In this document: positions 1 to 64,000 of the stretch, one piece after another | Numbering within the stretch: the stretch's first letter is position 1 | Layout of the letters: every line of letters begins with the position of its first letter | The notes under the pieces: model-generated | Databases searched by the model: none | Told to the model about the DNA's origin: nothing | The model's input: only the letters and a program-made list of their open reading frames with translations | Made by a program: the position numbers and the translations under genes | Origin: Hyphomonadaceae bacterium | GTDB taxonomy: Bacteria > Pseudomonadota > Alphaproteobacteria > Caulobacterales > Aquidulcibacteraceae | Reading direction: 5' to 3' | DNA length: 64,000 nt | NCBI GenBank assembly: GCA_019753175.1 | Contig: JAIELK010000003.1 | Coordinates: forward strand, 1-64,000

Positions 1-2
1 CG

Positions 3-182
3 CACGCTTACGATGCGCGCGGCAATCTCACCGCCGACGGCGCGCGCAGCTTCGGCTACGATCTGGAGAACCGGCTCGTCTCGGTCACGGGCTCAGCGTC
101 GGGGAGGCTTCGTGACGCTCAGATAGTTTGGACGCGCCGCAGTCAGCTCAGGTCGCGCGCGCGTCCTGGATCAGCGCCCTGA
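3..182 (+). pseudogene. 3' remnant of an RHS/YD-repeat protein (gene continues upstream of the window)
   Basis: Frame 3 reads HAYDARGNLTADGARSFGYDLENRLVSVTGSAS, a classic YD-repeat; similarity stops at about position 105 and the frame stops at 180-182 inside the 3' end of the antisense Crp gene. Confidence 0.6.
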
Positions 183-837
183 GCTTGTCGCGCGCAACCA
201 ACCTGATGCCCGCGCGGCCCATGGAGATGAAGCCTTCGTCGACCCATTCGTGCAGCTTGCGATTGACCTTCTCGCGGCTGGCGCCGATGCGGCGCGCGAG
301 TTCGGTCTGCGTGAGCGTCACCGACGACCCGTCGCCGGCCTCGTCGAGCAAGCGCAGCGCGAGGCGCGCGCCCAGATCGAGCGTGTGCGCGTCCTCGAGC
401 GCGGCGTCGGCATGGCGCAGGCGGCGCGACATTTCCGCGACGAGCTTCAACAGCGCCCGCGGCTCGCTCTCCAGCGCGCCGATGGCCTGGTCCCTGCCGA
501 TGCGCAGAAACCGCGAGCGGCGGATGGCGCAGATGTCGGCCGAGCGGACGCCGCCGTCGAGCACGGCCATCTCGCCGATGAGGGCAGGGGGTTTCAGCGC
601 GGCGATGCGCACGTCCTTGCCGGCCTCGGTCGACGTGCGGACCTCGACCTCGCCTTCCAGCAGCACGTAAAGCGCATCGCCCTTGTCGCCTTTGGCGAAC
701 AAGAGCTTGCCGGGCTCGACGGTGACGGGCGCGCCCTGCTTGGCGAGCTTGGCGCGCGTCGCATCGCTCAGCGCGGCCATGAACTCGGCTCTCGCCAGCG
801 CCGCTTCGACGTTCTGGAGGTCGTGTTTGTCAGCCAT
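148..837 (-). CDS. Crp/Fnr family transcriptional regulator
   Basis: cNMP-binding domain (GDALYVLLEGEVEVR...GEMAVLDGGVRSA) and C-terminal HTH (TQTELARRIGASREKVNRKLHEW). Confidence 0.9.
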   Translation of the reverse strand: MADKHDLQNVEAALARAEFMAALSDATRAKLAKQGAPVTVEPGKLLFAKGDKGDALYVLLEGEVEVRTSTEAGKDVRIAALKPPALIGEMAVLDGGVRSADICAIRRSRFLRIGRDQAIGALESEPRALLKLVAEMSRRLRHADAALEDAHTLDLGARLALRLLDEAGDGSSVTLTQTELARRIGASREKVNRKLHEWVDEGFISMGRAGIRLVARDKLRALIQDARAT

Positions 838-944
838 TGGCTGGAACTTTCGTCGGCGCCGATGCGGGCGTCAACAGCGGACCCTTGCGGGCTTATTCCG
901 CCGCGGTTCCGCGCGCGTTGCGCGCGTCTTCCTCGGCCTCTTCC

Positions 945-2087
<1,143 letters not shown>

Positions 2088-2157
2088 CGCGGCGGCGTTA
2101 ACCATGTTGTCCGAGCTGCATACGCAGTTGGCACAAGATGTGGTGGGCGTGCGCGAT

Positions 2158-2730
2158 TCAAATCGCGCGCTTGAGGTCCATCGCCAGCTGCACGGGGCGG
2201 AAGCTCTTGCGATGAATGGCGCAGGGACCGAGGCGGCGGAGCGCGTCCTGGTGCTCGGGCGTGGAATAGCCCTTGTGCTTGGAGAAGGCGTAGCCGGGAT
2301 AGACGCCGCAGAGCTCGTTCATGATGCGGTCGCGCTCGACCTTGGCGATGATCGACGCGGCGGAGATCAGCGGCACGATGGCGTCGCCGTCGATCACCCA
2401 CTCGACCGGGCAGGGCAGGTCCGGCGCCATGTTGCCGTCGATCAGCGCTGCGACCGGCGCATGCGGCAGCGCTGCGAACGCGCGCTGCATGGCGAGGTGC
2501 GAGGCGCGCAGGATGTTGAGTGCATCGATCTCCTCGACGCTGGCGACGCCGACGCCGACCACGCCGACAGCGCGGATCCGCAGGGCTAAGTCTTCGCGCG
2601 CCTCGGCGGTCAATTGCTTGGAATCGTCGAGCCCCTTGGGGCGGCCCTTGGCCGGCAGAACGACCGCCGCCGCCACCACCGGCCCCGCCAGCGGCCCGCG
2701 CCCCGCCTCGTCGATCCCGCAAATCGCCAT
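2158..2730 (-). CDS. rnhB: Ribonuclease HII
   Basis: ICGIDEAGRGPLAGPVVAAAVVL, DSKQLTAEAR. Confidence 0.95.
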   Translation of the reverse strand: MAICGIDEAGRGPLAGPVVAAAVVLPAKGRPKGLDDSKQLTAEAREDLALRIRAVGVVGVGVASVEEIDALNILRASHLAMQRAFAALPHAPVAALIDGNMAPDLPCPVEWVIDGDAIVPLISAASIIAKVERDRIMNELCGVYPGYAFSKHKGYSTPEHQDALRRLGPCAIHRKSFRPVQLAMDLKRAI

Positions 2731-2782
2731 GGCGGGATGATGCGCGGATTCAAAGTCGCCGACAAACGACGGGGGATGGAAT

Positions 2783-2817
2783 GTACTATTGACAATATGT
2801 ACTAGAAAGCTAACATC
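2783..2817 (+). promoter_or_regulatory. Putative promoter/operator of the membrane-protein/XRE operon
   Basis: TTGACA (2789-2794), 16 nt, TAACAT (2811-2816); -35 lies inside the palindrome TATTGACAATA (2787-2797) flanked by GTAC on each side. Confidence 0.5.
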
Positions 2818-2846
2818 ATGGGTAGAATTACTAACGGAGGTTCAGC

Positions 2847-3287
2847 GTGGTAGCTCGAGAGCAGTTCGCATGGGTTTGGCTGGTGACCATGGTGGTGACT
2901 TACGGCGTCTACTTCGTCGCCGTTGCACTGACCGGCGACACGACGTTCTGGCGGCAGATCGTCATGTTCGCCGCCACGGCCATCGCGCAGGTGGTGATCG
3001 TCGCGATCGCGAGCGCGGTGATCGCGCTGCGGCACAAGAACGAATTAAGCGGGGACGAGCGCGACCGCGCGATTGAGCATCGGGCGTCCGCGATCGCCTA
3101 CCAAGTGCTGATCTGCGGCATGATCCTTGTCGGCTGCTTGATGCCCTTCAACCACGCGGGCTGGGACATCTTCCATGCGGCTGTTTTCGCGATTGTTTTG
3201 GCCGAGATCGTGCGCCATGGCCTGATCGTGGCGGCCTATCGGCGCGGTCTGCAGCAGCCCAAAGCGCAGCGAGGCTGGCATGGTTGA
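2847..3287 (+). CDS. Multi-pass membrane protein, DUF2178-like
   Basis: Several hydrophobic segments; GDERDRAIEHRASAIAYQ motif; overlaps the following XRE gene. Confidence 0.7.
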   Translation: MVAREQFAWVWLVTMVVTYGVYFVAVALTGDTTFWRQIVMFAATAIAQVVIVAIASAVIALRHKNELSGDERDRAIEHRASAIAYQVLICGMILVGCLMPFNHAGWDIFHAAVFAIVLAEIVRHGLIVAAYRRGLQQPKAQRGWHG

Positions 3288-3504
3288 GCGCCGGCTGACC
3301 AATTCAATCCGCACGCTGCGCTTCCTGGCGGGCGAGATGACGCAAGCCGAGCTGGGTGAGCGCATTGGCGTGACCCGCCAGACGGTCGCCGCCATTGAGG
3401 CCGGCAAGTATTCACCAACGTTGGAGGCTGCGTTTCGTATCGCCGAGGTGTTCGGCAAGCCGCTGGAGGAGGTGTTTCACTGGGGGGTCTGCGACGCGGG
3501 CTAA
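3280..3504 (+). CDS. XRE-family HTH regulator (YozG-like, short form)
   Basis: MTQAELGERIGVTRQTVAAIEAGKYSPTLEAAFRIAEVFGKPLEEVF. Confidence 0.88.
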   Translation: MVERRLTNSIRTLRFLAGEMTQAELGERIGVTRQTVAAIEAGKYSPTLEAAFRIAEVFGKPLEEVFHWGVCDAG

Positions 3505-3531
3505 GGCGACCAGTCCGTCAAGGAAAGTATT

Positions 3532-3592
3532 CTGTTTGATAAGGACGCTTGACAGGCCGTGCGCCGATGTGTCAAGCAAACTTATCAAACAG
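3532..3592. repeat. Compound inverted repeat, intergenic
   Basis: CTGTTTGATAAG(3532-3543)/CTTATCAAACAG(3581-3592) and GCTTGACA(3547-3554)/TGTCAAGC(3570-3577), both perfect. Confidence 0.8.
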
Positions 3593-3618
3593 AGAAGCAT
3601 CCTTGATGGAGGCGTCAA

Positions 3619-3798
3619 ATGAAGAGGGTCGTGGTCACGTTGTCAGCCCTGGTGGCGGTCGCGCTGATGATCGGTGCGGAGATCGTCCGCTTGGCGCCAT
3701 CGCCGGAAGGCCGTCTGCAGGTCCAAGTGACGCTGCCGCCCGATGACGTCTCAGTCAGCGTCAGCGGCCGGGCCCTCACCCTCAAGTTCGAAATCTGA
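3619..3798 (+). CDS. Small membrane-anchored/exported protein (59 aa)
   Basis: MKRVVVTLSALVAVALMIGAEIVRLAPSPEGRLQVQVTLPPDDVSVSVSGRALTLKFEI; just below the ORF-track length cutoff. Confidence 0.6.
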   Translation: MKRVVVTLSALVAVALMIGAEIVRLAPSPEGRLQVQVTLPPDDVSVSVSGRALTLKFEI

Positions 3799-3807
3799 GG
3801 CCCTCCC

Positions 3808-4125
3808 ATGAGCATCGAAAACCAAGACTCGCCTGCGCCCGGCGTCGCCAAGCGTCCGCAGGTCCGATGGCTGATCCTCGGCGCCGCGATTGCCTTCGCG
3901 ATCGCCGCCTGGACGGCGCTCGGCGTCGGCTATTTTGTCCAACCGAGCACGGTCGTGTGGATCGCCCTCATCACAGCGGCTGCAATCAGTCTTGAAGTGC
4001 TGTTCTGGGTCGGCGCCGGCGTCTTGGGCTGGAGCATCTTTGCAAAGCGGCGCGCGGCGCTTGAGCGCTGGCGCCAGCGCCTGTTCGGCAAACGCGGCGA
4101 GTCACGTCAATCTGAGGTGCGATAG
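3808..4125 (+). CDS. Small membrane protein
   Basis: Two hydrophobic segments, basic C-terminus; fits the gene string. Confidence 0.6.
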   Translation: MSIENQDSPAPGVAKRPQVRWLILGAAIAFAIAAWTALGVGYFVQPSTVVWIALITAAAISLEVLFWVGAGVLGWSIFAKRRAALERWRQRLFGKRGESRQSEVR

Positions 4126-4145
4126 CACGCTCAAGGAGGCTACAG

Positions 4146-4574
4146 ATGTTATCCAAGGTGCTCGATTGCGCCGACGGCGCGCCTCCGAAGGTGGCGAAAC
4201 GCTATCGCGGCGAAATGATCCTCGCCAGCGCGCTCTATGTTATTGCGGTAGCCGTCAGCGCCTTTGTTCTTCGGTGGTTCGATCCGCCGCTCTGGGTCGC
4301 GGTTGCGATGGCCGCCGCCGCGCTCGCTCCGGTTGGGCTCATGTTGCGGGCGTATTTGCGCTACCTTGCCGGGCTCGACGAGTTTCAGCGTCGCGTGCAG
4401 ATGGAATCGCTGCTGATTGCGGCGGCGGTCGTCGCTTTCGGCAGTTTGACCTACGGGTTCTTGCAGGCGTTTGCCGGCTTTCCGGTCATTGAGGACGCGC
4501 TGATCTGGGTGTTCCCGGCGATGTGCGTGGTGTGGGGCTTCGCGCAAGTCTTCGTGCGGCGGCGCTACCGGTGA
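4146..4574 (+). CDS. Multi-pass membrane protein
   Basis: Four hydrophobic segments; LDEFQRRVQMESL loop; SD-like aaggaggc upstream. Confidence 0.7.
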   Translation: MLSKVLDCADGAPPKVAKRYRGEMILASALYVIAVAVSAFVLRWFDPPLWVAVAMAAAALAPVGLMLRAYLRYLAGLDEFQRRVQMESLLIAAAVVAFGSLTYGFLQAFAGFPVIEDALIWVFPAMCVVWGFAQVFVRRRYR

Positions 4575-4783
4575 AGAACCGCCTCAAGGTTCTGCGCGCG
4601 GAGCGCAATTGGAGTCAGGCCGATCTCGCCGACCGCCTCGATGTCTCGCGCCAAAGCGTCAACGCGATCGAGACCGGCAAGTACGATCCGTCGCTGCCCT
4701 TGGCGTTCAAGATCGCGGCAGTGTTCGGGCTCTCGATCGAACAAATTTTTAGCGCCGACGAAGCTGCGCAAGCGGCGGAATGA
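4571..4783 (+). CDS. XRE-family HTH regulator (YozG-like), GTG start
   Basis: MKNRLKVLRAERNWSQADLADRLDVSRQSVNAIETGKYDPSLPLAFKIAAVFGLSIEQIF; 4-bp overlaps with both neighbours. Confidence 0.88.
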   Translation: MKNRLKVLRAERNWSQADLADRLDVSRQSVNAIETGKYDPSLPLAFKIAAVFGLSIEQIFSADEAAQAAE

Positions 4784-5256
4784 TGCGGAGTCAGGCCATG
4801 AGCACACGAGCAGGTCAGCGTCCGGCCGTCAGCAAGCAGCAGCGGAAGAACCTCTACCTTATCGGCACGCTTGTTGCGACCGTGATTATGGTTGCGGGGG
4901 CGGCGATCGCGGGCCGCGTCAGTGTGCCGGTGGGTTTGGCACTTGTTCTGCCGGCAATGGTCGCGGTGTTCGCCTTCAGCTTCCTCTGGTTTGCGGCGCT
5001 CGACGAATTGGCTCAGCGCGCGCACTACGAAGCGTGGTTCTGGGGCGGATCGACGGGGTTGCTGGTGGCCCCGCTGCTGATCGTCAGTGCGCTGCTGACA
5101 GGCGGACAGAGCGACCTCGTCGAGCTTGCGCTGACGTACTTCGGCGGCGGCGACAACGCGCGTGAGGCCTTCCTCAACGGTGTGATGGTGGCGATCGTGC
5201 CGCCCGTCATCGGCTACGGGATCTGGTGGCTGGTGTTCTGGCTGCGCAAGCTTTGA
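4780..5256 (+). CDS. Multi-pass membrane protein
   Basis: Hydrophobic segments; LDELAQRAHYEAWFWG loop resembling the LDEFQRRVQMESL loop of the 4146 gene. Confidence 0.7.
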   Translation: MMRSQAMSTRAGQRPAVSKQQRKNLYLIGTLVATVIMVAGAAIAGRVSVPVGLALVLPAMVAVFAFSFLWFAALDELAQRAHYEAWFWGGSTGLLVAPLLIVSALLTGGQSDLVELALTYFGGGDNAREAFLNGVMVAIVPPVIGYGIWWLVFWLRKL

Positions 5257-5257
5257 G

Positions 5258-5824
5258 CTAAGGCAGTGTCGGCGGATCGAACAGGAGCGTTAATGGGGTC
5301 GCTGTCGCACTCGTGAGCGTCTCGCCTGCGCGGACGATGTGGCGACGGCGATAGTCGCCCTCGTGCAGATCCCAAAATTGATGCAGCGCCCGAGCGTTCA
5401 CGTCGAGCACCCAATACTCCAGCAGGCCTGTCTCGGCGTATTCAAGGCGCTTCGGGCCGATGTCGTCGGCAAGCGATTCGTCGGCGATCTCAACGCAGAT
5501 GCGCGCCTTTTCGCCAGGAATTGGTCCCTTGAGCGGCCCGCCATCCCAAACAGTCAGGTCAGGAAGCGGACGGAAGCGGCCGGCGAACCGAACCGACACT
5601 TCGATGTCCACGACCAGAGGCGCGCCCGCGGCAGCGATTGCTGCTTCTAGCTTCTTGAAGATCCAGGTCTTGAGTCGGCCGTGCGGCAGATACTCCGGCG
5701 CCATTTGCACCAACCTCCCGCGCCGCAGTTCGACGCGCCCAAGCACCGAAGCGCCGCCGCTTTCCAGCAAACGGTCAAACTCTCTTTCAGAAAGTTCGAT
5801 GGGGCGAGGGGCCAAGTCCACCAT
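5258..5824 (-). CDS. Uma2 family (DUF820) PD-(D/E)XK nuclease-like protein
   Basis: LPDLTVWDGG..ARICVEIADESLADDIGPKRLEYAETGLLEYWVLDVNAR. Confidence 0.85.
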   Translation of the reverse strand: MVDLAPRPIELSEREFDRLLESGGASVLGRVELRRGRLVQMAPEYLPHGRLKTWIFKKLEAAIAAAGAPLVVDIEVSVRFAGRFRPLPDLTVWDGGPLKGPIPGEKARICVEIADESLADDIGPKRLEYAETGLLEYWVLDVNARALHQFWDLHEGDYRRRHIVRAGETLTSATATPLTLLFDPPTLP

Positions 5825-5880
5825 GACGACACCCTAGCACTCTTGCGGCGTGCCGTCAGCGCCTTTACGCGGGTGCAGCA

Positions 5881-6765
5881 ATGGCTGCACTCAAATCGCC
5901 CCGCTGTTTCCAGGACGTGATCCTGACGCTCCAGTCTTATTGGGCGGGGCAGGGGTGCGCGATTCTGCAGCCCTATGACGAGCAGGTCGGCGCCGGCACG
6001 CTGCACCCGGCGACGACGCTGCGCGCGCTCGGGCCGAAGCCGTGGCGCGCGGCCTATGTGCAGCCCTCGCGTCGGCCCAAGGATGGGCGCTATGGGGACA
6101 ACCCCAACCGGCTGCAGCACTATTACCAGTTCCAGGTGATCCTGAAGCCGAACCCGCCCGATTTGCAGCAGCTTTACCTCAACTCGCTTGCCGCGATCGG
6201 CATCGACCCGCTGCTGCACGACATCCGCTTTGTCGAGGACGATTGGGAAAACCCGACCGTCGGCGCCTGGGGGCTGGGTTGGGAGGTCTGGTGCGACGGC
6301 ATGGAGGTGAGCCAATACACCTACTTCCAGCAAGTCGGCGGCTTGGACGTGCGCCCGGTTTCGGGCGAGCTCACCTACGGACTGGAGCGCTTGGCGATGT
6401 ACGTGTTCGGCGTCGACCGCGTCTACGATCTGCCGTTCAACGATCCCGAAAGCGCTGCGCCCTTGAGTTACGGCGATGTGTTCCTTGAAAACGAACGCCA
6501 GCAATCGCGCTTCAATTTCGAGCTCTCCGATCCGGAAATGAACCTCCGCTGGTTCAACGATGCGGAAGCGACTGCGACGCGCTTGCTCAAGGAAGGCAAT
6601 GTGCTGCCGGCGTTCGATTACACGCTGAAGGCCAGCCATTTGTTCAATCTGCTGGACGCGCGCGGCGTGGTGTCGCCGACGGAGCGGCAAAGCTTCATCG
6701 CGCGCGTGCGGGAATTGGCGAAAGGGTGCGCAAGCGCCTGGGAACGGATGGAGACACGAGCATGA
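5881..6765 (+). CDS. glyQ: Glycine--tRNA ligase alpha subunit
   Basis: [47 protein letters not shown]. Confidence 0.97.
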
Positions 6766-7004
6766 GCGACGAGCGCGTGATAGCAGAGAAGACCCCGATC
6801 GGCGTCGAGGTCGAAGCGGGCAAGACCTATTTCTGGTGCACGTGCGGACGTTCGTCGAAGCAGCCCTTCTGTGACGGTTCACACAAGGTCACGTCGCTGA
6901 CGCCGCTGAAATGGGAAGCGAGCGAGACCAAGACCGTCTTCTTCTGCCGCTGCAAGCAAACCGCCGGCGCGCCGCTGTGCGACGGCAGCCACAAGAGGTT
7001 GTGA
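6762..7004 (+). CDS. CDGSH iron-sulfur domain protein (two CDGSH motifs)
   Basis: [16 protein letters not shown] and [16 protein letters not shown]. Confidence 0.9.
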
Positions 7005-7519
7005 TGCGCATGATCAGGCCGATTCTAACCGCCTTGATGGTTGCGCTTGCGTGTGTCGCCACACCCGCGCTCGCCCAGAAGCCGGACCAGGTTTGGGGCT
7101 ATTCCGATCAGGACGCGCAGATGAACGCGGCCATCGAGCAGGCGCGCGCTCATTATCCCATGTTCATAGCCGAACTCCACGGCGCGCCGCCGTCGAGCTT
7201 CGGCGCCTTTGGCGTCAAAGTGGGGCTGACGCAATCCTCTGGCGGCCAGGAACACATCTGGGTGGGCAATCTGCGCTTCGAGGGCGAAGATCTGGTGGGC
7301 GAATTGCTCAATGAGCCGGTCGGTCTGCCTGGCATGCGCCGCGGCTCGCGCGTGGTGGTGCGCGACGGCGACGTCAGCGACTGGTCCATCGATACACCCC
7401 AGGGTCAGTATGGCAGCTTCACCACGCGTGTCATGTTGCCCTCGCTTGATCCAGAACTCGCCGCCCAAATGCGCGCTCATCTCGCGCCGTCGCCGCTGCC
7501 GCCGCACTGGTCTTCCTGA
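7004..7519 (+). CDS. DUF2314-like secreted protein
   Basis: Signal peptide ending ALA; KVGLTQSSGGQEHIWVGNLRFEGEDLVGELLNEP. Confidence 0.7.
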   Translation: MRMIRPILTALMVALACVATPALAQKPDQVWGYSDQDAQMNAAIEQARAHYPMFIAELHGAPPSSFGAFGVKVGLTQSSGGQEHIWVGNLRFEGEDLVGELLNEPVGLPGMRRGSRVVVRDGDVSDWSIDTPQGQYGSFTTRVMLPSLDPELAAQMRAHLAPSPLPPHWSS

Positions 7520-9924
7520 TGCCCCAATTGCTGCTCGAATTTTTCTCCGAGGAAATCCCGGCGCGCATGCAGAAGCGCGCGGAGGAGGATTTGGCGCGGG
7601 CTTTGGGTGAGAAGCTGAAAGCGGCGGGATTCGACGCCAAGGCGATCAAGACGTTCTCCACGCCGCGCCGCATCGGCGCGATGATCGAGGATTTGCCGGC
7701 CAAGGCCGCGGACGTGAACGAGGAGAAGAAAGGCCCGCGCGTCGGTGCGCTGGATACCGCGCTGCAGGGCTTCTTGAAAAGCGCGGGGCTCACGTCCATT
7801 GAGCAAGCGCAGATTGTCGAAGACAAGAAGGGCGCGTTTTACGTCGCGCGCATCGAACGCGCCGGGCGCGAGACTTCAGACATTTTGCAAGACATTGTCC
7901 CCGAAATTGTGCGCGCGTTTCCGTGGCCGAAATCGATGCGCTCGGGAGCGAGCGACCTGCAATGGGTGCGACCGTTGCAGAATATTCTCTGCCTGTTCGC
8001 CGGCGCGCCGGTGAAGATCAGCGTCGATGGCGTGGCGAGCGAAGCGAAAACCTGGGGCCATCGCTTCCACGCGCCCGATGCAATCCGGCCAAAGGATTTC
8101 GCCGATTACGCCGCCAGACTGCGCGCCGCGAAAGTTCTGATCGATCGCGAAGAGCGCAAGGCGATCATCCTGAAAGAGGCGCAAGCGGCTTGCGCCAAGC
8201 GCGGGCTGGAACTGGTCCCCGATCCTGGTTTGCTTGAAGAGGTCGCGGGCCTGGTCGAATGGCCGGTGGTGCTCTTGGGCGACATGGACGCAGGCTTTCT
8301 CGATCTGCCCGGCGAAGTGATCCGCCTCTCCATGCGCACGCACCAGAAATATTTCGCGGTGCGCGATCCGAAAACCCAAAAGCTCGCGCCGCATTTCGTT
8401 GTTGTTGCGAACGTCGAGGCGAAAGACGGCGGCAAGGCGATCGCGGCGGGCAATGCGCGCGTGCTGTCGGCGCGGCTCAACGACGCGCGCTTCTTCTGGG
8501 ATAGCGACCGCAAAACGCCGCTCTACACCGAGGAACGCCGCGCCAAGCTTGAGAAAATCGTCTTCCACCAGAAGCTCGGCAGCGTTTGGGATAAGGTCGA
8601 GCGCGTGAAGGCGCTGGCGGTGGAGCTTTGCGCGGTGACGGGCGCGGATCGCGCGCTGGTCGAACGCGCAGCTTTGTTGTGCAAGATGGACTTGGTCACG
8701 GAATCCGTGGGCGAGTTTCCGGAGTTGCAGGGGCAGGTGGGGCGGCAATTGTACTTATCCGAGTTGAGCGGGCCCCTTCTCCCTCGCGGAGAAGGGGCAG
8801 GGGATGAGGGGCGTTCAAACAAACAGGCGTCTGATCGTCGGCTCGCCCCTCACCCCCCGACCCCCTCTCCGCAAGGGAGAGGGGGGGGTGAATCCATCGC
8901 CGCCGCCATCGAAGATCACTACCGCCCGCTCGGCCCGGGCGACCGCGTGCCCAGCGATCCCGTCGCAATCACGCTCGCGCTGGCCGACAAGCTCGATACG
9001 CTGGTGGGCTTCTGGGCGATCGATGAAAAGCCGACGGGGAGTAGCGACCCGTATGCGCTGCGGCGCGCGGCGTTGGGGTTGGTGCGGATCGTCCTTGAGA
9101 ACGGCATTCGCTTGTCGTTGGTAGCGCAGATTGCGACCAGTTACCGGGCCACTGCGGACCACTACTTTAGGTCGGGCAATCTGTTCGTCGCCCAACGTGA
9201 TGAAGAAGAGGATGGCCGGCGCTTCGTTCGAGTAATCGAAGTTGGGCAAGATTGGCCTCGCGATCTTGCCAAACCGTTTGACTCTATCCTTGTGTTACGC
9301 GTGAAGGATCCGAAGACCTTTGCCATTGAGCGGCGTTTCGAAGCAAAGGACAAAGAGTTTGTGGGCGTCGTCTGGGCTTTGTGGCAGGTGAGTCACGGTG
9401 TCCGACACTTCCTCGCCGATCGCCTCAAAGTTCAGCTCCGCGAGCAAGGCAAGCGCCACGATCTGGTCGATGCCGTGTTCGCGCTCGGCGACGACGATCT
9501 CGTGCGCATCGTCGCGCGCGTGGAGGCGCTGGACGCGTTCCTGAAAACCGAAGCCGGCGCGAATTTGCTGGCGGGCTATAAGCGCGCGGCGAACATTCTC
9601 AGCGCCGAGGAGAAGAAGGGCAAGTGGAGCGCGGACGAGGCGCAAGGCGCGGTGGACGCCGCCAAGCTCGCCGAGCCTGCCGAGAAGGCGCTGCATGCGG
9701 CGCTGGAAGCAGCGCTTCCCGCCGCGCGCGCGAATGTCGAGAAGGAAGATTTCGCCGCCGCCATGAAAGCGCTCGCGAGCTTGCGCGCGCCCGTGGACGC
9801 GTTTTTCGAGTCGGTGCTCGTCAACGCCGAAGACGCCGCCTTGCGCCGCAATCGCTTGCTGCTGCTCGCGCGGTTCCGCGAAGCATTGTCGGCGGTGGCG
9901 GATTTTTCGAAGGTTGAGGGATGA
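7519..9924 (+). CDS. glyS: Glycine--tRNA ligase beta subunit, with in-frame insertions
   Basis: MPQLLLEFFSEEIPARMQ start; FADRLKVQLREQGKRHDLVDAVFAL-like 3' part (here FLADRLKVQLREQG). Confidence 0.95.
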   Translation: MPQLLLEFFSEEIPARMQKRAEEDLARALGEKLKAAGFDAKAIKTFSTPRRIGAMIEDLPAKAADVNEEKKGPRVGALDTALQGFLKSAGLTSIEQAQIVEDKKGAFYVARIERAGRETSDILQDIVPEIVRAFPWPKSMRSGASDLQWVRPLQNILCLFAGAPVKISVDGVASEAKTWGHRFHAPDAIRPKDFADYAARLRAAKVLIDREERKAIILKEAQAACAKRGLELVPDPGLLEEVAGLVEWPVVLLGDMDAGFLDLPGEVIRLSMRTHQKYFAVRDPKTQKLAPHFVVVANVEAKDGGKAIAAGNARVLSARLNDARFFWDSDRKTPLYTEERRAKLEKIVFHQKLGSVWDKVERVKALAVELCAVTGADRALVERAALLCKMDLVTESVGEFPELQGQVGRQLYLSELSGPLLPRGEGAGDEGRSNKQASDRRLAPHPPTPSPQGRGGGESIAAAIEDHYRPLGPGDRVPSDPVAITLALADKLDTLVGFWAIDEKPTGSSDPYALRRAALGLVRIVLENGIRLSLVAQIATSYRATADHYFRSGNLFVAQRDEEEDGRRFVRVIEVGQDWPRDLAKPFDSILVLRVKDPKTFAIERRFEAKDKEFVGVVWALWQVSHGVRHFLADRLKVQLREQGKRHDLVDAVFALGDDDLVRIVARVEALDAFLKTEAGANLLAGYKRAANILSAEEKKGKWSADEAQGAVDAAKLAEPAEKALHAALEAALPAARANVEKEDFAAAMKALASLRAPVDAFFESVLVNAEDAALRRNRLLLLARFREALSAVADFSKVEG
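8773..8890. repeat. Inverted pair of REP-like repeats inside glyS
   Basis: CCCCTTCTCCCTCGCGGAGAAGGGGCAGGGGATGAGGGGCG (8773-8813) and an inverted copy CGCCCCTCACCCCCCGACCCCCTCTCCGCAAGGGAGAGGGGGGGGTG (8844-8890). Confidence 0.85.
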
Positions 9925-10450
9925 GAAAGGCTACGCACCGTCCCCCTCTCCCTTGCGGAGAGGGGGCAGGGGGTGAGGGGCGTTCCGCTGCCGCTCCGCC
10001 AACGAGCCCGCGTACAAAACTGGGTCACGGCTTTGCCCCCAATTTTGGCGAAGAGCGTCAGAAAGATCGAACGCGAACTGAGCTTCGCGCGGCGCGTCAG
10101 CGCAAGGAGATGACGCCATCCGAGAAGGAGCTTTGGAAGCGGCTGCGATCGCTCAAAGATCACGCCTTGCGTCGACAGCCGGCAGTAGGCGACTACGTGT
10201 TCGACTTCGCATGCTATGGTGCTCGGTTGCTGATCGAGATCGACGGCTCGATCCATCAATGCGCCGATGTGAAGGCGAACGATAAGGCGAAAACAATCTT
10301 CGCGGCTACGCAAGGATTCCGCGTGTTGCGATTTGCGAACGCTGACGTGTGGGATCGGCCCGCGTGGGTCGTCGCAGAGGTGCGCGCGCTCCTCCACGCC
10401 CCACACCCCCCGACCCCCTCACCGCAAGGGAGAGGGGGAGAGAGCCAAGC

Positions 10451-10454
<4 letters not shown>
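9921..10454 (+). CDS. DUF559 (Vsr-like) endonuclease-domain protein
   Basis: RQRKEMTPSEKELWKRLRSLKDHALRRQPAVGDYVFDFACYGARLLIEIDGSIHQ; N- and C-termini are translated repeat. Confidence 0.85.
9942..9982. repeat. REP-like repeat copy (left of DUF559)
   Basis: CCCCCTCTCCCTTGCGGAGAGGGGGCAGGGGGTGAGGGGCG. Confidence 0.85.
10397..10440. repeat. REP-like repeat copy (right of DUF559, inverted)
   Basis: Reverse complement CTCCCCCTCTCCCTTGCGGTGAGGGGGTCGGGGGGTGTGGGGCG matches the left copy. Confidence 0.85.
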
Positions 10455-13114
<2,660 letters not shown>

Positions 13115-13454
13115 TCTTTGGGGTTAACGTTGCGTTAGCTTTTTTGCCATCCGGCCCGTGGCGGATGGGCAACGCTGCGGCAAGTCGTCCTCCGGCACAA
13201 AGTTCGCAAAGCCTTGTGGCAGAAGGGCGAAAGCCATGGTGAACGGTATCAGGATAGGCAGGCGGAGACGGTAAGATAAAGCGCAGATGTCTTCCGGGAA
13301 GGACCCCATGAACAAAAAGTCAATCGCGAGCCGGACGAAGCTCATGTATGCGCCGTGGGCCTCAAGGTAGAATGTTCAAGAAGAACAAGGTGTGGTGGCG
13401 ACTGTCGTTTGCTTGGCCGTGATCCTTGGCGGTCTGTGCCAAAGTGGAACGCAA

Positions 13455-13469
13455 TTAAGTGAGCCTTAA
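13455..13469. promoter_or_regulatory. Exact CtrA-type box TTAA-N7-TTAA
   Basis: TTAAGTGAGCCTTAA ending on the A of the annotated ATG. Confidence 0.6.
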
Positions 13470-14524
13470 TGCATTTGCGGTTTTTCTGGCGTCAACTGAG
13501 CACCTTTGCGGGTGCGCTGCGGACGCAGTTTATGGCTGAGATCGAACGGAACCCGCTCGCGGTTCGTCAAGGCGCTGCGACGGTCATGTGCCTGGCCGCG
13601 GCGGCTGTGGCCATGCCGGTCATTTCCTATCGCGCCGCCGAACAGCGCGAAGGCGCTGAATGGGCCGCCACGTCGACCGCCTTCCAAGCGCAACTGCAGG
13701 CGCAGTTGGCGGAGCCAAACGCCCGCGTCGAGCTGACCGCATTCCGCACCGATGACGGCTTGCGCGCCCGCGGCAGCGGCGCCCTGTTCGAGAGCGCGGA
13801 TGCGCGCGCCCTGATGGTCCAGGCGGTGCTGCGCGGGCCGACCGCGCCTTCGCAACCAGCCGCCCCCGCCGAGACCCAGATCGATCCGCGCCAGCTGCAT
13901 TGCCTGAGCCAGGCGATCTATTTCGAAGCGCGCGGTGAGGCCCAGCGCGGACAGGTCGCCGTGGCTGAAGTGGTCATGAACCGGGTTCGCTCGCAGTATT
14001 ATCCGAACTCGATCTGCGGCGTCGTCTACCAGGGCTCGCACCGCTCGACCGGCTGCCAGTTCACTTTCACCTGCGACGGGTCGCTGAGCCATCGCCCGCG
14101 CGGCCGCGCCTGGGATCGCGCGCAACGCGTCGCCACCGCCGTGATGCTGGGCTACACGCGCCCGCTGACCCGCGGCGCCACGCACTATCACACCCACGCC
14201 GTCAACCCGGTGTGGAACTCAGGCCTGGTGGAAACCGTCAATATCGGCAGCCACGTCTTCTACCGCTTCCCGAACCGCGCCGAGCGCGCCTATTACCAAG
14301 AAGCGTTGGCGCGCCGCCGCGGCAGCTATCGCGACGCGGGCGTGGGTGCTCCGGACGATGCGGAAACGCCGGAAGAGGCGTCGGCTCGCGCTGTTGCAGC
14401 GGCTGAACAGAGCGTGGCGCCGGTCGAAGCCGCGCCAGCGCCTGTTGCAGCGGAGACGCCGGTTGCCGCGGACGATCTGCCGATCGCGACCGAAGTCGCG
14501 GCGGAAGAGGAAATCGCCACCTAA
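13469..14524 (+). CDS. Cell wall hydrolase (SleB/Hydrolase_2)
   Basis: LHCLSQAIYFEARGEAQRGQVAVAEVVMNRVRS...GCQFTFTCDG. Confidence 0.9.
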   Translation: MHLRFFWRQLSTFAGALRTQFMAEIERNPLAVRQGAATVMCLAAAAVAMPVISYRAAEQREGAEWAATSTAFQAQLQAQLAEPNARVELTAFRTDDGLRARGSGALFESADARALMVQAVLRGPTAPSQPAAPAETQIDPRQLHCLSQAIYFEARGEAQRGQVAVAEVVMNRVRSQYYPNSICGVVYQGSHRSTGCQFTFTCDGSLSHRPRGRAWDRAQRVATAVMLGYTRPLTRGATHYHTHAVNPVWNSGLVETVNIGSHVFYRFPNRAERAYYQEALARRRGSYRDAGVGAPDDAETPEEASARAVAAAEQSVAPVEAAPAPVAAETPVAADDLPIATEVAAEEEIAT

Positions 14525-15321
14525 TCGTCGCGCAAATTCCGACGCACTTGCTTTTGTACAAGAGTTGGCATGAAGCGCGCGAAGAACCATGCGCGCTCCG
14601 CTTCTTTGCCGACGCGGTAGTGCGTCTCCTTGCCGTGTGCGGCGTCCCACGCGCGCTCTGCGGCCATTCGCACAGGGTAGATCGGCGTCTTGCTGTCTTT
14701 GAGCTGGTCGCGCAGCTTGCGGTTTGAGCCCGCAGCGCCAGTGTTGTCCAAGATTGCGGTGTCGACAAACCAAGGCATGAGGCTGGTCACGCGCACGCCG
14801 AAGCGGGAGTATTCCGCGTCCAGCGCTTCGGTGAGGCCGCGCACGCCGAATTTGGACGCGACATAAACCGCAAGCTTCGGCGCGCCGACTATGCCGGCGA
14901 CCGACGCCGTGTTGACGATGCGCGCGCCGGGCGTTTCCCGCAGCAAGGGCAGCGCCGCGATCGCGCCGTTGATGACGCCCTTCAAGTTCACGTCGAGCAC
15001 GAGGTCGATGTCTTCCGGCGTCATCTCTTCGAGCCAGCCGCCCTTTCCCACGCCGGCGTTGTTGAACAAGACGTTCATGCGCCGGTTGGTCGCCTGGCCG
15101 AAGGTTTCTACCGCGCGCGCCCAGCCGTCGCGATCGCGCACGTCGAGCAGCATCGAGATGCGCTGGCCCTCGGGGAGCAGCGCGGCGGTTTCCTCCAGCC
15201 CGCGCGGATCGATGTCGAACAGACCCACGAACCAACCGCGTTCGGCGAACAATTGCGCGGTGGCGCGTCCGATGCCCGAGCCCGCGCCGGTGACGAAGAT
15301 TGATTTCTGTCGCTCTGCCAT
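14521..15321 (-). CDS. SDR family oxidoreductase
   Basis: FVTGAGSGIGRATAQLFAERGW, NNAGVGKGG, YVASKFGVRG. Confidence 0.9.
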   Translation of the reverse strand: MAERQKSIFVTGAGSGIGRATAQLFAERGWFVGLFDIDPRGLEETAALLPEGQRISMLLDVRDRDGWARAVETFGQATNRRMNVLFNNAGVGKGGWLEEMTPEDIDLVLDVNLKGVINGAIAALPLLRETPGARIVNTASVAGIVGAPKLAVYVASKFGVRGLTEALDAEYSRFGVRVTSLMPWFVDTAILDNTGAAGSNRKLRDQLKDSKTPIYPVRMAAERAWDAAHGKETHYRVGKEAERAWFFARFMPTLVQKQVRRNLRDD

Positions 15322-15372
15322 GGGAATGTCGTCGTGCGCGCGAGGCGCGCCGTCAAGCCGGGAGAGCCGACG

Positions 15373-15612
15373 ATGTTGGAGTTGCGACCCAATTGCGAGT
15401 GCTGCGACCGCGATCTGCCGCCTGAGAGCGGTGATGCGCGTATCTGTACGTTCGAGTGCACGTTCTGCGCGGACTGTGCGGACGGTGTGCTCGGCGGCGT
15501 TTGTCCGAATTGCGGCGGCAATCTCGTCGCACGGCCGACCAGGCCGGTGGCGGCGCTGCTCCGTCATCCTGCGTCTACAAAGCGTGTGCTCCGCGATAGG
15601 CCGTGCGCGTAG
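15373..15612 (+). CDS. DUF1272 domain protein
   Basis: MLELRPNCECCDRDLPPESGDARICTFECTFCADCADGVLGGVCPNCGGNL. Confidence 0.9.
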   Translation: MLELRPNCECCDRDLPPESGDARICTFECTFCADCADGVLGGVCPNCGGNLVARPTRPVAALLRHPASTKRVLRDRPCA

Positions 15613-15624
15613 CGCCTTCGCCTC

Positions 15625-16185
15625 CTAGGCGTTTCCCGCCGCGCCCATCAATTGTGCGGGCTCAAGGCCCAGCGCATGCAGCGCTTGCGCCCACTTCGCT
15701 TCGTGCTCCTCGCCAAACACAATAGCTCTGTCGAGGTCAACGATCATCCACGCGTTGTGCCGCAACTCGTCCTCGAGTTGGCCGGCGCCCCAACTCGAGC
15801 ACCCCAGCGCCAACACAAAATGCTGCGGCGGCGCCTCACTCGCCATCGCTTCCAGCACGTCGCGCGTCGCCGTGAGGCGCACGCCCGGGGCAACATTGCG
15901 TGTCGCGTCTCCCGCTGCGAAATCCTCGGAGTGAAGCACGAAGCCACGGTCCGGTCGCACCGGCCCGCCGTCGAGCACGGCGCGCGCGCCAAAGTTTGCG
16001 TTGGCGTCGAGGCCGAGGTGATCGAGCACGTCGCTCAGGGTGACCTCGTCGCGCGGCTTGTTGACGATAACGCCCATGGCGTGCTCGGCGTCATGTGAAC
16101 ACATCACGATCACCGAGTGTTCGAAGCGGGGGTCTCCGATCCCCGGCATCGCCACCAAGAGCTTGCCTGCGAGCGTGTCGGCCAT
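15625..16185 (-). CDS. YqgE/AlgH family protein (UPF0301)
   Basis: LAGKLLVAMPGIGDPRFEHSVIVMCSHDAEHAMGVIVNKP. Confidence 0.93.
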   Translation of the reverse strand: MADTLAGKLLVAMPGIGDPRFEHSVIVMCSHDAEHAMGVIVNKPRDEVTLSDVLDHLGLDANANFGARAVLDGGPVRPDRGFVLHSEDFAAGDATRNVAPGVRLTATRDVLEAMASEAPPQHFVLALGCSSWGAGQLEDELRHNAWMIVDLDRAIVFGEEHEAKWAQALHALGLEPAQLMGAAGNA

Positions 16186-16287
16186 GGCCGCATGCTCCAC
16201 CCATGGGCGCTTTCCCGCAAGGGGGTGCTCGCATAAGCCGCCGCCAGCCCCTAGATAGGGTGCGCCTTGAGGCAAGGAGATTGTGTC

Positions 16288-16767
16288 ATGATCAAAGAGG
16301 GCGACCGGCTTCCCGAGGTTTCGTTCAACGTTCCCGGTTCCGATGGCATGAAGCAGATGCGGACGTCCGAGATATTCGGCGGCAAGACCGTGGCGCTGTT
16401 TGCGGTCCCGGGCGCGTTCACGCCGACCTGTTCGGCGCGGCATCTGCCGAGCTTTCGCGACCTCGCTGCGGACCTCAAGGGCAAGGGCGTGGACGCGATC
16501 GCGTGCACGGCCGTCAACGATCACTTCGTGATGGGCGCTTGGTCGAAAGACCAGGATGTCGGCGACATCCTCATGCTGGCCGATGGCTCGGGCGAGTTCG
16601 CCAAGGCTGTGGGACTAGACGCCGACTTCTCGAAGTTCGGCATGGGCCTGCGTTCGAAGCGTTATTCAATGATCATCAAGGACGGCGTGGTAGATAAATT
16701 GAACGTTGAAGAAGCTGGTGAATACAAGGTTTCCAGCGCGGAGCACATGCTCAGCCAATTGAGCTGA
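16288..16767 (+). CDS. Peroxiredoxin (Prx5-like)
   Basis: VALFAVPGAFTPTCSARHLPSF. Confidence 0.93.
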   Translation: MIKEGDRLPEVSFNVPGSDGMKQMRTSEIFGGKTVALFAVPGAFTPTCSARHLPSFRDLAADLKGKGVDAIACTAVNDHFVMGAWSKDQDVGDILMLADGSGEFAKAVGLDADFSKFGMGLRSKRYSMIIKDGVVDKLNVEEAGEYKVSSAEHMLSQLS

Positions 16768-16792
16768 GCTTAAGAAAGATGGGGCGAACAGA

Positions 16793-17731
16793 ATGTTCGG
16801 TGCGCAAGATATCGTAATCATCGCGCTTGTGGTGATGGCGCTGGTGTTGGCGTTCAGCGCCATCAAGGTGGTGCCGCAGGGCTTCCAATTCACGGTCGAG
16901 CGCTTTGGCCGGTATGTGCAGACGCTGCGGCCGGGCATCGCCTTCCTCGTTCCGTTTGTCGATCGCATCGGCCGGCGTATGTCGATGATGGAGGCGGTGC
17001 TCGATGTGCCGCGCCAGGATGTGATCACCAAGGACAACGCGGTGGTCTCCGTCGATGCGGTCGTGTTCATACAGGTGATGGATGCGGCCAAGGCGGCCTA
17101 CGAGGTCGAAAATTATCGCAGCGCCATTCTCAATCTCTGCCTCACCAACACCCGCACCGTCGTCGGCTCCATGGATCTCGACGAAGTGTTGTCGCAGCGC
17201 GATTCCATCAATGCGCGGCTGCTCACGGTGATTGACGCCGCCACCCATGCCTGGGGCACCAAGGTGATGCGCGTCGAGATCAAGGATCTGGCGCCGCCGG
17301 CCGACCTGACCCAGGCGATGGCGCGGCAGATGAAGGCCGAGCGCGAACGGCGCGCGCAAATCCTCGAAGCCGAAGGCGACAAGCAGGCGGCGATCTTGCG
17401 GGCGGAAGGCGCCAAGCAATCGGCGATCCTGGAAGCCGAAGGCCGTCGCGAGGCGGCGTTCCGCGACGCTGAAGCGCGCGAGCGTGAAGCCGAAGCGGAA
17501 GCCAAAGCGACCGATATGGTCTCGGCGGCGATCTCCAAGGGCGACGTCAACGCCGTGCGCTACTTCCTGGGCCTTAAATATGTCGAAGCGTTCGGGCAGC
17601 TTGCCACCTCGAACCAGCAGCGCACGGTGATCGTGCCGGCGGATCTGTCGGGGCTTGCCGGCCTGGTCGAAGGCTTGCGCGCACTCAACGCGCAGGCGGA
17701 AGGCGCGCCGCTGGCGCCCACTCGCGGCTAG
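16793..17731 (+). CDS. SPFH/band-7 protein (QmcA-like)
   Basis: KVVPQGFQFTVERFGRYVQTLRPGIAFLVPFVDRI. Confidence 0.93.
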   Translation: MFGAQDIVIIALVVMALVLAFSAIKVVPQGFQFTVERFGRYVQTLRPGIAFLVPFVDRIGRRMSMMEAVLDVPRQDVITKDNAVVSVDAVVFIQVMDAAKAAYEVENYRSAILNLCLTNTRTVVGSMDLDEVLSQRDSINARLLTVIDAATHAWGTKVMRVEIKDLAPPADLTQAMARQMKAERERRAQILEAEGDKQAAILRAEGAKQSAILEAEGRREAAFRDAEAREREAEAEAKATDMVSAAISKGDVNAVRYFLGLKYVEAFGQLATSNQQRTVIVPADLSGLAGLVEGLRALNAQAEGAPLAPTRG

Positions 17732-17754
17732 CGGCGGAAACGCAGACTCATTAC

Positions 17755-18219
17755 ATGACCACCATGGATTTGCTGGCCACGTTCCTCGCTAACATGGGCC
17801 CCATGCACTGGTTGGTGCTGGGCCTTGTGCTCCTCATCGCCGAGATGGCGTCGGGAACGACGTATCTGCTGTGGCCGGCGGTGGCGGCCTTCCTGACGGC
17901 TCTGTTGGCTTGGCTCGCGCCTGTCGGCTGGGTCGGCGAAATGGCGGCGTTCGCGGCGCTGGTGATTGGCTTGACTTGGTTCGGCCGTCCGCTGGTGCAG
18001 CGTTGGCGGCAGGAGAAGCCCGCGCAGGGCCTCAACGAGCGCTCCGCGACGATGATCGGCGCGCGCGGCGTGCTGGTCGCGTTCGCCAATGGCGCAGGCT
18101 CGGTCAAGGTCAACGACACGGTTTGGCGCGTCGTGAGCGAAGACGCGCTGCAGCCGGGCGAAACCGTGGAGGTCGCCGACGTCGACGGTGTCACGCTGAA
18201 AGTGAAACGCGTCGCCTAA
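17755..18219 (+). CDS. NfeD family protein
   Basis: TM N-terminal half plus OB-like LNERSATMIGARGVLVAFANGAGSVKVNDTVWRV; downstream of an SPFH gene. Confidence 0.88.
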   Translation: MTTMDLLATFLANMGPMHWLVLGLVLLIAEMASGTTYLLWPAVAAFLTALLAWLAPVGWVGEMAAFAALVIGLTWFGRPLVQRWRQEKPAQGLNERSATMIGARGVLVAFANGAGSVKVNDTVWRVVSEDALQPGETVEVADVDGVTLKVKRVA

Positions 18220-18668
18220 TCGCGCGCTGCATCCAAAGCCTGCCGGAGTTTGATCAGAAATGGCAGCGCCTTGGCGAATTCTTCGGCGCCGAAGGCTTTC
18301 AACAGCGCCAGCATCCCAGGCCTGACCGAGGCTGCGCCGATATCGCGGGCTTTGCGGCCTTGCGCGGTGATGCGCACCAGCTTTGCGCGTGCGTCCTTGG
18401 GGTCGGCGCTGATCTTGACATAGCCGTGCGCCTCCAGCTGCTGAAGCGTGTACGTCATCGCACCCTTGGTGACTTGAAACGCCCGCGCCAAGCGCGCCGG
18501 GCTCTCAGCCTCTACGCCCAACCGCACGAAGTGGTTGAGGACGCCGAAGCCGGCCACGGACAATTCTTCTGGCAGCGTCTTGGCGAGCGCGGTGTCGGCC
18601 AGGTGACCGATGATGGCGATCTCCGTCATCACCTGAAAGGAAATGCGCAGCGCTTCGTCCTGCTTCAT
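18216..18668 (-). CDS. MarR family transcriptional regulator
   Basis: RLGVEAESPARLARAFQVTKGAMTYTLQQLEAHGYVKISADPKDARAKLVRITAQGR. Confidence 0.9.
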   Translation of the reverse strand: MKQDEALRISFQVMTEIAIIGHLADTALAKTLPEELSVAGFGVLNHFVRLGVEAESPARLARAFQVTKGAMTYTLQQLEAHGYVKISADPKDARAKLVRITAQGRKARDIGAASVRPGMLALLKAFGAEEFAKALPFLIKLRQALDAARD

Positions 18669-19834
18669 GTGCGGAACATGTCAGCCATGTCGCGGCGTGC
18701 GGCGGGCTCGGCCGGCTCGGCGTAACCAATCCGCGCCAGCATCTGCACGGTTTCGCCAGCGCCCGCGCCAAGCAGGGTTTTCGTCTCGGCGTAGAGGTCG
18801 GCCATTTCCTCGTACTCTTGCAGCGCCTGGCTCCACGGATGCATGGCGAGCCCGGCGGCGGTGGCGGCCAGGTTCATGCGCGCATACGCCATGCCGGCGA
18901 GCAGGCGCGTTGTCGGCGTATCGTCGGGCGTGGTGATCCATAGGAAGGCGGGCGCGCTGTCGACCTTGCGCTTCCAATCCGCGGCGGCTCGCTTGTTGGC
19001 GTTGGACTCGGGATCGACGATGTCGGCTTCATCGAGCATGCCGAGCGCGCGCAGCACGCCGGGAACCGGCACATCGATGTAGAGCCCGTCGCGATGGCGT
19101 GCGCGCTCGGCTTTGCCGAAGCGCAGCCATTGATAGGTCTCCACTTGCGCCCCGCGCGTGCGCATCTCGCGGTCGAACGCGCGCCAGACGAGGTCGCGGA
19201 TGGCAGCGACCTGGCTTGGTCCTGTTTCAGCATGGGCCGCGAGAGACGCCGCGCCGTTCGGCGGCGGCTCCATCCAGGCATCAGCAGCGCGCGCGACAGT
19301 GTTGAGGAGCTCTTCCGTGGGAATGCGGCTTTCATAATCGTTGCGATTGGTGCGGCGCGCGATGACGTGCTCGAACAAGCTATCCACGCCATCAGTGGGA
19401 GGACCGCCCTTGACGAGAATGCGGGCGAACGGCCGATTGTCCAATCGAGCGCCGCCATCCGGAGCGCCGTCAGGAAATATGCTCATTTCGCAGCCATTCC
19501 CCGTGTGTGCGATCGCCATCCAACATAGATACAGAAACGCCCCGCACCCCACGGTGATCTGCCGATCCAGCGGATCGGTGAACGGCAGGCGGCGCTCGAG
19601 ATCGCAATAGAGCAGCATTTCGTCCTCGCCGCGCAGCTCCACTTGCCAGGGCTGGGTATTGTGCGGGTTGGGCGCGAGGATGGCGTGGGCGAGCGCGAAC
19701 CGGCGCGGATCGGCTTCGCCCGAGCCGGGGGAGCGCCAGGCGGCGGCGTAATCGGGCGCGCTTGAAGGCGAACACGCTGACGTCGCAAAAGGGGTGGATG
19801 CGAGCAGGGCGAGCACGTGACGGCGCGATGGCAT
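18665..19834 (-). CDS. Nitroreductase-fold (Acg-like) FMN oxidoreductase
   Basis: AHAILAPNPHNTQPWQVEL, PTTRLLAGMAYARMNLAATAAGLAMHPWSQALQEY. Confidence 0.82.
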   Translation of the reverse strand: MPSRRHVLALLASTPFATSACSPSSAPDYAAAWRSPGSGEADPRRFALAHAILAPNPHNTQPWQVELRGEDEMLLYCDLERRLPFTDPLDRQITVGCGAFLYLCWMAIAHTGNGCEMSIFPDGAPDGGARLDNRPFARILVKGGPPTDGVDSLFEHVIARRTNRNDYESRIPTEELLNTVARAADAWMEPPPNGAASLAAHAETGPSQVAAIRDLVWRAFDREMRTRGAQVETYQWLRFGKAERARHRDGLYIDVPVPGVLRALGMLDEADIVDPESNANKRAAADWKRKVDSAPAFLWITTPDDTPTTRLLAGMAYARMNLAATAAGLAMHPWSQALQEYEEMADLYAETKTLLGAGAGETVQMLARIGYAEPAEPAARRDMADMFRT

Positions 19835-19845
19835 GGCGGCTCCGT

Positions 19846-19863
19846 ATGGTTCAAGCTTGAACC
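19846..19863. promoter_or_regulatory. Perfect 18-bp palindrome, candidate MarR operator
   Basis: TGGTTCAAGCTTGAACCA, 12 bp upstream of the nitroreductase start. Confidence 0.65.
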
Positions 19864-19925
19864 ACTATAGTTCTATGTTAAACTAAACCGCAGTCAAGGG
19901 CCGGCTTCGTGGGGGCGGTCCAGGA

Positions 19926-20363
19926 TCAGCGCAGCGTCTTGATCGCGCCGCGCGCCAGTTCGTCGGCGCGGTTGTTCATCTCGTTGTCGGCGTGGCCCTT
20001 CACCCACTTCCAGGTGATCTCGTGCCGCGAGGCGGCGGCTTCCAGCGCGCGCCAGAGGTCGTCATTCTTCACCGGCTTCTTGTCGGCGGTTTTCCAGCCG
20101 TTCTTCTTCCAGCCGTGAATCCATTTGGTGACGCCGTCCATGACATACTTAGAATCGGTGTGCAGGCGCACCTTCGCCGGCCGCTTCAGCGCGTTGAGCG
20201 CTTCGATCGCAGCGGTGAGCTCCATGCGGTTGTTGGTGGTGGCGGCCTCGGCGCCCGAGAGTTCCTTCTCGACGCCCGCGTAATGCAGGATCGCGCCCCA
20301 GCCGCCGGGGCCGGGATTGCCGCTGCACGCGCCGTCGGTCCAGATGTCGACCGTGTTGCTCAT
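19926..20363 (-). CDS. rnhA: Ribonuclease HI
   Basis: [22 protein letters not shown]. Confidence 0.96.
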
Positions 20364-20827
20364 GGCGGCGATGTAGGGGGATTCGGGGCGTCGCGGTCAG
20401 GGCGGCGAATGAGCCAGAAGATCATTGCGTTGGCTACACCGACGACCAATGCAATTGGAATCAGCTCGACATAAGACCGCATATCTCCGGCGGAGAGCGC
20501 AACCACCGTGATGCAGCCGGCAAGCGCGCCCACGATCGCGTAGTGCCAGAGGTCTCGCTTTTTCATTCGCTTCAACAACAAATGACTGGGTGGCCCCAAC
20601 AAGAACATCGCAGGATACCCGACTAGCATCGCTCCGACAAAGCCGAGCCCCGCCGCGCCCACGAGACTTTCGAAAAAACGGGGCGGGTCCCAGCTCATGA
20701 ACAGCAAGACGCCGAGGAACAGGGCTGGGATCGGTGGCGCCAGAAGCGCCAGCGCGAATCTGAAAGTGTTAGGCCCCAAACTTGGTCGCCCCCTAAGTCT
20801 CTCGATGCCACGCCAGCTTATCCGCAT
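20360..20827 (-). CDS. Hypothetical membrane protein
   Basis: Four hydrophobic stretches; ATGA-type overlap with rnhA. Confidence 0.6.
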
Positions 20828-21746
20828 ACTCCAGCGGGTCCTTTGGCGTCACCGTCGCGCCCGCGGGCGTGGCGCTCCAGTCGGCGAGGCGGGTGGCGAA
20901 GAAGCGCAAAGCCGCGCCGCGGCCGAGCGTCTGCAGCGCCTCACGCTCGGCGTCTGACAGCGGCCGCACGCGCTCGTAGGCGGCGATCATCGTGGCGCCG
21001 CGCGTTGCGTTGTACTGAAAAGCCGGCTGGAAGCCGGCGGTCCGATCGAAACACCAAGCGTTGATGCACACCGCTAAATCGTAGGCGAGAAAGTCGGTGC
21101 AGGCGAAATAGAAATCGATGACGCCAGTCAGTGTATCGCCGACGAACAGCGCGTTGTCGGGAAAGAGATCGGCGTGGATGGCGCCGCGCGGCAGATCCGT
21201 TGGCCAAGCCGCGCGCACCTCGGCCATGTCGCGCTCGATGAAAGCGGCGAGGCCTGGGCGAAGCGCCTCTGACTGCGCCAGCCGCGGCTTGATCAACGCT
21301 TCCCAGCCGTCGAGCGAGAGCGCGTTCGGGCGTGTTGGCGCGAAGCCGTCGAGCGCCACATGCATGCGCGCGAGCGCCTCGCCGACGGCGGTGCAATGGG
21401 CAAGCGTCGGCTCGCGCGGCCAGACGCCGTCGAGAAACGTGACGATCAAAGCCGGCTTTCCCTGAACGCGCGCGAGCAGCGCGTCGTCGCGCGTCACGAT
21501 CGGTCGCGGCGCGGGAAAACCGCGTTGCGCCAGACGCTCCATCACGCCAACGAAGAACGGGAGATCTGCCTCGTTGGTGCGCTTCTCGAAAATCGTGAGG
21601 ATGAAGCGGCCGCGATCGGTGGTGAGCTTGTAATTGGTGTTCTCCACGCCCTCGGCGATGCCGTCGCAAGCGCGCAACGCGCCGAGATCGTAGCCGGCCA
21701 GCAGCGTCACGAGATCGCTGGCGGAGAGGGGTGTGTAGATGGCCAT
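20793..21746 (-). CDS. thrB: Homoserine kinase type II
   Basis: MAIYTPLSASDLVTLLAGYDLGALRACDGIAEGVENTNYKL, GAIHADLFPDNALF. Confidence 0.93.
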   Translation of the reverse strand: MAIYTPLSASDLVTLLAGYDLGALRACDGIAEGVENTNYKLTTDRGRFILTIFEKRTNEADLPFFVGVMERLAQRGFPAPRPIVTRDDALLARVQGKPALIVTFLDGVWPREPTLAHCTAVGEALARMHVALDGFAPTRPNALSLDGWEALIKPRLAQSEALRPGLAAFIERDMAEVRAAWPTDLPRGAIHADLFPDNALFVGDTLTGVIDFYFACTDFLAYDLAVCINAWCFDRTAGFQPAFQYNATRGATMIAAYERVRPLSDAEREALQTLGRGAALRFFATRLADWSATPAGATVTPKDPLEYADKLAWHRET

Positions 21747-21754
21747 GTCAGGCT

Positions 21755-21870
21755 TCTCCCTCTCCCGCCATGGGCGCGAGAGGGGCAGGGGCGAGGGTGG
21801 GGCTGAGTAGGTGCGCGCTGCGGTGCGCCGCCCCCTCACCCTGCCCTCTCCCCCTCGCGGGGGAGAGGGT
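21755..21870. repeat. Inverted pair of REP-like repeats
   Basis: CTCCCTCTCCCGCCATGGGCGCGAGAGGGGCAGGGG... facing ...CCCCCTCACCCTGCCCTCTCCCCCTCGCGGGGGAGAGGGT. Confidence 0.75.
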
Positions 21871-21890
21871 TTGCACTGATAGGCTGACGC

Positions 21891-22679
21891 TCATCTTCTC
21901 TCCACCCCCACGACATTGCGCGCTTCATCCAGCTGCACGACCCAGCGCGCGCGGTGATGGCCGTCGAGCATGGCGCGGGTGATGCGTTCGTAGTGCATGC
22001 AGAAGCGATCGAGGCGGCGTTCGTCGTCGCCGTTGAGCGCACGGCCGAGATTCTCAATTTCCTGTTCACCACGCCAGCGACGCACGATCTCCCAACTCGG
22101 CGCACGCAAATAGATGAAGGCGTCGAACGCATCGAAGAACGGTTGGTAACGCTCGGCCAAGTCCTTCGCGACCTGCGCGCGCCAGCGGCCGTCGGAATCT
22201 TCCTCGCGTTCGAGCGCATTGATCGGCGCCGGATCGAACGCAACCGCGCTGGCGCCGACGCACCAGCCGTCGAACAGGATCGCGTCGGGGCGGCCGACGA
22301 AGCGCGGCCAGTCGCCTTCCGGTGCACGGTCGTCGCTGGCTTTGTCGAAGCGCGGCAGCGGCGTTTGGGTTTCTGGCCCGGCTTTGCGCAGTGCGGCGAA
22401 CACGCTCATCGCCAGCCCGAGCGCGTGCGTTCCGGGCGGGCCGCGCGTCGCGAACAGCGGATGAAAGCGTCGCGCCAGTTCGGCGCGCTCGGCCCTGGTG
22501 AAGTACACGTCGTCGAGCGACAGGTGCGCCGTGCGAGGATGCGCGTCTACGTAGCGGCGGCATTGATAGCTCTTGCCCGAGCCTTGCGCGCCGGCGACGC
22601 CGATGAGGGGGATTGGCGCAGAGGTTCGCGCGCGCACTTCAGCGATAGCTTCGCCAATGATCGCGGCGACATCCGTCAC
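21891..22679 (-). CDS. P-loop kinase, D-glycerate 3-kinase-like
   Basis: [42 protein letters not shown]. Confidence 0.82.
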
Positions 22680-23629
22680 TCCGCCAGCACGCGCGGCAGT
22701 TTGAACACCACGTCCTCTTGGGTTACGCGCACTTCCTCGACGCGCGCGTCAAAGCGCTGCGCGATCGCCGCGATCAGGTCTTCCACGAGATCCTCCGGCG
22801 CGCTGGCGCCAGCGGTGACGCCGACGCTGTGCACACCCTGGAACCAGCTCCAGTCGACGTTGTCGGCGGACGCGACCAGCCGCGCATCGCGCGCCCCGGC
22901 GCGGAGCGCGACTTCCACCAGACGAACGGAATTGGAGCTTTTCGGCGATCCGATCACCAACACCAGGTCCGCGCGCGCGGCCATCGCCTTGACCGCGTCC
23001 TGGCGGTTGGTGGTGGCGTAGCAGATGTCTTCCTTGTGTGGCGCGGCGACGCCGGGGAAGCGCCGCTGCAGCACGGCGACGATCTCGGCGGTGTCGTCCA
23101 CCGAGAGCGTTGTCTGCGTCACGAACGAGAGCTTTGCCGGATCGCGCGGCGTGAAGCGCGCCGCATCCTCGGCTGTCTCGATCAGCGCGATGGCACCGGC
23201 AGGCAGCTGGCCCATGGTGCCGATTACCTCGGGATGGCCGGCATGGCCAATCAGTACAATCTCGCGCTCCGCCTCGAAGTGGCGTTGGGCTTCCACATGG
23301 ACCTTGGAGACCAGCGGGCAGGTGGCGTCGACATAGGTCATGTCGCGCCGGCGCGCCTCGGCAGGAACCGCCTTCGGGACGCCGTGCGCGGAGAAGATCA
23401 CCGGCCGATCGTCGGGACAGGCGTCCAGTTCCTCCACGAATACCGCGCCCATCGCCTCCAACCGCTCAACCACGTGGCGGTTGTGGACAATCTCGTGGCG
23501 CACATAGACGGGCGGCCCCCACTTTCGGATCGCCTGCTCAACGATCTGAATGGCGCGGTCGACCCCCGCGCAAAACCCGCGCGGGGCGGCCAACAGGATG
23601 GAAATCGGGCGATTTTCGGGCGTCGGCAT
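22676..23629 (-). CDS. ispH: 4-hydroxy-3-methylbut-2-enyl diphosphate reductase
   Basis: [49 protein letters not shown]. Confidence 0.96.
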
Positions 23630-23761
23630 CGGTGCTCGGTTAGGCGCCGGGTTCAGTTGCGGCGGCTTGGCGGTGAAGCTATCACGATCCGTCGCCGATT
23701 GCCTGCGGGCGGGGTGAGGCATGCAGCCGCCGCTGCTGGCCCAAGGCGCCATGAGGTCAGA

Positions 23762-24421
23762 ATGAAGCTTCGGTCCGCTCTCGTGCTTTCCCTTAGCCTC
23801 GTGGCCGCGGCCTGCGCGTCCTCGCGTACGCCGGTGGTGGAGCTGCCGGGCGGGGTCACGCCGGAGGAAGAAAATGTCGAGATCACGCCACCGAACGCGT
23901 TCGAGCGCATGCTCGGCATGGACGACCGGCCCAATGTCGGCCCGTGTCCGCTGATGGGCGTGCTCTATGACAGCTCACGCATGGTGGACTTCGCCAGCGC
24001 TGACACGCAGCGCTACGCCAATATCGAGTACACAGCCGAGATGCAGGGCATTCGCGGGCTTTGCCGGTACGTCGATGATGATCCGATTACCATGAGCATC
24101 GAAGTCGACATGGCCTTCGGTCGCGGCCCCGCGGCTGAAAGCAGCCGCCAGACCTATCGCTATTGGGTGGCGGTGGCGCGGCGCGGGCGCGCGCCGATCG
24201 AGAAGGCGTACTTCGATGTCGACGTGCGCTGGGATCGCGGCGAGCAGGTGGTCACTCGCACCGAGACAATCGAGAACATCGTCATTCCACGGGCTAATGC
24301 GGAGATCTCGGGCGAGAACTTCGAGGTGCTGGTTGGATTTGAACTCACGCCCGAGCAACTGCAGTTCAATCGCGACGGTCGCCGCTTCCGCATCGACGCG
24401 GCCGATCGGCAAGGAAGTTAG
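23762..24421 (+). CDS. Hypothetical lipoprotein
   Basis: [21 protein letters not shown] lipobox. Confidence 0.7.
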
Positions 24422-24427
24422 GCCAAC

Positions 24428-24462
24428 TGCCTATTGCCTACCGCCTATTGCCTATTGCCTAT
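24428..24462 (+). repeat. Heptanucleotide tandem repeat, 5 units
   Basis: TGCCTAT TGCCTAC CGCCTAT TGCCTAT TGCCTAT immediately upstream of argS. Confidence 0.85.
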
Positions 24463-24469
24463 TGCTCCA

Positions 24470-26260
24470 ATGACAAAAGACCTCGCCGGCGCCTTGAGCG
24501 CGGCCAACGCCGCCGTGTTCGCAAAACTCGGGCTCGACGCCAAGCATGCGGAGGTGCGCCGTTCGGATCGTCCCGACCTCGCCGACTTCCAATGCAATGG
24601 CGCGCTGGCGGCGGCGAAGGCAGCGGCCAAGAAGCCGCAGGAGCTTGCCGGCGCAATCGCCGCGGCCTGGGATGCGGAAGACCTAGCGCCCGCGCCGCAG
24701 ATCGCGGGGCCGGGTTTTCTCAATTTCAAAGTGACAGCCAAGGCGCTCGCCGCGCGGGCGCGGGCTATCGCCGTGGATGCGCTCGCAGGCGCTGAGCGCG
24801 TTGCGGCGCCTCGGCGGGTGATCGTCGATTACGGCGGGCCGAATGTGGCCAAGGGCATGCATGTCGGGCACTTGCGCGCGTCGATCATCGGCGAAAGCGT
24901 CAAGCGCATTTATCGTTTTCGTGGCGATGAGGTGTGGGGCGACGCGCATTTCGGCGATTGGGGTTTCCAGATGGGGCTGATGATCGTCGCCATCGAGGAT
25001 GAGCTGGGCGGCTTGGGCGATGGCGCCAAACTCGACGCAAAGCTGAAGGCGCTGACGCTGGATTATCTCGAAGCGGCGTATCCGCGCGCGGCCGCGAAGG
25101 CGCGCGAAGACGCCGGCTTCCGCGATCGCGCGCGCAAAGCAACAGCGGCGCTGCAAGCGGGCGCCGAGCCGCACCGCACGCTCTGGAGGGCAATGCACGA
25201 CGTGTCGATGGCGGCGCAAAAGCGCGACTTCGCGGCGCTGGGCGTCAATTTCGATCTCTGGCTCGGCGAAAGCGACGCCGATCCGCTGATCCCGGACATG
25301 GTCAAGGATCTGGAGGCCAAGGGCCTGCTCGAAAACGATCAGGGCGCGCGCATCGTGCGCGTGGCGGGGCCGGGGGAGACCAAGAAGAAGAAACTCGATG
25401 ACGGCAGCGTCGTCGAGGTCGAGAGCCCCGATCCGCTGCTGGTGGTGTCGAGCGAGGGCTCGGCCATGTACGGCACGACCGATCTGGCCACCATCGTGCA
25501 GCGCGTGCGCGATCAGACGCCCGATCTGATCTTGTACGTCGTCGATCAGCGCCAGGCCGATCATTTCGAACAAGTGTACCGTGCTGCTGCGAAGGCCGGT
25601 TACATCGCGCGTGAGGCGCTCGAGCATGTCGGCTTCGGCACCATGAACGGGACCGACGGCAAGCCGTTCAAGACCCGCGCCGGGGGCGTCCTAAAACTCA
25701 ACGATCTGATCGGGCAGGCGGAAGAGAAAGCGCGCGAGCGACTACGCGAGAACGAGATTGGCAAGGACTTCTCGGAGCAGGAGTTCGAGGGCATCGCCCA
25801 CAAGGTCGCCATCGCCGCGATCAAGTTTGCCGATCTCATGAATTTCCGCGGAACCTCCTACGTGTTCGATCTCGACCGCTTCATGAGTTTCGAAGGCAAG
25901 ACCGGGCCTTACCTTTTGTACCAGGCGGTGCGGATCAAGAGCATCCTGCGCAAGGCTGAGGAGCAGGGGATCGCCGCCGGCCCCATCGCCGTCGACCACG
26001 ATGCCGCGCGCGCGCTCGCGCTCACGCTCGATGGCTTCGATCACGCGCTCACACTGGCCTACGAGAAAAAAGCCCCGCACTTCCTGGCCGAGCACGCCTA
26101 TGCATTGGCGCAGGCGTTCTCTGGATTCTACACCAACTGCCCAATTCTGCCGTCGGAAGGCGCGGTGCGCGCCTCGCGCCTGGCGTTGGCTGGCGCGACG
26201 CTGAAGCAGCTGACGTTGACGCTGGATCTGCTCGGGATCGACGCGCCGGAACGGATGTAG
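24470..26260 (+). CDS. argS: Arginine--tRNA ligase
   Basis: [38 protein letters not shown]. Confidence 0.96.
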
Positions 26261-26845
26261 CTAGCCGTTCCTTCTCGCCGCAGCGTGGGCCTTTTCCTCG
26301 ATCCAGTCCATTGCCGCGAACATCACGCCTGACAACACGAAAGTGACGTGGATGACCACGTACCAAAGCAATTCGCTTTCGCTATAATCGCTGATGTTCA
26401 TGAAGATCTTCAGCAGGTGGATGCCCGAGATGGCCACGATCGAGGCGATCAGCTTGATCTTGAGGCCTGAGAAATCGAGCGTTCCCATCCATTCCGGCCG
26501 ATCGCGATCCATCTGCGCGGTGTCCATTTTCGAGACGAAGTTTTCGTAGCCCGAGAACAGGATGATCAGCACCAGATTGCCGGCGAGCGAGAGGTCGACG
26601 AGCGTCAGCACCAAGAGGATGACGTCGGTCTCGTCCATCGACAACACGTTCGGCGCGGTCAGCAGCAGTTCGCGGAAGAAGGTGATGATCAGAATGGCGA
26701 GCGCTGCGATCAACCCGAGATAGACCGGCGCCATCAGCCAGCGGCTCAAATAGATGACGCTTTCGATCAGGTGCTCGATGGCGTTGGCGGTCTTCGACCC
26801 TTTCGAAGTGGCGGCAGTATCGTCGGCGTCCTGGGCCATGCGCAT
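26261..26845 (-). CDS. YqhA/UPF0114 family membrane protein
   Basis: IESVIYLSRWLMAPVYLGLIAALAIL, KLIASIVAISGIHLLKIFMN. Confidence 0.88.
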   Translation of the reverse strand: MRMAQDADDTAATSKGSKTANAIEHLIESVIYLSRWLMAPVYLGLIAALAILIITFFRELLLTAPNVLSMDETDVILLVLTLVDLSLAGNLVLIILFSGYENFVSKMDTAQMDRDRPEWMGTLDFSGLKIKLIASIVAISGIHLLKIFMNISDYSESELLWYVVIHVTFVLSGVMFAAMDWIEEKAHAAARRNG

Positions 26846-26985
26846 ATCCCCCGAGGCGCTTCTACGGAGAGCCGGTTGCGAGGCCAAGGGCTTCCCGCAT
26901 TGGGGGAAAAGCCCGTCTCCGCTCGTAGTCGGTTGTTGATCCGAACGCGACCGATGCGCATGATCCCGGTAAGGGGAGGACTCAC

Positions 26986-27420
26986 ATGTACGAACACGGA
27001 ATGATCGCGCCGGTGGTGGCGCTGGTGATCTGGTCGCTGGTCATGCTGATCTGGCTTTACGCCACGCGCATCCCGGCGATGTCGAAGGCCAAGGTAAAGC
27101 CGGGTGACGCCACCAAGGCGCAGATGGAGGCGCTGCCGAGCGCCAACGTCGCCAACAATTACAATCACCTGATGGAGCAGCCGACGCTGTTCTACGCCAT
27201 CTGCTTCGCGCTGCAGTTCATGGATCAGACCCAGCCGATCAATATCGGCCTCGCCTGGACCTACGTCGCCATCCGCGTGATCCACTCGGTCGTGCAGGCG
27301 ACGGTGAACATCATCATCGTGCGCTTCGCGATCTTCATGCTCGGCTCGCTGGTGCTGATGGCGCTGACTTTCCACGCCGCCGTCGCCAGCGGACTGGCGT
27401 GGTTCAACTGGCCATTCTGA
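26986..27420 (+). CDS. MAPEG family protein
   Basis: NNYNHLMEQPTLFYAICFAL..AWTYVAIRVIHSVVQAT. Confidence 0.9.
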   Translation: MYEHGMIAPVVALVIWSLVMLIWLYATRIPAMSKAKVKPGDATKAQMEALPSANVANNYNHLMEQPTLFYAICFALQFMDQTQPINIGLAWTYVAIRVIHSVVQATVNIIIVRFAIFMLGSLVLMALTFHAAVASGLAWFNWPF

Positions 27421-27427
27421 CTCGGCG

Positions 27428-28261
27428 TCAGTGCGACATGAGCAGCGGCAGGGCGGCGGCGTCGAGGATGTCCTTGGTCGCCCCGCCCAGCACGAACTCG
27501 CGCGCGCGCGAATGGCCGAACGCCCCCATCACCAGGAGGTTGGCTTTTACGCCAGCCGCGTGATCGAGAATGGTCGCGCCGACGCCGCTACGGCCGAGTT
27601 CGGCGGTGTCGGCGACTGCTTCAATGCCGTGCGTCCTGAGATAATCGATCAGCGGGGCGGCTGGGTCGCGCGCGATCGCCTTCTCGCCGCGCACGACCAG
27701 CACGCGCACGGTCTTGGCCTTGTGCAACAGCGGCAGCGCGTCGCCAACCGCACGCGCCGCTGTCTTGCTTTCATCCCAGGCGATGACGGCGACATCGAGC
27801 GAGAAGGGCGGGGGCTCGGCGTTGGGGACGAGGAGGCAGGGCCGGCCCGTCCCGAACAGCCAATCCTCGATCTCAAGCCGGCGCTCGACATCGTCACGCG
27901 GCAAGCCGAGGACCGAAAGATCGGATACGCGCCCGAGCGGACTGGTCTGCGATTCGCCGCGTGGCCAGTGCTCGGTGAACGCCAGCAGGTCGAACGTGAC
28001 GCCCGCTGCCCGAGCGGCGGACGCAAGATGGCTGTCGAGTTCGGCGGCTTTCGCCGCGGCGTTCTTCTCGACGTCGGCGGCCATGGACGCGAGCGTGGCG
28101 CCGGCAAGCCAGTGCCTGGGCGGATGCACGTCGAGACGCGGGCTGGTGACGCGCAGTTTGGCGCCGAAGGCGCTGGCCAGAGCACAGCCATAATCGATCA
28201 CGGCCGGCGCCGTCGGCGAGCCGTGAACGGCGAGATGAAGGTGAATGCGGCGAAAGCTCAT
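27428..28261 (-). CDS. Universal stress protein family
   Basis: ATILDHAAGVKANLLVMGAFGHSRAREFVLGGATKDILDAAALPLLMSH. Confidence 0.88.
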   Translation of the reverse strand: MSFRRIHLHLAVHGSPTAPAVIDYGCALASAFGAKLRVTSPRLDVHPPRHWLAGATLASMAADVEKNAAAKAAELDSHLASAARAAGVTFDLLAFTEHWPRGESQTSPLGRVSDLSVLGLPRDDVERRLEIEDWLFGTGRPCLLVPNAEPPPFSLDVAVIAWDESKTAARAVGDALPLLHKAKTVRVLVVRGEKAIARDPAAPLIDYLRTHGIEAVADTAELGRSGVGATILDHAAGVKANLLVMGAFGHSRAREFVLGGATKDILDAAALPLLMSH

Positions 28262-28421
28262 CGTCCCTCCCGAGTGATGCGACTGTTTTAATGACGGTGT
28301 GCGCGCCGGCAACGCCGAACCGCTTATGTTAGTGATTGGGGCCGCGCCAGAGGCGATGCGCCGCCGGAGGCGGCGCGCTCCAACCTCCAAACGCAATGAG
28401 AGCGGAAGCGCCGCACTCCTC

Positions 28422-29507
28422 CTACGGACGCGTGCGCCCATCGCGGTCCATCCCCGCGATCCATTCGCGCATCAGCGCGACGGCGCGGTCGTCGACAAGC
28501 TGGCGGCCGATCTCCGGCATCATGACGCCGGGATCGGTCGAGTCCATGCGATGCAGCAGGATCGAACGCTCGGGGTGGCCGGGCTCGATCGAAAACTCAT
28601 GCCCTGCGGAGCCGCGCCCGGCCGCCACCGGGCGCTTGTAAACACCCCAGCGGATCGGCTCGCTCTGCGACCAGCGCAGATCGAGGCCGGAGGTGTGGCC
28701 GGGGCCGTCGGGGTTATGACAATGCGCGCAATTCACGTCGAGATAAGCGCGCGCACGATCATGAAGCGAGCCGCTCGCAGGGTCATACGCGTCGGGCACG
28801 CGCGGCGTGGCTTCGCTCGGTCCATCCGCGAGCATGCCGGCGGCGCGCCAATGCGCGAGCTGGTTGCGGGCGCCGTCGATGTAGGCGAAGTCGCGATTGA
28901 GATTGCGTGCGGCGGGTCCGATCGGGGTGATGACGCCGGCGCGGTCGTGGCAGGCTTGGCATTCGTTGCGGTTGGGCACGGCCCAATCGAGCGCGATGCG
29001 TTCGCCGGCTTCATCGATGAAGCTCACCGGCAACGTCGCGCCGATGGGTGAGAGCGTCGCTTCGGTCTGCGCGTCGTTCCAGACATAAGGCAGCGCAATC
29101 CAGCCCTCGGCGCGCCGGATCAGCAGGCGCGTCTCCAGGAAGCGCACGTCCTCGGCGGGCCGGCGCATGTCGGCGGCGTACGCGAAGGTCTTGATCAGCA
29201 CCGTGCCGACCGGAAACTCGAACACGTCGCCTTCGCTGTAACGAGCCTGCGTTTCCGGCGGCACGTAGACATAGCGGAACTTCAATGCGCCATCCGACCA
29301 CAGCGGCGTGTTCAGATCGTAGGGCACGACGCCCGCATTGGGCTCGCGCGCGCCGGCGTCGGTGAAGAAGCGATAGGCCGACAACGTGCGCGCCGGCCGC
29401 TCGGCGGCGATGGCGGCGGCGTTCACTGGCGTGTGGTTGCTGACGCGCGCCATCGCGGAGACCGTGACCGCGATCGACAACACGACGGCGGCGGCGAAGC
29501 GCATCAA
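28422..29507 (-). CDS. SO_2930-like c-type cytochrome-domain protein
   Basis: NECQACHDRAG and NCAHCHNPDGPGHTSGLDLR; YDLNTPLWSDGALKFRYVYVP. Confidence 0.82.
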   Translation of the reverse strand: MMRFAAAVVLSIAVTVSAMARVSNHTPVNAAAIAAERPARTLSAYRFFTDAGAREPNAGVVPYDLNTPLWSDGALKFRYVYVPPETQARYSEGDVFEFPVGTVLIKTFAYAADMRRPAEDVRFLETRLLIRRAEGWIALPYVWNDAQTEATLSPIGATLPVSFIDEAGERIALDWAVPNRNECQACHDRAGVITPIGPAARNLNRDFAYIDGARNQLAHWRAAGMLADGPSEATPRVPDAYDPASGSLHDRARAYLDVNCAHCHNPDGPGHTSGLDLRWSQSEPIRWGVYKRPVAAGRGSAGHEFSIEPGHPERSILLHRMDSTDPGVMMPEIGRQLVDDRAVALMREWIAGMDRDGRTRP

Positions 29508-30739
29508 TACCGTATCCGTACCGGCTCGGGCTCAGCCACGTTAAGCAGCGGCGGTGGGGTCGGGTCGGGCGCGGCTTCGCTCAGCGGTGAGCCGGCGGCG
29601 GTGAGCCCGAGCGAGAGGAACGAAGCCTGACCGGTCCGGGTGGAGCGGTTGTCGCGCACCACGATGCGCACCGATTCGCTCCGCGGCGCGCCGCCTGCGG
29701 AGAACAGCGTCGCGCCGTCCCAGAGCACGTCGGGCATGGGCACGCCCATTTGCGCCAGCGCCGCCAGGTCGCCCGCCGGGGCGAAGCCGGCGTTGCCGAA
29801 CTCGTTGTCGCGGATGACGATGTCGCGAGCCACAGGGTTGTAGTTGCGGTCGTCGAACTCGTTCCGATAGGCGGTGATCAGCACGTTGACCGTGCCGTTA
29901 TCGCCGATCTCGTTGTCGAAGACGTGGACATTGCGGTTGGCCATGATCAACACGCCGGTGCCGGCCGGAACGGTGGCGACGATATTGCCGGCGGGCGCGA
30001 AGTTCGGCGTGTTGTTGCCGACGATCTGGTTGTCGAACACCCGGATCGAATGGCCGCCCTGTTGCGGCAGGCCCGGCAGGTCGAACACCAAGACGCCGCC
30101 GGTGTTGCGGGTGGCGCGATTGCCGAAGACATCGGCGTTGAAGCTGTTTTCGATCTCGATGCCGGCGACGTTCAGCTCGGCCAGATTGTCGCGGACGATG
30201 ATGTTACGCGACTGGCCGACATAGATGCCCGCGTCGGAGGCGCCGCGAGCGATGGAGTCGCGGATCAGGACGTTGTCGCAATTGACCGGATAGAGGCCGT
30301 AGGCGCCGTTGTCGGGATGGGGTCCGCGCGTCCACTCAGCGCGCACGCCGAGGATGGTTATGCCGTCGCAGTCGCGAACCTTGATGGCGTCGCCGCGGGC
30401 GTTCTCGACCGCGAAGTCACGCAGCCGCACGCCGTCGGCGGTGATGAGCAGGCCTTCGGCGCCGCGGCGCTGGCTATTGAATGAAAGAATCGAGCGGCCC
30501 TGGCCTTCGCCCCGAATGGTGACGCGGTCGACCGTGAGCGTGAGTCCGGAGCTGAGTTCGATGCGCCCGCGCGGCAGGCGCACGGTGTCGCCCGGTCGGG
30601 CTTCGATCAGGGCGGTCTGTAGCGCCTGCTCAGCGCCAGCGCCGGCGCGGATGCGCCAGGTTCGCGCGTCGGCGACGCCAATCGTGAGCACAAGGGCAAG
30701 GGCTGCGGCTGCAAGTCTCATGCGTCGTCTCCCATCCAC
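29504..30739 (-). CDS. Parallel beta-helix repeat protein
   Basis: Repeated NIIVRDN/NVLIRDS/NVHVFDNEI units; ATGA-type overlap with the cytochrome gene. Confidence 0.85.
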   Translation of the reverse strand: MDGRRRMRLAAAALALVLTIGVADARTWRIRAGAGAEQALQTALIEARPGDTVRLPRGRIELSSGLTLTVDRVTIRGEGQGRSILSFNSQRRGAEGLLITADGVRLRDFAVENARGDAIKVRDCDGITILGVRAEWTRGPHPDNGAYGLYPVNCDNVLIRDSIARGASDAGIYVGQSRNIIVRDNLAELNVAGIEIENSFNADVFGNRATRNTGGVLVFDLPGLPQQGGHSIRVFDNQIVGNNTPNFAPAGNIVATVPAGTGVLIMANRNVHVFDNEIGDNGTVNVLITAYRNEFDDRNYNPVARDIVIRDNEFGNAGFAPAGDLAALAQMGVPMPDVLWDGATLFSAGGAPRSESVRIVVRDNRSTRTGQASFLSLGLTAAGSPLSEAAPDPTPPPLLNVAEPEPVRIRY

Positions 30740-30790
30740 GCCGGCGAAGCTTCGCCGCCGCGCCAGGCGCTGTAAAGCCTCTGACCTGAC

Positions 30791-31225
30791 TCAAACGAGC
30801 GTCCGCGCCTTCTCGATGATCCGCAGCGTCTCGGCCCAGAGGCCAAGCCCCGAAAGTTCGCGCCGCGAGAAGAACCGCGCATCGACGGCGTCATCGCCGG
30901 CCATCGGCTCGCCGGCTCGCCATCGCGCGGCATAGTCGATCAACACGTAATGGCCCCACGGCGCTTCCGGTGCGCTCGACGACGCGAGCAAGCCGTCGAC
31001 CACATCGACGAGGCCCACGAGTTCCGCCTCGCAGCTGGTCTCTTCCTTGAGTTCGCGCAGCGCCGCGTCCGCAGCGCGTTCGCCCCATTCGATGCGTCCT
31101 CCCGGCAGCGACCAGCGCCCTTCGAGCGGGGGTTGGCCGCGTTTGACCAGCAGGACTTGGTCGTTTCGGAAGCAGACAACCCCAACCCCTGGTGTGGGCG
31201 TGCGCTTGGGTTCTGGGTCGGTCAT
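30791..31225 (-). CDS. NUDIX hydrolase
   Basis: GGRIEWGERAADAALRELKEETSCEAELVG. Confidence 0.92.
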   Translation of the reverse strand: MTDPEPKRTPTPGVGVVCFRNDQVLLVKRGQPPLEGRWSLPGGRIEWGERAADAALRELKEETSCEAELVGLVDVVDGLLASSSAPEAPWGHYVLIDYAARWRAGEPMAGDDAVDARFFSRRELSGLGLWAETLRIIEKARTLV

Positions 31226-31334
31226 GCGGAACGCAGCCTAGGCGCCGTGGGTGCACAAAGAAAGATGCGCGACGCTTTCACGCCGCGCATCCCGTGAGAT
31301 GGTGATGTTGCCGCTTCGTGCGGCAAGCGCTGGT

Positions 31335-31487
31335 CTAGCGCGTCGCCTTCTTGGCGCGCTTTGCGCGCTTCTTGGCAGCCTTCTTGCGCGGCGCCTTTTT
31401 GGCGGCCTTCTTCGGAGCAGCTCTCTTCTTCGCCTTGGCCTTCTTGGCGACCTTCTTCGTAGCTGCTTTCTTTGCTTTCCTAGCCAT
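31335..31487 (-). CDS. Histone H1-like Lys/Ala-rich protein (50 aa)
   Basis: MARKAKKAATKKVAKKAKAKKRAAPKKAAKKAPRKKAAKKRAKRAKKATR; below the ORF-track cutoff. Confidence 0.8.
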   Translation of the reverse strand: MARKAKKAATKKVAKKAKAKKRAAPKKAAKKAPRKKAAKKRAKRAKKATR

Positions 31488-31581
31488 GCCCTGGCTCCTC
31501 TATGTCGCGGCAATGCAGCCGCTGTACGTCGCTATAATGTCATGCGCAACAATAAACGCCACAGAAAAAATTTCGCGCCGC

Positions 31582-31611
31582 GAATCGATGCGTCGAGTCA
31601 CGCATCGATTC
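31582..31611. promoter_or_regulatory. Perfect 12-bp-arm inverted repeat with three GANTC sites
   Basis: GAATCGATGCGT-CGAGTC-ACGCATCGATTC. Confidence 0.7.
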
Positions 31612-31651
31612 CATATCGTCATCGCTCAAATGAGAGGCGCAACGACGTGCG

Positions 31652-33040
31652 TCATGGCGTGATCATCACGCGCGGGTTCATGATGTTGTTGGGGTCGATC
31701 GCGCGTTTCAGCGTCCGCATCAGCGCAAGCGATTCGGGGTCCTTGAAGCGCGGAAGATCGTCACGCCGTGCAAGCCCGACGCCATGCTCGGCCGAGATCG
31801 AACCGCCGAGTGCGACGGCGATCTCGAACACTGTCTCGGTCAGCGCGGGGCCCGGGAACCGGTCAGGGTCGGCGCCCGCCGGCTGCAGCACGGTGTAGTG
31901 AAAGTTGCCGTCGCCCATGTGCCCGAAGGCGACGATGCGCACGCCCGGACAGAGCTGCTCCATCGCCGCGTTGGCGCGCGACAGGAACTCCGGCGTCTTG
32001 GAAACCGGTACGCTGACATCGTGGCTGACTTGCGCGCCCTCGGGCTTATGGCCGGATGACGCCAATTCGCGAATGGCCCAAAAATCCCTTGCCTGACTTG
32101 CGTTTTCGGCGATCAGCGCGGCTTCCGCCTCGCCGGCTTCCATGGCCTGCGCGATCGCGTCTTCGAGGGCGCCGCGAAGGCCTTCCGCGTTCGCCGCTTC
32201 GAATTCGATCAGCACGAGGAAGGCGGCGCCGGGGAGCGGATCGCGCTTGCCGGGTACGTTCTTGATCACGAGATCGACCGAGAGGCGGTTCATCACTTCG
32301 AAGGCCGAGACCGCGCCGGTCGCCGCCTTCATCCGGTGCAGCAGGGCGAGCGCCGGGCTCGCGCCTTGCGTCGACACCAGCGCCAACTCGCGCGCGGCGG
32401 GGCGGGGGAACAGCTTCAGGCTCGCGGCGGTCACGACGCCGAGCGTCCCCTCGGCGCCGATGAACAATTGCTTCAGGTCGTAGCCGGTGTTGTCCTTGCG
32501 CAGCCCCTTGAGCGACGACAGCACGCGCCCGTCCGGCAGCACCGCTTCGATGCCGAAGACGAGGTCGCGCATGACGCCATAGCGCAGCACATGCACGCCG
32601 CCGGCGTTGGTCGAAATGAGTCCGCCGATGGTGGCGCTGCCCTCGCTGGCGAGGCTCAAGGGGAACAGACGATTCGAATCGGCCGCCGCCTGTTGCACCG
32701 CATTCAGCACCACGCCGGCCTCGGCGATGAGCGAATCATTGTCGGCGTCCACGGCGCGGATGCGGTTCATGTGGCGCAGCGAAAGAAGGATCTCGCCGTC
32801 CGGGATCTGGCCGCCGACGAGACCGGTATTGCCGCCCTGCGTGGTGATGGCGACGCCCGCTTCGGCGCAGAGCTTCACCACGTCGGCGACCTCCTGCGTG
32901 CTTGCCGGCAGCGCCATCAACGGCGTGCGGCCTGTGTAACGGCCGCGCCATTCCTTGAGATGGGGGGCCAGGGTTTCGGCGTCGGTGACGACATTCTGCG
33001 CGCCGAGACGCGACGCAATGCGGGCGATGAGATCGGTCAT
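31652..33040 (-). CDS. FAD-binding oxidase (GlcD/D2HGDH family)
   Basis: ITTQGGNTGLVGGQIPDGEILLSL, SAEHGVGLARRDDL. Confidence 0.93.
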   Translation of the reverse strand: MTDLIARIASRLGAQNVVTDAETLAPHLKEWRGRYTGRTPLMALPASTQEVADVVKLCAEAGVAITTQGGNTGLVGGQIPDGEILLSLRHMNRIRAVDADNDSLIAEAGVVLNAVQQAAADSNRLFPLSLASEGSATIGGLISTNAGGVHVLRYGVMRDLVFGIEAVLPDGRVLSSLKGLRKDNTGYDLKQLFIGAEGTLGVVTAASLKLFPRPAARELALVSTQGASPALALLHRMKAATGAVSAFEVMNRLSVDLVIKNVPGKRDPLPGAAFLVLIEFEAANAEGLRGALEDAIAQAMEAGEAEAALIAENASQARDFWAIRELASSGHKPEGAQVSHDVSVPVSKTPEFLSRANAAMEQLCPGVRIVAFGHMGDGNFHYTVLQPAGADPDRFPGPALTETVFEIAVALGGSISAEHGVGLARRDDLPRFKDPESLALMRTLKRAIDPNNIMNPRVMITP

Positions 33041-33054
33041 GGTGAGAGAAATAG

Positions 33055-33088
33055 CACCTCCCCCTGAAAGGGTGAGGTCGGGAGGGGC
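33055..33088. repeat. Single REP-like repeat (different family)
   Basis: CACCTCCCCCTGAAAGGGTGAGGTCGGGAGGGGC. Confidence 0.5.
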
Positions 33089-33094
33089 AAATAC

Positions 33095-34015
33095 TTACGC
33101 CCGCGGCGCGGCGGCGCGTTGCAGGCGGTCGCGGATCGCTTCGCCGAGGCCGTGCGCGGGAATTGGCGCGACCGCGATGGATGGGACGCCGGTGGCGTCG
33201 AGCGCGCGGAGCGTGGCGTACAGATTGGCGGCCGCTTCGACCAGGTCGCCGGACGCGGACAGCGTGGCGCCGCCATCGCGCGCGGGGCCGAAAGCGAGAT
33301 AGGCTTCCCCCGGCGCTGGCGCTGCGACGTCGAGGCGCAGCCGCGCGCGTGGCGCGTAATGGCTCTCCATCATGCCCGGCGCCTGAATTCCGGGTTGCGC
33401 CGGGTTTTTGAGCGGGCCGATCAAAGCTTCAATCGCCTCGCGCGCGATGGCGCCGGGGCGGAGCAACGTCGCTTCGTCGGTGTCGCTCACGGCGACGATG
33501 GTTGATTCTAGGCCGACGCTGCAGGGCCCGCCATCGAGCACGGCGTCGACGCGATCGCCGAGATCGGCGCGCGCATGGTGTGCGGTGGTGGCGCTTACAT
33601 GGCCGGAGCGGTTGGCGCTGGGCGCGACGATGGGTCCGCCGAACGCGTCGAGCAGTTCGCGCGCGATGGGGTGCGCCGGCGCGCGCAGCGCGATGGTGGC
33701 GAGCCCGGCGCAGGCCAGTTCGGCGACGCTGCTCTCGGGAAGGCGTGGCACAACCAGAGTGAGGGGCCCCGGCCAGAAGGCGTTGGCCAGCACGCGCGCC
33801 TTGGCCGGGAAACGCCCGTGGCGTTCAGCGTCGGCCAGTGACAGCACGTGCGTGATCAGCGGATTGAAGCGCGGGCGGCCTTTGGCGTCGAAAATGCGCG
33901 CCACCGCCAGCGGATTGGCGGCATCGGCGCCAAGTCCGTACACAGTCTCTGTCGGGAACACGACCAAGCCGCCCTGACGCAGCAGACTTGCCGCATGCGC
34001 GATCTCGGCGTTCAT
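33095..34015 (-). CDS. L-threonylcarbamoyladenylate synthase (Sua5/TsaC)
   Basis: GGLVVFPTETVYGLGADAANPLAVARIFDAKGRPRFNPLITHV. Confidence 0.95.
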   Translation of the reverse strand: MNAEIAHAASLLRQGGLVVFPTETVYGLGADAANPLAVARIFDAKGRPRFNPLITHVLSLADAERHGRFPAKARVLANAFWPGPLTLVVPRLPESSVAELACAGLATIALRAPAHPIARELLDAFGGPIVAPSANRSGHVSATTAHHARADLGDRVDAVLDGGPCSVGLESTIVAVSDTDEATLLRPGAIAREAIEALIGPLKNPAQPGIQAPGMMESHYAPRARLRLDVAAPAPGEAYLAFGPARDGGATLSASGDLVEAAANLYATLRALDATGVPSIAVAPIPAHGLGEAIRDRLQRAAAPRA

Positions 34016-35358
34016 CGCACCCGCGTCGCTTCGACGTGCACACGGACGCCGATCTCGCGCGAGACGTATTCGAACTCCGGGTCGGACGACATGCCGAGAT
34101 TGGCGTCGTCGCGGCGGATGCGCGCGGTTCCATCCATGATGGCGCGGTCACCCTCGATGCGGAGTGAGAAGGGCAAGTCGATGTCGATTGGCCGTCCTTT
34201 GATGGTGAGCGCGCCACGCGCCTCATAGCTTCCGTCGCTGCGGGCGCGGATACGCGAGGTGCGGAAGACGGCGGCCGGATGATTGGCGGCGTCGAACCAT
34301 TCGGCCTGCGGCAGACTGTTGTCGTGCACGGGCACGCCATCGGAAGCGGATCGGGTTTGGATCGTCACCACGGCGGAGGAAGCGTCGAGGTTCGCCGGAT
34401 CGAAGCGGATGTCGGCGCTCCACGAACCGAAGCGCCCCTCGAATGGTACGCCTGCGTGCACGCCGCTGAACAGGATTTGGCTCGCACCGCGATCCACGCG
34501 CCACACGGGCGGCGTGCCCGGCGCCGCCGCGGCGGGCGCCGCTGGTTCGGCGGCTGTCGGCGCTTCAATGCTGTCGTGTTCTGTGGGCGCGCGCTCGTCG
34601 GCAACGTCCGACGCGTCCGCGCTGATGGCGGCTTCGCTGCGCGCCACAGGGGGATTGGCGAAACTCCACACCGAGACGGCGGCGGCGAGCCCAACCGCGA
34701 GCAGTCCCGCCGCCAGCGCGGCGCTACGCAACGCCGACGGTGGTTCAGCGACGCCATCGGGCAGGCCGGGAACCATGCGCCCGAGCACGCCGTCCTTGTT
34801 GACGAACTGATGCTTCAGCGCTGCCCCGACATGCAGGACGGCTAGGCCAATCGCGACCCAGGCAAGCTTGGAGTGTCCAAACTCAAGCGCTTCGGCGACG
34901 GCGGCGCGCGTGTCTTCGGCCAACGACGACAGACCGAAGAGATGCGGAACCTGGAACAGACCGAAATAGATCGTGGGCACTTCCAAGGGGCGATCATCGG
35001 CGACCGACCAGGCGGTCGAGACATAGAGCCATCCGGTGAGCGGCAGCGCGACGATGACAATGTAGAACGCCCAATGCACGGCCGTGGCCGCAAAGCGTTC
35101 CCAGGCCGGCATCGCTGCAGGCAATGCCGGGGGCGGGTTGATCAGGCGCCAGCCCAGCCGCGCCAGACTGAGGAGAAGAATTGTTAGCCCGATCGATTTG
35201 TGCAGCTGAAAAGCCGCAAAGGCTTGCGCTTGCGTGTCGCGATCCTCGATCGCATCGCCCATCCACCAGCCCAGCGGAATCATGCCGAGGATGGCAACGG
35301 CGATCGCCCAGTGCAGGACGATCGCCACCACGCTGTAGCGCTGCGCGCCTGCGGCCAC
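34012..35358 (-). CDS. Cytochrome b561-YceI fusion protein
   Basis: YSVVAIVLHWAIAVAILGMIPLGWWMGDA...FQLHKSIGLT N-terminal; YceI-like C-terminal. Confidence 0.88.
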   Translation of the reverse strand: MAAGAQRYSVVAIVLHWAIAVAILGMIPLGWWMGDAIEDRDTQAQAFAAFQLHKSIGLTILLLSLARLGWRLINPPPALPAAMPAWERFAATAVHWAFYIVIVALPLTGWLYVSTAWSVADDRPLEVPTIYFGLFQVPHLFGLSSLAEDTRAAVAEALEFGHSKLAWVAIGLAVLHVGAALKHQFVNKDGVLGRMVPGLPDGVAEPPSALRSAALAAGLLAVGLAAAVSVWSFANPPVARSEAAISADASDVADERAPTEHDSIEAPTAAEPAAPAAAAPGTPPVWRVDRGASQILFSGVHAGVPFEGRFGSWSADIRFDPANLDASSAVVTIQTRSASDGVPVHDNSLPQAEWFDAANHPAAVFRTSRIRARSDGSYEARGALTIKGRPIDIDLPFSLRIEGDRAIMDGTARIRRDDANLGMSSDPEFEYVSREIGVRVHVEATRVR

Positions 35359-35359
35359 C

Positions 35360-36067
35360 TCAGTTCACCGGTTCGTTGGGTTGACGCCCGGCGGGGCCAT
35401 CCACCGGCCGCGTGAACTCGGCCTCGATCTGGATCGCCACCACATCGGAGACACCATCATTGCCGGTGGCGCTCGCCATCAGGCTATTCACGCCGAAGAC
35501 CGAGCGCTGAAGCTGCCCGGTGGCCGAGAATCCGATCAGCGCGATCGGAAAACCCATCGGATGCTGCGCATGGCTTGCATTGTAGGCAACGTCGAGCGTG
35601 ATGGGCTGGGTGACGCCCTTGATGGTGATGTCACCGGTGACGCGCGCCGTGTTGGGGCCCGTACGCTCGACCGATGTCGAGCGGAAGGTGGCGGTGGGGT
35701 GGCCTGCGGCGTCGAGCCATTCGGAGTTCTGCAGCTCAGCGTCGAAATCTCTGTCGCCGGTGTAGGGCGTGTCGAGCGTATTCACCGCCACCGTTGCCGT
35801 GATGCTGGATTGCTCGGGATTCTCGGCGTTGAAGTTGAGCGTGCCGCTGACGCCATTGAAGCGCAGAACATAATCGGCGAGGCCGAAATGGCGCGCGCTC
35901 ACCGTCACGGTGGTGTGGTGGGGATCCAGCGCATACTCCCCGCTCGGCGCGTTCACCGGGATGGCGGCCTCCTGCGGCGCTTCCGGCGCCGGCGCGGTCT
36001 GGTTGCAGGCGGCGAGCGCCAACATGGCGGCCACGCAAAGCGTTCTCATGATCATCTTAGTCCCCAC
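35360..36067 (-). CDS. YceI family lipoprotein
   Basis: GEYALDPHHTTVTVSARHFGLADYVLRFNGVSGTLNF; lipobox LAAC. Confidence 0.9.
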   Translation of the reverse strand: MGTKMIMRTLCVAAMLALAACNQTAPAPEAPQEAAIPVNAPSGEYALDPHHTTVTVSARHFGLADYVLRFNGVSGTLNFNAENPEQSSITATVAVNTLDTPYTGDRDFDAELQNSEWLDAAGHPTATFRSTSVERTGPNTARVTGDITIKGVTQPITLDVAYNASHAQHPMGFPIALIGFSATGQLQRSVFGVNSLMASATGNDGVSDVVAIQIEAEFTRPVDGPAGRQPNEPVN

Positions 36068-36083
36068 TCCTTGGTTGCAAGAT

Positions 36084-36770
36084 TTAGTCTTGGATGAACT
36101 CGGCGTCGATCAGGATTTCGACCTCGTCACCGGTGAACATGCCCCATTGCGTCACGCCCCACTCGGAGCGGCGAATGATGGTGCGCGCGGCGAAGGCGAG
36201 CTGGTGTTTGCCGCGCAGCACGACAAAGCGTCCGCCATGGAAGCGTGCTTCCAGCGTTACGGGGCGCGTCTGCCCGTTGAGCGTCAGATCGCCGGTGATG
36301 AGCCCGGTCGCTGGTCCGGTCAGTTCGACCGCGCGCGAGACGAAGGTGATGGTCGGGTTCGCTTGCGCGCCGAGTGCCTGGGCGATCTCGCGGTCGAACG
36401 CGCGCTCGCCTTGGCGGTTGAGCAGGCCAGTGCTGACCGAGCCTGCCGCAATGGTGGCGTTGATGCTTGAATTTGCCGGGTTGGCCGGATCGAACACGAG
36501 TGTGCCCGCGATGGTGTCGAAGCGCGCGGTGTAAAGCCCGAGCCCTAAATGGCGGATGCGCCACGTCACGCTCGCATGACGCGGATCAAGTGTGTAAGCG
36601 CCTGCCGGCGCGTCGGCCGGGCTGAGCGACGTATCCGGGTCGGCGGCGATCGCGGCGGGCACGGGTGAGGCAGTGCTTACACTCTGCTGCGGCGCCGAAG
36701 ACGGCGCCGGCGCGGTTGCGGTCGCGCACGCGGCGAGCATCAGTGCGCTTGCCAGTACGAAATGACGCAT
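36084..36770 (-). CDS. YceI family lipoprotein
   Basis: GAYTLDPRHASVTWRIRHLGLGLYTARFDTIAGTLVFDP; lipobox LAAC. Confidence 0.9.
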   Translation of the reverse strand: MRHFVLASALMLAACATATAPAPSSAPQQSVSTASPVPAAIAADPDTSLSPADAPAGAYTLDPRHASVTWRIRHLGLGLYTARFDTIAGTLVFDPANPANSSINATIAAGSVSTGLLNRQGERAFDREIAQALGAQANPTITFVSRAVELTGPATGLITGDLTLNGQTRPVTLEARFHGGRFVVLRGKHQLAFAARTIIRRSEWGVTQWGMFTGDEVEILIDAEFIQD

Positions 36771-36891
36771 GCATGTCCCCTGTCCGTTGCCTGGGGCGTC
36801 GCCTCTAGCATGCCGCACCCGCAGAGTCGCCCCTGGCTGCCTTCGCGGAACCGTGACCGTCGCTTAAGTTTGGCTGATGGGAGGAGACGAT

Positions 36892-38541
36892 ATGACCTAT
36901 CGCGCGCCAATCTCCGATATCCGCTTCGCGTTGGAGGCGTGCGCGGGGCTCTGGTCGCTACAGCGGCGCTTCCCGGAACTCGACGCTGATTTGTTGGCGG
37001 CGGTGCTGGACGGGGCGGACTCATTCGCCGCTGAGACGCTGGCGCCGCTCAACCGGATTGGGGATCGCCATGGCGTGACGCTTCATGACGGTGTCGTCAC
37101 AACCCCGCCCGGGTTCCGCGAAGCGTATGCCGCATACCGCGACGCGGGCTGGCAGGGGCTCAGCGCGGGCGCCGAGCACGGCGGCCAAGGTCTGCCGCGG
37201 ACGGTTGCGCTCGCGTGCATGGAAATGATGCAGTCCGCCAATACCAGCTTCGCGCTGTGCCCGATGCTGACGGCCGGCGCCATCGAAGCGATCGAGCAGC
37301 ACGGCGCGCCGGACCAGAGACAGCTCTATCTCGCCAAGCTCGTCTCCGGGGCATGGACCGGGACCATGAACCTCACCGAACCGCAGGCTGGCTCGGATTT
37401 GGGCGCGCTGGCCACGAAGGCGGTCGCGTGCACCGACGGCTCGTACGCAATCACCGGGCAAAAGATATTCATCACCTGGGGCGAGCACGACCTCACAGAC
37501 AACATCATCCATCTGGTGCTGGCGCGGATCGAAGGCGCGCCGGCAGGATCGAAAGGCGTGTCGCTGTTCATCGTGCCGAAGGTCCGCGACGAAGACGGGT
37601 CGCGCAATGCCGTGCGCTGCATCGGCGTCGAGGAGAAGATGGGCATCCACGCTTCGCCCACCTGCACGCTGGCGTTCGAAGGCGCGACCGGGTGGCTGCT
37701 GGGCGAACGAAACAAGGGCCTGGCCGCCATGTTCACGATGATGAATTCGGCGCGGATCAATGTCGGCGTGCAGGCCGTTGCGATCGCGGAAGCCGCCTAC
37801 CAGAAGGCGCTCAGCTACGCCAAGGAGCGAAAACAGGGCGGCGCGCTGATCATCGAGCACCCCGATGTGCGCCGCATGCTGATGACGATGAAGGCGAAGA
37901 TCGCCGCCGGTCGCGCGCTCTGTTATGCGCAGGCGGTGGCGGCAGACAATGGCGACAGCGCCCGCGAGGATTTGCTGACGCCGATCGCGAAAGCGTGGTG
38001 CACGGACTTGGGCGTCGAAGCCGCGAGCCTCGGCGTGCAGGTGCATGGCGGCATGGGCTATGTCGAGGAGGGCGGCGCGGCGCAATTCTATCGCGACGCG
38101 CGCATCGCGCCGATCTACGAAGGCACGAACGGCATCCAGACGATCGACCTCTACGGGCGCAAGGTGCTCCGCGATCGGGGTGAGGCGATGCAGCAGCTTG
38201 CGCGTAACGCGTCCGAGGCGGCAGCAGTCCACGACAAGGGCGGGATGCGTCTTCACGAAGCTGCGGACGCGCTCGCTAAGGCCACGCACCACATGCTTCA
38301 CGCGCCGCGCGATGACGCACTGGCAGGCGCATATCCCTATCTTCAGCTCGCCGGAGATGTTGCCGGCGGGATGCTGCTTGCGCGCGGACTCGCGCGCGCC
38401 TCCGATGTCAGGGGCAAGTCGGGCCTCGCCGAGCAGGAATCGGTGTTTCGATTCTATTCCGAGAGTGTGCTGGCGCGCGCGCCGTCTCGGCTGGCGGAGG
38501 TTTGCATCGGCGCGGAGGCGCTTGCATGCAGCGATTTCTAA
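36892..38541 (+). CDS. Acyl-CoA dehydrogenase
   Basis: GTMNLTEPQAGSDLGAL, VQVHGGMGYVEEGGAAQFYRDARIAPIYEGTNGIQ. Confidence 0.95.
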   Translation: MTYRAPISDIRFALEACAGLWSLQRRFPELDADLLAAVLDGADSFAAETLAPLNRIGDRHGVTLHDGVVTTPPGFREAYAAYRDAGWQGLSAGAEHGGQGLPRTVALACMEMMQSANTSFALCPMLTAGAIEAIEQHGAPDQRQLYLAKLVSGAWTGTMNLTEPQAGSDLGALATKAVACTDGSYAITGQKIFITWGEHDLTDNIIHLVLARIEGAPAGSKGVSLFIVPKVRDEDGSRNAVRCIGVEEKMGIHASPTCTLAFEGATGWLLGERNKGLAAMFTMMNSARINVGVQAVAIAEAAYQKALSYAKERKQGGALIIEHPDVRRMLMTMKAKIAAGRALCYAQAVAADNGDSAREDLLTPIAKAWCTDLGVEAASLGVQVHGGMGYVEEGGAAQFYRDARIAPIYEGTNGIQTIDLYGRKVLRDRGEAMQQLARNASEAAAVHDKGGMRLHEAADALAKATHHMLHAPRDDALAGAYPYLQLAGDVAGGMLLARGLARASDVRGKSGLAEQESVFRFYSESVLARAPSRLAEVCIGAEALACSDF

Positions 38542-38553
38542 GGCGCGCCCCTT

Positions 38554-38663
38554 CACCCATCCCCGGATGCGAGCGCAGCGAAGCAGTCCGGGGTCTATGA
38601 ACACGAACGGCTTGGGTTTATGGGTCCCGGGCTCGATGCATCGCATCGCCCCGGGAATGGGTG
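38554..38663. repeat. Composite palindromic intergenic repeat
   Basis: CACCCATCCCCGG (38554-38566) versus CCGGGAATGGGTG (38651-38663), one mismatch; inner CCCCGGA/TCCGGGG and TCCCGGG/CCCGGGA stems. Confidence 0.65.
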
Positions 38664-38698
38664 GTTAGTTCCTGACGCCTCAGCTATATCCTCCCTCC

Positions 38699-39772
38699 AT
38701 GTCCATGGATGGCGTTGACGACAGCGACGTTGCGGAAACGCGGCCCCGGCCGCAGCTCATTTATCCGCTGGGCGATCCGCCGCCGCCCGGAGAGGCGCGC
38801 GAGATTGCGCCTGGCGTCCACTGGATCGGCATGCCGCTGCCGTTCGCCTTGAAGCGCATCAATCTCTGGCTCATCGAAGACGGCGAGGGCTGGACTATCG
38901 TCGACACCGGCGTCGCGCTTGAGGAATCGCGCAATCACTGGCGCGCGATCTTCGATGCGACGCTCGGAGGCAAACCCGTCACGCGCGTGATCTGCACGCA
39001 CATGCATCCCGACCACATGGGGCTCGCGGGCTGGATCTGCCGCAAGTTCAACGCGCCGCTGTGGATGAGCCGGCTCGAATACGTCACTGGCCGCGTGCTG
39101 GTCGCCGACACCGGCCGCGAGGCGCCGGAAGAGGGGGTCAAGTTCTATCGCGCCGCGGGCTGGGACGAGGACATGCTCGACAGCTACCGCGTACGCTTTG
39201 GCGGTTTCGGCAAGGCTGTGTCGCGCATCCCCGACGCGTACCGGCGTATCGAAGACGGCAACGCGATCGAGATCGGCGGCCGCACTTGGCGCGTCATCGC
39301 CGGCAACGGCCACTCGCCCGAGCATGTGTGCCTGTGGCAGCAGGAGATGAAGCTGTTCATCTCCGGTGATCAGGTGCTGCCAAGGATTTCCTCGAACGTC
39401 TCTGTGTTTCCTACCGAGCCGGACGCCGATCCGCTGAGTGACTGGATCGCGTCATGCAAGAAGCTGCGCGCGGCGCTGCCGAACGACGTGCTGGTGCTGC
39501 CGTCGCACAACGAACCGTTCTACGGCCTGCACGAGCGGCTGGAAAATCTGGTCGACGGTCACGAGCGCACGCTCAATCGTTTGCTCTCGCGCCTGCGCGA
39601 ACCGCAGCGCGCCGTCGATCTCTTCACCGCCATGTTCGCGCGCAAGATCGGCGGCGATCTGTTCGGCATGGCGACGGGGGAAACGCTCGCGCACTTGAAT
39701 TGCCTGATCGGGCGGGGCTTGGCGCGCCGCATCGCCGGCGAAGACGGAGTGACGCGTTATGTCGCAACCTGA
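38699..39772 (+). CDS. MBL-fold metallo-hydrolase
   Basis: VICTHMHPDHMGLAGW, GNGHSPEHVCLW. Confidence 0.93.
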   Translation: MSMDGVDDSDVAETRPRPQLIYPLGDPPPPGEAREIAPGVHWIGMPLPFALKRINLWLIEDGEGWTIVDTGVALEESRNHWRAIFDATLGGKPVTRVICTHMHPDHMGLAGWICRKFNAPLWMSRLEYVTGRVLVADTGREAPEEGVKFYRAAGWDEDMLDSYRVRFGGFGKAVSRIPDAYRRIEDGNAIEIGGRTWRVIAGNGHSPEHVCLWQQEMKLFISGDQVLPRISSNVSVFPTEPDADPLSDWIASCKKLRAALPNDVLVLPSHNEPFYGLHERLENLVDGHERTLNRLLSRLREPQRAVDLFTAMFARKIGGDLFGMATGETLAHLNCLIGRGLARRIAGEDGVTRYVAT

Positions 39773-40061
39773 GACCAAGAACCCCGAGCACCGCTCCAGC
39801 AATGCGATGCTGTGCTTTTGCTTGGGCGTGGGGCTGATCTTTCTCGCGCAGTTTCTCGGCATGGGCACGATTTTGGGCGCGGCGATGAGCGGCGCCGATC
39901 CGGCGGTCGCGGTGGGCTCGATCTTCGCGCTGATCGGCATCGCGCTGATGGGCGTCAGCGGCTTCGTGCTCGCGGTGATTGGAGGCGTCTGGATGTTTCT
40001 GCGCGTCGTCGCCGACCAGCGCGGCGGCGACGAAAAGCGTTATCGCGATGTGGAGCGATGA
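39759..40061 (+). CDS. Hypothetical membrane protein
   Basis: Two hydrophobic segments; overlaps the MBL gene. Confidence 0.6.
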   Translation: MSQPETKNPEHRSSNAMLCFCLGVGLIFLAQFLGMGTILGAAMSGADPAVAVGSIFALIGIALMGVSGFVLAVIGGVWMFLRVVADQRGGDEKRYRDVER

Positions 40062-40429
40062 ACCTGTCGAGAGTTGCTAGGTTAGGTTCAATGCTCATCG
40101 CTCTGGTGGTGTTCGCCGGAGCGTGTGGTGATAGCTCGCCGAGGGAGCATCGAGCGTTCACAATAGGAATGTCGCAAGGGCAAGCCTTCAGCATCGCCTG
40201 TACGGCCACGAGAAGCGGTGAGTTGCATCGAGCCCCGGTGCTCTACTATGAGGGTGAGCGTCGCCGAAGCGATGGCGAAGAGTCCATCTGCGACCTGGAA
40301 GAGCAGGCTCTGATTGCTGATGAATGGGAGCTTGTCGAGCCCGGCTTCCGCGAACGCTTCGTCATACTCCGTTTTGAGGATGGCAAGCTCTCGGAGATTC
40401 GCCTGATGTGGCGTGGCTGGGATCCGTAG
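40058..40429 (+). CDS. Hypothetical lipoprotein
   Basis: MNLSRVARLGSMLIALVVFAGACGDSS; ATGA overlap with upstream gene. Confidence 0.6.
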   Translation: MNLSRVARLGSMLIALVVFAGACGDSSPREHRAFTIGMSQGQAFSIACTATRSGELHRAPVLYYEGERRRSDGEESICDLEEQALIADEWELVEPGFRERFVILRFEDGKLSEIRLMWRGWDP

Positions 40430-40472
40430 CAGACGTGATATCACCATCGATGCGCAATCATCAGGAGTTCTC

Positions 40473-40790
40473 ATGATCCTCTCCACTACGTTTGACGTCC
40501 ACGGCCGCACCATCGCGCAGCACCTCGGCCTGGTGCGCGGCAATGTCGTGCGCTCGCGCTTCATCGGCCGCGACATTGTCGCGGGGCTCCGCATGATCGT
40601 CGGCGGCGAGATCCACGAATACACCAAGCTGCTGGCGGAAAGCCGCGAGCAGGCGCTCGACCGCATGGTGCAACACGCGCAATCGCTGGGCGCCGATGCG
40701 GTGATCGGGCTGCGCTTGGAGACCACCGACGCTGGCCAGGGCCAGGCGACCGAAGTGCTGGCCTACGGCACCGCGGTGAAGCTCGGCTGA
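40473..40790 (+). CDS. YbjQ/UPF0145 family protein
   Basis: VVRSRFIGRDIVAGLRMIVGGEIHEYTKLLAESREQALDRMVQHAQSLGADAVIGLR. Confidence 0.93.
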   Translation: MILSTTFDVHGRTIAQHLGLVRGNVVRSRFIGRDIVAGLRMIVGGEIHEYTKLLAESREQALDRMVQHAQSLGADAVIGLRLETTDAGQGQATEVLAYGTAVKLG

Positions 40791-41470
40791 CGCGCGGCGT
40801 GCGCCAGCCGCCAGGCCGCCATCGCGACAATGCCGGCTGAAACGTCGAGGCCAACGCCGAACGCCAGCAAGAACAGTGCGTGGTGCGCGAGCAGGTGCGC
40901 AGTCGGCGCTAGCGCGAGATCGTTCAGCCGCCACTCGGCGGCGCGGCGCAGCGCCCAGTCGAACACGGCAGCACCCGCGATCACGCCGGCGGCGATCGGA
41001 ACCCAGAGCGGTACGTGCGGCAAGTCGAGCGGCAGCCCTGCCACCATGTGCGGCGCGGTATAGGCGACCAGCGCAAGGCCGAACAGCGGCGTCGTCCAAA
41101 CGTGCGCGAGCGAAAGCGCCGACGTTTCATGGGGTCGTCCCGCAAGCGTAGCGAGGCGTGTCGCCTCGCCCGCGCTCCATCGCGCGTCGGCGAAGAGCCG
41201 CCAGACGAACAGGACGCCCACCGCGCCATCGAGGCCGGCAAATACGCCAACCACTAGCGCCGCCAACACAGGACCGGCGAAGGCGGTCACATCGGTGCGC
41301 AACAGCGGCGCGCGCAACAGAGTGGTGGTCGCCAGCACGGCCAAGGTCGCAAGCGCCAGCAACGGCGACACCATCGCGATGGCGCCGACGCCAAGCGCCG
41401 CTGCAAACGGCATCGCGCCGCGCCAGATGCGAGGGGGTTGATTGATCGTGTCGGACGAGGCCAGCAGCAT
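40763..41470 (-). CDS. Hypothetical multi-pass membrane protein
   Basis: Many hydrophobic segments; antisense overlap of 28 bp with ybjQ-like gene. Confidence 0.6.
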   Translation of the reverse strand: MLLASSDTINQPPRIWRGAMPFAAALGVGAIAMVSPLLALATLAVLATTTLLRAPLLRTDVTAFAGPVLAALVVGVFAGLDGAVGVLFVWRLFADARWSAGEATRLATLAGRPHETSALSLAHVWTTPLFGLALVAYTAPHMVAGLPLDLPHVPLWVPIAAGVIAGAAVFDWALRRAAEWRLNDLALAPTAHLLAHHALFLLAFGVGLDVSAGIVAMAAWRLAHAARQPSFTAVP

Positions 41471-41503
41471 GGCTCATGCCATGGCCCCAGCGTCGTGAAT
41501 TGT

Positions 41504-41535
41504 ACGTAAATGCTTGGATAACCAAGCATTTACGT
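41504..41535. promoter_or_regulatory. Perfect inverted repeat, 14-bp arms, 4-nt spacer
   Basis: ACGTAAATGCTTGG-ATAA-CCAAGCATTTACGT. Confidence 0.8.
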
Positions 41536-41555
41536 TAATGGCGCGGTAACCAAGA

Positions 41556-42209
41556 TCAATCGCGGCGGCGCCGGCGCTGTTCTTCCTGCGGCTGCTGTTG
41601 TGGCTGCTCTTGCGGTTGAGCTTGCGCAGCAGCAGCGGCTTCGCGCGCTTGCGCTTCCTGCTCGGCTTGCTGGCGCCACGTTGCATCATTGGGATGGTTC
41701 ATTGACGAGAACACGCCGTCGAACATGGCGGTGCTCGAGCCGCCCAGCGCCCGGCAGAACGCCATAAGATCAACGCCAGGCCGGCTTTGGACTGCAGCGA
41801 ATACTTCGCCGTCCGGAGACCGCAGCGTGGCCCGCTGGATTGGCCAGAAGCCGCTGGTGTCGACGCTTTGAGCGATCAATTGCGCCGAATTGTCCGGAAA
41901 GAAATCGCTGATGGAGTTGGCGACGGTGATCCACGCGCTCTCTGGCAGAGGTTGACTCAAGGAGCGGATGACCCGACCCGGCGATGCGCTGGCGGTGTTC
42001 GCATTCGGCTGGCCGATGACATAGCAATCGTGGCTGCCGTCGAACGTCAGAACGCGCGTTGCGTTGGTCGCGTTCAGCGGATCAACGTTCCAGCCGTTCG
42101 GCGCGGTGAAGTTGATCCGGCCGGCCGGGTCGGTCCAGTCTCTGGCGTAAGCGGCGGTGGCGGCGCTGAGCGCCAAGCCAACGCAAGCTGCGAGCGCGAT
42201 GCTGCGCAT
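41556..42209 (-). CDS. Hypothetical exported protein, Gln/Arg-rich C-terminus
   Basis: Signal peptide; QEQPQQQPQEEQRRRRRD tail. Confidence 0.65.
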   Translation of the reverse strand: MRSIALAACVGLALSAATAAYARDWTDPAGRINFTAPNGWNVDPLNATNATRVLTFDGSHDCYVIGQPNANTASASPGRVIRSLSQPLPESAWITVANSISDFFPDNSAQLIAQSVDTSGFWPIQRATLRSPDGEVFAAVQSRPGVDLMAFCRALGGSSTAMFDGVFSSMNHPNDATWRQQAEQEAQAREAAAAAQAQPQEQPQQQPQEEQRRRRRD

Positions 42210-42342
42210 GCGATGATCCTCCAAACCTTCAGTGCCCTCAGGGCGCACAAAATCGCGGTGCGGGCCGGCGCGTCAAGGTCCTACAGCGTCCCTCCCGCTC
42301 GGAGGCCAACCGCGTTATGGTCAAGATGAACGGAGCGATATC

Positions 42343-43209
42343 ATGAGCCTTGCCGGAAAAACCCTTTTTATTACAGGCGCGAGCCGCGGCATCGGCCTCG
42401 CCATCGGGCTGCGCGCGGCCCGCGACGGCGCCAATATCGTGATCGCCGCCAAGACCGCCGAACCGCACAAGAAGCTCCCCGGCACCATCTATTCCGCCGC
42501 GGAAGAGGTGGAGCAGGCGGGCGGCAAGGCGCTGCCGCTGGTGGTGGACGTGCGCGAGCCCGACAGCGTCAACGCGGCGGTGGAGGCCGCGGTCGCGCGT
42601 TTCGGCGGCATCGACATCTGCGTGAACAACGCCTCCGCCATCCAGCTCACCGGCACGCTCGCCACCGATATCCGCCGCTACGATCTGATGCATCAGGTCA
42701 ACGCACGCGGGACCTTTATCGTCTCGCGCGCCTGCATCCCGTATCTTAAACAAGCGGCGAACCCACACGTACTGATGCTCTCGCCGCCGCTCGATATGTC
42801 GCCGCGCTGGTTTGGCAATCACGTCGCCTACACGATGGCGAAGTACGGCATGAGCATGTGCGTCTTGGGCATGGCCGAAGAATTCAAGGACGACGGCATC
42901 GCCTTCAATGCGCTCTGGCCGCGCACCGGCATCGCCACCGCCGCGATCGAGTTCGCGCTCGCCGGCGGGGAAGGCATGAAGCATTGCCGCACGCCCGACA
43001 TCATCGCCGACGCCGCGCACGCGATTTTCTGCAAACCCGCGCGCGCGTGCACCGGCAATTTTTTCATCGACGATGTGTTGTTGTACGAAGAGGGCGAGCG
43101 CGATTTCGACAAATACCGCGTCGATCCGACGAAAGATCTGATGCCGGACTTCTTCGTGCCCGCCGATTGCGCGCTGCCGCCGGGCGTGAGCATGGGGGCG
43201 AAAGCCTAG
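42343..43209 (+). CDS. SDR family oxidoreductase (HSDL2-like)
   Basis: KTLFITGASRGIGLAIGLRAARDGANIVIAAKTAEPHKKLPGTIYSAAEEVE. Confidence 0.93.
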   Translation: MSLAGKTLFITGASRGIGLAIGLRAARDGANIVIAAKTAEPHKKLPGTIYSAAEEVEQAGGKALPLVVDVREPDSVNAAVEAAVARFGGIDICVNNASAIQLTGTLATDIRRYDLMHQVNARGTFIVSRACIPYLKQAANPHVLMLSPPLDMSPRWFGNHVAYTMAKYGMSMCVLGMAEEFKDDGIAFNALWPRTGIATAAIEFALAGGEGMKHCRTPDIIADAAHAIFCKPARACTGNFFIDDVLLYEEGERDFDKYRVDPTKDLMPDFFVPADCALPPGVSMGAKA

Positions 43210-43212
43210 CGC

Positions 43213-44472
43213 GTGGTGGAATGGCGCAATTGGTCCGGCAGCGTGCGTGCGCATCCGCGCGCGATCGCGCGGCCGCGCACAGAAGCGGAGCTGGCGCGCG
43301 TCGTTGCTGACGCGCGCAACGTGCGTGTCGCCGGCGCCGGCCACTCCTTCATGCCGCTGTGCGAAACCGATGGCGTGCTGGTTTCGCTCGCGGACTTGGA
43401 GGGCGAGATCGACCTCAATGCCGAGAAGACGCGCGCGTGGGCGCCGGCCGGTTGGAGCCTCGCGACGCTGACGGCGGCGCTCTGGGCGCGCGGGGTTTCG
43501 CTCATCAACCAGGGCGATGTGAACCCGCAGGCGCTCGCCGGCGCCATCGCCACCGGCACCCACGGCACCGGCGCCGACCTGGGTTCGCTGTCGACGGCGG
43601 CGCGCGGATTTCGCCTCGTGCTCGCCGACGGCGCCGTCGTGACATGCAGCGCCGACGAGCGGCCCGATCTGTTCCAGGCGCAGCGTCTGTCGCTCGGGCT
43701 CTTAGGCGTCGCGACCCGGATCGCGTTCGACGTCGCACCCGCGTATCATCTTGCAGAGCGCATCCAATCGATGCGGCTCGATGCGCTGGAAGAGCGCTGG
43801 AACGAGCTCGCGCGCACGCATCGCCACGCTGAGTTTTTCGTGTTTCCGTACGGCGATTATGCGCTGGTGAAGACGCTGCACCCGGCGGAGGACGCGGGGC
43901 CCCTCAAGCGCGCCACCGACATGGACGAGCGCCTGTTCCGCCGCATGTGCGATCTCTGTGCGCTCGCGCCGTGGCTAACGCCGCTGGTGCAGCCGCGCTT
44001 CGTCAGCGCCGGCATCGACACGCGCCGCACCGGGCCGGCCTACCAGATCTTCCCGTCTGACCGCACCGTGCGGTTCGAGGAGATGGAATACGAGTTGCCG
44101 CGCGCGGCGGGTTGGCCGGCGCTGCGCGAGGTGATCGCCTGGGTTCGCAAGCGGCGCTTGCCGGTAACGTTCCCGTTCGAGTTTCGTCTCGTCGCCGGCG
44201 ACGACATTTGGCTTTCGCCGTTCAACACGGGCGCCGGCGCTTCAATCTCTATGCACCAATACGCCAGGATGCCGTGGGGCCATCTCTTCGCTGAAGCGGA
44301 GCCGATTTTCCGCGCCCATGGCGGACGCCCGCATTGGGCCAAGCGCCACACGCTGACCGCTGCAGATGTGCGCGTGCTCTACCCGCAGGCCGGGCGCTTT
44401 GTCGACGTTCGCGCCGCGCACGATCCGCGCGGCAAATTCCTGAACACGCACCTGGCCGCGTTGTTCGCCTAA
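43213..44472 (+). CDS. FAD-binding sugar-lactone oxidase family (D-arabinono-1,4-lactone oxidase-like)
   Basis: WRNWSGSVRAHPRAIARPRTEAELARVV, AGAGHSFMPLCETDGVLVSL; GTG start. Confidence 0.9.
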   Translation: MVEWRNWSGSVRAHPRAIARPRTEAELARVVADARNVRVAGAGHSFMPLCETDGVLVSLADLEGEIDLNAEKTRAWAPAGWSLATLTAALWARGVSLINQGDVNPQALAGAIATGTHGTGADLGSLSTAARGFRLVLADGAVVTCSADERPDLFQAQRLSLGLLGVATRIAFDVAPAYHLAERIQSMRLDALEERWNELARTHRHAEFFVFPYGDYALVKTLHPAEDAGPLKRATDMDERLFRRMCDLCALAPWLTPLVQPRFVSAGIDTRRTGPAYQIFPSDRTVRFEEMEYELPRAAGWPALREVIAWVRKRRLPVTFPFEFRLVAGDDIWLSPFNTGAGASISMHQYARMPWGHLFAEAEPIFRAHGGRPHWAKRHTLTAADVRVLYPQAGRFVDVRAAHDPRGKFLNTHLAALFA

Positions 44473-44996
44473 GTTTCCCCGCGCAGCCGCGCGCTCATCG
44501 CCGCCTGTCCGCCGCGCGCGTCGAGCCAGATGCCGAAGAAGTGGCGGCGGAAGTTCGGCCACTCGACCGTGCAGCTGCGCGCGCCGTTGACGTAGAAGCG
44601 CGCGGCGTCGGCGCTCGTGCTCACGCCGGTGATTCGGTCATCGCGCTGAACGTTCGGGAAGCAGCGCTCGAGTTGCGCCCGCAGCGGCGCAAGCGTCTGC
44701 GCCGAACCGGCGCCGCGCTGGCTCATTTCGACGATGCTGCGGTTGATGATAAGCGATTGCCGCGCCGAGTGCTGGTAGGTCAGCGTGAGCGCGAACGGCT
44801 GCTGCCAGGAGAAGTCGCCGCCGGCGGCGAAGAGTTCGGCCTGGAACAGGGTGATGCCGAGGAAGCGATAAGGCGCCTGGCCCACGGTCTGCGCGTTCGG
44901 GATCGCAGCGCCGACTTCGGCCGGGTTCGCTGCGGCTGGCGCGGCGGCGGCCAGCGCCAGCGCAAGAGCAGCAAAGGCGGAGCGGAATTGGCGCAT
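44469..44996 (-). CDS. Chalcone isomerase-like periplasmic protein
   Basis: Signal peptide; GQAPYRFLGITLFQAELFAAGG. Confidence 0.65.
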   Translation of the reverse strand: MRQFRSAFAALALALAAAAPAAANPAEVGAAIPNAQTVGQAPYRFLGITLFQAELFAAGGDFSWQQPFALTLTYQHSARQSLIINRSIVEMSQRGAGSAQTLAPLRAQLERCFPNVQRDDRITGVSTSADAARFYVNGARSCTVEWPNFRRHFFGIWLDARGGQAAMSARLRGET

Positions 44997-45098
44997 GGGT
45001 CGAGCTCCCGGTTGGTCGACACTGTCAATGGTGCGATACGGCCAGACTGCGCCAGCGGATCGATTGCGCCCCGCCGCGATGCAGGCACAATGCGCGCC

Positions 45099-46241
45099 AT
45101 GATCCCAAGCGATATCGATCTCCATCGGCCGCTGATCGACCGGCAGGGCTCGCGCCGGGCGCTGAACACGCCGGTGCTGGTTATCGACCGCGTCGCGCTT
45201 GAACGCAACATCGCCACGATGGCGGGCTTTGCGCGGTCGGCCGGGGTGGCGCTGCGGCCGCACGCCAAGACCCACAAGAGCGCTGAGATCGCCCGCTTGC
45301 AGATCGCGGCCGGCGCGGTGGGCGTGTGTTGTGCTAAATTGGGCGAGGCCGAGGCGCTGGCGGCGGCAGGAATCGACGGCATCCTCATCACCTCGCCGGT
45401 GGTGACGCCGCAGGCGATCGCGCGCCTCGTGGCGCTGCATGCGCGCATGGGCGACCTCAGCGTGGTTGCGGACAATCCCGACAACGTGGACGCGCTCGCC
45501 GCCGCGGCGCGTGGGGCGGCGCGCCCGCTCGCTGTACTCGTCGACGTCGATCCGGGCATCCGCCGCACCGGCGTTGCGTCGCCGCAAGCGGCGGCAGCGC
45601 TGGCGCTGCGCATCGCGGCGTCGGACGCGCTCAGGTTCGGGGGCGTTCAATTCTACTGCGGCGCGCAGCAGCACATTGCCGGTTTCGCCGAGAGGCGCGC
45701 GGCGATCGCCGAGCGCACGGAGTATTTGAGCGGGGTCGTCGGTGCGCTGACGGAGGCCGGGCTGGCGCCGCCGCTCGTCACCGGCGGGGGCACCGGCACG
45801 CACCGCATCGATGTTGAACTGGGCGTGCTGACGGAGCTGCAGGTCGGCTCTTATGTGTTCATGGATCGTCAGTACCATGACTGCGAACTCGCGGACGGGG
45901 CGGACCAGCCTTACGAAACGTCGCTGTTCATCGATGCGCATGTCATCAGCGCCAATGCGCCCGGCATGGGCACCATCGACGCAGGCTACAAAGCCATGGC
46001 CACCGATGGCGGTACACCCACGATCGCCGCTGGCGCGCCTGAGGGCGCGGCGTTTTTCTTCATGGGCGACGAGCATGGCGCTGTGCTGGCGGCGGGTCAT
46101 GCGTTTCGGATCGGCGACCGCGTCACGCTCACCGCGCCGCACTGCGACCCCACTGTCAATCTCTACGACGCCTATCATGTCGTGCGCGGCGAAACCTTGA
46201 TCGACATCTGGCCTGTTACCGCGCGCGGGCGCTCGCGCTGA
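45099..46241 (+). CDS. DSD1-family PLP enzyme (D-threonine aldolase/alanine racemase fold)
   Basis: NTPVLVIDRVALERNIATMAGFARSAGVALRPHAKTHKSAEIARLQ. Confidence 0.93.
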   Translation: MIPSDIDLHRPLIDRQGSRRALNTPVLVIDRVALERNIATMAGFARSAGVALRPHAKTHKSAEIARLQIAAGAVGVCCAKLGEAEALAAAGIDGILITSPVVTPQAIARLVALHARMGDLSVVADNPDNVDALAAAARGAARPLAVLVDVDPGIRRTGVASPQAAAALALRIAASDALRFGGVQFYCGAQQHIAGFAERRAAIAERTEYLSGVVGALTEAGLAPPLVTGGGTGTHRIDVELGVLTELQVGSYVFMDRQYHDCELADGADQPYETSLFIDAHVISANAPGMGTIDAGYKAMATDGGTPTIAAGAPEGAAFFFMGDEHGAVLAAGHAFRIGDRVTLTAPHCDPTVNLYDAYHVVRGETLIDIWPVTARGRSR

Positions 46242-46344
46242 TTCTCCGGCTTGCGAGGGCTGTACGCTGCGCTGGCTCAATTGGGGCTAGCGGCAGGCGC
46301 CTCCGGCGTGTAGAGGCCAGCGCCCGTCACTCTCTGGAATCGCC

Positions 46345-47268
46345 TTGAACGCCATCCTTTCAATAACCGACGTCTCCAAGACGTACGCTTCGGGCGTGCA
46401 GGCGCTGAAGCCGACCAGCCTCGAGATCAGCAGGGGCGAGATTTTCGCCCTGCTCGGCCCAAACGGGGCGGGCAAGACCACGCTGATTTCCATCATTTGC
46501 GGCATCGTCAAGCCTTCAAGCGGGACGATCGTCGCGGACGGGCACGACATCATCCGTGACTACAAGCGCGCGCGAAAGAAAATCGGCCTCGTCCCACAAG
46601 AACTGCACACCGACGCCTTCGAACGCGTAATCGACACCGTGCGGTTTTCGCGCGGCCTCTTTGGCATGCCCCCTAACGAGGCGCACTTGGAGAAGGTGCT
46701 GCGCGAGCTTTCGCTGTGGGACAAGCGCACGGCCAAAATCATGGAGCTGTCCGGCGGCATGAAGCGCCGGGTGATGATCGCCAAGGCGTTGGCTCACGAA
46801 CCGATCATCCTGTTCCTCGATGAGCCGACCGCCGGCGTCGATGTGGAGCTGCGCCAAGACATGTGGGCGATGGTGCGCCGCCTGCGTGAGCAAGGCGTCA
46901 CCATCATCTTGACCACCCACTACATCGAGGAAGCCGAGGAGATGGCTGACCGGGTGGGCGTCATCAACAAGGGCGAGCTGATCCTCGTCGAAGAGAAACG
47001 CGCGCTGATGCGCAAGATGGGCAAGAAGCAGTTGACCTTGGACCTCCCGGCCCCGCTTGCGGCGGTGCCAGAGGGGCTGAGCCGCTACAACCTCCGACTC
47101 GCCTCCGATGGACGTCAGCTCATCTACAGCTTCGACGCCAACGCCGAGCAATCCGGCATTGCGCCGCTGCTGCGCCAGCTCGACGAGGCAGGCATCGAAT
47201 TCAAAGACCTGCACACGGAGCAAAGCTCGCTGGAGGACATTTTTGTGAGTTTGGTGCGGGGCGCTTAG
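46345..47268 (+). CDS. ABC transporter ATP-binding protein
   Basis: [50 protein letters not shown]. Confidence 0.95.
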
Positions 47269-47303
47269 CGCTCTCCTGCTTGACGTGTAACGAGAGACGT
47301 TAT

Positions 47304-47588
47304 ATGCCCATCAAATCCCATAAGGATGCCGCCGTCGCGCGCTTTCATGCCAGCGGAGTAGCGCCGAGGCCGTGGCGCGCGATTGCAAAGGCGGCGTTGC
47401 GTAAGCTCGACATGCTTGACGCGGCCGTGGTGCTTGAAGACATGGCCAGCCCGCCGGGCAACCGGCTGGAGGCGCTCAAAGGCGATCGCAAAGGGCAGTA
47501 CAGCATCCGCATCAGTGATCAATTCCGCATCTGTTTTCGCTGGACCGATGACGGCGCAGAGGACGCGGAGATCGTCGATTATCATTAG
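47304..47588 (+). CDS. higB: HigB-type (RelE superfamily) toxin
   Basis: LEDMASPPGNRLEALKGDRKGQYSIRISDQFRICFRWTDDGAEDAEIVDYH. Confidence 0.92.
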   Translation: MPIKSHKDAAVARFHASGVAPRPWRAIAKAALRKLDMLDAAVVLEDMASPPGNRLEALKGDRKGQYSIRISDQFRICFRWTDDGAEDAEIVDYH

Positions 47589-47598
47589 GAGGCAGGAG

Positions 47599-47895
47599 AT
47601 GGCTCGCATCCGCACCCACCCTGGGGAGGTGTTGAAGCAGGAGTTCATGGCGCCGTTGGGGCTGTCGGCGAACAAGCTCGCGATAGAGCTGGGCGTCCCC
47701 GCCACCCGCATTGGCGACATCATCCGCAGTGAAAGCCCGCGTGCTGTCAGCGCCGATACGGCGTTGCGGCTGGCTCGCTATTTCGGCACGACTCCGGGCT
47801 TCTGGATGAATCTTCAAGCCGCGTTTGATTTGTCGAAGGCGGCGGCGGAAAAGGGCCGGGAGATTACGCAACGCGTCCGCCCCATGAAGCGCTAA
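47599..47895 (+). CDS. higA: HigA-type antitoxin
   Basis: [68 protein letters not shown]. Confidence 0.94.
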
Positions 47896-47899
47896 CACT

Positions 47900-48670
47900 G
47901 TGCCGGTGATGAACCTCTACGCTGTCCAAGCCATCTACCGTTTCGAAATGGCGCGCTGGTTTCGGACCATCGGCCAGAGCCTGCTCGCGCCGGTGATCTC
48001 GACCTCGCTCTATTTCGTGGTGTTCGGTTCGGCCATCGGCGATCAGATGCCGGCGATTGGCGGCGTGCCGTACGGCTGGTTCATCGTGCCGGGACTGGTC
48101 ATGCTGACGGTGCTGACCGAGAGCCTGATGAATGCGTCGTTCGGCATCTACATGCCGAAATGGGCAGGCACGATCTACGAGCTGCACTCCGCGCCAGTGT
48201 CGCCGCTTGAAGTGGTTGCAGGTTACGTGGGCGCGGCGGCGAGCAAATCGATAATCATCGGCGGCGTCATCCTGGCCACCGCGCGCGTGTTCGTGCCGTT
48301 CGAGATCGAGCATCCGTTGATGGCGATCCTGATGCTGGCGCTGACCGCTTTTTCGTTTTGTCTGTTCGGCTTCATCCTCGGCGTGCTGGCCAATAGCTGG
48401 GAGCAGTTGCAGATCGTGCCGCTCTTGATCATCACGCCGCTGACTTTTCTCGGCGGCACATTCTACTCGATCGACATGCTGCCCGAGCCGTGGCGTCAGC
48501 TCACGCTCTTCAATCCCATCGTCTATCTCGTCTCGGGCTTTCGGTGGAGTTTCTACGGCGAAGCGGATGTCAGTGTCGGCGTCAGCCTGCTCGCGATCAG
48601 CGCGTTTCTGGCCGTGTGCTTCGCCGCCGTCTATTGGATCTTCAAGACCGGTTATCGGCTGAAGACGTGA
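47900..48670 (+). CDS. ABC-2 type transporter permease (GTG start)
   Basis: Multi-pass; [41 protein letters not shown]. Confidence 0.93.
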
Positions 48671-48745
48671 GCTTCGCGCGACGTAGCGGTAACTAGCGGC
48701 GGTTTAGGCTCGCGGTGTAAGAGCGGCGCGGAACGGAGCAGCGCC

Positions 48746-49498
48746 ATGGCCCAAGAGCACATCATCGTCGATCGCCGAGACGGCGTGTTGGAGCTCCGCT
48801 TCAATCGGCCCGAGAAGAAGAACGCGATCACCAACGCCATGTACGGCGTGCTGGCGGACTCGATCTTCGCCGCGGCCAACGACCCCGGCCTACGGGCGAT
48901 CTTGTTCACGGCCAACGGAGATTTCTTCACCGCCGGCAACGACATCGCCGACTTCGCCGCAACCGCGGGCGGCACGGTCGACGGCCAGCCGCGCCATGTG
49001 GTGCGTTTTCTTGAGGCGTGCATCAGGGCCGAAAAGCCGCTGGTGGCGGCGGTGCAGGGCGCGGCCATCGGCGTCGGCGTGACCATGCTCTTCCACTGCG
49101 ACCTGGTCTATGTCGCCGAGAACGCCAAGCTGAGCACGCCGTTCATCGATCTGGGATTGGTGCCGGAAAACGCCTCAAGCCTCACCATAGCCGCCCGCAT
49201 CGGCCACGCCCGCGCCTTCGCGATGCTCGGGCTGGGCGAGCCGCTGCTCGGCCGTGACGCCGTCGCTTGTGGCGTCGCCAACGCGGCGGCGCCGGCGGGC
49301 GAGGTGGAAGCGCGCGCTCGCGCCGCCGCCCAGGCGTTGGCCGCCAAGCCTGCCGAGGCGCTGCGCCTGACCAAGAAGCTGATGCGCGATCCCGCGACGC
49401 TGATCGCGCGCATGCAGGAAGAGGGCGCAATCTTCGCCGAGCGTTTGCAGTCGGATGAAGCGCGCGCCGCCTTCGCGGCGTTCCTGACGCGGCGCTGA
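48746..49498 (+). CDS. Enoyl-CoA hydratase/isomerase
   Basis: LRFNRPEKKNAITNAMYGVL, AAVQGAAIGVGVTMLFHCDLVYVAENAKL. Confidence 0.94.
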   Translation: MAQEHIIVDRRDGVLELRFNRPEKKNAITNAMYGVLADSIFAAANDPGLRAILFTANGDFFTAGNDIADFAATAGGTVDGQPRHVVRFLEACIRAEKPLVAAVQGAAIGVGVTMLFHCDLVYVAENAKLSTPFIDLGLVPENASSLTIAARIGHARAFAMLGLGEPLLGRDAVACGVANAAAPAGEVEARARAAAQALAAKPAEALRLTKKLMRDPATLIARMQEEGAIFAERLQSDEARAAFAAFLTRR

Positions 49499-49590
49499 GG
49501 TAGTGTTACCGACGTCACATCGCCTCGGTTAGGCTGCGGGTAGGGTCTGCTCATCGAAGCGATGGCGCTTCGAGACGAGGAGCCAAACCC

Positions 49591-49680
49591 ATGACCCGCA
49601 TGCTGAGCCTGATGATCGCGACCCTGACGCTGGCGCCGGTGGTGTACGCCACAGTGATGCAAGCCGCGCAGATCGTCTGA
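49591..49680 (+). CDS. 29-aa peptide, paralogue of next ORF
   Basis: MTRMLSLMIATLTLAPVVYATVMQAAQIV; gaggag upstream. Confidence 0.6.
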   Translation: MTRMLSLMIATLTLAPVVYATVMQAAQIV

Positions 49681-49712
49681 TCCGACCAACCCCGTTTTTC
49701 GAGAGCACTCCG

Positions 49713-49805
49713 ATGACCAAGTTCTACGCCCTGATCGCCGCCTGCGCCGTGTTCGCCCCGGTCGCGTTCGCCACCCTCTCCCAAGCCGCTCAGATCGTCG
49801 CCTAA
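49713..49805 (+). CDS. 30-aa peptide, paralogue of previous ORF
   Basis: MTKFYALIAACAVFAPVAFATLSQAAQIVA; shares AP-V-x-[YF]-AT-x-x-QAAQIV. Confidence 0.6.
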   Translation: MTKFYALIAACAVFAPVAFATLSQAAQIVA

Positions 49806-49897
49806 GCTCCCAGCGACCAGATGCGGTTCATTGGCCAGGGCGCGGAGCAAACTCCGCGCCCTTCGCTTTTTTGGCGTTCTACGCTAGCAGCGGCGCC

Positions 49898-50818
49898 ATG
49901 CTGTTGTTCACGCACGAGGCCATGCTTCGGCACCAAACGCCGCGCGGGCATCCGGAACATCCCGGCCGTTTGCAGGCTGTGCTCGACGCAATTGGCGACA
50001 TGGGGCTCAGCCGCCGCGAGGCGCCGCGCGCGAGCGCCGAAGCCATCGTGCGCGTCCACCCGATCGCATACCTGAGCGCCCTCGACGCCGCGTTCGCGGA
50101 TGCCGCGCACGACACGGTGCAACTCGACGCCGACACGAACGTCTCCGCCGGTTCGCGGGAGGCGTGCTATCGCGCCGCCGGCGCCTGCGTCGCCGCCGTG
50201 GACGCGGTGTTGAAGGGAGAGGACGACATGGCCTTTTGCGCCGTGCGTCCGCCCGGCCATCACGCCGAACCGCTGACGCCGATGGGCTTTTGCATCTTCA
50301 ACAACGTGGCGATAGCGGCGATGCACGCGCTCGATGGGCACGGCCTGCGGCGCGTGGCGGTGGTGGACTTCGACGTCCACCACGGCAATGGCACGCAGAC
50401 CATCGCCGAGCGCGAACCGCGGCTCCTCTTCATCTCCGCGCACCAGTCGCCAGCCTATCCTGGTACTGGCGCCGCCAGCGAGACCGGCCTGCATGGCAAC
50501 GTGCTAAACGCACCGCTGCGGCCGGGGACCGGATCGGTGGAGTGGCGCCGTACGGTCGAGACCGTGGTGCTTCCGGCGTTGGACGCCTTTGCTCCGAATC
50601 TGCTCCTGGTGTCGGCGGGGTTCGACGCCCACAAGGCCGATCCGCTCGCGCAATGGGAGCTTGAAACCGAGGATTTCGCCTGGATTGCACGCGAACTCCG
50701 CGCGCAAGCATTACGGCACTGCAAGGGTAAGCTTGTGTCGACTCTGGAGGGCGGATACGACTTGCCCGCGCTTGCGGGCTCGGTGAGGGCCTACTTGGGC
50801 GCACTCATGCGCAATTGA
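49898..50818 (+). CDS. Histone deacetylase-family (acetoin utilization-like) protein
   Basis: VRPPGHHAEPLTPMGFCIFNNVAIAAMHAL, VDFDVHHGNGTQ. Confidence 0.95.
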   Translation: MLLFTHEAMLRHQTPRGHPEHPGRLQAVLDAIGDMGLSRREAPRASAEAIVRVHPIAYLSALDAAFADAAHDTVQLDADTNVSAGSREACYRAAGACVAAVDAVLKGEDDMAFCAVRPPGHHAEPLTPMGFCIFNNVAIAAMHALDGHGLRRVAVVDFDVHHGNGTQTIAEREPRLLFISAHQSPAYPGTGAASETGLHGNVLNAPLRPGTGSVEWRRTVETVVLPALDAFAPNLLLVSAGFDAHKADPLAQWELETEDFAWIARELRAQALRHCKGKLVSTLEGGYDLPALAGSVRAYLGALMRN

Positions 50819-50857
50819 GGGCCGCTCGCGGGGAGGGGCTGCCGGCGCGAGGGGCAG

Positions 50858-51478
50858 ATGACGACGACCATGGCGCCCAGTGAGACGCTAGATCGCCGTC
50901 CGGCCACGCGGATCGGCGCGATCGTGATCGCGCGACATGGCCGGCCGCATGTCGATCGCTCCGTGCGGATCGACCGCGCCGCCTATCGGCAATGGTGGGC
51001 CCACTATGACGCCAGCGGTCTGCATCCCGATGAGAAGCCTCCCGAGGAGCTGCTGAGGCAGGCTGAGCAAAGCGACATCATCTACGCCTCGACGCTGCAG
51101 CGCGCGATTCATACCGCGCAGATGCTGGCGGGAGGCCGCGAGATCGTCACCGACCCGGTTTTCATCGAAGCGCCATTACCGCCGCCCGCGCTCGCCGGCA
51201 AACGCTCGCCCAGTGCGTGGGGGGTGCTGGCGCGCGCGGCTTGGTGGTTCGGGCATCACGAAAACGGCGAGAGCCGGCGCCAGGCCGAAGTGCGCGCCCA
51301 GGCGGCGGTCGCGACGCTGACCGCCCAGGCGCTGCGCGGGCAGAACGTGCTGCTGTGCGCGCACGGCTGGTTCAATCGCATGATGCGCCCGGTGCTGCGC
51401 CGCCAGGGCTGGCGCGAAGTGGAGGACGGCGGAGACCGGTATTGGTCGTACCGGCGTTACGAGAAACGCACGAGCTGA
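50858..51478 (+). CDS. Histidine phosphatase family protein
   Basis: IVIARHGRPHVDR ... VLLCAHGWFNRMM. Confidence 0.82.
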   Translation: MTTTMAPSETLDRRPATRIGAIVIARHGRPHVDRSVRIDRAAYRQWWAHYDASGLHPDEKPPEELLRQAEQSDIIYASTLQRAIHTAQMLAGGREIVTDPVFIEAPLPPPALAGKRSPSAWGVLARAAWWFGHHENGESRRQAEVRAQAAVATLTAQALRGQNVLLCAHGWFNRMMRPVLRRQGWREVEDGGDRYWSYRRYEKRTS

Positions 51479-51538
51479 CGCCGAATCCCCGCGCAATCGC
51501 TATTCCCTAACCGTCCGGGAGTTCATATTTTCATCGCC

Positions 51539-51781
51539 ATGAGCACCGAACCGCGCGACCCTGCCCAGCTCTCCTTCGAGGATTCCTTGGCGGAGCTTGA
51601 GAAAATCGTCGCCCACCTCGAGCGGGGCGATGTGCCGCTGGCGGACTCGATTCGCATTTACAAGCGCGGGGCGGCGCTGAAGGCGCGCTGCGAAAGCCAA
51701 TTAAAGGACGCCCAGCTCGAAGTTGACCAGATCGTGATGGGTCCAGACGGCCCGCGCACCGAGCCCGCGAAGCTCGGTTAA
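51539..51781 (+). CDS. xseB: Exodeoxyribonuclease VII small subunit
   Basis: LSFEDSLAELEKIVAHLERGDVPLADSIRIYKRGAALKARCESQLKDAQLEV. Confidence 0.94.
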   Translation: MSTEPRDPAQLSFEDSLAELEKIVAHLERGDVPLADSIRIYKRGAALKARCESQLKDAQLEVDQIVMGPDGPRTEPAKLG

Positions 51782-51804
51782 GAACGAAGGGATGTGAAAC
51801 GCCA

Positions 51805-52173
51805 ATGGCCGACGACCCGCAAAACAACGCCCGACTTCCCATCATCTCCTTCGAGGATTTCCTCAAGGTCGATATTCGGCTGGGCACCATCGTCGATGTG
51901 AAGGTGTTCGAGGAGGCCAAGAAAGCCGCCTACCAGCTCTGGATCGATTTCGGCGACCCGTTGGGCATCAAGAAATCGAGTGCACAGGTGGTGCAGAACT
52001 ACGACATTGGCGAATTGCTCGGCCGGCGCGTGGCCGCGGTGGTGAACTTCGAACCGAAGCAGATCGGCAAATTCATGAGCGAAGTGCTCTGCCTCGGCTT
52101 CCCCGACCGCAACGGCAATGTGGTGCTGCTCAACGTCGACCGGCCAGCGCTGACAGGCGGACGGCTGTACTGA
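51805..52173 (+). CDS. tRNA-binding domain protein (CsaA-like)
   Basis: EDFLKVDIRLGTIVDVKVFEEAKKAAYQLWIDFG..VVNFEPKQIGKFMSEVLCLGF. Confidence 0.93.
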   Translation: MADDPQNNARLPIISFEDFLKVDIRLGTIVDVKVFEEAKKAAYQLWIDFGDPLGIKKSSAQVVQNYDIGELLGRRVAAVVNFEPKQIGKFMSEVLCLGFPDRNGNVVLLNVDRPALTGGRLY

Positions 52174-52174
52174 C

Positions 52175-52612
52175 GTGACCAAGCTCGACCTTGTTCTCGC
52201 GCGCATCCGGAAATTGCCCCCCGGAGCAGCAAGAAGCGCTGGCGGTTGAGATCGCCTTCCGGCTCGATAGTGAAACGCAGGGGAGCGTTTTCACCGATGA
52301 AGAGTGGGCGAAGATCGAGTCGACAATGGATAGCTCCGGGGAAGATATCCCGCACGCGCAGGTCGTCAGCGAGATGCAACCCGGTTTCCTGGATGAAGCT
52401 TGTCTGGCGACCGCAGGCTCAGGCCGAGTTCGCGCCTCGGGCTCAACGCGCGTTCGGGCGCAGATTCTTCACTCGGTGAGCTTTCTGGCCGACTGGCCAG
52501 ATCTCGGCCGTAAAGCCAGGCGCGACTACCGCGAACTGGTCGTGCCCCACAGCCCTTACGTCGTGATCTACCGGCGAACGATCGCCGACCCTCACGTCGG
52601 TGGCGGCGCGGG
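52175..52612 (+). pseudogene. Frameshifted type II toxin-antitoxin pair (addiction-module antitoxin plus RelE/ParE toxin remnant)
   Basis: VTKLDLVLARIRKLPP then, after C6 at 52217-52222, EQQEALAVEIAFRLDSE in another frame; toxin MKLVWRPQAQAEFA in one frame and QILHSVSFLADWPDLGRKARRDYRELVVPHSPYVVIYR in another. Confidence 0.75.
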
Positions 52613-53674
52613 TGCGGGTTCCTCCGTCGGGGGAACGGTCAGCGGCACCGGGCCGCTTTGATTGGGCGGCGTCGTGGCCGGATCGAATGTCGTATCCGGC
52701 GGCAGCAGATCGGGATCGACGCCCGCGGGAAGCTCGGTCGTGGTTGTCGCCGGCCCCAGTTCGACGCCTTGCGGCGCCTGCGCTTCCCGCAAACGCAATT
52801 GTTGGATCTGGCCCTGGACGAACACGCGCTCTTCGCTGTTGGGGAAGTTCTGCAAGAAGGTCTCGAACGCCTCGATGGTGTTGGCGTCGCGGGCGGCGTC
52901 TAGCGAGTACTCTTCGAGTTGCCGGAGCGCGGCCTGTGCTTCCTGCCGTTCATCGCTCGAGCGTGTGCTGGCGATGAAGGCGCGCAATTCCGCCGCGCTG
53001 CTGATGTCGATATCTTCGAGCGCGGTGGTGTCGGCGCTATTCTGGCTGACGATCCAGTAACCGCCGCCGCCGATAACGCCGACGGCAACCAGCGCCGCGG
53101 CCGCGATCAGCAACGTCTTGCTTGCGCCAGCGCGGGCCGGCTCGTCCTCATCGAACGTGCGCGCGGGCTCAGCCGGCGTTGTCGGCGCGAGCGCCGGGGC
53201 TGGCGCGACCATGGGCGTCGGCGTGGGTGCTGCGGGCTTCTGCGGCGGCGAAGGCGGCGCGGCCTTCAAGAAACTCGGACGCGGCGTCGGTTGCGGCGGC
53301 GGTGCGCCGATGCGCTCCATGATCATCGCGGCGAGCTGACGCCATGGGGCGAAATCATCCTCGCCGCGCCAACCGGTGAGGTTGACCGCGGGCTCGCCGG
53401 CGAAGCTCGCGGGCACGCTCGCGCTCTGCATCGTGGCGTGAACGAGTTGGGTTGCTACGCGCGCGGCCTCCGCGTCGGCAATCAGCGCCGCTTGTGCGAC
53501 TGAACGCGGCGACCAAAGCGCGATCGCCGCCGCCGCGCCTGCAAGGGCGGCCTGCGTCTCGCCGCCGGGGGCACGGTCAAGCGTGACCTGAGCACCGGCC
53601 TGGCGCAGCTTTTCGGCGAGTGCGCGCGACGGCAGTGCGTCGTCTGCGGCGTGAATGATCACCACCGATGCCAT
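52592..53674 (-). CDS. TIR-like N-terminal domain, Pro-rich linker, single TM and C-terminal helical region
   Basis: VVIIHAADDALPSRALAEKLRQAGAQVTLDRA..ALWSPRSVAQAALIADAEAAR..LTGWRGEDDFAPWRQLAAMI; TM TLLIAAAALVAVGVIGGGGYWIV. Confidence 0.6.
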   Translation of the reverse strand: MASVVIIHAADDALPSRALAEKLRQAGAQVTLDRAPGGETQAALAGAAAAIALWSPRSVAQAALIADAEAARVATQLVHATMQSASVPASFAGEPAVNLTGWRGEDDFAPWRQLAAMIMERIGAPPPQPTPRPSFLKAAPPSPPQKPAAPTPTPMVAPAPALAPTTPAEPARTFDEDEPARAGASKTLLIAAAALVAVGVIGGGGYWIVSQNSADTTALEDIDISSAAELRAFIASTRSSDERQEAQAALRQLEEYSLDAARDANTIEAFETFLQNFPNSEERVFVQGQIQQLRLREAQAPQGVELGPATTTTELPAGVDPDLLPPDTTFDPATTPPNQSGPVPLTVPPTEEPAPAPPPT

Positions 53675-53844
53675 GCGGCCTTCCTCATTGCAGTCTTGTC
53701 ACATCAGCCCTGATGGGCGCGGGTATGATGCCTTGAACCGGCGGCGCTTGGGAAGCCTTGTCCCCAGGCGAGGCTGCGGCGCGGCTGGGATTGCTTGCGT
53801 CGAATCGTTGCTCTGCTAGGCAGGCCGCCCCAAGGAACGCCCCC

Positions 53845-54732
53845 ATGTCCAACTTCAACGCGCGCCTCAAGGAGGCCGCCGAGCGTGTAAACAATGGTCT
53901 CGATGCGCTGTTGCCGCGTCCGCAAGGGCCGGAGGCGCGCCTGGTAGAGGCCATGCGCTACGCCGCCATCGATGGCGGCAAGCGGCTGCGCCCCTTTTTC
54001 ACGCTTGAGACCGGGCGCATGTTCGACGCCGACGAGACGTGGTTGCTGCGCACGGGCTGCGCCATCGAGTGCGTGCACACCTATTCGCTGATCCATGATG
54101 ACCTGCCGTGCATGGACGATGACGATTTGCGCCGCGGCCGCGCGACCCTGCATCGCGCCTTCGACGAAGCTACAGCGCTGCTCGCCGGCGATGCACTGCT
54201 GACCCTGGCGTTCGAATTGCTGGCCGAACCCGCGACGCACCCCGATCCGCAGATGCGGTGTCTGCTGATCGCGGGCCTCGCCAAGGCCGCGGGCGCTGTC
54301 GGCATGGTCGCGGGCCAGGTCGCGGACATGGCTGGCGACGAGATTGGTTCGGACCTGATCGCGGTGACGCGGATGAACCGGCTGAAGACCGGAGCGCTGA
54401 TCAATTTCTCGGTCGACGCTGGCGCTACGATCGGATGCGCGTCCGAAGCGGAACGCACGGCGCTCACGCGGTATGCGCACGATGTTGGCCTCGCTTTCCA
54501 GATGGTCGACGATCTGCTCGACGCCGAAGGCGTGGTCCGCGACACCGGCAAGGCCGTGCGCAAGGACAAGGATCGCGGAAAGGTGAACTTCGTCACCGTG
54601 CTGGGCGCGGACGCCACGCGCGAACGCGTTGGCATGCTTGCGTCGCAGGCGAAACGCCACCTTGCGCAGTTCGGCCCGCGTGGCCGCGTGCTGCACGACG
54701 CCGTCGATTTCATAGTGCAGCGCCGCCATTAA
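53845..54732 (+). CDS. Polyprenyl (farnesyl-type) diphosphate synthase
   Basis: IDGGKRLRPFFTLETGRMF, SLIHDDLPCMDDDDLRRGRATLHRAFDEATALLAGDALL. Confidence 0.95.
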   Translation: MSNFNARLKEAAERVNNGLDALLPRPQGPEARLVEAMRYAAIDGGKRLRPFFTLETGRMFDADETWLLRTGCAIECVHTYSLIHDDLPCMDDDDLRRGRATLHRAFDEATALLAGDALLTLAFELLAEPATHPDPQMRCLLIAGLAKAAGAVGMVAGQVADMAGDEIGSDLIAVTRMNRLKTGALINFSVDAGATIGCASEAERTALTRYAHDVGLAFQMVDDLLDAEGVVRDTGKAVRKDKDRGKVNFVTVLGADATRERVGMLASQAKRHLAQFGPRGRVLHDAVDFIVQRRH

Positions 54733-54756
54733 CGCGTGGCGTGTTCAGCGCTCACG

Positions 54757-55635
54757 CTACTCGCGTGGCGCTTCCGTCTCGGGTGGGGAGAGGTCGTCGG
54801 CCATCGAGCGCGCGATCTCTCGCTCTTGCTGGCTGGAGTTGCGGGCATCGCGTGTCGCGCCGTAGAGACCGCTGAGATAGGCCGTGTCCCATTCCGTCAG
54901 CGTGCTCGGTCCGCCATTGAAGAAATTCAAGATGCTGGGGAAGGACGAGACGTCGGCGTCCAACGCGATCTGCGCCAGCGACACCATGGCGAGGTAGTCG
55001 CTGATGGAATCGGTCGAGCGGCCGTTAACGCGCGTTACGTCCACAACGACGATGACACGATCGAGGTCTTGGCGGGTGGCGCGCCGCAATCGGCTCGGGT
55101 TGGAGATGCGAGCCGCGCCATCGGCCTCGATATCGAGCCCGTCGCGCGACATTGTCCGTGTCACGGACCACCAACGCACCGGCGCCTCGCTGGAGACAAA
55201 CCGCTCGAACGCGGCGCGCCCCAGCGTCGACGTGTTGTTATCGGGAAAATAGTTCATCAGACGCTTGAAATTGTCGCTCAGCTCGTTGGCGAGCACGCTG
55301 GCGTCCGGCGAAAAGAAGATGATCACGTTGGGGCGGCAGCCGACGTCTCCGACTTCCAATCCTACTTCTATCGCGCGCTGTGCGATGCGGTCGACAATCC
55401 GCTGCGCGGTGTCGCGATCGCGCAGGCCGATAACGCCTGGACACAGGCGCATGCCCCAGGTTGCGAGTTGGTCCTCGGAACGCGGCGTCTCGGCCAATTC
55501 GCCCACGAACTCGCGCATGATCTCCTGCAGCCGTTGACCGGTCACGACGATCTCAGGTTCTGGGGTTGGTTGCTGGGCGTGTGCAGCGGTCGGCGCGGCA
55601 AGGCCGATCAGCAGCGCGAAGACGAGGGCGGTGAG
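54757..55635 (-). CDS. Hypothetical exported protein
   Basis: Signal peptide ending AHAQQ; IVVTGQRLQEIMREFVGEL. Confidence 0.7.
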   Translation of the reverse strand, partial: LTALVFALLIGLAAPTAAHAQQPTPEPEIVVTGQRLQEIMREFVGELAETPRSEDQLATWGMRLCPGVIGLRDRDTAQRIVDRIAQRAIEVGLEVGDVGCRPNVIIFFSPDASVLANELSDNFKRLMNYFPDNNTSTLGRAAFERFVSSEAPVRWWSVTRTMSRDGLDIEADGAARISNPSRLRRATRQDLDRVIVVVDVTRVNGRSTDSISDYLAMVSLAQIALDADVSSFPSILNFFNGGPSTLTEWDTAYLSGLYGATRDARNSSQQEREIARSMADDLSPPETEAPRE

Positions 55636-55801
55636 GCGGGTCATGGCGCGCAAATAAGAGGAAAGACAGGCGAAGAAAAGGCTGCGCCGGTCTGCCGCAC
55701 GGAAAACAAGACGAAATGCAGATTACGAGGGGTTACGCTAGGTCGCTTTCGCCGCCTGGACGGGCTAACGTCGCAGCAATCTGAAGTCCTCCGAGGCCTA
55801 A

Positions 55802-57706
55802 ATGGCGCCCCAAACTCCGCTGCTCGACCAGGTTTGCCTCCCCGCCGACCTGCGGAAATTGGACAAGAGCCAGCTGCGCCAGCTCGCCGACGAGGTGCGC
55901 GCCGAAACCATCAGCGCCGTGTCGGTTACTGGCGGCCACCTGGGCGCTGGGCTCGGCGTGGTCGAGCTGACCGTAGCGCTCCACTACATTTTCGATACGC
56001 CGAAGGACGTCATCATCTGGGACGTCGGCCACCAGGCCTACCCGCACAAAATTCTCACCGGGCGTCGTGACCGCATCCGCACGCTGCGCCAGGGCGGAGG
56101 CCTCTCCGGGTTCACCAAGCGCAGCGAGAGCGCGTACGATCCCTTCGGCGCCGCCCACGCCGCCACCTCGATCAGCGCCGCGCTGGGCTTTGCGGTGGCG
56201 CGCGACCGGCGCGGCGAAGACAGTCACGTGGTCGCGGTGATCGGCGACGGCTCGATGTCGGCGGGCATGGCCTACGAGGCGATGAACAACGCCGCCGAGA
56301 CCACCAAGCGTCTGATCGTGATCCTCAACGATAACGACATGTCGATCGCCCCGCCGGTCGGCGGCATGAGTTCGTATCTGGGCCGGCTTGCGTCATCGAA
56401 GACCTACCGCGCCATCCGCAAGACCGCGAAGTCGATCGCCGAGCATCTGCCGGCGCCGATCCACGATGTCTCCAAGAAGGCCGAGGAGTTCGCGCGCACG
56501 CTGGTCACCGGCGGCACCTTCTTCGAGGAGCTTGGCTTCCATTATCTCGGGCCGTTCGACGGGCACGATCTCGATACGCTGACGCTGATCCTCAACAACG
56601 CCAAGCAATTCACCGATCGCCCGGTGCTGATCCACGTGGTCACCAAGAAGGGCAAGGGCTACGAGCCGGCCGAAAACGCCGCCGACAAATATCACGGCGT
56701 GGCCAAGTTCAATGTCGTCACCGGCGAGCAAGCCAAGGGCCCCGCCGCGCCCAGCTACACGAAGGTGTTCGCGCAAAGCCTCGTGCGCGAAGCGGAGAAG
56801 GACGACAGGATCGTCGCCATCACCGCGGCGATGCCGTCCGGCACCGGGCTCGATCTGTTCGGCCAGAAATTTCCCGAGCGCACGTTCGATGTCGGCATCG
56901 CCGAGCAGCATGCGGTGACGTTCGCGGCGGGCTTGGCCGCTGACGGCATGAAGCCGTTCGCAGCCATCTACTCGACCTTCCTGCAGCGCGGTTACGACCA
57001 GGTCGTCCACGACGTCGCCATCCAGCACTTGCCGGTGCGCTTCGCCATCGACCGCGCCGGCCTCGTCGGCGCCGACGGCGCCACCCACGCGGGTTCGTTC
57101 GACGTCGGTTATCTCGGCGCGCTGCCGGGCTTCATCGTCATGGCCGCCAGCGACGGCAACGAGCTGTCGCGTATGGTGGCGACGGCGGCGGCCATCGACG
57201 ATACGCCGAGCGCGTTCCGCTATCCGCGTGGCGACGCTGAAGGCGCATTGGGCGCGGACGCCGCAATCCCGCTTGAAATCGGCAAGGGCCGCATCGTGCG
57301 CGAAGGCACGAAGGTGGCGCTGTTGAGTTTCGGCGCGCGCCTGGGCGAAAGCCTGAAAGCCGCCGACAAGCTCGCGGCGATGGGCCTCTCCACCACCGTC
57401 GCCGACGCGCGCTTCGCCAAGCCGCTCGACGAAGACCTGATTCGCCGCCTGGCGCGCGAGCACGAAGTGCTGCTCACCATCGAGGAGGGCGCGATCGGCG
57501 GCTTCGGCGCGTTCGTGCTGCACTTCGCGGCACGCGACGGGCTTCTCGACCGCGGCTTGAAGATCCGCACCCTGACGCTGCCCGACGTGTTCCAGGATCA
57601 GGACAAGCCGGAGGCGATGTACGTGGCTGCCGGCCTCGACGCTGACGCCATCGCCAGCGCCGCAACGCTGGCGCTCGGGCGCGGCGTGAATGAGGTGCGG
57701 GCTTAG
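55802..57706 (+). CDS. dxs: 1-deoxy-D-xylulose-5-phosphate synthase
   Basis: [48 protein letters not shown]. Confidence 0.97.
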
Positions 57707-58095
57707 CGCCTGTAGCGGAGCGAGTGCGAGCCGTTCGGCAGCGCATTCAACTCCTTAATAACTCTCTCTGTGAACCCAGCACCGAACCTGCGATCAAGGG
57801 CATCAACCATAGCACTGAAGCTGCCGCGCTCATCCTTTGATAGGGACACAGACTTCCCGAGTTCTTCTTGTACATAACTTAGCACGACCGGGACCGCTTG
57901 CTTCGCCTTTAGCCCTGCAGGCGGAGTTAGGCTGGGAAATTTCGGTTTGGCTTGGAACACTTTCTCGCACTCTTCAGCAAACTGCGAATCCGTTAGTGCG
58001 CTGAAGTAAGCAATGAATCGCCGGACCTGGGCAACACTGTATTTCGGTCGACCCATGAGTAGTTTCTTAAGCATCAGAAGGTGCTGGTCCATCAT
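57703..58095 (-). CDS. 130-aa protein of unknown function, coupled to TIR-ParA gene
   Basis: [47 protein letters not shown]...; ATG overlaps upstream TGA (58092-58095). Confidence 0.7.
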
Positions 58096-59372
58096 GCTCG
58101 TTCGATTCGCTCCAGTATTTCTGTGCACGCTTTCTTGACAGCGGCCTTCACTCTGGTCTGCCCTCGGTAAAAAGCCAACGTAGAAAGTGTATCGCGCACT
58201 CTTACGGCGGCGTTAGGATTTTTGATGGCGAAATATTCGCTCTTGGGGATGCGGGCATCCAAAAGCTGAGCGGTGTATTCGTCGACGATCGGTTGCTCTG
58301 CGTCGGTCAACTCCGGCCCCACAGCGTTTCGGAGAACGTGGAGGCGGGGATGAGCTGGCAGCTGGTAGGCGTGCTCGATGAGTCGTTTCAGCGCTGACAG
58401 ACCTCGCAACGCATATTTGTCGGCCGTCACAGGAGCCACGATATCGGTGGCGGCCCGCACTGCGCACTCAGTAATGAACGAGTTGCTTGGGGCAGCGTCT
58501 ATTACAATTAGATCGTACTGGCTTCGCGCAGTGCCAATGAAATGTTCGAAGTATGCTTTACACCCTGGCAAGTACGGGAAGTTCGCGGGCAATGAGTATT
58601 TGAAGAGTTCGAATTGCCCGATTATGACGTCCAGCCGTTTCGACTGAAGCGGATCTCGCAAGTTGAAGGCAAGCTGCGTTCCTTCAGGAGGCGCTCCCAC
58701 AATCGGATTGACTGAACGGAGGTCTTGAGTCGGCGATGGAGCCCCGGTGCAAATACTCGGCTCGAAGCAGCTAATCACGGCCTGATCGCAGGCGAGTCGT
58801 TCTTCGTAGCGCTCCGGATCGACCAGCAAATTCGATAAGTTCGCCTGCGGGTCCAGGTCAATCATTAGAACATTCTTGTCGAATGCGGCGTGGAATGCGG
58901 CGCTGAGATTGGCGGAGAGCGTTGTCTTCCCCACGCCCCCTTTCATGTTCAGGGTTGCGATGATCGGAGCCGGCTGAGATGGGCGCGGCTCGATACGGTC
59001 GCAGATGGTAGACATCTCGCGTTCCGGAAAGTGATTTCTGGCGTCTACCGCTTGTCTGTCGGCGAGTAGCAGGGCGATCGCACCGGGATAACCCTTCCGA
59101 TCAAGCTTGATCGGTACGATGCGTTTGCCGAGCGTGTCAGCGTACCTCACCTCCCGCTGGACAAACGACGATCCTGCCGCGCCAGCGGACCAGAAGAGCA
59201 GAACAAAGCTGGAGTCACGCAGGGCAGTCGCTATTTCGTCGAAAGCCCGATCGCCAGCAGCTATCCGGTCGTCGAACCACACGTTGAGGTTTCTTTGCCT
59301 CATAAAGGCTACGAAAGGCTCGATGCGCTGACGGTCTTCACGCGCATAACTGACAAAGACATCGTGAAGCAT
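58092..59372 (-). CDS. TIR domain-ParA/MinD-type ATPase fusion
   Basis: TIR: DVFVSYAREDRQRIEPFVAFMRQRNLNVWFDDRIAAGDRAFDEIATALRDSSFVLLFWSAGAAGSSFVQREVRYA; ParA: LNMKGGVGKTTLSANLS, MIDLDPQANLS, LIVIDAAPSNSF. Confidence 0.92.
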   Translation of the reverse strand: MLHDVFVSYAREDRQRIEPFVAFMRQRNLNVWFDDRIAAGDRAFDEIATALRDSSFVLLFWSAGAAGSSFVQREVRYADTLGKRIVPIKLDRKGYPGAIALLLADRQAVDARNHFPEREMSTICDRIEPRPSQPAPIIATLNMKGGVGKTTLSANLSAAFHAAFDKNVLMIDLDPQANLSNLLVDPERYEERLACDQAVISCFEPSICTGAPSPTQDLRSVNPIVGAPPEGTQLAFNLRDPLQSKRLDVIIGQFELFKYSLPANFPYLPGCKAYFEHFIGTARSQYDLIVIDAAPSNSFITECAVRAATDIVAPVTADKYALRGLSALKRLIEHAYQLPAHPRLHVLRNAVGPELTDAEQPIVDEYTAQLLDARIPKSEYFAIKNPNAAVRVRDTLSTLAFYRGQTRVKAAVKKACTEILERIERA

Positions 59373-59418
59373 CGCCCGCCCCCGTGGGGCAATATTAACC
59401 GAAAGTCATGAGAGGACA

Positions 59419-59435
59419 ACCTCACGGTGAGGTTC
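59419..59435. promoter_or_regulatory. 17-bp palindrome upstream of TIR-ParA gene
   Basis: AACCTCAC-G-GTGAGGTT. Confidence 0.6.
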
Positions 59436-59496
59436 AATCCTGCGTCTGTCCGCCCGGCGACCATTGTCGGAGCATGACCGCTTAGTTGAGCCTCGG

Positions 59497-59739
59497 TTAC
59501 GAAGCGTTAATGTGAGCTTTCTCAAGCAAGAGCATCGTCCACTCATAGTGGCCGACCTTGGTCAGTATCCAACGACCATCCATCCACTGCACCAGCTTTT
59601 TCTTGTGCAACTGATGCATCGTCCTCCTGGCTTCAGGTCGCGCAAACTCAGTGAAGCTTCCCACCAGCCCATGGCTCCCAAGCATTTGCAAACACAGCCG
59701 CTGCTTATCCGTGAGCTTAGCTCGCTTCGTGTACTTCAT
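59497..59739 (-). CDS. Small winged-helix-like protein
   Basis: LTDKQRLCLQMLGSHGLVGSFTEFARPEARRTMHQLHKKKLVQWMDGRWILTKVGHYEW. Confidence 0.6.
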   Translation of the reverse strand: MKYTKRAKLTDKQRLCLQMLGSHGLVGSFTEFARPEARRTMHQLHKKKLVQWMDGRWILTKVGHYEWTMLLLEKAHINAS

Positions 59740-60038
59740 CGCGCTCTCCAGCGTCCCAGCGTACCAAGCGTGCCCCGATTCTTCTGATGCATTAGCGAAA
59801 TGATACGAAGGCCGACAAACCTATCCGCCCCCTCCGGCACGCGTGCGATACTGGCGGTCCGTGCAGAACCGCCCCGCCCCCATCAGCAACCACAAGCTCG
59901 CCCGGCTGTTCGCCTGGGCGCTCTGAAGCTGGCCTGCGCCGCGGATTGACGCGCCTGGGGTGATCCTGCCGCGTGCCGAAACGTGCGTGCTGACGATGCT
60001 CGTCACGCCGTCGCCGCGCGCCTGCGACAGCTCCTAAG

Positions 60039-60518
60039 CTATCGCGCCGGCCCCGCCGCGGGCTGGCAAAACCGCGCCAGCTCCACGAACCCCTCTCCGC
60101 GCACGACCGCCGCCGCCTTGGCCGGGTCGATGACCAGCCATGTGGCCGCTTCGGCGCGCGTGTCGAAGACGCGGATGTCGCTGGCGAAGGCCTTGCCGAT
60201 CTCCGGCTCGCGCAGCCAGTGCTGCAGATGGGTGCGCGCGGCGGGGCTCTCGCACACCCAGGCGACGCGGCGCAGGATCACCAGATTGAGCGGCCTGAAG
60301 ATGTCGCGATAGCGCGCATACATCGCATCGAGTTTGCTGAGCTCGATCGCGCGCAGGTCAGCGTCCGCGGCGACAACGCCAAACAGATCATAGGTCAGGA
60401 GCGTCGGCTGACCGGCCTGAAAGTCGGCGAGGGCGACGATCTCGGCTGGCGTTACCGCCCCCGAATACTCAACGAAGTTGAGTTCGTATTCCCGATGATG
60501 GCGCAGTACGACCGTCAA
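60039..60518 (-). CDS. Hypothetical protein (STAS/SpoIIAA-like fold possible)
   Basis: LNFVEYSGAVTPAEIVALADFQAGQPTLLTYDLFGVVAADADLRAIELSKLDAMYARYRDIFRPLNLVILRRVAWVC. Confidence 0.65.
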   Translation of the reverse strand: MTVVLRHHREYELNFVEYSGAVTPAEIVALADFQAGQPTLLTYDLFGVVAADADLRAIELSKLDAMYARYRDIFRPLNLVILRRVAWVCESPAARTHLQHWLREPEIGKAFASDIRVFDTRAEAATWLVIDPAKAAAVVRGEGFVELARFCQPAAGPAR

Positions 60519-60659
60519 AGCCCGCTCCTCTCTGAAGGCAATGTGGGCAAGACGTGGTTGCGCGAAGGTTAAGCGCCGGCGCGATCTTTTTCACAGGCGG
60601 CCGCTGGACAGAGGCCGCGGCGCAGACAAATTATGTGCGGCCCAACAGAGGAGGCGAAC

Positions 60660-60737
60660 ATGGCCAAAGGTCAGATGCGTTCCAACAAGGAAAAGCGCAA
60701 ACCCAAGAAGAACGCCGACGAGAAGAAGAAGAAGTAG
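60660..60737 (+). CDS. 25-aa Lys-rich peptide
   Basis: MAKGQMRSNKEKRKPKKNADEKKKK, preceded by gaggcgaac. Confidence 0.5.
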   Translation: MAKGQMRSNKEKRKPKKNADEKKKK

Positions 60738-60749
60738 ACGCGTCCAGCC

Positions 60750-61055
60750 TCAGATCGGCATGCGCATGATCTCCTGGTAGGCGCTGATCACCTGGTCGCG
60801 CACCGCGATCACGGTCTGCAGCTGGGTTTCCGCCGCGGCGATGGCGGTGACGACATCGACGATGTCGGCCCGTCCCGCGGCGACGGCGAGCGCCTGGCTC
60901 TCCGCCGCTTGCGCGCTCTGGCCGGCCTGGCGCACGGCTTCCTGCACCAGCGAACCGAAGTCGACCGCCTCGCCCGCGCCCGCGGCTGGCCGATTCTGTA
61001 AGGCCTGCGCCGCCTGCTGGTAGGCGCGTGCGGCTGAGAGCGGATCGAGAGCCAT
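60750..61055 (-). CDS. fliE: Flagellar hook-basal body complex protein FliE
   Basis: DFGSLVQEAVRQAGQSAQAAESQALAVAAGRADIVDVVTAIAAAETQLQTVIAVRDQVISAYQEIMRMPI. Confidence 0.93.
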   Translation of the reverse strand: MALDPLSAARAYQQAAQALQNRPAAGAGEAVDFGSLVQEAVRQAGQSAQAAESQALAVAAGRADIVDVVTAIAAAETQLQTVIAVRDQVISAYQEIMRMPI

Positions 61056-61058
61056 GGC

Positions 61059-61469
61059 TTATCTCCGGAGAAGGTCCAGCGCGCGGTTGGTCATCGTGCG
61101 CGCCGCTTCGATCATGTTGAGGTTGGCTTCGTAGGCGCGCGTGGCCTCGCGCAGGTCCATCATCTCGACCAGCGTGTCGACATTGGGCAGGCGAACGTAA
61201 CCCGTCTCATCCGCGGCCGGGTGGCTTGGATTGAACTCCTCGCGGAAATCGCTCATGTCGAACGCCGCTCCCCGAACGCGCACGCCTTGGGCCCCGGTAG
61301 CGAGCGCCGTGCTCTCCAGCAGCGGGATGCGGCGGCGGAAGGGCTCTTCCTGCGGGCTGTCGCCGGTCGAATTGGCGTTGGCGACGTTTTCGGCGGCGAT
61401 GCGCATGCGCACGGTCTGGGCGCGCATGCCGGACGCGGCGGCGGAGATGGCGGCTTGGATGTCTGTCAT
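61059..61469 (-). CDS. flgC: Flagellar basal-body rod protein FlgC
   Basis: AASGMRAQTVRMRIAAENVANANSTG...YVRLPNVDTLVEMMDLREATRAYEANLNMIEAARTM. Confidence 0.95.
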   Translation of the reverse strand: MTDIQAAISAAASGMRAQTVRMRIAAENVANANSTGDSPQEEPFRRRIPLLESTALATGAQGVRVRGAAFDMSDFREEFNPSHPAADETGYVRLPNVDTLVEMMDLREATRAYEANLNMIEAARTMTNRALDLLRR

Positions 61470-61473
61470 TCAG

Positions 61474-61878
61474 TCACCGTGGCGGACGCGCGGCGAGGCG
61501 CATGAGTTCAAGGCCCTTTTGGTAGAGCGCGATGCCTGTCTCAAACGCCATGCGGGTCTCGGCGGCGCGCGCCATCTGTTCTTCGAGCACGACGGCGTTG
61601 CCGTCGATCGTGGTCTCGCCGTCGTCACGCGTGACGATCCGGGTTTCGATCGCGCCGCCAGCCGCCATGTGCCCAGGATGGGTGCGCGCCATTGCGAGCC
61701 CGCCGCCGGAGGATGCGGACGCGAGCGCGCGCTCGAACGCGGCGGTGTCGATGTCGCGCGGCCTGTAGTTCGGCGTCGAGGCGTTGGCGATGTTTTCGGC
61801 GATCAGCCGCTGGCGCTCCGACAGCTGATCAAGCCGGGCGCGCAACAAACTGAAGAACGGCGTGTTGGCGAGGTCCAA
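61474..61878 (-). CDS. flgB: Flagellar basal-body rod protein FlgB
   Basis: LSERQRLIAENIANASTPNYRPRDIDTAAFERAL. Confidence 0.94.
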   Translation of the reverse strand: MDLANTPFFSLLRARLDQLSERQRLIAENIANASTPNYRPRDIDTAAFERALASASSGGGLAMARTHPGHMAAGGAIETRIVTRDDGETTIDGNAVVLEEQMARAAETRMAFETGIALYQKGLELMRLAARPPR

Positions 61879-61925
61879 GGGGCGACTCAGGGCTGCAAAC
61901 TTTGCCTAGTCGAGCACCAGCATGG

Positions 61926-61970
61926 TTAAGCAGCGCTTAAATCGCCGCCGCAAAATTAAGAACTCGTTTA
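61926..61970. promoter_or_regulatory. Tandem CtrA-type boxes in divergent flagellar promoter region
   Basis: TTAAGCAGCGCTTAA (61926-61940, exact TTAA-N7-TTAA) and TTAAGAACTCGTTTA (61956-61970, one mismatch). Confidence 0.7.
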
Positions 61971-62004
61971 CCAAACCGGCTCAGCCACGGGGCGAAACTC
62001 CAGA

Positions 62005-62304
62005 ATGGAGGCGGCTACGGTGGATTGGGTGGATTGGGCGCGGGCGCTGTTTGCGCTGCTGGCGACCTTGGCGCTGATCGGCCTCGCAGCCTATGGCGCG
62101 CGGCGCCTCGGCATGATGCAGCCTGGCGCGCCGAGCGAGCGGCGCATGCGCATCGTCGAAAGCCTGATGCTCGATCCGCGCCGGCGCCTGGTGATCGTGC
62201 GCTGTGACGCGCGTGAGCATCTGCTGCTGTTGGGACCGACCGGCGATCTGGTGGTGGGCGAACCCCAAGCCAAGACTTCTCTGAACGAAGAGGGCGCGAC
62301 GTGA
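62005..62304 (+). CDS. fliO: FliO family flagellar biosynthetic protein
   Basis: N-terminal TM; GAPSERRMRIVESLMLDPRRRLVIVRCDAREHLLLLGPTGDLVV; precedes fliP. Confidence 0.85.
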   Translation: MEAATVDWVDWARALFALLATLALIGLAAYGARRLGMMQPGAPSERRMRIVESLMLDPRRRLVIVRCDAREHLLLLGPTGDLVVGEPQAKTSLNEEGAT

Positions 62305-63137
62305 GCGGAATGTTTGCTCGACTGAAGTCGTCGATCACCCAACTGCCGCGCATGTTTGGCGCGCGGAACTGGATCGTTGTCTTCGCCGCCGCTCTGCTCA
62401 TGTCCGTGGTTACGGGGGCCGGCGTCGCCTATGCGGCGGTGGCCGCCGATCCGACGCTGTCGATCAATCTCGGCACCGGCGAAGGGCTAACAGCGCGCGT
62501 GCTGCAACTTGCCGCGCTGATCACGGTGCTGTCGCTCGCGCCGTCGATCCTCATCATGACCACGTGCTTCGTCCGCATCGTTGTGGTGCTATCGTTGCTG
62601 CGCACGGCGATCGGCCTGCAGCAGGCGCCGCCGAACGTGGTGATCGTGTCGCTGTCGTTGTTCTTGACCGCGTTTGTGATGACGCCGGTGTGGAACGAGG
62701 CCTATCAGGCCGGAATTGGCCCGGTCCTGCAGGAGGAGATGCCTCTCGACGAGGCGTTTCCACGCATCGTCGCGCCGCTGAAGATGTTCATGGCGGCGCA
62801 GACGCGCGAGGACGATCTCGCCATGTTCATTCAGATGGCCAACCTGGAAACGCCGCCGCAAAGCGCGGCAGAGACGCCGCTGCGGGTGCTTGCGCCCGCG
62901 TTTATGATCTCCGAACTGCGGCGCGCGTTTGAGATTGGCTTTATGCTGTTCGTGCCCTTCGTCATCATCGACCTGGTGGTGGCGTCACTGCTCATGGCCA
63001 TGGGCATGATGATGATGCCGCCGGTAACCGTCAGCCTGCCGTTCAAACTGATCTTCTTCGTGCTCGTCGACGGTTGGCGCCTCGTCGCCGGCAGCCTGAT
63101 CGAGAGCTTCCAGGCTGGTGTTCCGCCGGGCGGATAG
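62301..63137 (+). CDS. fliP: Flagellar biosynthetic protein FliP
   Basis: TCFVRIVVVLSLLRTAIGLQQAPPNVVIVSLSLFLTAFVMTPVW. Confidence 0.97.
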   Translation: MSGMFARLKSSITQLPRMFGARNWIVVFAAALLMSVVTGAGVAYAAVAADPTLSINLGTGEGLTARVLQLAALITVLSLAPSILIMTTCFVRIVVVLSLLRTAIGLQQAPPNVVIVSLSLFLTAFVMTPVWNEAYQAGIGPVLQEEMPLDEAFPRIVAPLKMFMAAQTREDDLAMFIQMANLETPPQSAAETPLRVLAPAFMISELRRAFEIGFMLFVPFVIIDLVVASLLMAMGMMMMPPVTVSLPFKLIFFVLVDGWRLVAGSLIESFQAGVPPGG

Positions 63138-63139
63138 GC

Positions 63140-63238
63140 CTAGCGTTCGATGCCGAGGTCGGCGATCAGCAGCGACTTGAAGTCGTCGTCCTTGCGGGAG
63201 AACAGCCCGGCGAAAAGCGCGAAGATAGCCTTCAACAT
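63140..63238 (-). CDS. 32-aa peptide ORF between fliP and fliQ
   Basis: MLKAIFALFAGLFSRKDDDFKSLLIADLGIER, preceded on its strand by AAAGGGGACTGGG. Confidence 0.4.
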   Translation of the reverse strand: MLKAIFALFAGLFSRKDDDFKSLLIADLGIER

Positions 63239-63520
63239 CCCAGTCCCCTTTAGTCCTACAGCGCGTCGTTCCTCATGCACTACGCCGTGCGCACCCCAAA
63301 CGTTTCACGTCCGCCTGAACCCAAGATGACTGCGATTCGGCTCTTTGGATGCGAACGCGACAAACTCGTTGCAAGTGTTGCGCCGGCGGCACGCTTCAAC
63401 CGGTCTGGCCTCGCACTCCGCTGACCGCGGCTGCGCAGAAAGGCAGCTCGGAAACCTGTCGTTAACCACGCCTGGGGTCCTCATGGCCCGCTCGGCAAAA
63501 TTTGCCGGTGGGAGAGCGCG

Positions 63521-63784
63521 ATGTCCGGAGCTGAAGTCCTCGATATCGGGCGCGAGGCGATTTGGGTGACGCTGCTTGTGGCGGGCGGCCCGATGATCGC
63601 CGGGCTCATCGTCGGACTGGTGGTCTCCGTGCTGCAAACGCTGACCCAGATCCAGGAACAGACCTTAGTGTTCGTCCCGAAGATCATCGCGATCTTCCTG
63701 GCGACGCTGTTGTTCCTGCCGATCATGGGCGGCTTGCTCGGCGGTTTCATGGACGGCGTGTTCGAGCGCATCGCGGCGTACTGA
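63521..63784 (+). CDS. fliQ: Flagellar biosynthetic protein FliQ
   Basis: LLVAGGPMIAGLIVGLVVSVLQTLTQIQEQTLVFVPKIIAIFLATL. Confidence 0.96.
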   Translation: MSGAEVLDIGREAIWVTLLVAGGPMIAGLIVGLVVSVLQTLTQIQEQTLVFVPKIIAIFLATLLFLPIMGGLLGGFMDGVFERIAAY

Positions 63785-63786
63785 CC

Positions 63787-64000
63787 ATGACGCTCACGCT
63801 CTATGGCGTCGACATCTGGACCACGGCGCTTGTGTTTGCGCGCGTGGGGGCAATGGTGATGCTGCTGCCGGGCGTCGGCGAACCGGCGGTGCCGGCGCGT
63901 ATACGGCTTGCGTTTGCGTTGGCGCTCGCCATCGGCATGGGGCCGGCGCTTACAGACCGCGCGCCAGAGCCGGCGGCGACGGCATGGGGCATGGGCGCGC
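63787..64000 (+). CDS. fliR: Flagellar biosynthetic protein FliR (partial, runs off window)
   Basis: MTLTLYGVDIWTTALVFARVGAMVMLLPGVGEPAVPARIRLAFALALAIGMGPAL. Confidence 0.9.
   Translation, partial: MTLTLYGVDIWTTALVFARVGAMVMLLPGVGEPAVPARIRLAFALALAIGMGPALTDRAPEPAATAWGMGA

Follow-up and report, generated by a model that had tools for sequence, protein, structure and literature searches.

The locus studied here raises the question of whether two very short reading frames encode real peptides and, if so, what these peptides may be doing in the cell. It lies in the window, the whole stretch of 64,000 nucleotides that was analysed, from the genome of a Hyphomonadaceae bacterium. As stated in the original prediction, two tandem ORFs occupy the same strand, one of 29 aa at 49591-49680 and one of 30 aa at 49713-49805 (stops included), with a gap of 32 bp between them; their products have in common the motif APV-x-[YF]-AT-x-x-QAAQIV, and the DNA identity of the two frames is 61%. 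The pair itself was correctly recognized, yet the genome has at least eight such units, each served by its own CRP-type promoter, which had been missed, and the boundaries 49591-49805 hold for the ORFs but leave out, on the 5' side, the promoter and hairpin (49505-49573) and, on the 3' side, the terminator (49837-49862). On balance, we favour the interpretation that the two ORFs are a unit in a family of short, exported and probably cleaved peptides whose genes are dispersed and co-regulated from class II CRP-type promoters. The elements of the unit are as follows:

49505-49518, plus strand: CRP-like palindrome GTTACCGACGTCAC, one mismatch in the window, the predicted activator site with its centre at -41.5; 105 of the 109 units have it.
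49541-49546, plus strand: -10-like hexamer TAGGGT (family TA[CG][CG]TT), predicted +1 at A49553, from column frequencies over 105 units.
49554-49573, plus strand: hairpin right at the 5' terminus of the predicted mRNA (UCGAAGCG-AUGG-CGCUUCGA), supported by covariation.
49577-49582, plus strand: GAGGAG, ribosome-binding site of peptide 1 directly 3' of the hairpin, from the sequence and from a GGAGC conserved in the leader alignment.
49591-49680, plus strand: peptide 1 gene, MTRMLSLMIATLTLAPVVYATVMQAAQIV (pep1 subtype), supported by the family HMM and by selection on the family.
49701-49705, plus strand: GAGAG, likely ribosome-binding site of peptide 2 inside the 32-bp gap, from the sequence only.
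49713-49805, plus strand: peptide 2 gene, MTKFYALIAACAVFAPVAFATLSQAAQIVA (pep2 subtype), supported by matches in its own genome and in 28 of 29 genomes of the genus and by selection.
49837-49872, plus strand: intrinsic terminator with an 11-bp stem (AGGGCGCGGAG/CTCCGCGCCCT; hairpin 49837-49862) and a T run, from the sequence and comparable hairpins in the family.

Judged by their sequences, peptides 1 and 2 match far beyond chance, and they are not alone. When peptide 2 was compared with its own genome, 15 matches were obtained at E <= 1 and 16 at E <= 10. Four of these reach E < 1e-12, and an identical pair is found at C1:112911-113122. The peptide 1 gene likewise has an identical copy on C1 and a partial copy at the end of C31. 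Nearly all copies of the genome are tandem pairs (contigs C1, C6, which holds the window, C7, C11, C13, C19 and C29), one further copy being divided in the assembly, with its parts at the ends of C31 and C32. The C1 copy is 98.4% identical to the window along no more than 318 bp, which run from the promoter and end immediately ahead of the terminator. Among the other genomes of the genus, 28 of 29 carry 3-24 peptide matches, the exception being a genome that is 57% complete; draft genomes may under-count the copies, since some of these lie at contig ends. An iterated profile over 125 fetched loci defines family membership, and the family so delimited comprises 221 members, representing 152 unique peptides. 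These form 109 distinct units, of which 60 are pairs, 46 are singles and three are arrays with 4-5 members. In the arrays (L055, L064, L092) the gaps are 85-350 bp, unlike those of the usual pairs. When 398 genomes of the order were searched with the profile, strong matches occurred only in genera g1, g8, g20, g22 and g23, all of one family, and a wider spread was rejected because the other matches in the order, with few exceptions, stood alone and were borderline, with E between 6e-5 and 0.01. None of five members scored against Pfam and NCBIfam passed a curated cut-off, and literature searches returned no description of the peptides; the family is undescribed in the libraries and papers searched.

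Several members depart from the common form. Six loci (L172, L173, L175, L178, L241 and L274) hold a 35-residue subtype (MTATISNKILTLALAAALLLPGALATLNQAAQIVA and relatives), which is the one near the CRP-like gene, and in three others (L035, L086, L247) the members are longer, at 44-46 residues, with a polar extension at the N-terminus ahead of the usual K-F-[YF] start. At L239 (G020:C1:1951835) the promoter is intact and the member is shortened (MLIRFAVLMFGLVSFVPDAFGGLFG), likely a decaying copy. On C32 (L041), some 140-230 bp ahead of the copy at the contig end, is a 22-residue ORF, MLKLILALFALVQPLIASRFLL, whose start region (TTAGGGTGCTCATC) is similar; it adjoins the split copy of the window's unit, and it has no match in Pfam.

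As for the genomic setting, about half of the genus has a unit less than some 4 kb upstream of an HDAC gene, and others have none at that place, so that the locus of the window is an old one that has undergone gains or losses; no clean empty site was seen, and the flanks differ. An origin from a phage or other mobile element was rejected, given that phage, plasmid and IMG/VR searches returned no match to the family and that the HDAC-linked position is kept in about half of the genus. The unit was also rejected as part of an HDAC or enoyl-CoA hydratase operon, because it has its own terminator and the other copies have different neighbours.

The claim of coding selection after duplication is borne out by about 150 homologues. 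Synonymous-biased substitutions among homologues, whose absence had been named as refuting, were found in 142 unique 30-codon genes, with pN/pS values of 0.08, 0.13, 0.20 and 0.28 across identity bands from 95-100% down to 80-85%, which indicates that the peptide frame is under coding selection. In the alignment, Q-A-A is almost invariant, the proline at -8 from Q is kept in 91-100% of the members and the alanine at -6 in 89-98%, and the small residues of the A-x-A site are strongly conserved. The positions of a pair encode distinct and maintained subtypes, pep1 and pep2: on a tree of 117 genes the position label takes 10 changes, against 39 in shuffles, and since this tree, built on 81 columns, has little resolution, we claim no more than the clustering. 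This finding suggests that the two peptides probably do different or complementary jobs.

The units also have a promoter in common. The palindrome has the family consensus GTGACN4GTCAC, that is GTGAN6TCAC, and in 105/109 units, small variants included, it stands at a fixed spacing of 36 nt ahead of the TA[CG][CG]TT hexamer; it is absent from the other four. Taking the hexamer as the -10 element and its first T as -12 places the palindrome centre at -41.5. This corresponds to a class II CRP arrangement, in which both the -10 element and the start site, the A of TCATCG, are predicted from the alignment. Conservation between units ends at the left edge of the palindrome: mean between-unit identity in excess of shuffles was 0.003 in the 60 nt before it, 0.17 in the promoter, 0.19 in the leader and 0.23-0.25 in the ORFs. 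A search was made with the promoter pattern, without any peptide sequence, and the reversed pattern served as the control. The pattern matched 33/60 genomes of the family and the control none, and in the species collection it retrieved 24 stretches, all from MAGs named Hyphomonadaceae, Caulobacteraceae or Alphaproteobacteria. Twenty promoter sites outside the first set were read, and 18 of them were followed by a listed peptide of 29-35 residues of the same kind; at the remaining two (L176, L177) a similar short ORF, outside the ribosome-site filter of the ORF list, opens after the promoter, that of L176 being read as MSLSLKFFSLALAVAFVLPAALTVMNQAAQIVT. Members found through the promoter include those of genera g20, g22 and g23.

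Perfect palindromes are few. The genome of the window has five, four at peptide units, and eight relatives have 8-18 each, compared with 0-4 for the reversed pattern; a global CRP regulon was rejected on account of the five perfect palindromes of this genome. The only one of the five that does not lie at a unit (L227, C19:29034) precedes a 95-residue protein of no known family with one hydrophobic segment, and a homologue of this protein in G018 (L230) likewise has a palindrome. Of 20 fetched palindrome stretches, mostly not at known units, several led to further members and others lay before exported proteins or within genes. Palindromes were seen ahead of EipA, an envelope integrity protein (L235 in G020), of CARDB-type exported proteins (L231 and L234) and of an OmpA-like exported protein (L229), which is a hint of an envelope regulon.

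The transcript probably begins with a hairpin, since the predicted start is the A of TCATCG. Among 45 leaders, selected for a simple hairpin (some other leaders fold otherwise), 95.5% of cells pair; six of the eight base pairs show changes on both sides, and such double changes amount to 37 cells, against 11.6 in shuffles and at most 8 in slid controls. At the other end, hairpins comparable to the terminator of the window follow 79/108 units, against 16 in shuffled sequences. A regulatory leader, one of the roles suggested, is disfavoured in the sense of one acting in cis on the downstream gene, as the units usually have their own terminator and no neighbour is common to the copies.

Which protein might act at the palindrome? 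The window itself contains a candidate:

148-837, minus strand: CRP-like regulator gene, the best activator candidate for the palindrome, on the grounds of Pfam domains, recognition helix and co-occurrence.

Its product has the cNMP_binding (PF00027) and HTH_Crp_2 (PF13545) domains, both above cut-off, and fits the full cNMP signature, IGEMAVLDGGVRSADICA, so that it is predicted to bind a cyclic nucleotide. The recognition helix, SREKVNR, has the pattern RE...R of the contacts made by E. coli CRP. The nearest solved chain is 3i54, a CRP-type regulator of M. tuberculosis (E 6.6e-23), and the adjoining gene, at 945-2033, is a CcrM-like methyltransferase gene. The genome encodes six full CRP/FNR proteins; the one on C17, taken as a control, was rejected as the regulator because of its patchy distribution across the family (14/60). 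Another CRP/FNR protein, at L184, has a recognition helix similar to that of the candidate. At >=51% identity the candidate is present in all five genera that have units and in one (g25) of the nine that lack them (Fisher p = 0.003, a test that overstates independence because the genera are related). There are two exceptions, g25 itself, in which no unit was found, and G011, which has units and in which the regulator was not found. In 9/17 g1 genomes examined, a peptide unit lies 0.15-3.6 kb downstream of the regulator orthologue on the same strand, and by coordinates G015 also has a unit downstream of it; this linkage is probably one inherited arrangement. In the genome of the window the contig begins just past the regulator gene, so that its downstream flank falls outside the contig. 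We infer that the protein encoded at 148-837, as the best candidate activator, probably binds the palindrome.

With regard to the products, the prediction of one hydrophobic segment followed by a signal-peptidase-like A-x-A site is upheld by the roughly 150 homologues. Each peptide opens with a short positive N-terminus (MTK/MTR), followed by a hydrophobic core of some 11 residues, and contains an A-P-x-A-x-A segment; the columns of the 60 pairs and 46 singles display the features of Sec export and signal peptidase I cleavage, namely the positive N-terminus, the core and small residues at -3 and -1. A lipoprotein of the entericidin kind was rejected because the cysteine is not conserved: it stands at -13 from Q in 33% (pep1) to 78% (pep2), within the hydrophobic core, and there is no lipobox. 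Of the roles originally offered, that of an exported or membrane peptide is the one that our data favour, and the choice between these two depends on cleavage. The main rival, a serious one although we hold it to be somewhat improbable, accepts the same co-regulated family and supposes that the peptides stay uncleaved as single-span small inner-membrane proteins modulating a membrane complex. The best 19-residue windows reach a mean hydropathy of 2.13 in peptide 2 and 1.88 in peptide 1, the length is nearly constant at 29-31 residues with a conserved C-terminal QIVA, and the distance of the proline from A-x-A varies with the genus, as could happen with a helix kink. On the other hand, the last ten residues, which include N/S, Q and Q, show only weak hydrophobicity (0.94 in peptide 2), and the small-large-small pattern (A-[FMYL]-[AS]) that directly follows the proline fits signal peptidase I and is not needed in a helix; it is this pattern, seen in g1, on which the cleavage reading rests. 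In genera g20, g22 and g23 the A-x-A site is shifted by two residues and a proline stands at +2 of the likely cut, which would make cleavage there less clean, and because of this shift the uncleaved membrane peptide keeps a high probability.

The other alternatives place the function outside an exported product. A type I toxin-antitoxin system, in which small hydrophobic toxins are restrained by antisense RNA, had been listed among the possible roles, and the units do encode small and hydrophobic products, in tandem and dispersed copies with a structured 5' end, traits of known type I toxins such as Ldr, Ibs and ZorO (PMC8309996, PMC4147584). Nevertheless, nothing conserved or antisense was found beyond the promoter, leader and ORFs: excess identity falls to 0.08 between genes and 0.06-0.07 after them, leaving no conserved element that could encode an antitoxin. 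No sigma-70-type promoter was found on either strand of the unit in a scan with the E. coli consensus, which is weak in this lineage. Moreover, the hairpin leaves the ribosome-binding site free, the activator-type promoter is common to nearly all copies, and the peptides have an export-type A-x-A site, so that we regard this role as very improbable. Scarcely any more credit, and if anything slightly less, can be given to the transcripts being chiefly regulatory RNAs with the peptides secondary. Short terminated transcripts with a conserved 5' hairpin would suit such RNAs, but the amino acids are under selection (pN/pS 0.08-0.28), Rfam gave no match in the window, and the hairpin conserves its pairing while its sequence varies, a pattern more in keeping with a stability element than with an sRNA that acts by base pairing.

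Comparison with known systems helps to place the family of exported peptides that we favour. The promoters resemble the class II promoters of E. coli and M. tuberculosis CRP in the GTGAN6TCAC palindrome and in its centre at -41.5 from the predicted start, and the candidate regulator resembles these proteins in its cNMP domain and RE...R helix. In E. coli the CRP site is TGTGAN6TCACA and serves about 200 transcription units (PMC4117774), and the site of the CRP-dependent reporter CC(-41.5) is centred at the same distance (PMC12360894), whereas the genomes counted here have 5-18 perfect palindromes each, many of them located at peptide units. Among peptides, similarities in size, export sequence and short tail are found with the short secreted precursors of Firmicutes (SHP/Rgg and iAD1-type), which have 20-35 residues, an N-terminal export sequence and a short C-terminal tail. 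However, the present family belongs to a Gram-negative lineage, has up to 24 paralogues per genome and has no known peptide receptor gene beside its units; the gene linked to one unit in those 9/17 g1 genomes encodes a CRP-like protein of cNMP type. Entericidin-type lipoproteins, which are a tandem pair of short exported products, share the tandem arrangement, although the present peptides lack a lipobox.

Up to two dozen scattered copies, nearly all with the same promoter, look like a dedicated co-regulated peptide output. We hypothesize that a CRP-family activator, probably cyclic-nucleotide-dependent and probably encoded at 148-837, binds GTGAN6TCAC at -41.5, where it would replace the -35 element and recruit RNA polymerase (class II activation). 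The transcript would be about 300 nt long, with the conserved 5' hairpin probably protecting its end; it would carry one peptide gene or two (at most five), each with a ribosome-binding site of its own, and would as a rule end at an intrinsic terminator. Given the positive N-terminus, the hydrophobic core and the A-P-x-A-x-A segment, each product is probably exported by Sec, and signal peptidase I would most likely cut after A-x-A to leave a tail of 9-10 residues, such as TLSQAAQIVA or TLNQAAQIVA. A more ambitious version, which we consider unlikely, would be a Gram-negative, cyclic-nucleotide-controlled system of peptide communication or envelope signalling, in which a CRP-type regulator drives dispersed and diversified secreted decapeptides (T[LM]xQAAQIVA) whose two subtypes act together.

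These peptide genes fall below the usual size limits of gene calling and are missed by family libraries, and their common promoter offers a sequence handle by which new members can be found independently of peptide similarity. The candidate regulator makes the question of function testable genetically. Up to two dozen copies, a single promoter architecture and strong coding selection imply that the family may have an important function in the envelope or in signalling and, if the tails are released, it would represent an unusual multi-gene output of short peptides in a Gram-negative group related to Caulobacter.
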